A stretch of DNA of 27,055 nucleotides from a virus. Where the stretch lies: the IMG/VR virus record IMGVR_UViG_3300047481_001936, positions 1-27,055 of that record; one strand, given 5' to 3'. The notes beneath the pieces were generated by a model. It saw only the letters and a list, made by a program, of their open reading frames with translations, was not told the origin of the DNA and did no database searches. Below, in pieces: positions 1 through 27,055 of the stretch. Numbering within the stretch: position 1 is the stretch's first letter; every line of letters starts with the position of its first letter. Position numbers and translations under genes: made by a program.

Positions 1-2
1 TA

Positions 3-470
3 GTGATACATCCAAATCATTTAGATCCTTATGAAAATTTAATAGTATTGGATTCGGGGTGTCTTTCTGGTAATAATTTTAAAAAAGTAGAAAAAATATT
101 ATTAGATTATGGTTTTAGTAGAAATAATTTATTTTTTACTTGCGTTGCGAGTGATTTAAATTCAATATTTGTTCCAGATTATTGTCCTTTGTGGTTTAAT
201 GGAACAAAAGACATGATTCATTTTTGGTGGGAAACAAAAACAAATAAATTTGAAAGGAATAAAATGCAAAACTACACGCCTGGTCAGGGATATAAAGATG
301 GTTACAGAGATCGTGAAGAAGGAAAAGCAAATATGGCTGCCGTCGGTCGTGTGACAGAAAACCATGTTTATTGGGATGAATATAATCTCGGATGGTCTGA
401 GGCGGATAGAAGAATTATTGACGAAGCAAGAAATAACACTAGCACCGGCAAGAAATTTTTGGTAGACTAA
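3..470 (+). CDS. Phosphoribosyltransferase-like / RMF-like fusion protein (5' truncated)
   Basis: The frame is open to the window edge, so the true start probably lies outside; the first visible start is GTG at 3. The first ~85 residues contain LIVLDSGCLSGNNF followed by a helix, a strand and HFWWE. This recalls the PRPP-loop half and the terminal W-E motif of xanthine/hypoxanthine-type phosphoribosyltransferases, although the usual acidic pair is altered (DS). The last ~68 residues (GYKDGYRDREEG and YWDEYNLGWSEA) resemble ribosome modulation factor, a small protein that dimerises 70S ribosomes in stationary phase. An internal ATG at 264 has AAGGA five bases upstream, so the RMF-like part could also be made alone as a 68-residue protein. 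The gene ends 4 nt before the metallophosphoesterase. The family calls come from recalled patterns and are tentative; that it is a coding frame is more secure. Confidence 0.5.
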   Translation: MIHPNHLDPYENLIVLDSGCLSGNNFKKVEKILLDYGFSRNNLFFTCVASDLNSIFVPDYCPLWFNGTKDMIHFWWETKTNKFERNKMQNYTPGQGYKDGYRDREEGKANMAAVGRVTENHVYWDEYNLGWSEADRRIIDEARNNTSTGKKFLVD

Positions 471-474
471 GTAC

Positions 475-1071
475 ATGATTTGGTTTACAAGCGACACACA
501 CTTCAGTCACAACAATATTCTTCACTATACAAACAGAGAACAATATTTTAAAAATGTGAACGAGATGAATAAGGCGCTTATTCACAATATAAATGATTGT
601 GTTTCCAAAAAAGACACACTATATCATTTGGGTGATATTTCTTTAGGTAAGGGAAAACACTGGACATCCAGTATTAATAATATTTTTTCTAACATAAAGT
701 GTGAAAATGTTCACATTGTGCTTGGAAATCATGATCCTTCGATTCGTTCAGATCATGTTAATAATAAGAATTTTAAGTCAATACAACACTATCTTGAAAT
801 AAATATTGGTGGTTATGTGGCAAAGGCACTTAAAAAATTCAATGTATGCATGTATCACTACCCGATGACTACATGGAACAAAAAATGTCCGATACATCTT
901 CATGGACATTGCCATGGAAAATTGGGTTTTGTTACTTCCCCGTATAAAGAGGGTTATATTCGTTATGATGTTGGTGTTGATTCTGAGGGCCTAAATTATA
1001 GACCAATTTCAATAGTTCAACTGATGAGTCACTATACAAGTCAAATACCAAAGGATAACGAAAATGTTTGA
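475..1071 (+). CDS. Calcineurin-like metallophosphoesterase
   Basis: This 198-residue protein carries the whole dimetal phosphoesterase signature in order: DTHFSH at residues 7-12, GDIS at 53-56, GNHD at 84-87, a YHYP segment, and HGHCHG at 143-148. These residues bind the two metal ions in the active site. The size fits the compact phage and bacterial phosphoesterase subfamily. The substrate cannot be read from sequence; phosphodiesters, nucleotides or RNA ends are all possible. ATG 475 follows the preceding stop by 4 nt with no strong Shine-Dalgarno sequence, so it is probably translated by coupling. Its last 8 nt overlap the next gene. Confidence 0.9.
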   Translation: MIWFTSDTHFSHNNILHYTNREQYFKNVNEMNKALIHNINDCVSKKDTLYHLGDISLGKGKHWTSSINNIFSNIKCENVHIVLGNHDPSIRSDHVNNKNFKSIQHYLEINIGGYVAKALKKFNVCMYHYPMTTWNKKCPIHLHGHCHGKLGFVTSPYKEGYIRYDVGVDSEGLNYRPISIVQLMSHYTSQIPKDNENV

Positions 1072-1267
1072 AACTGCACAAATTATTCTAACATCTGCTG
1101 TTTGTTATGGAATTTATAAAATAGCTTATGAAAGAGGTTATGATGCAGGACATCATATTGGTTTTACTGCCGGATTATGGAAAAGTTCTGAGAGAAAAAA
1201 TATTCAAAAACAAATAGTAAGACCATCAATAAGAAAAGTAGAAAAACAATATAGTTTGGTTGACTAA
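1064..1267 (+). CDS. Small single-span membrane protein
   Basis: This 67-residue protein has a hydrophobic N-terminal helix (about residues 5-22, ETAQIILTSAVCYGIYKIAY), then a Gly/His-containing stretch (YDAGHHIGFTAGLW) and a basic tail rich in Lys and Arg. The layout suggests an inner-membrane anchor with a cytoplasmic basic tail. It starts inside the end of the metallophosphoesterase gene (8-nt overlap), with AAGGATAACGAAA upstream as a weak ribosome site. Its own last codons (GTTGACTAA) supply the -35 box of the next promoter. I do not recognise a family. The coding call rests on dense packing and a clean frame. Confidence 0.6.
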   Translation: MFETAQIILTSAVCYGIYKIAYERGYDAGHHIGFTAGLWKSSERKNIQKQIVRPSIRKVEKQYSLVD

Positions 1268-1288
1268 TATATTTGTTTGTGTTAAAAT
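1260..1288 (+). promoter_or_regulatory. Sigma70-type promoter with predicted leaderless start
   Basis: The -35 box TTGACT (1260-1265), a 17-bp spacer and the -10 box TAAAAT (1283-1288) each match the sigma70 consensus at 5 of 6 positions. The -10 box ends 6 nt before ATG 1295, so initiation 7 nt downstream falls on the A of the start codon. No Shine-Dalgarno sequence precedes that ATG. The -35 box overlaps the last codons and stop of the small membrane protein gene. Confidence 0.75.
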
Positions 1289-1294
1289 ACATTT

Positions 1295-2410
1295 ATGAAC
1301 TTGCGTGAACTAACAGACAAACAACTGTTGGATCTTAAGCGTAAACTGGAATATGATATCTCGGAATATCACAACTTTCAGTTGGTTAAAAAGATTCAAT
1401 TAAATTCTGCATATGGTGCAATTGGTAATGAATTTTTTCGTTACTATAGCACAGAGATTGCAGAGGCAATTACCCTGTCGGGACAGCTTTCGATTCAGTT
1501 TATTATGAACGAATTGAATGCTTTTGTTAACAAAACTCTAGAAACAAAGGACATTGATTATGTCATTGCATCAGATACTGATTCTGTTTATCTCAATTTA
1601 TCTGGGTTCGTTGATAAGTTCATCTCTAAGCAAAAGTCAACACAAGATGTTGTTGCCTTACTCGACTACCTCTGCGAGAATGTCATTTCTCCTTTCATTA
1701 AGAAAAGGTATGATGAACTTGCTCAAAAGATGAATGCATATGAAAATAAAATGGCAATGGGTCGTGAAGTTATTGCCGACAAGGGAATCTGGACTGCCAA
1801 GAAGCGTTATATGTTAAATGTGTGGGACAGCGAAGGTGTTCGTTATACTAAACCAAAACTCAAAATTAAGGGTATTGAAACCACACGAAGTTCTACGCCA
1901 GAAATAATTCGAGAACATCTCAAAACCGCAATTGATATTATTCTAAACAAAGATGAGGATGCTCTAATAGAATTTACTGATAAGGTTAAATTGGAGTTTT
2001 TCTCTCAACCAGTAGAAAAAATTGCATTCCCACGAAGCGTAAATGGATTGGATAAGTATAAAGACAATTATTATATCTACAAGAAGTCAACTCCAATTCA
2101 TGTGAAAGCGGCATTAATTTATAACTTTCACATAAAAAAGAATGGATTGGAAAAGAAATACAAACTAATCAATGAAGGTGATAAAATCAAATACTTTCAT
2201 TTGAAGAAACCAAATCCATTTGGTGGTGTTAAGGGCGAAGATCATGTTGTTGCATTTTCTACTTCTATGCCAAAGGAGTTTAATTTAGAAGCATATGTAG
2301 ATTACGCAACACAATTTGAAAAATCATTTCTTGATCCACTTTCAAATATACTAAATGTAATTGGTTGGAATTACGAAAAGAAAAATACACTTGAGAGCTT
2401 ATTTTCATAA
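1295..2410 (+). CDS. Family B DNA polymerase, C-terminal part of a split gp43
   Basis: This 371-residue protein aligns in character with the C-terminal ~40% of T4 gp43. Motif B (KKIQLNSAYG, about residues 32-41) forms the dNTP-binding fingers helix, and motif C (SDTDSVYL, about 93-100) provides the catalytic aspartates of the palm. The C-terminus NTLESLFS resembles the clamp-binding tail of gp43. The 3'-5' exonuclease domain and palm motif A are absent, and no frame upstream in the window encodes them. It is therefore the smaller piece of a two-gene polymerase or a remnant; the missing part must lie elsewhere. An intact thumb, both motifs and a dedicated promoter favour a functional split enzyme. 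Split gp43 genes are known from some Aeromonas T4-like phages. The start ATG 1295 has no Shine-Dalgarno sequence and coincides with the predicted transcription start. Confidence 0.92.
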   Translation: MNLRELTDKQLLDLKRKLEYDISEYHNFQLVKKIQLNSAYGAIGNEFFRYYSTEIAEAITLSGQLSIQFIMNELNAFVNKTLETKDIDYVIASDTDSVYLNLSGFVDKFISKQKSTQDVVALLDYLCENVISPFIKKRYDELAQKMNAYENKMAMGREVIADKGIWTAKKRYMLNVWDSEGVRYTKPKLKIKGIETTRSSTPEIIREHLKTAIDIILNKDEDALIEFTDKVKLEFFSQPVEKIAFPRSVNGLDKYKDNYYIYKKSTPIHVKAALIYNFHIKKNGLEKKYKLINEGDKIKYFHLKKPNPFGGVKGEDHVVAFSTSMPKEFNLEAYVDYATQFEKSFLDPLSNILNVIGWNYEKKNTLESLFS

Positions 2411-2419
2411 GGAGAAATT

Positions 2420-3472
2420 ATGAGCGATTTTCTAAAAACATTTATTAAAGAGTCTGGTAATCAATTTGCATCTTTGGTCGATGACGGACTAGAGGGAAGT
2501 GATGTTAAGTCTTATGTTGACACAGGGTGCTATATTCTAAATGGTCTTGTTTCTGGCGATATCTTTAAAGGATTTCCAGACAACAAAATCATTGCACTTG
2601 CAGGAGAACAGGCAACTGGTAAGACATATATCACAATGGGAATGATTTCTAAGTTTTTGAATGACAATCCAGAAGCAGTAGTTCTGTATTTTGATTCTGA
2701 ACAAGCAGTTACCTCCGATATGTTCCGGTCGCGTGGAATTGATCCTAAGCGAGTTGCTGTCTTTCCAGTATCGACTGTTGAGGAATTCCGTCGTCAAGCA
2801 ATTACAATTGTTGACAAGTATCTTGAGATGCCAGTAGAGAAGAGAAAAAAGACAATGATGGTTCTTGATTCTCTTGGAATGTTGTCTACCTCGAAAGAAA
2901 TGAATGACACTGCCGAAGGTAAAGAAGTTCGTGATATGACCCGAGCACAAGTTATCAAGTCAACTTTCCGTGTTCTCACTGTAAAGCTTGGAGTTGCACA
3001 CATTCCGATGATTTTCACAAATCATACCTATGATGTTGTTGGTGCTTATGTTCCTACTAAGGAGATGGGTGGTGGTGCTGGTCTGAAGTATGCTGCATCA
3101 ATTATCGTTTATCTTTCAAAGAAAAAGGATAAGAATGCAGATGGTGAGGTAGTTGGTAATATCATTCATTGCCGTCTAAACAAAGGAAGATTTACCAAAG
3201 AGAATAAGATGGTTGATGTTCGCTTGAACTATGAAACAGGTCTTGATCCTTACTATGGACTTATTGACTTGGCAGTTGAGCATGGTATACTTAGCAAAAC
3301 CGCAGGAAGAGTTGAACTTCCAAATGGTAGCAAAATTTTTGAGAAGCAGATGTATGAAACACCTGAAAAATATTTTACAGAGGAACTTCTTAACAAGATT
3401 AATGAGGCAGCAGTTAAAGAATTCTGTTACGGTACATCCGAGACTGAAGAAGATAATAAGGATAATGAATGA
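2420..3472 (+). CDS. uvsX: UvsX/RecA-like recombinase
   Basis: This is a 350-residue RecA-fold strand-exchange ATPase. Walker A is GEQATGKT at residues 62-69, Walker B lies in MMVLDSLGML (about 148-157), and a Gly-rich DNA-binding loop KEMGGGAGLKYA is typical of phage UvsX. The acidic C-terminal tail (ETEEDNKDNE) is also typical. UvsX coats single-stranded DNA and drives recombination-dependent replication and repair, here beside polymerase, helicase and primase genes. AAGGAG lies 7 nt before ATG 2420. The stop overlaps the helicase start as ATGA, so the two are probably translationally coupled. Confidence 0.93.
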   Translation: MSDFLKTFIKESGNQFASLVDDGLEGSDVKSYVDTGCYILNGLVSGDIFKGFPDNKIIALAGEQATGKTYITMGMISKFLNDNPEAVVLYFDSEQAVTSDMFRSRGIDPKRVAVFPVSTVEEFRRQAITIVDKYLEMPVEKRKKTMMVLDSLGMLSTSKEMNDTAEGKEVRDMTRAQVIKSTFRVLTVKLGVAHIPMIFTNHTYDVVGAYVPTKEMGGGAGLKYAASIIVYLSKKKDKNADGEVVGNIIHCRLNKGRFTKENKMVDVRLNYETGLDPYYGLIDLAVEHGILSKTAGRVELPNGSKIFEKQMYETPEKYFTEELLNKINEAAVKEFCYGTSETEEDNKDNE

Positions 3473-4866
3473 ACAGCATAGAACAGATTATACTTCACAA
3501 TCTGATTAAAAATGAATCTTTCTCTCGTAGAGTGATTCCATTTTTAATTAAGGATTATTTTCATGATCGGTCTGAAAGATTTGTTTTTGAAACAATTCAA
3601 GACTATATTGTGAAGTATAATAGTCTCCCCACCAAGGAGGCACTGTTCATTATCATTGACAAGAATCGTTCTGTAAGTGAAGAAGAAGTCAAAAAGATAT
3701 CTGAAATCATTGAAGACATTTCAAAGGATTCTGATCCAGTTGATGTAGATTGGTTAACCAAAGAAACAGAAACTTTTTGCAAAGATAAAGCAGTTTACAA
3801 TGCCATAATGGAGTCTGTAAATATCATTGATGGAAAGTCTCAGCAGAGCGCAGGAGCAATACCAGACATTCTGAGTAAAGCTCTTGCTGTTTCTTTTGAT
3901 CCAAACATTGGTCACGATTATATTGAAGATTATTCAAAGCGTTATGACTTTTATCACATTGTGGAAAAGAAGATTCCATTTGACCTTGAATACTTCAACG
4001 CAATTACAAAGGATGGTATTGCTCCAAAAACGCTAAACATTGTAATGGCCGGAACTGGTGTTGGTAAATCTTTGTTTCTTTGTCATCATGCTGCTTGTTG
4101 TTTGCGTCAAAACATGAGTGTTCTTTACATTACTTGTGAAATGGCAGAAGAAAGAATTGCAGAAAGAATTGATGCAAATTTCTTGGACACAAATCTAGAT
4201 GATCTCAAGGATCTTAGCAAAACTGTTTATGAGAAAAAGGTTGAATCTGCCGCAGCAGGAATTACTGGTAAATTGATTATCAAGGAATATCCAACAGGTG
4301 TTGCAAATGCCAACCACTTTAGATTTCTTCTAGATGAATTGAAGTTGAAGAAAAAGTTCAAACCAGATATTATTTTTATTGATTATTTAAACATCTGCTC
4401 ATCTTCACGCTTCAAGGGAGCAAAAAATGTCAATTCTTATGAGTATGTAAAGTCCATTGCAGAAGAACTGCGGGGTCTTGCTATTGAATATAATGTTCCT
4501 ATTTTTAGTGCAACACAAACAAATCGTGCAGGATATTCAAATACTGATGTAGATCTTGAGAACACATCTGAATCTTTTGGTCTTCCCGCAACTTGTGATT
4601 TTATGTTTGCTCTAATCTCAACCGAGGAGTTGGATGAGTTAAATCAAATAATGGTAAAGCAGTTGAAGAATCGTTACAATGACAAGGCTAAAAACAGAAA
4701 ATTCATTGTTGGAATCAATAGAGCAAAAATGAAATTATTTGATGTTCAGAAAGAAGATCAAGGTTACATTGCAGAAAGCGGTCAAAAGAAAGAAGAAGAC
4801 TTTTTTGCAAAGGAAAAGAAACAAAACTTTAGAGAACAAAAGAAGTTTGATTCTTGGAAGATATAA
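3469..4866 (+). CDS. Replicative DNA helicase, DnaB/gp41-like
   Basis: This 465-residue protein has an N-terminal helical domain (about residues 1-150) of the DnaB type, a linker, and a RecA-fold motor. Walker A is AGTGVGKS at about 194-201 and Walker B is IIFIDYLNIC at about 300-309. ATQTNRAGYS corresponds to the DnaB H3 motif, and late basic residues (RAKMK) fit the arginine-finger region. It is the size of T4 gp41, which unwinds the fork 5'-3' and associates with the primase. The primase gene follows directly, starting on the last base of this stop codon (TAATG). The Lys/Glu-rich tail is probably disordered. Confidence 0.93.
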   Translation: MNSIEQIILHNLIKNESFSRRVIPFLIKDYFHDRSERFVFETIQDYIVKYNSLPTKEALFIIIDKNRSVSEEEVKKISEIIEDISKDSDPVDVDWLTKETETFCKDKAVYNAIMESVNIIDGKSQQSAGAIPDILSKALAVSFDPNIGHDYIEDYSKRYDFYHIVEKKIPFDLEYFNAITKDGIAPKTLNIVMAGTGVGKSLFLCHHAACCLRQNMSVLYITCEMAEERIAERIDANFLDTNLDDLKDLSKTVYEKKVESAAAGITGKLIIKEYPTGVANANHFRFLLDELKLKKKFKPDIIFIDYLNICSSSRFKGAKNVNSYEYVKSIAEELRGLAIEYNVPIFSATQTNRAGYSNTDVDLENTSESFGLPATCDFMFALISTEELDELNQIMVKQLKNRYNDKAKNRKFIVGINRAKMKLFDVQKEDQGYIAESGQKKEEDFFAKEKKQNFREQKKFDSWKI

Positions 4867-5876
4867 TGTCTAGTTATATTGATAAAAAATACATAAACAT
4901 GGTTTCTCCACTTCTTGAAAAGTTTAAGTGGAAAAAAGATAATCTTGCAAATTGTCGTTGTCCATTGTGTGGTGATTCCGACAGAAGCAAAATAAAAGCA
5001 AGAGGATATTTCTACAAAAAGGGAAATGATTTTTTTTACAAGTGTCATAACTGTGGAATAGGTCACAATCTTCATAATTTTTTGGAAAAAGTTTCTTTAT
5101 CATTGTGCAAAGAATATGCACTGGAAAGGTATCGTTCTGGTGAAAATGGCAACTCCAATTACAAGAAACCAGAAGAAAGACAGTTGTATCCTTTCAAAGA
5201 ACAAATTAAATTCGACACTCTATCAAATTTTCAGTCTTCAAATGAAATAATTTCTAATTTTGTAAATGAAAGACAAATTCCACAAAATCGTTTTGTTGAT
5301 ATCGGATATACTGATGACTTTGGTGCTTTTGCAAAGCAATTTCAAACTGATTACGATTTAGCAAAAGAAGAAAGAATAGTTATTCTTATTCGTGATGAAA
5401 ATGGAGATGTAATTGGAGCACAAGGAAGAACTATTTCCAAAATACCAAAAAAGAATGTTCCAAAGTATATCACACTAAGAAAAACAGAAGACACTAAACT
5501 AATTTATGGTATAGATAAATTGAATAAGAAGAAAACCTTTTATGTTGTTGAAGGCCCAATTGACAGCATGTTTATAGATAATTCAATTGCTTGTTTGGGT
5601 AGTAGTGGTTTTATTGATATGGCTAAAGAATATTCAAAAGGTGTCTTTATTTTAGACAATGAACCAAGAAACAAACAAACTGTTGAAATTCTTTCAGAAC
5701 TTGTTAAAATGGGTGTAAAGGTTGTAATTTGGCCTGCATCTTGTAAAGAAAAAGATATCAATGAAGTGATTAAAAAACATGGAAGGCAATATATGGAAGC
5801 AATACTAGAAAATTGTGTTTACAGTGGACTTAAAGCAGTATTGGAATTCCATAGTTGGAAAAAATGCAATGTCTGA
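4866..5876 (+). CDS. DNA primase, gp61/DnaG-like
   Basis: This 336-residue primase has an N-terminal zinc ribbon (C32/C35 in CPLCGDSDRSK, C60/C63 in CHNCG) and a TOPRIM core (VVEGPIDSMF at about 228-237 and FILDNE about 30 residues later), which holds the metal-binding acidic residues. It synthesises RNA primers for the lagging strand and should work with the upstream helicase. I chose ATG 4866, which overlaps the helicase stop by one base and has GGAAG just upstream, over the in-frame TTG at 4854. The end overlaps the next small gene by 8 nt. Confidence 0.9.
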   Translation: MSSYIDKKYINMVSPLLEKFKWKKDNLANCRCPLCGDSDRSKIKARGYFYKKGNDFFYKCHNCGIGHNLHNFLEKVSLSLCKEYALERYRSGENGNSNYKKPEERQLYPFKEQIKFDTLSNFQSSNEIISNFVNERQIPQNRFVDIGYTDDFGAFAKQFQTDYDLAKEERIVILIRDENGDVIGAQGRTISKIPKKNVPKYITLRKTEDTKLIYGIDKLNKKKTFYVVEGPIDSMFIDNSIACLGSSGFIDMAKEYSKGVFILDNEPRNKQTVEILSELVKMGVKVVIWPASCKEKDINEVIKKHGRQYMEAILENCVYSGLKAVLEFHSWKKCNV

Positions 5877-6051
5877 AGGAAGAGATGATTATCTAGTCAC
5901 GAGAGCAGTTGCAGAATTTGGATTAAAGTTTGCAGAATATGTAAATGAAATGGATCCAGAACTATGGAGAAGAGCTCTTGATTATGCAAAGCATTATACA
6001 AAAGTTGATGGTATAGAATTCAGAAGTGTGGATAAAAAAGATGAACAGTGA
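5869..6051 (+). CDS. Small conserved-looking phage protein, unknown function
   Basis: This 60-residue, charged, mostly helical protein has no membrane segment (core EFGLKFAEYVNEMDPELWRR). The start ATG 5869 lies inside the last 8 nt of the primase gene and its stop overlaps the next gene, so it sits in a tight translational chain between primase and ThyX. An upstream in-frame GTG at 5815 exists but would overlap the primase extensively, so the ATG is preferred. I do not recognise a named family. Its position suggests an accessory to replication or nucleotide metabolism. Confidence 0.6.
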   Translation: MSEGRDDYLVTRAVAEFGLKFAEYVNEMDPELWRRALDYAKHYTKVDGIEFRSVDKKDEQ

Positions 6052-6286
6052 ATATAAGTTAAACCCAATTAATGAATTTTGTAATGTTGAAAATTCAAAA
6101 TTGCTAAAAAATAGAATATCTGAGATGTCTGTTTTAGAAAGAATAGAATCGGGATCAATGTCTCAAATGTTTTCTTTTTGGCGAGAAATTCAAGAAATAT
6201 TGTTTTCGGCAGCAGAGGAAATAAAAAGATTAAATAAAAAAATAGAAGAATTGGAGAATTCTAAAAATGGATCAAACAGTAAATGA
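6041..6286 (+). CDS. Small coiled-coil protein, unknown function
   Basis: This 81-residue protein has a C-terminal half with a heptad-like, charged helix (ILFSAAEEIKRLNKKIEELE), which suggests a short coiled coil used for dimerisation or for binding a partner. The N-terminal half has no recognisable motif. ATG 6041 overlaps the preceding stop by 11 nt, and the gene overlaps the thyX start by 20 nt. This arrangement, and its place in an operon without gaps, are the main support for it being real. No family assigned. Confidence 0.55.
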   Translation: MNSEYKLNPINEFCNVENSKLLKNRISEMSVLERIESGSMSQMFSFWREIQEILFSAAEEIKRLNKKIEELENSKNGSNSK

Positions 6287-6992
6287 AAATAAAATATCTG
6301 TTATTGATGGAATTGGTTTTGTTCAACTTGTCGATAACATGGGTAGTGATTTGAGTGTGGTAAATGCTGCAAGAGTTTCTTTTAATAAAGAAAGCGAGTG
6401 GGAAGAGATTGACCATGAAGGTAATGGTGTTCTTGGTGAAAAAGATACAAAACTTATTAATTATCTCGCAAAACACAAACACTGGACTCCATTCGCCCAT
6501 CCACAAATTACATTGAGAATTAAAGCACCAATTTTCGTTAGAACTCAGCTATTTAAGCATAAAGTTGGGTTTGTTGAAAATGAAGTTTCTCGTCGCTATG
6601 TTACATATGAACCAGAAATTTATGTTCCTCGTTGGAGATCCGCTCCAACTAATGGAGCAAAACAAGGTTCAAATGATTTTATGAATATTGATATCGAATA
6701 TAACGATTGCAATAGAATTTATAATTTTATAGCAAAGGAATCTTTGGATGTGTATAACACACTTTTGAAAAAAGGAGTGGCACCAGAACAAGCAAGATCT
6801 GTTCTTCCACAAGGAACATATACAGAATGGTGGTGGACTGGTTCTCTTTCTGCGTATGCACGAGTTTATCACCAAAGAATTGATTCACACGCACAATGGG
6901 AAATACAGCAGTATGCAAAGGCAATTGGAGAGTTAATTGCCCCACTTTATCCAGAATCTTGGAAAGTTCTTACTGCCGTTTCTTCGACTTGA
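6267..6992 (+). CDS. thyX: Flavin-dependent thymidylate synthase ThyX
   Basis: This 241-residue ThyX makes dTMP from dUMP using FAD, NAD(P)H and methylene-tetrahydrofolate, without needing the thymidylate synthase/DHFR pair. The family motif is present in a divergent form at about residues 92-111: RTQLFKHKVGF then VENEVSRRY. The classic RHR is replaced by KHK while the N-E-S-R-Y end is kept. The C-terminal region (PQGTYTEWWWTGSL, RIDSHAQWEI) is typical of phage ThyX. TTGGAG lies 10 nt upstream of ATG 6267. With the ribonucleotide reductase immediately downstream, it forms a nucleotide-supply pair. Confidence 0.92.
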   Translation: MDQTVNENKISVIDGIGFVQLVDNMGSDLSVVNAARVSFNKESEWEEIDHEGNGVLGEKDTKLINYLAKHKHWTPFAHPQITLRIKAPIFVRTQLFKHKVGFVENEVSRRYVTYEPEIYVPRWRSAPTNGAKQGSNDFMNIDIEYNDCNRIYNFIAKESLDVYNTLLKKGVAPEQARSVLPQGTYTEWWWTGSLSAYARVYHQRIDSHAQWEIQQYAKAIGELIAPLYPESWKVLTAVSST

Positions 6993-7030
6993 TTATAGAT
7001 ATACTTACCAACTTCACAGGAGTTTAAAAA

Positions 7031-8962
7031 ATGAATGATATTAAATTGCCAACTCTTTATCAAGAGTTTATACACCTTTCTCGTTACTCACGCTGGCTTG
7101 AAACAGAAAAGAGGAGAGAAACATGGCAGGAAACTGTAAGTCGATATTTTAATTTCTTTGAAAGTCACCTCAAAGAAAAGCAAAATTTTATATTGACTTC
7201 AGAATTAAGAAGTGAATTAGAAACAGCAGTTTTGAATTTAGAAATAATGCCTAGCATGAGAGCATTGATGACTGCTGGAGAGGCACTTGACCGCGATAAT
7301 ACCGCAGGGTATAATTGCTCATATGTTGCAGTCAATCGTGTACGAGCATTTGATGAAATATTATACATACTCATGTGTGGCACCGGCGTCGGTTTCTCCG
7401 TCGAAAGACAATATGTTGAAAAACTTCCAACGATTGCGGAGGAATTTACAAACAGTGAAACCACTATTGTTGTCCAAGATAGTAAGGCTGGTTGGGCTAA
7501 GGCGTACAGGGAACTTGTTTCCTTACTTATTGGAGGCCAAATTCCAAAATGGGACATGTCAAAGGTTCGTCCTTCTGGCGCAAGACTTAAGACATTTGGT
7601 GGCCGTGCGTCCGGTCCGGGGCCATTGGAAGATCTCTTTAGATTCACAACTGACACTTTTAAAAAGGCTTCAGGAAGAAAACTCACTTCCATCGAATGCC
7701 ATGATATCGTCTGTAAGATTGCAGAAGTTGTCGTGGTCGGAGGTGTGCGACGATCTGCACTTATATCACTTAGTAATCTCACTGATGAACGGATGCGGGA
7801 TGCAAAGTCAGGGGCTTGGTGGAACGACAATCCGCAACGCGCATTGGCCAACAACTCAGTTGCTTACAAAGAAAAACCAGACATGGGCATTTTCATGGAG
7901 GAATGGGTTTCTCTCTATAAGAGCAAGAGTGGTGAGCGTGGTATCTTCAATCGTGACGCTTGCAAAAAGACTGTTGCTAAACTAGGTGATCGTCGTGATG
8001 CTGGTTATGAGTTTGGAACAAATCCTTGCTCAGAAATTATTCTTCGTGACCGTGAGTTTTGCAATTTAACAGAAGTTGTTGTTCGTTCCACAGATACTGC
8101 CGAAGATCTTGCTCGAAAAGTTCGTTTAGCAACAATTCTTGGAACATTTCAAGCATCACTCACAAACTTTCCATATCTTTCTAGCGAATGGAAAAAGAAT
8201 TGTGAAGAGGAATGTCTCTTGGGTGTGTCTTTAACCGGAATATTAGACAATGAAGACATGACTACGGATGTCATTAATCTAGAAAAGGGATTGGTAAAAC
8301 TGAAACAAATAGCAATAGATGTCAACAAGGAATTTGCAAAAAAGATTGGAATCAACCAAGCAGCAGCAATTACTTGTGTAAAACCATCAGGAACAGTATC
8401 ACAACTTGTTGATGCTGCATCGGGAATTCATCCAAGACACAGCCAATACTATGTTAGAACAGTTCGTGCAGATAGAAAAGATCCACTATGTCAAATGATG
8501 ATTGACCTTGGATTTCCACACGAACCATGTGTAATGAAACCCGATTCTGTCATGGTTTTCTCTTTCCCGATGAAATCACCGGATGGTTGTCTGACAAGAA
8601 ATGATTTAACCGCAATAGAACATTTACAACTTTGGTTAACTTATCAAAGGTTCTGGTGTGAGCATAAACCAAGCATAACAATCACTGTTCGTGAGAATGA
8701 ATGGATGGAGGTTGGTGCATGGGTCTACAAGCACTTTGATGAAATTAGCGGTATTTCATTCCTACCACACAGTGATCATAATTATCGCCAAGCACCCTAT
8801 CAAGAGTGCGGAAAAGAAGAACATGATTTACTTTTGGCAAAAATGCCAAACGGTGTGAATTGGTTGGATTTGATTAAATACGAAAAAGAAGACAAAACAT
8901 CAGGAACACAAACTTTTGCCTGTAGTGGCGATAAGTGTGAATTAGTAGATATTACTTCTTAG
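7031..8962 (+). CDS. nrdJ: Class II (adenosylcobalamin-dependent) ribonucleotide reductase
   Basis: This 643-residue reductase is of the monomeric ribonucleoside-triphosphate reductase type. The active-site NPCSEI (about residues 331-336) provides the radical-bearing Cys and the Glu. The first redox Cys is in YNCSY (about 94-98), its partner in EFCNL, and the C-terminal reducing pair in CSGDKC near the end. PSGTVSQL and GIHPRHS.YYVRTVRAD segments are typical of phage B12-dependent enzymes. No small radical subunit gene lies nearby, consistent with class II. AGGAG precedes ATG 7031 by 7 nt. The gene ends in an 11-nt tail-to-tail overlap with the next, opposite gene, with no hairpin terminator seen. 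It implies that the host makes or imports cobalamin. Confidence 0.93.
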   Translation: MNDIKLPTLYQEFIHLSRYSRWLETEKRRETWQETVSRYFNFFESHLKEKQNFILTSELRSELETAVLNLEIMPSMRALMTAGEALDRDNTAGYNCSYVAVNRVRAFDEILYILMCGTGVGFSVERQYVEKLPTIAEEFTNSETTIVVQDSKAGWAKAYRELVSLLIGGQIPKWDMSKVRPSGARLKTFGGRASGPGPLEDLFRFTTDTFKKASGRKLTSIECHDIVCKIAEVVVVGGVRRSALISLSNLTDERMRDAKSGAWWNDNPQRALANNSVAYKEKPDMGIFMEEWVSLYKSKSGERGIFNRDACKKTVAKLGDRRDAGYEFGTNPCSEIILRDREFCNLTEVVVRSTDTAEDLARKVRLATILGTFQASLTNFPYLSSEWKKNCEEECLLGVSLTGILDNEDMTTDVINLEKGLVKLKQIAIDVNKEFAKKIGINQAAAITCVKPSGTVSQLVDAASGIHPRHSQYYVRTVRADRKDPLCQMMIDLGFPHEPCVMKPDSVMVFSFPMKSPDGCLTRNDLTAIEHLQLWLTYQRFWCEHKPSITITVRENEWMEVGAWVYKHFDEISGISFLPHSDHNYRQAPYQECGKEEHDLLLAKMPNGVNWLDLIKYEKEDKTSGTQTFACSGDKCELVDITS

Positions 8963-9209
8963 TACCTTTTGTTCTACTTCTAATAATCTCGCGGATGTCC
9001 ATCTCTTCATCTTGATGGGCATCCGCTTGTTTATGTAATTTTTCTGCCTTTTCTTGGTTTCCTGCCTCTTTTGCCTTGACAGCATTATCACGAACAACAC
9101 TTACTTTTTTGGAATAAGTGTTTCCGAGTTTTCTTAACTCGCTTGTTGGCAGTTTCATTAATTCTGACTTTGGGTGACTTTCTTTTAAAAATGATGCGAA
9201 TGATTTCAT
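8952..9209 (-). CDS. Small helical late protein with T4-like capsid-targeting N-terminus
   Basis: This 85-residue, highly charged, mainly helical protein begins MKSFASFLKESHPK. The start resembles the capsid-targeting peptide of T4 internal proteins (MKTYQEFIAE followed by A), cut after Glu by the gp21 prohead protease; here the cut would be after LKE, before Ser. The rest is Lys/Glu/Ala-rich, as expected for a packaged internal protein. ATG 9209 has GAGGA 7 nt upstream and a CATAAATA late promoter at 9226-9233. It is the only - strand gene between the RNR and the resolvase, and its end overlaps the RNR by 11 nt. Function is inferred only from these similarities. Confidence 0.65.
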   Translation of the reverse strand: MKSFASFLKESHPKSELMKLPTSELRKLGNTYSKKVSVVRDNAVKAKEAGNQEKAEKLHKQADAHQDEEMDIREIIRSRTKGTKK

Positions 9210-9225
9210 AGTTTATCCTCAACTA

Positions 9226-9233
9226 TATTTATG
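9226..9233 (-). promoter_or_regulatory. T4-type late promoter (CATAAATA)
   Basis: The - strand reads CATAAATA, one mismatch from the T4 late consensus TATAAATA. The predicted start 6 nt downstream gives an 11-nt leader carrying GAGGA before ATG 9209. This is the same spacing as at the other late promoters of the window. Confidence 0.6.
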
Positions 9234-9250
9234 TTTTTATTAAATAGGCG

Positions 9251-9258
9251 TATAAATA
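9251..9258 (+). promoter_or_regulatory. T4-type late promoter (TATAAATA) in front of structured RNA
   Basis: This is an exact TATAAATA on the + strand. The T4 rule puts the start 6 nt after the last A, at G9264, one base before a 13-bp stem-loop begins. The overlapping bases 9257-9264 read CATAAATA on the other strand, so the site could also fire toward the gene at 9209. Confidence 0.65.
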
Positions 9259-9264
9259 TTTATG

Positions 9265-9339
9265 ACCCACGCAACTGTGAGATTAACCACCCGAAGTTGA
9301 TGGGGGAGCTAAGACTCCAATCTCCGCAGTTGCGTGGGT
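9265..9339 (+). ncRNA. Candidate structured RNA (branched stem-loop)
   Basis: Bases 9265-9277 pair perfectly with 9327-9339 (13 bp, ACCCACGCAACTG). After a small internal loop (9278 against 9325-9326), 9279-9284 pair with 9319-9324 (GAGATT with AATCTC). The interior can form two arms: a hairpin at 9305-9318 (GGAG, 6-nt loop, CTCC) and a C-rich/G-rich arm at about 9287-9304. By count 41 of 75 bases are G or C, well above the surroundings. There is no open frame or tRNA fold. A late promoter places the transcript start at the stem base, and TTTT follows at 9344-9347. It could be a stable small RNA, or a structured leader of the resolvase gene if transcription continues. Confidence 0.5.
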
Positions 9340-9350
9340 AAAGTTTTATG

Positions 9351-9358
9351 CATAAATA
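9351..9358 (+). promoter_or_regulatory. Possible late promoter (CATAAATA) at a leaderless start
   Basis: CATAAATA ends 5 nt before ATG 9364, so a T4-type late start (6 nt after the last A) would fall on the A of that ATG. There is no Shine-Dalgarno sequence before the gene, which fits a leaderless transcript. The site is one mismatch from consensus. Confidence 0.4.
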
Positions 9359-9363
9359 TTAGT

Positions 9364-9924
9364 ATGATTATTGCAGGAATTGATTATAGTTTAAATGGAC
9401 CGGCAATTTGTGTAGCCAATACGGATAAATCTTTTTGTTTTGATAATTGTTCTTTTTATTTTCTAACAGATGTAAAAAGAAATGCAAAAACATTTTTAAC
9501 AAACATCCATGGCGAAGCATTTGAAGACTACAATGAAGATTGTGAGAGATACGACACATTATCCGATTGGGTGATGCGCGTTTGTTCTGGTTGCGAACAG
9601 ATAGCACTTGAGGGTTACGCTTATGGAGCACAGGGTAGGGTGTTTCATATAGCAGAAAATACTGGTTTATTGAAGTATAAAATTTATCAAACAAGAACAC
9701 CATTGACAATTATCCCACCAACAGAAGTCAAAAAATATGCAACCGGCAAAGGAAATTCCGATAAGCAAAAAATGTATAGTTCTTTTGTTTTGGATACAAA
9801 TATTTTTCTAAACACAATAATGACACCGGACAAGAAAGAAATTTCAAGTCCGGTGTCAGATATTGTAGATTCTTTTTATATTTGTAAGATACTTTATAAC
9901 AAAATTTTAGACTCTTCTTCTTGA
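9364..9924 (+). CDS. RuvC-like Holliday junction resolvase
   Basis: This 186-residue RNase H-fold nuclease opens MIIAGIDYSLNG, where D7 is the first catalytic acid. IALEGYAYG at about residue 80 gives the catalytic Glu, and SPVSDIVDSFYICK near the C-terminus gives the last acidic residues. VKKYATGKGNSDKQKM is the usual basic segment of phage RuvC-like proteins. It would resolve branched DNA before packaging, the role of gp49 in T4. I chose ATG 9364 because RuvC proteins begin directly with the first strand; an in-frame GTG at 9334 lies inside the RNA stem. Its last 18 nt overlap the opposite gene at 9907, and its 3' end contains a perfect inverted repeat. Confidence 0.85.
   Translation: MIIAGIDYSLNGPAICVANTDKSFCFDNCSFYFLTDVKRNAKTFLTNIHGEAFEDYNEDCERYDTLSDWVMRVCSGCEQIALEGYAYGAQGRVFHIAENTGLLKYKIYQTRTPLTIIPPTEVKKYATGKGNSDKQKMYSSFVLDTNIFLNTIMTPDKKEISSPVSDIVDSFYICKILYNKILDSSS
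9821..9858. terminator. Perfect 11-bp inverted repeat inside the resolvase 3' end
   Basis: TGACACCGGAC (9821-9831) and GTCCGGTGTCA (9848-9858) are perfect complements around a 16-nt loop. The element is GC-rich for this genome and sits 49 nt beyond the stop of the converging - strand operon, with U-rich sequence on both sides. It probably terminates that operon and perhaps transcripts from the + side too, while also encoding resolvase residues. Confidence 0.55.
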
Positions 9925-10533
9925 ACTCACTAAAGAAGCAATCGCAAGTAAACCTATAGCACCGGGTGAGGGTATTGCATTGACACCAAATCCACAAAAA
10001 TCAATGAGATTACCCTGTGTGGTTCCACCAGTTGCACTTACTGCTTCGAATGCAAATCTTGTCATATTTCCAATCGAAACTATTGAACCAGTATGAAACT
10101 GCCATGCAGTCTCGTCTGCACTGAATGTATTTTGATATAGGATTGTGTCATCCCCTCCACCATAGGTCTGATCTGTTCCCAAATCTATGATTGAAAGTTG
10201 CATAACATCAACACCATATCTTCCTCTGTGTGCAAAATGCCAATTTATTGTATTATTGTCACCCAACCCATTTACATGTTGGTAAAGTGTAGATGCATAA
10301 TTTGCATTTAGTTCTGCAAAAGAATTGCCTTCATATGCGGGTGTTCCTAAAAATCCATCAGACCATATTTCTAATGTATTGTCTGGTGCAGTTGTTGCCC
10401 AATTTAGTGTTGGATCTGAACCAGAATAGAAACCATAACCCCAAACAGTAAAATCCTCAAAACCACCATTAACTAGATCTGCCGAGCATGTTGTAGATAG
10501 ACTGATAGCCAGCAAAAGTGGTAACTTGTTCAT
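9907..10533 (-). CDS. Secreted protein with PEP-CTERM-like sorting tail
   Basis: This 208-residue protein has an N-terminal signal peptide (MNKLPLLLAISLSTTCSA, likely cleaved before D). A beta-rich body begins LVNGGFED, a start common in PEP-CTERM surface proteins and carbohydrate-binding-like domains. The last ~23 residues are PSPG, a hydrophobic segment (AIGLLAIASLV) and SSRRRV. That tripartite tail is what exosortase systems recognise to process and anchor proteins at the cell surface. The PSPG variant is one I associate with Planctomycetota. Start ATG 10533 shares its A with the upstream stop (TGATG). It may coat the infected cell or act as an adhesin, but that role is inferred. It is very unusual next to phage late genes and may be of host origin. 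Confidence 0.75.
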   Translation of the reverse strand: MNKLPLLLAISLSTTCSADLVNGGFEDFTVWGYGFYSGSDPTLNWATTAPDNTLEIWSDGFLGTPAYEGNSFAELNANYASTLYQHVNGLGDNNTINWHFAHRGRYGVDVMQLSIIDLGTDQTYGGGDDTILYQNTFSADETAWQFHTGSIVSIGNMTRFAFEAVSATGGTTQGNLIDFCGFGVNAIPSPGAIGLLAIASLVSSRRRV

Positions 10534-11252
10534 CAAACTCTCTTTCTTGTTGAAAATAGTTGCGGAATCGCAAACAATGTCAATGTACCAACCGATGGTA
10601 CATTGTTTTGTGGTAAGTAGAATCCAGTTTCTATGCCGTAATATTCCCCGAACCCATAGTTTGTTCCTAGAGCAATGGTCGTAGAGTATTCGTCAAATGG
10701 CAATGCACTTGGCGTAAAGAAAAATGTATGCATGTCTGGGTTGACTGCTTGAATAGCGGGTACAAAATCTTGAGGCACTATATTTTTTGTAATCAATTGT
10801 GCAGGATTTATTTTAACTTGTTGTGTTTCTTCTACAAGTGTTGGTTCTTGCGGTTTTATTTCATCTTTAAATCTTGCAACTTCGTCCTCAAGACGATATG
10901 GCCTTGTTTCCTCTTTTTGATCAATTTTCTTTTTTGGAATATAAGCAAATTGTAATTTTTGAAAAGGAGCAAGTGCTTGTTTATTTTTTTCTTCTGCTTT
11001 TTCTTCTTCTTTTGTTTCTTCTAATTGTGTTTTTTGTAACTCTTTTGCAGAAGAAACTACAGAACCAAATGAAGAAATGTAAGAAGCAGCATTCTTTATT
11101 ATTTGTTCGCCGGCCAATGTTAAAGAAACACTCATTACTATTGTCATAGTATGCAGTGATTTCTCTAATTGTTTTACTTTTTGTTTTGCGTCGTCACATG
11201 CCTTTGCACATGTTGTACAACCGCTGTGTTTTTGTTCCGATACTTTAGCCAT
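10533..11252 (-). CDS. Membrane protein with Lys/Glu-rich middle and PEP-CTERM-like tail
   Basis: This 239-residue protein has a Cys-containing N-terminus (SGCTTCAKACDD), a hydrophobic helix at about residues 33-50 and a long Glu/Lys-rich, probably coiled or disordered stretch (about 75-165). A beta-like region rich in Phe, Tyr and Gly follows. The last ~24 residues are VPSVG, a hydrophobic run (TLTLFAIPQLF) and STRKRV, a degenerate copy of the PEP-CTERM tail seen in the next gene. There is no classical signal peptide. GGGGAGGA precedes ATG 11252. The two genes overlap by one base and are co-transcribed, so they may act together at the cell envelope. No family recognised. Confidence 0.65.
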   Translation of the reverse strand: MAKVSEQKHSGCTTCAKACDDAKQKVKQLEKSLHTMTIVMSVSLTLAGEQIIKNAASYISSFGSVVSSAKELQKTQLEETKEEEKAEEKNKQALAPFQKLQFAYIPKKKIDQKEETRPYRLEDEVARFKDEIKPQEPTLVEETQQVKINPAQLITKNIVPQDFVPAIQAVNPDMHTFFFTPSALPFDEYSTTIALGTNYGFGEYYGIETGFYLPQNNVPSVGTLTLFAIPQLFSTRKRV

Positions 11253-11294
11253 GTCATCCTCCCCTTAAAGATGAACATAACGAAGATTACTATA

Positions 11295-11621
11295 TTATGT
11301 ATTTAATTGTTCTGGTTTGTTTGGTTTATTTTGAGTTGAATCGTCAATTCCATCACCATCTCTGTCTTTTTCATCTTTGATTAGACCATCTTCACAAATC
11401 ATTGGTTTTCGGATGAATTCTCTCCAAGCCCAAAGCAATGATATTAAAACAACAGGAGCATACCAAAGAGTCCATCCATAGGATGGTTTGGAAGCACCTT
11501 CTTGTGCAATTTCATCTTTAATTGCCATGAGAACAACATTGTCACTGGTATTATCTGGTACTATAAATGGAGTTGTGCATCCTGCTAGTAATAAAAGTGG
11601 TATATATTTTAAGTATTTCAT
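11295..11621 (-). CDS. Lipoprotein with internal membrane span, candidate spanin-like lysis protein
   Basis: This 108-residue protein has a lipobox LLAGC with Cys15, so it is predicted to be lipid-modified after export. A short polar region and a membrane segment (WYAPVVLISLLWAWREFI, about residues 53-70) follow. The tail is acidic with DRDGDGIDD, a calcium-binding DxDxDG pattern. Lipoprotein plus a second membrane anchor is the topology of unimolecular spanins, which disrupt the outer membrane at lysis, but the region between the anchors is short. It lies directly downstream of the holin-like gene (9-nt gap), which supports a lysis link. AAGGAG lies 6 nt before ATG 11621. The lipoprotein call is firm; the spanin role is inferred. 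Confidence 0.65.
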   Translation of the reverse strand: MKYLKYIPLLLLAGCTTPFIVPDNTSDNVVLMAIKDEIAQEGASKPSYGWTLWYAPVVLISLLWAWREFIRKPMICEDGLIKDEKDRDGDGIDDSTQNKPNKPEQLNT

Positions 11622-11630
11622 TGGTACTCC

Positions 11631-12071
11631 TTATGATTTGCTTGGCGTTGCTGCTGCTGTACCGAAATAGAATCCTACTATGCTTAACAATATTTCTCTA
11701 TTTTCGGATGACCAGAAAAATCCATTTATTTCAACGAAACTTTTTCTAGCAGTTTCTGGTATCAAACCAAATAATCCTTCTGGATTTTTTACATCAACCT
11801 CAACGAAGGTAGGAACACCAAAGAAAGGAAGGATAAATGGAGCAGCAAATGCACCAAATAAGACTGTAAGAACTATAATTTGTCTTACAAATTTACCGGC
11901 ATCAATACTTACTCTCTGGACTGCTTTATCTTGGTTTTCTGTTGTTTGTTGGTTTGCTTTGATCAATTGCTCGAACATTTGCTTTTGATCTGCACTTTTT
12001 TGTGCCATGAATTTGAACAAAAATCCAGTGACACCTCCTCCAACCATGCTAATTAATTCTGGTGAAAACAT
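11631..12071 (-). CDS. Holin-like membrane protein
   Basis: This 146-residue protein has hydrophobic segments near the N-terminus (SMVGGGVTGFLFKFMA), in the middle (QIIVLTVLFGAFAAPFILPF) and at the C-terminus (EILLSIVGFYFGTAA). Between the first two is an amphipathic region (EQLIKANQQTTENQDKAV). The plan resembles the three-span holin family known from gene transfer agents and marine phages, which permeabilises the inner membrane for lysozyme release. I chose ATG 12071, with AGGAGG 7 nt upstream, over the in-frame TTG at 12077. The ribosome site lies inside the end of the preceding gene, whose stop is 3 nt away. A GH24 lysozyme is encoded at 25981. Confidence 0.65.
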   Translation of the reverse strand: MFSPELISMVGGGVTGFLFKFMAQKSADQKQMFEQLIKANQQTTENQDKAVQRVSIDAGKFVRQIIVLTVLFGAFAAPFILPFFGVPTFVEVDVKNPEGLFGLIPETARKSFVEINGFFWSSENREILLSIVGFYFGTAAATPSKS

Positions 12072-12073
12072 AT

Positions 12074-14005
12074 TCAATCCTCCTTTTTATATGCGTTCTT
12101 TTTCAAAAACTTTTTCAACATTTTAACGAATTCTTTTGGTTGTTTTGCTTCCTGCCTGTCCTCTGCGCCACCAAGAGCAGCTAAAAATTTTCCCATGTTT
12201 AGTCTGTTTGCTGGCAATTCATCATCATCTTCTTCTGATGTTTCTCCACCGTCATCTTCGTATAGAGTTCCAGATACATTTTCTCTCTTTTTTACTATAT
12301 TAGACAACAGATTATTCAATATATCTAAATGCTTTTCTGAATAATTTTTTGGTTCGTATTTTATTATTTCTGGTTTTTGTTCTTCTTCCTCATCACCTTG
12401 TCTCTTAGTTTCTGGTTCAACATCCAAATAGCGCATATAGTTTGAAATATCTGGTTTTTTTGCGTATGGTGTATAATTTTTTGCTTCTTTTAATTTTTTT
12501 GGTTTCATTGTGCTTCCTCTTTTAAATTTGTCTTTTTGACCTTTATTTGCTATGGTAAATTCTGGTGGAACAAATTTTACCTGTCCCATTCCCGGCAATT
12601 CAGAAACAATTCCTTCGTGACTGCTTCCTTCATGTGGGGTTAATGGCATTTGTTCTGATGTCACGGTATCAAATATTATTTTTCTTGCTCTATCAATATG
12701 TTCATGTGCCCTGAGTGTTTTTGACAATGCTTTTTTATTTTTTAGTCCATATTCTAAATGACTTTGCAATCTTGCTTGTTGCTTTTTATTTTTTTCTTTT
12801 GCTATTTCAGCCTGTGAAAAAGCAACAAACCCTTTAATGTTTCTCGGGTGTCTTTTTTCTTGAACTGCTTGTCCAAATCTTTTAAAATGCAATCTTCTTG
12901 CACCAGATTTACTAGTTGGATCTTCGTGTTTTGCAATTTCATCTAAAAAAGTTGTCAAACTTTTATCAGAAAGTATTGATCTTGCTTTTTTGATATGGGA
13001 TCCTAATTTAGCACTTTTAACTGGATTTATTGAAAATTTTCTTTTGTTTAAGGACAATGGAGCAAAATGGTTTTCTTCTGTGCTCAATCCAGACAAATCT
13101 GGATTTGATCCTATTTTTTTACCAGTGTCTGTATCTATTTCTGAATGAACTGCAAATGTACTTTGTGCCTTTGGACTTGGTAATTTATAGCGAAGCAAAT
13201 TACCTTTCATTGTTCCTTCTGTGTCTCTAAGAATTGCATCTGCTTGGTATGATCTATTTGGTGCGATACCAGTATGACTTGCTGCTCTTAAAGCTGAAGT
13301 AAATGGCGTTACCAAATGTGGCTTGTTTGATTGAGAAGCATAGTCTGTTATTTCTTTTTCACTAAAGAAAGCAGGAGCATTTGCTCCTTTGTATTGAACA
13401 AAGGGTCTTCCTTGATGTTTTCCAAAAACAAGAGACACACTTCCGTCTGCTTTATAGGACAAATTATGACCTTGTACTGGCTTACCCTTCAAAAGACTAT
13501 GTGTTGCGTCTAAGTGTTCCAAAGCATGACTTCCCATTCCTCTGTAGAGTAATTCACCAACATGTTCTAGATGACCTGTTGTTTCTGCTTTTGGTTTTTC
13601 TTTTTTTGTTTGCTCTTCGATGTAGGAATCTAAATCTATTCCTTGTTCATTAAAATATTCAACAATAGAGTCAAAAACTTCATATGGATCTGCTCCATAT
13701 TTTTCAGATTCTTCTGCTAATAGTCCTATTCCTGTTGTTAAGTATCTTAATTGTGATTTTATTCTTGGATCTGGTATTTTATCCAACAAAACCTTTAAGT
13801 TAACAATTAATCTGTCAAATGGTGTTATGATTCCAATTGGGTTTTTTAAATAGTTTCCTTTGGCATCTATAACACCTAAGCGAAATGCATCCATATCAGT
13901 ATATTGTGTGGTAATTGCTTTTACAAATTTATAAATGGTAAAAGAGCTGACAACTCTATTTAATTCTTTTGAAGTAATTGTTCTTCTAAATGGTTTTGGT
14001 TTCAT
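12074..14005 (-). CDS. Large late protein with ligase/nucleotidyltransferase-like KxDG motif (DUF6267-like)
   Basis: This 643-residue protein resembles the phage DUF6267 family from memory. After a helical N-terminal ~140 residues, the segment at about 150-290 contains SYKADGSVSLVFGKHQGR. K185-A-D-G188 fits the KxDG nucleotide-binding motif of RNA/DNA ligases and capping enzymes, followed by a possible further motif (FAVHSEIDTDTG). Whether ligation is catalysed is unknown. The C-terminal 300 residues are basic and low-complexity, with EAKNYTPYAKK and an acidic EEDDDELPANRLNMGKFLAA tail. It starts by ATGA overlap with the preceding gene. Related genes sit among structural genes in T4-like phages, so it may be a virion protein. 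Confidence 0.65.
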   Translation of the reverse strand: MKPKPFRRTITSKELNRVVSSFTIYKFVKAITTQYTDMDAFRLGVIDAKGNYLKNPIGIITPFDRLIVNLKVLLDKIPDPRIKSQLRYLTTGIGLLAEESEKYGADPYEVFDSIVEYFNEQGIDLDSYIEEQTKKEKPKAETTGHLEHVGELLYRGMGSHALEHLDATHSLLKGKPVQGHNLSYKADGSVSLVFGKHQGRPFVQYKGANAPAFFSEKEITDYASQSNKPHLVTPFTSALRAASHTGIAPNRSYQADAILRDTEGTMKGNLLRYKLPSPKAQSTFAVHSEIDTDTGKKIGSNPDLSGLSTEENHFAPLSLNKRKFSINPVKSAKLGSHIKKARSILSDKSLTTFLDEIAKHEDPTSKSGARRLHFKRFGQAVQEKRHPRNIKGFVAFSQAEIAKEKNKKQQARLQSHLEYGLKNKKALSKTLRAHEHIDRARKIIFDTVTSEQMPLTPHEGSSHEGIVSELPGMGQVKFVPPEFTIANKGQKDKFKRGSTMKPKKLKEAKNYTPYAKKPDISNYMRYLDVEPETKRQGDEEEEQKPEIIKYEPKNYSEKHLDILNNLLSNIVKKRENVSGTLYEDDGGETSEEDDDELPANRLNMGKFLAALGGAEDRQEAKQPKEFVKMLKKFLKKNAYKKED

Positions 14006-14379
14006 CTGATTTCACTCAATATTTTGTCTATCCTGTGGTCTGTCTGAATTAAACTGATGTTTACTTCTGGTATTGATTTTGGTAAATAGTTTAAATAGTT
14101 CAAGAATGATTTTAGTTGTGGATGTAGGTCTTTTCCTAACTTAAAAAACAAAATCCTACAACAAGCTTCTGCTCCAAAAACATTTTGTAAGATTATTATG
14201 TGATTTAAGATTAATCTTTCTTTTAATTCTCCACCTTTTCTGAATCGCAGTAGTAATCTTTTCACATATTTAATTTTACTTAAATCTTCATAAAATTCAT
14301 CTATACCACCTGAACTCGGATTGGAATACATTTTAGTAGCAAATAATAAAAAATTATCAGAGTTCAATGCATTTTTCAT
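14002..14379 (-). CDS. Conserved phage late protein (DUF7207-like)
   Basis: This 125-residue helical protein has a pattern I recall from many T4-like marine phages: an N-terminal NSDNFLLFATKMY.NP segment, then FYEDLSKIKYVKRLL, then ELKERLILNHIIILQNVFGA and RILFFKLG, ending in a segment with LNYLP. These conserved blocks support a real gene. The function is not established to my knowledge. It overlaps the next gene by 4 nt (ATGA). No clear Shine-Dalgarno sequence is visible before ATG 14379, which follows the upstream stop by 26 nt. Confidence 0.75.
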   Translation of the reverse strand: MKNALNSDNFLLFATKMYSNPSSGGIDEFYEDLSKIKYVKRLLLRFRKGGELKERLILNHIIILQNVFGAEACCRILFFKLGKDLHPQLKSFLNYLNYLPKSIPEVNISLIQTDHRIDKILSEIR

Positions 14380-14405
14380 AATTTAAATAACACTTTTATT
14401 TTTAT

Positions 14406-15260
14406 TCAATCAATGTGACTTTTAAAATTTCTAACCAAATCGGTGACTACCCTTGACTTTTCTTTTTGTGTCAGAGATATTTTTTTATCTCCAGAGTTCA
14501 TTTTTCGCATTGCTGTGTTTACGACAAAATATAATTCTTTTCTTGCATCGTCTAAACTCAATTTACCTTTTTTCTTTTTTTGCTTCAAATGATTATAAAC
14601 TGGCATAAGAACTTTATTTTTTACTTCATTATTACGCATGATAAAATGCATGACTGATCTTGCTGGATCTTTTTCCTCTTGGAGATGATCTACACTTTCA
14701 TCTAATTTAGCAATTTTTTTTGCTTTTTCTTTTGTCGAAAGTGATCTTTTCTTTTCTGGTTCTTTAACCATGGCTTCTTGAACTGGTGCTGGTGCCATTT
14801 TTGACAACTTACCAGACATTGAGTACAAGCAAGTTCCTTCGTTGTATTCTACATTGACAACCAAAGCGAGTTTTGGTAAGTCTTCTCCTCTATTGAATCC
14901 CTTTGAGAGATCAGTTGTTGGAGTTGTTCCGAATGCACCTCCATGTAGTTCAACTGGAAATACATTTTGCCCCGGATTTAGTGGAGTTTTCATGTTAAAC
15001 TTAAAATCTAAACCAGCGTGATTTAGTCTAGTTCTTAGTTCTACGAGAGCGGCGGCCGCTTCTTCCTGCATATACTCACCGGCCAGGAATTTATGAATAA
15101 ACGCATTTATTCTGGAAATTGAACCACCTTCTCCTATACGGTGAATACCAAAATCGTTAAAAGCGGTTCTGTTTGGATACTCAGAGAAACCATTAAATAC
15201 AGAACCACCTACTGCGTAACTTTCTGCTAGTTTAGATAATATTTGTTTGAACTTTTTCAT
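14406..15260 (-). CDS. Late protein with capsid-targeting-like N-terminus, unknown function
   Basis: This 284-residue protein begins MKKFKQILSKLAESYAV, a possible prohead-targeting peptide with a cut after LAE. Residues ~20-160 look globular (GEGGSISRINAFIHKFLAG, then beta-like PVELHGGAFGTTPTT). After ~165 the sequence becomes Lys/Glu-rich and helical (KEPEKKRSLSTKEKAKKIAK) and then a folded helical C-terminus (YFVVNTAMRKMNSGDKK). No family recognised. It has its own TATAAATA promoter 18 nt upstream and AGGAGA before ATG 15260, and leads the transcript through DUF7207-like, DUF6267-like, holin-like and lipoprotein genes. Confidence 0.7.
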   Translation of the reverse strand: MKKFKQILSKLAESYAVGGSVFNGFSEYPNRTAFNDFGIHRIGEGGSISRINAFIHKFLAGEYMQEEAAAALVELRTRLNHAGLDFKFNMKTPLNPGQNVFPVELHGGAFGTTPTTDLSKGFNRGEDLPKLALVVNVEYNEGTCLYSMSGKLSKMAPAPVQEAMVKEPEKKRSLSTKEKAKKIAKLDESVDHLQEEKDPARSVMHFIMRNNEVKNKVLMPVYNHLKQKKKKGKLSLDDARKELYFVVNTAMRKMNSGDKKISLTQKEKSRVVTDLVRNFKSHID

Positions 15261-15277
15261 TTTTTCTCCTGCTATTC

Positions 15278-15285
15278 TATTTATA
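15278..15285 (-). promoter_or_regulatory. T4-type late promoter (TATAAATA)
   Basis: Exact TATAAATA on the - strand, one base after the stop codon of the upstream 669-residue protein. The predicted start at 15272 gives a 12-nt leader with AGGAGA before ATG 15260. Confidence 0.75.
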
Positions 15286-15286
15286 A

Positions 15287-17296
15287 TTACTTTTTCTTCT
15301 TCCCGCCTCTAGCGCGAAGGGTTAAAAATGTGGCAATTCTGTGTTTTGATTCTTCTTCTGTGTCACCTTTTATTGGTTTTGCCTTTACTTTTTTTGCAGT
15401 TCTATCTCTTTTTCTTATTTCTCCCTTTGTCATCGTGCCAGCATTTGATGAATTTACTATTTCTTCTTGTACAAATTCTTCATTTGCCATTTTTTTGGCA
15501 TCTCTGGTTGCGATTGCATAAATTATATTTTTTGCTCTTGGACCATATCTTAATTTGAATTTACCTATGTGTTTTTTAAGTTCCTTCACTCTTTGCTCTT
15601 TTGCTGCTGTTTCTTCTGGAGACAAAACTTTTTCTGCTAGTCTTCTTCTTTTAAACATTTTTATAGCGTCTTTTACAGATTTAGATGATTTTGGTGTTGG
15701 TGTTATAACATCAGGTAATGCCATCATTTTTGTATTAAAGTGCATTATTGGGTCATATCCTGCTAAGTTTGGATTTACCTCATCTCCAACCTGTCCTGTT
15801 GCAAAATTTCCACCCATAGACATTACTTCACCCAACATTGCTTTGTTGCAATCTTGACATGCCTCTTCGCATCTGCATCCCCAAACGCGAAGTGCTGCGT
15901 TTATTTTACTCTTTGGATCTCTTGCAGTTTTTGCGCTTGTTCTCTTTCTTTTCATTCCACACATTCTTCCACAAAAAGACTTTCTTCTTTTTTGTGTTTT
16001 TCCTGAAAGTTTGCTAAAACCGCCCTTCTTCTTTGCTTCATCTTTTGTTTCGATTCCGGCATGAATTCCTTGGCGTCTTGCTTCTGCTCTGGAAAGACCA
16101 CCCTCTGGATGGTTTTTACCTTTTTTAAATCCTTTATATGGTTTTGCAGATTTTTTTGCTTCCATTATCACTGATATCATGTCTTTTATAATTGATTCTT
16201 TCATGTGTTTTCCTCTAAAAGTTACTAATCTTCTTAATGTTTCTGTATGTTCTGGTTTTAAATCGGAATATCTCCCTACATGAAGTCCAGTTATTGAACT
16301 TATTGGATTTTGCACTGGACTTCCATGTTTTGCTGGTGATCCACCCGCACCAACAGGGTGACCAGTTAGCATCTTTCCTTTTCTATCTATTCCTGTTATT
16401 CTCATACCTTGGGCGTGTTGCTCACTGCCTTTTAGCATAACTCTCGCTACAACTGGAATATTTCTTCCATATTCCTTTGATAATTTTTCAGCATATGCGA
16501 GTGCTCCATGAATACGGTCGTGTGTATCCATGTCTGCTATATCTCCTCTGTGAATTTTGTCTAATAGTCTTTTTCTGTAATTTTCTTGAGATTCTTCTCT
16601 TCTTTGGGCCATTTCACGAATGAATCTCTTGGTTTTTATATTTTCAACTGCCTCTTTTACCGATTTCCAACCACCGCCCTTACTCTTATACCACTTAGCA
16701 GCCCATCCATTTGCATATGCAGATGGATAAACATCAAATTTTGATTTTGCTGCCGCTTTTGCTCTTGCCCACAATTCTGGATTTGTTGGTTTATTTTTCT
16801 CGAATAGTTGTTGAACAGATTCGGATATTTTTCCTTTTCCAAAATTGGAAACATTTACAGGTTTTCCACCTTTTCCCTTGCGATTTGCTACGGGATCATG
16901 CTTTCTTTTTGCCGCCACAGCCGCAGCCCGTTCCTTTTTTGTCAGTTGGCTTCTTTTCTTGTTTGACATACATTTTGGTTTGGGTTCCCCCGGTTTTCTC
17001 GCGCATGGTCCTACCGCCTCTCCCTTTGAGTTGATTCTTTTCCATCCACCATCCGGGTGTTTTGGATTGAACCAATTTCTTAAATCTTCTTTCATTTCTA
17101 CTTTTTTCAGTCTAGAGTAATAATCTGGTAATTCACCAAGATGATGTAATGCAATCATTTTGGCGATATTTGCTTTGGTGGTGTGTTCCTTTTCTATTTT
17201 TTTACCCATTGCAAGTTGTTTCATTATTGTTTCTAATGACACATCGTGTTTCTTTGCAATGTTTTTTGGCGATTCTGGTTTTTTAAAGTTTTTCAT
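15287..17296 (-). CDS. Multi-domain late protein built of recurrent phage modules (DUF5661-, DUF6321-like)
   Basis: This 669-residue basic protein strings together modules seen in many phage late proteins. Residues ~10-70 (SLETIMKQLAMGKKIEKEHT, then LHHLGELPDYYSRLKKVE) resemble DUF5661. Residues ~70-150 (NWFNPKHPDGGWKRINSKGE) are Cys- and Lys-rich. Residues ~165-220 hold PELWARAKAAAKSKFDVYPS then YANGWAAKWYKSKGGGW. Residues ~390-480 (HPEGGLSRAEARRQ, KRRKSFCGRMCGM, LRVWGCRC) resemble DUF6321, and a CEEACQDCNKAM cluster follows. Short sites such as KEDL, ISES, VKEA and IMEA between modules could be prohead-protease cuts. ATG 17296 overlaps the upstream stop (ATGA). Likely a packaged or structural polyprotein, by inference. 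Confidence 0.7.
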   Translation of the reverse strand: MKNFKKPESPKNIAKKHDVSLETIMKQLAMGKKIEKEHTTKANIAKMIALHHLGELPDYYSRLKKVEMKEDLRNWFNPKHPDGGWKRINSKGEAVGPCARKPGEPKPKCMSNKKRSQLTKKERAAAVAAKRKHDPVANRKGKGGKPVNVSNFGKGKISESVQQLFEKNKPTNPELWARAKAAAKSKFDVYPSAYANGWAAKWYKSKGGGWKSVKEAVENIKTKRFIREMAQRREESQENYRKRLLDKIHRGDIADMDTHDRIHGALAYAEKLSKEYGRNIPVVARVMLKGSEQHAQGMRITGIDRKGKMLTGHPVGAGGSPAKHGSPVQNPISSITGLHVGRYSDLKPEHTETLRRLVTFRGKHMKESIIKDMISVIMEAKKSAKPYKGFKKGKNHPEGGLSRAEARRQGIHAGIETKDEAKKKGGFSKLSGKTQKRRKSFCGRMCGMKRKRTSAKTARDPKSKINAALRVWGCRCEEACQDCNKAMLGEVMSMGGNFATGQVGDEVNPNLAGYDPIMHFNTKMMALPDVITPTPKSSKSVKDAIKMFKRRRLAEKVLSPEETAAKEQRVKELKKHIGKFKLRYGPRAKNIIYAIATRDAKKMANEEFVQEEIVNSSNAGTMTKGEIRKRDRTAKKVKAKPIKGDTEEESKHRIATFLTLRARGGKKKK

Positions 17297-17922
17297 TTTT
17301 CCCTCGACTGTTCATCAAGATAAACTTCTATTTGATTTCTTGCGTTTGTTATTTCTTTAGCATATTTTTCTGGATCAGACATGACATTTTTTGCTTTTTG
17401 AGGACTGCACCACTGAGACATAATATAACCACAAATCATGTTTTTGTGGTGTATTGGAAGAACGCAGTAGCAATGAATGTTTGCAGATTCAAACGAGTGT
17501 TTTCCAAAACTATCTTTTTGATTTTTTACCAAACATGGCAGTGGGGAATTTTTTGTTACATCTTCAATAAGTGGAGTAAATAGAGATATCAAGAGATTGT
17601 TTATTTTGTCTCCTTGTGCAGACACACCCTTTGACACGGATTCATGTGTGCAAGACATTTTTCTCATTGAAACTCCATCCATAAAATACTCTCCATTGTG
17701 GAACTGAACCAGTTGAACTCTTGCAGCATCCGTCAAAACTCTTAATTCTGTCAGACATTCATGAATGTTTCCATGAACACTCCAAATGTCTGTTATGAAT
17801 TTTTTGTTTTTTATTTTGATGTTTGTTAAAAATTTATAAACAAATGCTCCAAAAACAGCAAACAAGGCAATTCCCAATTCAATCCAGTAATTAAAACTTA
17901 CTTCTGGTAACGGATCTGACAT
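17293..17922 (-). CDS. Membrane-anchored GAF-like domain protein
   Basis: This 209-residue protein has an N-terminal membrane span (YWIELGIALFAVFGAFVYKF) followed by a cytoplasmic domain with LTDAARVQLVQFHNGEYF, SMRKMSCTHESVSKGV and ANIHCYCVLPIHHKNMICGY. Those blocks match a GAF-like fold that I have seen in phage proteins with FHNG and M.CTHE signatures. GAF domains usually bind small molecules or act in signalling; the ligand here is unknown, and the Cys/His content (ANIHCYC, PIHH) might indicate metal or haem binding. ATG 17922 is preferred to the TTG three bases upstream. It starts 7 nt after the 972-residue protein gene. Confidence 0.65.
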   Translation of the reverse strand: MSDPLPEVSFNYWIELGIALFAVFGAFVYKFLTNIKIKNKKFITDIWSVHGNIHECLTELRVLTDAARVQLVQFHNGEYFMDGVSMRKMSCTHESVSKGVSAQGDKINNLLISLFTPLIEDVTKNSPLPCLVKNQKDSFGKHSFESANIHCYCVLPIHHKNMICGYIMSQWCSPQKAKNVMSDPEKYAKEITNARNQIEVYLDEQSREK

Positions 17923-17929
17923 CAAATTC

Positions 17930-20848
17930 TCACTTCTTAGACCTGTTATGACTCTTGCTTACAACTCTAAGATTTTTCATTGAGTTGTTGTTTGGATTGC
18001 CGTCTTTGTGGTCAACATCTCGGCCATCTCCCTTACGAATACGCCCCAAGCGTTTCATAAGACGGTTTACTTTGTTTCTTTTTGCTCTATTCTTTTTTTG
18101 TTTTTCTGTTCCTTGATAATTATCATATTCTTTTCTGTAATTTCTTTTCTCTGCTACAAAGTTTTTTGCAAAGGAAATATAGAACTCTTGTAAATTCTTT
18201 TCTACTGGAATTTCGTGTTCTGTATTTCCAATTTTTACTGTGTTGTAGAAACCAGATTCTACTTTACCAAATTGAGTAAAGTCTATGTCTTGTGTGGAAA
18301 TCATTTCTGGTTCAAGTTCTAAAAATTGCATCAAAGAGTAAATGTCTCCACCTATTTCATTTTGAATTCCGTCCAGTAATTGTGATGTTTCTATGGAACT
18401 TATTACATTTTCTGTTATTAAACCAGACAACACTGGATTATGAGAAAATGATTCCTTTGCTATTTTCTTGGGATTCAGAACCATTGATATTACACTCCAG
18501 TATGAGTAAACTTTTCTTCCGGTTTTTCTTCTTATTGCTTCTGCTTCAGATGATTTAACAGAACTGCTCTTAAATCTTATGACAAAATTTAAAGCATCTG
18601 CAACTTTATCTGCATACTCTGGTGTTATTTGTGATAATGATGTTTCTGTTCCATCCTTGTTCAATGAAAGAACATACTGAGCAACAGCGGGACTAATTTT
18701 TTTCGGATTTCCTGTATCGAATTTTGCCATTCCGGTAAGTGCTTCAAATACAAATGCTTTTCGGAAATCTTTACTTTGAACGAGTAGATCTTGTAATTCT
18801 TTTCTTGCTTCTTTGTGTAGTTTGTCATATTTAATAATTTCTTTGTCTTGTCCTTCCAATTCACCACCAGTAAGGAAATCCGTTATGTCTCCTCCTGCGG
18901 TTCTTCTTGGAGAATTGATCAAATTCTTTAATGATTTAATTAGCGATTCTGCTCTTTTCTTTATTTTTGGTTCTAATTTTTTCTTATCCATTCCTTCAAG
19001 AGCAGCATAAATTGTTGCGGTTGCCTCGCCTCCTGCTTTACCGGACATCAACTGAGATGGTCCGCATTTTACGGAGACACCGACAACTTGACCAGAGTTC
19101 ATGTCTCTGAACAATATGTCAGACTTTGGAGTATTATCAACTCCTCCATAGTTGGTCCAGAACTTACTTAATTTTTCTGATTTATTTGCACCATAATGAA
19201 TTGCAGCAAAATTTGCTCCGGGATAACTTGTAGAGAGTTGTTCTGAAATTGCTTGTAAAGTTCTTTGGGAAGATTCACCCAAAGTTGTGCTATTTGCCAA
19301 ATATTCTGCTGCTTCCGGGGAAATAAGTCCCTCTTTGACTTGTTTTTCTAGAGGAATGCCCATTGCCTCGTTGAATGCGGCAACAACACCGAATTCCATG
19401 TCAACCGCGGCGTGATCTGAGTCTGGGTAAGTAGATTTACCAGTAGATCTTGTTGGTGGTGGTTTTTGTGGAACCATTGCTGCCTGAACGGCTTGATCTT
19501 TTTGCGTTTCTTGTGCTTCTGCTTTTTTATTTCTTTTTTCTTTTCCAGAATCAGCACCTTCTACTTTACCGAACAACTCAATAGATGTTGGTGTGTTTAC
19601 AAAGTCTTCATCCTGTAAAATTTGCTCTGCTGCACTTTGTGTCATCTTGTCTGGTGGGACCAATATTCTATGGTTTGCTTGCAGAGATGTTTTTCTTATT
19701 ATCATTTTGTTTTCATCATCATCCTGAACAATCAAAACTTGACCAGAGAAAGGATTTGATTGTCTAACTGCATCATCTTTTGCTCTTTGTTTTCTTTTTC
19801 TTGCATTTTGATCTCTTCTTTTTTCTTGTTGAGATTTTTGTTCAATTAACATTTTAAAAGCATGAAAAAGTGGACTTTCTCTAAGTGGTGTTTTTCTGTT
19901 CATTTGTGCAAGTCTTTTTGATTCACCAGAAACGACTTTCGGTAAAATTTGTTTTACCATTCTTGTTAGGATTGGTCTTCTTTTGTTTATTGCTGTGTCG
20001 ATTCTTGCTCTTTGAGCATATGATAACTTTTTCCAATTTCCCTTAAACAGTCTTTTTCTGAGAGTTGTTTTTATTTGACTTGTTGCTCTTTTCTTGAGTT
20101 GTTTGATATTTCTTCTTCTCTTTTTTCTTAACTTTCTCAGAAATGCTCTTCTTTTTGCTGTTCTTCTTGCAGACCTTGCAAGTTTCATTCTTCCCTGTGC
20201 CGAAACAGTTTCAGTCAAAACTTCTTGATTGTTTGCAAATTCTTGAATTTCTTCAAATGTAAATGAAGGAAGAGAAACATAATCTTCCTTAAGTTTCATT
20301 CCTTTTCTTACATCTTTGAATAATTTTGTTGCTTGTGTTTTTGTGACATGACCGGGTAATCCCATCCTAAATGCCTCAAAATTTCCCTCAGCAGCAGCTT
20401 TTCTTTGCTTTGTTGCAGACATTCCAGCAAGACCTTTTGCTTGCTCTCCTCTTTCTCCTCCAGCAGTTACTACCTTAAAATTTTTGAATTTGAAATCACC
20501 TTTTTTCTGGTAGTGCGGAACTTTATCGAATATAGATTCTCTGTCAGAACCAGTGACTACTGTAACATCTTCATATCCTTGATCACTAACATGTTTTAAA
20601 GCATGAAATGGTGATATGATATCATCCGAAACATGAACATTCGGTGTCCCAAGAACAGATGCCATGTGCTTTGCTTTTGTTTTTGGATCTAATGGATTTT
20701 TCTTTGGATCTTGACTTCTGCTACCATAAATTCTGTGTTCAGAACCAGTTTGTGAAGCTAATTCCATAACTTTCTGAGCAAGCAGATGATGACCAGATGT
20801 TGGTGGGTTGAATCTTCCAAATGTTATTACAATTGATTTTTTTGCCAT
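17930..20848 (-). CDS. Giant fusion: nucleotidylyltransferase, basic module, nuclease-like domain, HNH
   Basis: This 972-residue protein has at least four parts. Residues 1-190 are a nucleotidylyltransferase: FGRFNPPTSGH holds the (H/T)xGH motif and VTGSDRESIF the second conserved site, as in NMN- or cytidylyl-transferase-like phage enzymes. Residues ~210-320 are extremely Arg/Lys-rich. At about 570-640, PKSDILF and VGVSVKCGPSQLMSG match a PD-(D/E)xK-like phage nuclease pattern. The last 40 residues (DVDHKDGNPNNNSMKNLRVV) are an HNH-type motif. TFEEIQEFANNQEVLTETVS and ESPLFHAFKMLIEQ are possible cleavage linkers. ATG 20848 with AGGA 8 nt upstream is preferred to the GTG at 20854, and a TATAAATA promoter precedes it. 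It could be cut into separate proteins. Confidence 0.75.
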   Translation of the reverse strand: MAKKSIVITFGRFNPPTSGHHLLAQKVMELASQTGSEHRIYGSRSQDPKKNPLDPKTKAKHMASVLGTPNVHVSDDIISPFHALKHVSDQGYEDVTVVTGSDRESIFDKVPHYQKKGDFKFKNFKVVTAGGERGEQAKGLAGMSATKQRKAAAEGNFEAFRMGLPGHVTKTQATKLFKDVRKGMKLKEDYVSLPSFTFEEIQEFANNQEVLTETVSAQGRMKLARSARRTAKRRAFLRKLRKKRRRNIKQLKKRATSQIKTTLRKRLFKGNWKKLSYAQRARIDTAINKRRPILTRMVKQILPKVVSGESKRLAQMNRKTPLRESPLFHAFKMLIEQKSQQEKRRDQNARKRKQRAKDDAVRQSNPFSGQVLIVQDDDENKMIIRKTSLQANHRILVPPDKMTQSAAEQILQDEDFVNTPTSIELFGKVEGADSGKEKRNKKAEAQETQKDQAVQAAMVPQKPPPTRSTGKSTYPDSDHAAVDMEFGVVAAFNEAMGIPLEKQVKEGLISPEAAEYLANSTTLGESSQRTLQAISEQLSTSYPGANFAAIHYGANKSEKLSKFWTNYGGVDNTPKSDILFRDMNSGQVVGVSVKCGPSQLMSGKAGGEATATIYAALEGMDKKKLEPKIKKRAESLIKSLKNLINSPRRTAGGDITDFLTGGELEGQDKEIIKYDKLHKEARKELQDLLVQSKDFRKAFVFEALTGMAKFDTGNPKKISPAVAQYVLSLNKDGTETSLSQITPEYADKVADALNFVIRFKSSSVKSSEAEAIRRKTGRKVYSYWSVISMVLNPKKIAKESFSHNPVLSGLITENVISSIETSQLLDGIQNEIGGDIYSLMQFLELEPEMISTQDIDFTQFGKVESGFYNTVKIGNTEHEIPVEKNLQEFYISFAKNFVAEKRNYRKEYDNYQGTEKQKKNRAKRNKVNRLMKRLGRIRKGDGRDVDHKDGNPNNNSMKNLRVVSKSHNRSKK

Positions 20849-20866
20849 ATTCACATTCCTGTATCA

Positions 20867-20874
20867 TATTTATA
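20867..20874 (-). promoter_or_regulatory. T4-type late promoter (TATAAATA)
   Basis: Exact TATAAATA on the - strand, directly after a terminator hairpin. The predicted start at 20861 leaves a 13-nt leader with AGGA before ATG 20848. Confidence 0.78.
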
Positions 20875-20883
20875 AATGAAAAA

Positions 20884-20902
20884 AACCGGAAAACATCCGG
20901 TT
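20884..20902 (-). terminator. Rho-independent terminator
   Basis: AACCGGA (20884-20890) and TCCGGTT (20896-20902) form a 7-bp stem with a 5-nt loop. On the - strand the stem is followed by a run of T residues. It ends the nuclease/NUMOD unit (stop at 20929) and immediately precedes the late promoter at 20867. Confidence 0.8.
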
Positions 20903-20928
20903 CTTTTGGTAAATGTGCCTTTTATCTT

Positions 20929-21309
20929 TTATTCTTCTATTATTAGGTCTTCGAACACTTCACCGACATAAGTATGTCCTTTATATGATTTTCTTTTTCC
21001 ATTGATAACTTCATACATTGCTGCTCTGGAATAATCATTTTTTCTGCAAAAATCAGTCATATTGTGAACTTTGACCGTTGCATTTTCTTTCAAAAAGACA
21101 AAGAATTTGGTATTTGGAACTACTGTTTTTTTCTTTTCTATTGGTTTTTGCACTTCTTGCCAAGTCCAATGTCTTTGCTTAACAAATTCTCCACCAAAAT
21201 CATTTATAAATTGCTGTCTCCATATTGAGGATCTTGCATCATCATTACAAGCGACCCATGTTGGTGTGTTTACTCTATTTACATGCTCTTTGATAAGATT
21301 TTTTCTCAT
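20929..21309 (-). CDS. NUMOD-like DNA-binding protein
   Basis: This 126-residue protein's C-terminal half (VKVHNMTDFCRKNDYSRAAM then YEVINGKRKSYKGHTYV) matches the nuclease-associated modular domain: a small helix-turn-helix found beside GIY-YIG and HNH homing endonucleases that contacts target DNA. The N-terminal half (THVGVF-side residues NTPTWVACNDDARSSIWRQQ) has no nuclease motif that I recognise. It may be a remnant of a homing endonuclease or a free-standing DNA-binding protein. It overlaps the upstream nuclease gene by 4 nt (ATGA) and is followed by the terminator at 20884, so both genes form one early unit. Confidence 0.6.
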   Translation of the reverse strand: MRKNLIKEHVNRVNTPTWVACNDDARSSIWRQQFINDFGGEFVKQRHWTWQEVQKPIEKKKTVVPNTKFFVFLKENATVKVHNMTDFCRKNDYSRAAMYEVINGKRKSYKGHTYVGEVFEDLIIEE

Positions 21310-21971
21310 TTTGTTTCCCTTTCATATAAATCAATTGCATCTTTTAAATTAGAAACATAATTTATTACAGGTTCTTCAAATATCTGAAGTATTCCATCCT
21401 CCGATGCTATTAATATTTTCAATTTTTTAATTTTTTCACCAGTCATTTCTTGCCACATTAAAGAATATGCAGTTGCTTGTAAAAAATAATTGTCAATATC
21501 TTCTTTTCTTTTTGGTCGTGTGCTTCCCTTAAAATCAATAATAGATAATTCTCTATCGTGTTCCGCAATGCAGTCAACTCTTCCGGCTAATCCTAAAGTT
21601 TTGCTCCAGAGAGGTGTCTCTATGCATCTTATGTTGTTTATTTTATCTACTTCTGGTTTTATTGTAAGAAATAGATCTTTTAAATTATCATCAAAACCAG
21701 ATCCATTTAAATCTATTTTTACATTTAAGAGATAGGTTTCAACAAGAGAATGTAATTTTGTTCCGCGAGAGCAAACTCTTGCAGACTCTTCTGGATTATT
21801 TTTTCTCCACTCAGCAAAGAATTTTCTTTTTGACCACCCTGTTACTGTTGTAACTGAGGGAAAATTTCCATCGGGAGTGTTATAGTATCTTTTACCGGAT
21901 ACTTCTTTGCTTTCGATATCTAGAGATGGAATTATTGGTTCTAAATGTTTAAAATTACCACAAACAATCAT
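21306..21971 (-). CDS. PD-(D/E)xK exonuclease, RecB/Cas4-like
   Basis: This 221-residue protein has the RecB-type nuclease core: an SRGTKLHSLVE segment (family His/Glu), GLAGRVDCIAE with D133, IIDFKGSTR with D145 and K147, and FLQATAYSLMWQEMTG holding the motif QxxxY. This resembles the phage and mitochondrial MGME1-type exonucleases that act on single-stranded DNA ends. It probably takes part in recombination or recycling of host DNA. It is separated from its upstream neighbour by 27 nt, has no Shine-Dalgarno sequence, and is preceded by a sigma70-like promoter whose predicted start is the ATG itself. Confidence 0.85.
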   Translation of the reverse strand: MIVCGNFKHLEPIIPSLDIESKEVSGKRYYNTPDGNFPSVTTVTGWSKRKFFAEWRKNNPEESARVCSRGTKLHSLVETYLLNVKIDLNGSGFDDNLKDLFLTIKPEVDKINNIRCIETPLWSKTLGLAGRVDCIAEHDRELSIIDFKGSTRPKRKEDIDNYFLQATAYSLMWQEMTGEKIKKLKILIASEDGILQIFEEPVINYVSNLKDAIDLYERETK

Positions 21972-21977
21972 TGTTAA

Positions 21978-22006
21978 ATTGTATCACTTTCTTTATTATC
22001 AATCAA
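21978..22006 (-). promoter_or_regulatory. Sigma70-type promoter with predicted leaderless start
   Basis: On the - strand TTGATT (22001-22006), a 17-bp spacer and TACAAT (21978-21983), ending 6 nt before ATG 21971. The -35 box overlaps the final codons and stop (GTTGATTGA) of the upstream gene. This is the same geometry as the promoters at 1260 and 24787. Confidence 0.65.
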
Positions 22007-23222
22007 CTTTTTTTACAATAGAATTTACTTCGGATTTTAACTTTGCACCTTTTCTAGATTTTAGAAATTTGTTGACATGTCTGTTGACCATTGAATTTAG
22101 ATTATTTTCTGCTAAACCATATCCAATTGGTCTAAACATTTGTTGTGCTCCATAATAACCAAAGGCCGGATCTATTGGTTCTCTTCTTCTTTGTGACATG
22201 GTTGGTTGTGTGCTTTGACCCACCAAGTTTGATCTAGTTTCTGCGCCAACTGCACCCAAATATTCTGGTTCTCTTATTCTTATTGGTCTACCGGAACCAT
22301 CATCATCAGAACCAAGTAACTTACTGGCTCCGTAACCCAACAAAGCAAGTCTTCCGTATTTTCCTAGTTTTCCTAGTCTTCCTGTTTTTGCCATTTTGTC
22401 TGTTACCCTTACTCTCTGTATTGCTTTTTGTATAGCAGTTTTTTGTGGTCTTGCTATTTTTGTTTGTGGATACTTTGGAGGCAATTGCATATTACCTTCT
22501 CTATAACTAGATGCCATTCTTTCATTTCTTGATCGTGCAATGTTTGCTCTTACTGTTTTTTGTATTTCTGCTTTTGATTTTGTTGCAGCAGAAACTGCTT
22601 GAGCTCCTTGAGTTCCTGCTTTTGCCGCATCAACTGCATTTGATGTTGTTTTTGGCAATTGCATATTACCTTCTCTATAACTAGATGCCATTCTTTCATT
22701 TCTTGATCGTGCAATGTTTGCTCTTACTGTTTTTTGTATTTCTGCTTTTGCTTTTGCGGCAGCAGAAACTGCTTGGGCTCCTTGAGTTCCTGCTTTTGCC
22801 GCATCAACTGCATTTGATGTTGTTTTTGCTGCTGTGGCAGCAGCGTCAGTTGCTTTTGCGGCAGTTGAAAGTCCTTTTGCTGCTTTTCCTAATTTTGCCG
22901 CACCTCCAGCAAATGGAATTACACTTGCGGCAGCCATTCCACCTCTCATCGCAGCATCACCATATTGTCCTTGTACGACATCAACCGCTCCACTGGCAAG
23001 ATCCATCACAGCACCAACTCCCTGACCAACTACTGGAATAAAACTTGCACCCGCAGATACAACATCTGCATAATTTTGAATTGTGTCAACTATACCTCCA
23101 TCTTCTTCATCGTCTTCTGCGGAAGCTATGAATTTATATTCTTCAAGGTTTTTGCTCTCACTCAAGTAATTTTTTTGAGTGTTTGCTTGTAACCAGTAAA
23201 GATATGTTTCTTTGTTATTCAT
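21999..23222 (-). CDS. Late protein with pre-toxin-like hydrophobic region and 58-residue duplication
   Basis: This 407-residue protein has an acidic N-terminus (ASAEDDEEDGG) and then, at about residues 50-115, Gly/Ala-rich hydrophobic helices (GASFIPVVGQGVGAVMDLAS then AAASVIPFAGGAAKLGKAAK). These resemble the helical segment before the toxin in polymorphic toxins and contact-dependent effectors. Two adjacent 58-residue copies follow (KTTSNAVDAAKAGTQGAQAV to NMQLP), then a basic linker and a C-terminal region (LAENNLNSMVNRHVNKF). No toxin domain is recognised at the end. It may be an ejected, membrane-inserting virion protein. The gene directly follows the FmdB-type gene (TGAATG), with GGAGAGG upstream. 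Confidence 0.65.
   Translation of the reverse strand: MNNKETYLYWLQANTQKNYLSESKNLEEYKFIASAEDDEEDGGIVDTIQNYADVVSAGASFIPVVGQGVGAVMDLASGAVDVVQGQYGDAAMRGGMAAASVIPFAGGAAKLGKAAKGLSTAAKATDAAATAAKTTSNAVDAAKAGTQGAQAVSAAAKAKAEIQKTVRANIARSRNERMASSYREGNMQLPKTTSNAVDAAKAGTQGAQAVSAATKSKAEIQKTVRANIARSRNERMASSYREGNMQLPPKYPQTKIARPQKTAIQKAIQRVRVTDKMAKTGRLGKLGKYGRLALLGYGASKLLGSDDDGSGRPIRIREPEYLGAVGAETRSNLVGQSTQPTMSQRRREPIDPAFGYYGAQQMFRPIGYGLAENNLNSMVNRHVNKFLKSRKGAKLKSEVNSIVKKVD
22480..22827. repeat. Tandem 174-bp duplication inside the 407-residue protein gene
   Basis: Bases 22480-22653 and 22654-22827 are adjacent direct copies of 174 bp that differ at about 4 positions by my alignment, changing 2 of 58 residues. 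The unit is a multiple of three, so the frame is kept. The near-identity implies a recent event or ongoing homogenisation. Confidence 0.9.
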
Positions 23223-23522
23223 TCAACCTCTCCAGAGTCTGCCAGTGTTTGTTTTTGTTTTTTCTAGTTTACCGTGATACTTTTTGGACAAACCAGATTT
23301 CATTTTGTTCATTAGTTCTGACCATCTTCCTCCAGTTGCTTTGTCTGGAGACATTGTTGCATCGCTTCCAAGACCCGGTAACAATGTTGAAAAATCTTTG
23401 TTTATTTTCTTTTTGTTACATTTTGGGCATTTATCTTTTGTGGGCAAATCTCTTTCACTTATTTTTAAAACTTTTTCAAATTTATAATCACACGCTTCAC
23501 AAACATAACCATAATTTGGCAT
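23223..23522 (-). CDS. FmdB-family zinc ribbon protein
   Basis: This 99-residue protein begins MPNYGYVCEACDYKFEKV and has a second pair CPKC at C32/C35; with C8 and C11 these form the four-Cys zinc ribbon of the FmdB regulatory protein family. In bacteria these are small putative regulators; many phages carry one among late genes, with unknown role. The C-terminal half (GRWSELMNKMKSGLSKKYHG) is basic and typical of the phage versions. It sits in the late operon led by the promoter at 24182, with GAGGG before ATG 23522. Confidence 0.82.
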   Translation of the reverse strand: MPNYGYVCEACDYKFEKVLKISERDLPTKDKCPKCNKKKINKDFSTLLPGLGSDATMSPDKATGGRWSELMNKMKSGLSKKYHGKLEKTKTNTGRLWRG

Positions 23523-23524
23523 TT

Positions 23525-23791
23525 TTAACCCTCTTGTGCTTTCTGCTGAGCTCTTTGTACTCTTCTTTCCAAATCTCTATCAATTGTGTTCATTTCCGGT
23601 GGAACTTGTTGTCTACCGAAACCATTCATTCTTCTGTCAAATGTAGATTGACGAGCTTTTCCTATTGCATTATTTCCTTCTGGAACATTTACTGCAAATG
23701 GACCGCCTTGTCTCCTTGCAAGAAGTCTTTCCTTTTCGTTTTGCACTGCGTTTCTTCCAACATTTGTTGGTGTGAATCTTTGATTGGCCAT
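23525..23791 (-). CDS. Small basic late protein, unknown function
   Basis: This 88-residue, Arg/Gln/Asn-rich, low-hydrophobicity protein has a helical charged end (IDRDLERRVQRAQQKAQEG). No motif or family recognised. GAGGT precedes ATG 23791. Spacing is 3 nt to each neighbour, in the operon running 24163 to 21999. It may be a virion-associated or scaffold component, but nothing in the sequence shows this. Confidence 0.6.
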   Translation of the reverse strand: MANQRFTPTNVGRNAVQNEKERLLARRQGGPFAVNVPEGNNAIGKARQSTFDRRMNGFGRQQVPPEMNTIDRDLERRVQRAQQKAQEG

Positions 23792-23794
23792 TTG

Positions 23795-24163
23795 TTACCT
23801 CTTTTTCTTTAATCTTTTTCCGATTATGTCTCTTACTCTATTTCCCAAGATTCTCATGTTTGTGCTTTTTTGTGCGCCATATATTTTGCCTGCTTCTTCG
23901 GATGGACTCACACGGCGACCAGTTTTGCTGCTTTGACCCCGAACTGTAGATGTGAACATATCTTTCATTGCATTTAGGGCGCGAGCGGAATGTTGTGGGG
24001 ATTTTGCATTTACCACTCTTTCCATTGAGTTGTGTAACAAACCTATGTGCCTTTCGGCATCCATCATATTTTCTTTATGTTTTGTTCTCAATGCACGAAT
24101 TTTTTGGTTTGCTATATCAACAACTTTTTGTGCATGTCCTCTACAAATATCTGGTATTGCCAT
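23795..24163 (-). CDS. Small basic late protein, first gene of its operon
   Basis: This 122-residue, mostly helical protein has His and Arg residues (MAIPDICRGHAQKVVDIANQ at the start) and a strongly basic end (RVRDIIGKRLKKKR). The charge suggests nucleic-acid binding, perhaps inside the head, but no domain is recognised. It is the first gene after the TATAAATA promoter at 24182, with GAGGA 8 nt before ATG 24163 in a leader of about 13 nt. Confidence 0.62.
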   Translation of the reverse strand: MAIPDICRGHAQKVVDIANQKIRALRTKHKENMMDAERHIGLLHNSMERVVNAKSPQHSARALNAMKDMFTSTVRGQSSKTGRRVSPSEEAGKIYGAQKSTNMRILGNRVRDIIGKRLKKKR

Positions 24164-24181
24164 GATCTTATCCTCTTGGTA

Positions 24182-24189
24182 TATTTATA
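24182..24189 (-). promoter_or_regulatory. T4-type late promoter (TATAAATA)
   Basis: Exact TATAAATA on the - strand, within the T-rich tail of the terminator at 24195. The predicted start at 24176 gives a 13-nt leader with GAGGA before ATG 24163. Confidence 0.78.
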
Positions 24190-24194
24190 AAAGA

Positions 24195-24223
24195 AAATGC
24201 GCCGATTTACCATCGGCGCATTT
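24195..24223 (-). terminator. Rho-independent terminator
   Basis: AAATGCGCCGAT (24195-24206) pairs perfectly with ATCGGCGCATTT (24212-24223) around a 5-nt loop. On the - strand TTTTCTTTT follows. It ends the HNH endonuclease transcript (stop at 24271) just before the late promoter. Confidence 0.88.
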
Positions 24224-24270
24224 CCCACCCACATATATTCTATTGTCCATTGCCGTTTATATCTATGTTT

Positions 24271-24780
24271 TTAAACATTTACCCAACGATTCCATAAAAC
24301 TAACTCATTTTCGTGTAAATGCTCTATTTGATAACCAATTGCATAAACTGGTTTTGGTTGTACCAAAAGTTTCATTTTTGCTTCGTGAGGTGTTCTGCTT
24401 CCTTTTTTCCTGTTGCAGTGCAAACAACAACAGACCATATTTTCCCATGTGTTGCCACCTCCCCTTGACCTCGGAATCACATGGTCTATCGTAGCAGATT
24501 TTTCCGATAAAGTAGAGGAACAGTATTGGCATTTTGATCTATCCCTTATTATTAAATTCTTTTTAGAAGGTCTTATTTCTGCTCTTGGTATGCGAACATA
24601 CTTATTAAGCATCAATGCACTTGGTAAATAAAATATACCATTAGATGTCATAATCTGGTAGTCATTTTCATAATTGTATGGTTTTGATGCCTTACCAGAC
24701 ATATAGAGTTGGACTGCGCGAATCCAATCTATTACTTTTATTACTTCTTCTGATGCGTTTAACAATAACACTTTTCGCAT
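24271..24780 (-). CDS. HNH endonuclease
   Basis: This 169-residue nuclease carries zinc Cys pairs C84/C87 (CQYC) and C119/C122 (CLHC), and the HNH core TIDHVIPRSRGG with H100, WEN114 and N123, followed by KKGSRTPHEAKMKL. These are hallmarks of a widespread bacterial and phage HNH family. The N-terminal 75 residues (RAVQLYMSGKASKPYNYE) are also typical of full-length members. It may cut DNA in packaging or repair, or be a free-standing homing enzyme. No Shine-Dalgarno sequence precedes ATG 24780; a perfect consensus sigma70 promoter ends 6 nt upstream, and a strong terminator lies downstream, so it is an independent early unit inside the late block. Confidence 0.92.
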   Translation of the reverse strand: MRKVLLLNASEEVIKVIDWIRAVQLYMSGKASKPYNYENDYQIMTSNGIFYLPSALMLNKYVRIPRAEIRPSKKNLIIRDRSKCQYCSSTLSEKSATIDHVIPRSRGGGNTWENMVCCCLHCNRKKGSRTPHEAKMKLLVQPKPVYAIGYQIEHLHENELVLWNRWVNV

Positions 24781-24786
24781 AGTGGA

Positions 24787-24815
24787 ATTATAGTAATCAG
24801 TTAATTATATGTCAA
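24787..24815 (-). promoter_or_regulatory. Perfect-consensus sigma70 promoter with predicted leaderless start
   Basis: On the - strand: TTGACA (24810-24815), 17 bp, TATAAT (24787-24792), then 6 nt to ATG 24780. Both hexamers and the spacer match the sigma70 consensus exactly. The -35 box overlaps the stop codon of the upstream gene (24812-24814). Confidence 0.88.
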
Positions 24816-25984
24816 ATAGAATTGTTTTTTCTTTTTAAGGAAATCTCGGCTGCCTTCTTTGCTCTCATGCGAAGAATTTCTCTTGGAGTCATCTGACTTT
24901 CTGGTTTTTGAGGCATTGGTCTTTGACCCAATTTTGCAACTATTTGATCGTGGGACATTCCACCACGATCAGAAAGGCGATCATATTCTGCATCCCATCT
25001 TTCCTCTTCTTCTTTGCCTTCATTTATTTTTTTCTTGCGAATCTGCCGTCTTTGGCGATCCAACATTTTAATTGCATGAAGAAGCGATCCTTCATTTTTC
25101 TTTTTACGATCTAAAAAGTAACTTGTGTTTACATGATATGGTCTACTGGCAGAAAAATCACCTCTTTCTGGTTTCCAATCTTCATCCTCTACTTTTTGAT
25201 GTTCGGTGTTAATTGTGTGCGTCTTTGATAATTTTTTGGATAAAAAGTCATATAAACTTTTTCTAGTATCTCTCAGATCTCCACTTTTAGTTTTTTGCAT
25301 CTCTTCACTTGGTGTTGAACTGGTAAATATTATTCGATCTGGATTATGTGATTTTAAATGATGACGAATTGCAGGCAAAACTGTTCGGAAAATTCCTAAA
25401 GACTTGTGACCTTCTTCGTCGGTTTTGCGCGACTCGCCATCAATATCAAAACTGATTTCGCTTGTGGTTCTTATTCCTTTTCTTTGCAAGGAAGGATGGG
25501 ATTCTCTGTGATGAATGTAAACATTACCTTCTTTTCCTTCTGGTGTTCTGAAGGAATAAGTGTGTGATCCTTGTTCTCTGTATTTGGGGCCAAGCATTTC
25601 TGCATTTTTTCCGAAAGTGAAATCGGGTCTAAATGTATATGATAAATTATTTGATCCTTTTATTTTTCCTCGGTATACACGACTATGAGAACTCATTGGA
25701 TCTAGTACTTTAGTAAAATATGGGTGTTTGCGAATTTTTTCGACAAATTTATCTCTCTCATTAACATCATCATCTGTTAATGGTTTTTCTTTTGCTAGTT
25801 TAGGAAGTCTTTTGTTTTCCTTGTCTGCTTGTCTTGTTAACTTCACATAATCTTTTAACATTTCTCTGCTGACACCTTTAATTGGATAATCTGCATCTCC
25901 AACACGAGAATGTTTTGTTGCAAAGAGATTTTGTCTCTTCTTTACTGCTTCATTAAGTTGATTGACAAGTTTTTCTATTTTCAT
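24812..25984 (-). CDS. Late protein, unknown function, prohead-targeting-like start
   Basis: This 390-residue protein begins MKIEKLVNQLNEAVKKRQNL, with a possible cut after LNE. The middle (about residues 170-250: TSEISFDIDG, SLGIFRTVLPAIRHHLKSHN, PDRIIFTSS, RKSLYDFLSKKL) fits a recurrent, unnamed phage module with a VF.TV helix, an IIF strand and an R..LY helix. The C-terminus is a charged helix rich in Arg, Lys and Glu (PREILRMRAKKAAEISLKRK). Between them lie GSLLHAIKMLDRQRRQ and KKINEGKEEEERWD, further possible processing sites. ATG 25984 overlaps the lysozyme stop (ATGA). Function unknown; the position and N-terminus hint at a packaged protein. Confidence 0.65.
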   Translation of the reverse strand: MKIEKLVNQLNEAVKKRQNLFATKHSRVGDADYPIKGVSREMLKDYVKLTRQADKENKRLPKLAKEKPLTDDDVNERDKFVEKIRKHPYFTKVLDPMSSHSRVYRGKIKGSNNLSYTFRPDFTFGKNAEMLGPKYREQGSHTYSFRTPEGKEGNVYIHHRESHPSLQRKGIRTTSEISFDIDGESRKTDEEGHKSLGIFRTVLPAIRHHLKSHNPDRIIFTSSTPSEEMQKTKSGDLRDTRKSLYDFLSKKLSKTHTINTEHQKVEDEDWKPERGDFSASRPYHVNTSYFLDRKKKNEGSLLHAIKMLDRQRRQIRKKKINEGKEEEERWDAEYDRLSDRGGMSHDQIVAKLGQRPMPQKPESQMTPREILRMRAKKAAEISLKRKNNSI

Positions 25985-26775
25985 TTTGAATATGTAGGTT
26001 CACCTTTCTGATTAAATCCAGACACCTTGCCTTGCCACATGGCGCCTTCCACTGATCTTCTTCTGACCAAACCAGAACGAACTTGACCACCAGACTTGTT
26101 ATAAAGGGACATAGCATTTGGTACTTCATGCCACTTTGATGGATCACTTAATTTTCCAGATATTGTCTCAAAACCTTTTTTGCCATAAAATCCTGTGCCA
26201 AAATTATGAGCAAACGATGTTACTGCTGCTTGCTGGTGTGGTTTCATTTTGTCCCAGTGTGGTACTGTCTTTGATAATTTGTTTTTCATATCTTCAACAT
26301 GAGACTCAAGATGTTTGTCTGCTTCTTCTCTTGTGACACTATCACCAAGTTTTACTGGTCGTCCATCAGCGTGTCTTGTCATCCCCCATCCAATTGTCGG
26401 AACACCACTTTTTGTTAATTTATCAGCATAAGCATTTGATCTAAAACCTTCAAAATGTTTTATCACACCATGCGAGAGATCAGTAAATCCAAGACCATTT
26501 GGTTTTGTTGGTTCTTGCTTTTGAACCTCTTTTTGTTTAGGTGCCGGGGATACTTGTGAAACAACCCTATTACCAAGAGCATTGGGTTTTTCCTTTTGAG
26601 TATGCCCGGCTAGTGATAATGCAATTGGTACGGCTGCAAGACCAGCACCAATTCCTAAATTACGAATGAAACTCTTTCCTTTTTTTGAAAAGATTGCTTC
26701 GTTTATTTTTTTTGTTTTTTTGGTCTTATACCTACAACCACAAGACTCTTCGTAAAACATTGAAAACGATTTCAT
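25981..26775 (-). CDS. GH24 lysozyme (endolysin-like) with N-terminal targeting and membrane segment
   Basis: Residues ~98-262 of this 264-residue protein form a T4-lysozyme-family muramidase. E109 in HFEGF, D118 nine residues later and T127 in TIGWG align with E11, D20 and T26 of T4 lysozyme. AVTSFAHNFG and VRRRSVEGAMW are also typical. The 95 residues before it are unusual: a prohead-targeting-like start (MKSFSMFYEESCGC), a second possible cut after KINE before A, and a hydrophobic span (NLGIGAGLAAVPIALSLAG), then a linker. It could be a signal-arrest endolysin or a virion lysozyme carried into the host. It overlaps both neighbours by 4 nt. Confidence 0.88.
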   Translation of the reverse strand: MKSFSMFYEESCGCRYKTKKTKKINEAIFSKKGKSFIRNLGIGAGLAAVPIALSLAGHTQKEKPNALGNRVVSQVSPAPKQKEVQKQEPTKPNGLGFTDLSHGVIKHFEGFRSNAYADKLTKSGVPTIGWGMTRHADGRPVKLGDSVTREEADKHLESHVEDMKNKLSKTVPHWDKMKPHQQAAVTSFAHNFGTGFYGKKGFETISGKLSDPSKWHEVPNAMSLYNKSGGQVRSGLVRRRSVEGAMWQGKVSGFNQKGEPTYSK

Positions 26776-27050
26776 TCATAAAACTCCGGGTATTCTTTAC
26801 CATACATTCTTATTAATCTGCCTGCAAGTGCATTTGCTTCATCTTCGTGTGGAGAACCAGTTGAACCATCTAACATACTAGGGTCATCAATTTCTTCATG
26901 TTGTTTTTGATGAACCATTTCATGTGCAATACTTCTGCAAATATCACAAAGAGCGCGGTTCTTTACATAAATTTTCATTTCACCATTGCCAAGATTATAA
27001 TTTGCAGTTGTCATTTCTGGTTCACGAACCACCAATGTATGAATATCCAT
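26772..27050 (-). CDS. Zincin-type metallopeptidase-like protein (HExxH)
   Basis: This 92-residue protein has HEMVH (residues 43-47), the zinc-binding HExxH motif, then GSPHEDEANALAGRLI with E71 as a plausible third ligand. A strand-like segment (EMKIYVKNRALCDICRSIA) before the motif matches small phage zincins. It would hydrolyse peptide bonds; the substrate could be a virion protein or a cell-wall peptide. An in-frame TGA lies immediately before ATG 27050, so the visible start is probably real, though its ribosome site would be outside the window. Its stop overlaps the lysozyme start by 4 nt, so the two are probably co-translated. Confidence 0.75.
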   Translation of the reverse strand: MDIHTLVVREPEMTTANYNLGNGEMKIYVKNRALCDICRSIAHEMVHQKQHEEIDDPSMLDGSTGSPHEDEANALAGRLIRMYGKEYPEFYE

Positions 27051-27055
27051 TCAAG

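Follow-up and report, generated by a model that had tools for sequence, protein, structure and literature searches.

The window analysed here is the whole of a 27,055-base virus record, and the same sequence was found in a 156.7-kb contig (IMGVR_UViG_3300042197_002147), with 8,558 of the 8,558 compared bases identical. The window encodes a T4-like gene set with UvsX, a DnaB-like helicase, a primase, a thymidylate synthase, a ribonucleotide reductase and a RuvC-like resolvase, and homologues of gp32 and gp33 are encoded in the 156.7-kb contig. The virus is a T4-related virus of aquatic bacteria. The ribonucleotide reductase gene was named nrdJ by sequence reading alone. The gene for the RuvC-like Holliday junction resolvase (9364..9924, + strand; phrog_159, E 7e-29) lies downstream of the element described below, which is preceded by an 85-aa gene on the - strand (8952-9209) with its own leftward late promoter. 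Inside the 3′ end of ruvC, near a convergent gene (9907-10536), an inverted repeat with 17-nt arms (88%) and a 4-nt loop at 9821-9858 may be a terminator within coding sequence. Elsewhere in the window, a single reading frame on the - strand (17930-20854) encodes a 974-aa protein with cytidyltransferase-type matches in its N-terminal part and HNH endonuclease-like matches in its C-terminal part.

An exact T4-type late promoter, TATAAATA, is located at 9251..9258 on the + strand. The box of T4 late promoters lies at -13 to -6, and the predicted +1 is thus G9264. The hairpin begins at 9265, one base after the predicted start, as the original prediction had claimed. Its arms pair perfectly over 13 bp (9265-9277 with 9327-9339), followed by a U.G pair, a bulged C at 9325 and a 6-bp helix (9279-9284 with 9319-9324), so the stem, P1, is effectively 20 bp long, with a 20-nt 5′ arm at 9265..9284 and a 3′ arm at 9319..9339. 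P1 was identified by folding, by an inverted-repeat search and by covariation. P1 encloses two weakly paired arms. One, P2, lies around CCC/GGG; the other, P3, has the sequence GGAG(CTAAGA)CTCC and occupies 9305..9318. The 13-bp perfect stem, the 6-bp inner helix and the two interior arms that had been described were all present at 9265-9339. A 24-nt core, AACCACCCGAAGTTGATGGGGGAG, spans 9285..9308 and includes the motif CCCGAAGNNGAT at 9290..9301. The covariance model match to the structured RNA extends over 9264..9343 on the + strand, from the predicted 5′ end at G9264, and the model gave 84.5 bits on the + strand and 14.8 bits on the - strand. The minimum free energy of the hairpin was -39.9 kcal/mol compared to -19.8 +/- 3.1 kcal/mol for shuffled sequences, which is far outside chance (z -6.6). 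The hairpin had also been called GC-rich in an AT-rich genome, and its GC content was 54% compared to 36% for the identical 156.7-kb contig.

Two other parts of the original prediction stood only in part. The TTTT said to follow the stem is present at 9344-9347, but it lies four bases past the stem, is not kept in relatives and gives no terminator signal. The placement of the hairpin between opposed late promoters was loosely worded. A leftward late promoter of the 85-aa gene, CATAAATA, does exist at 9226..9233 on the - strand, but the promoter of the RNA itself is back to back with it, and a second rightward CATAAATA is found at 9351..9358 on the + strand, 5 nt before the ruvC ATG (9364). The latter predicts a leaderless ruvC mRNA.

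The sequence NATAAATA occurs 65 times in the 156.7-kb contig (GC 36%), and 26 of these sites are within 40 nt before the ATG of an open reading frame. The distances from NATAAATA to the ATG in this contig formed two peaks, one at 15-24 nt, where a Shine-Dalgarno-like stretch is the rule, and one at exactly 5 nt (5 sites). With the latter spacing, late mRNAs in these phages would be leaderless. Of 94 ruvC loci, 35 had a late promoter 5 nt before ruvC, whether or not the RNA was there; the RNA was present at 16 of the loci. Among the 86 late-promoter-like sites of the 156.7-kb contig, only the RNA site had a stem of at least 8 bp starting at +1 to +5. The stem at this site was 13 bp compared to 7 bp at the next best late site, and random positions gave at least 13 bp in 4 of 20,000 trials. 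The homologue of the late co-activator gp33 in the identical contig (G001:1632-1853) matched phrog_254 with an E-value of 1.8e-20. When one guessed profile and one guessed protein were used as queries for the late sigma factor gp55, no match was obtained.

Homologues of the RNA belonging to four further sequence types were found in 14 other IMG/VR contigs, and a fifteenth contig carried the window's own type (W), so that the family comprises the window and 15 contigs and falls into five sequence types. The L003/L004, L070/L071 and L074 members were found upstream of ruvC by way of the RuvC protein, before the motif was used. L003 and L004 (RuvC protein search; 84-85% identity) have the same layout as the window, with a largely different P1 and an identical 24-nt core, and L070/L071 and L074 came from an alignment-based search. 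Pattern scans of 2.9 million viral contigs added L161, L166, L169, L177, L183 and L185, which are of one type, and L151, L175 and L182, which are of the L074 type. All pattern matches with a stem of at least 11 bp were family members, and the remainder were mostly coding or had no comparable stem.

The minimal unit of the family consists of [T/C]ATA[A/G]ATA, 5 nt, a G at +1, the long stem P1 and the apical or junction motif CCCGAAGNNGAU. All five types have the layout of a late transcription unit, with a TATAAATA-like box at the same position and spacing, a predicted start about 6 nt downstream and a G at this +1, and in all of them the stem starts at +1 to +3. P1 ranges from 14 to 21 bp, and the fold energy z-scores ranged from -5.0 to -6.1 when the five types were compared. 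An extra arm inside P1 is present in the W, L003 and L074 types, and the L070 and L161 types are simple hairpins. The P3 of the window is shared with the L003 type only; L074 has a different one and L070 and L161 have none. The five types share the motif at 9290..9301, and in each of them GAAG and the adjacent bases are largely unpaired. The flanking C's and GAU take part in different pairings from type to type, which makes the predicted fold around the motif provisional. The L074 type was missed by a covariance model of the other four types and was assigned to the family by motif, promoter geometry and position only. Judged from its sequences, the family is an uncatalogued structured RNA family with an unusually exact promoter geometry.

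In an alignment of four types (A5), 97% of the cells were paired and 7 of the 17 stem pairs had changed on both sides. No shuffled control out of 500 scored as high, sliding the partner by 1-3 columns left 35-45% of the cells paired, and RNAalifold, unprompted, returned the same helix. Four sequences are few, so the covariation is strong in kind and small in number. The original prediction of a structured RNA had implied that homologous regions should carry compensatory changes in the stem; such changes were found at the homologous loci, together with a conserved loop and a constant distance from promoter to stem. After bulged bases had been taken out by hand, the P1 pairs over the five types comprised 83 Watson-Crick pairs, 10 G.U pairs, 7 of them inside the helix, and 0 A.C pairs. 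A DNA palindrome or an RNA from the - strand would give A.C as often as G.U, and the count thus favours an RNA from the + strand, which agrees with the direction of the promoter. We consider it highly probable that the element is an RNA.

All members are located between nrdJ and ruvC wherever the length of the contig allows a view, and in L069 the RNA may lie beyond the contig end. The neighbours vary. The RNA is preceded by the 85-aa reverse gene in the window and by a methylase-like gene and another gene in L149 (L074 type), and a metallophosphoesterase-like gene lies between the RNA and ruvC in L177 and L183 (L183:10348-11106); the gene names in these three contigs are from sequence reading. 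A separate late promoter, GATAAATA, precedes the ATG of the inserted gene by 5 nt, and in L183 ruvC, now about 1.15 kb from the RNA, has its own CATAAATA 5 nt before the ATG. No second late promoter was seen before ruvC in the L074 type. When the presence of the RNA was mapped on a RuvC tree, three changes were needed, two of them forced by well supported branches. The L074 type branches separately, next to L083 and L075, which have no RNA at this place; the pattern fits transfer or repeated loss.

The claim that the hairpin matches no known RNA held up in database searches. No Rfam 15 family reached its gathering score, no tRNA or tmRNA was found with ARAGORN or Rfam, and the best sub-threshold match in Rfam (Ms_IGR-8, E 0.2, 16.3 of 44 bits) was judged to be due to chance. 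A search of 50,697 phage records did not find the RNA, and cultured phages gave no match by DNA. RuvC matches were found in pf16, DLP6 and Mosig, and the stretch before ruvC in Mosig, read by eye, is without such a hairpin. No RuvC relative was found in GTDB genomes, and of the 61 stretches picked up there by a promoter-plus-motif scan, not one had a comparable stem at +1. No convincing second copy was seen in the identical 156.7-kb contig or in 28 other records; the RNA occurred only in G001 and G003, both times at ruvC, and the other occurrences of CCGAAGNNGAT inspected in large records were not of this hairpin type. No description of the motif was found in the open-licence papers searched. 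Peptide coding was considered from a reading of the sequences and rejected, as not every type retains the AUGs of the hairpin and the L074 motif has none.

We propose, with about even confidence and from sequence comparison, that the element is a separate late-transcribed structured RNA whose 5′-terminal clamp stem would present the motif to a partner in trans. The phage-encoded RNA would form its own late transcription unit, probably transcribed with the late sigma factor and the co-activator of which a gp33 homologue is present. The transcript would start with a G at the foot of the P1 hairpin (14-21 bp), and the 5′-terminal stem could protect it from 5′-end-dependent decay. The 3′ end may be formed by processing just past P1, or the transcript may read through. 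The exposed GAAGNNGA would then be recognised in trans by a protein or another RNA, and the RNA could serve as a late decoy or guide. The unit stays put while genes insert on either side, which shows independence from any particular downstream gene. Against a separate RNA, the stem is always within about 40 nt of some start codon, the absence of a terminator after the stem means that the transcript may simply continue into the next gene, and the family is rare, with its five types in 15 contigs plus the window. A more specific version, which we offer tentatively and think rather doubtful, is that the family represents a novel kind of phage RNA with a regulatory role late in infection. It would be a hairpin module, carrying a late promoter of its own, that T4-like phages exchange at one fixed locus, and its CCCGAAGNNGAU tip would capture one specific protein or RNA of phage or host origin at late times, perhaps as part of the gene 32 circuit. 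Apart from tRNAs and mRNA operators, few structured RNAs have been described in T4-like phages. The present family offers an exactly placed promoter, a 5′ end that can be predicted, covariation in the stem and a short motif that does not vary, and is directly testable as an 80-nt RNA. If the action in trans is true, a widespread group of phages would have an RNA regulator of the late phase.

The 5′-terminal stabiliser hairpins of the ompA type have a stable stem 0-2 nt from the 5′ end of an mRNA and need no conserved loop. The present RNA is like them in the placement of its stem at the 5′ end, but differs in that its tip is the most conserved part. The manA, wcaG and PhotoRC-II motifs (RF01745, RF01761, RF01717) of T4-like cyanophages and marine metagenomes, which have been described as probable 5′ UTR elements of metabolic or photosynthesis genes, are also structured RNAs of aquatic T4-like phages that comparative and covariation analysis brought to light (PMC2864571). 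In contrast to them, and matching none of them, the present RNA starts exactly at a late promoter and lies by nrdJ and ruvC. In T4 gene e, a leader hairpin and late promoters are likewise found close before a gene (PMC3014915). The T4 hairpin, however, covers the ribosome site and the late promoters are downstream of its 5′ strand, whereas here the promoter is upstream of the whole hairpin and the start region is outside the stem. The gene 43 and gene 32 operators of T4 and RB69, which bind a replication protein, share with the present RNA a phage hairpin or pseudoknot with a conserved tip and variable flanks (PMC3014915). In contrast, the present RNA is not an operator beside its own gene, its loop differs from the UAAC of the gene 43 operators, and protein binding is known for the operators but hypothetical here.

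A cis-acting 5′ leader is a plausible alternative, although we put it below even. Late transcripts from the upstream promoter would then run into the next gene, either ruvC or an inserted gene, with the hairpin stabilising the mRNA or governing its translation, and the downstream late promoter would give a second, leaderless and hairpin-free mRNA. The closeness of the stem to a start codon, with no terminator between, speaks for such a leader, as does the stem 0-2 nt from the 5′ end, a known type of mRNA stabiliser. The tandem late promoters around the hairpin also recall T4 gene e, whose late promoters yield mRNA without the inhibitory 5′ strand (PMC3014915). However, the downstream gene is exchanged in L177 and L183 with the RNA unchanged, there is no clear Shine-Dalgarno sequence between the stem and the ATG, and the start codon and ribosome site are outside the stem, which ends at least 16 nt before the ATG. 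Furthermore, ruvC is served by a 5-nt late promoter of its own, in relatives without the RNA as well, and a pure stabiliser would need no conserved loop. The suggestion in the original prediction of a leader regulating the resolvase was weakened in particular, since another gene splits the RNA from ruvC in two contigs and ruvC keeps its own late promoter in L183. A DNA-level element, such as a cruciform or single-stranded DNA hairpin that the neighbouring resolvase acts on, or that functions as an origin or packaging mark, would explain why a long inverted repeat adjoins a Holliday junction resolvase gene and why the AT-rich promoter arms pair partly too. We consider it quite improbable, as all 10 mismatches in P1 are G.U when read on the + strand, with 0 A.C, the distance to the + strand promoter is fixed, the unpaired motif is conserved and the element stays apart from ruvC when genes are inserted. 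The least probable reading is a transcription terminator of the upstream thyX-nrdJ operon. Several RNA-less relatives, among them L073, L077, L089, L091 and L095, do have a terminator-like hairpin and a T-run before ruvC, but no U-run directly follows the stem in any of the five types, and no terminator was called here. The late promoter immediately before the stem, which a terminator would not need, and the conserved loop and core speak against this reading too.

The separate late RNA could also act as a decoy of the gene 32 translational operator, by titrating a repressor of the mRNA for this ssDNA-binding protein or by pairing with that mRNA. T4 gene 32 is under autogenous translational control via RNA structure (PMC3014915). 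In the 156.7-kb contig, the motif CCGAAGNNGAU occurs also in the gene 32 leader and its complement CUUCGGG adjoins the gene 32 ribosome site. The leaders of this contig and of G009, a 123-kb relative, both carry UCCGAAGGAGAUCUUCGGG before the start, and their sequence CCGAAGGAGAUCUUCGGG contains the motif and a 7-nt complement to it. However, the motif in the leader is half of a perfect hairpin and contains the ribosome-site-like stretch GAAGGAGAU, so the likeness may be due to chance. The proposal comes from one long RNA-bearing contig, and in G009 the leader is present although the RNA model gave no match there. As the two extra motif matches in the genome are also not significant alone, we hold such a decoy to be very unlikely. 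Immediately ahead of the ssDNA-binding protein gene, the gene 32 leaders themselves (L240:1890-1956, and L248 from G009) contain a pair of conserved hairpins, GGTGGGGAGTTCCCACC and CCGAAGGAGATCTTCGG, which gave no DNA match in the 50,697 phage records. These hairpins are a possible autogenous operator unlike the T4 pseudoknot, and a similar first hairpin, with GGGAGTTC, is found in the gene 32 leader of S-PM2.
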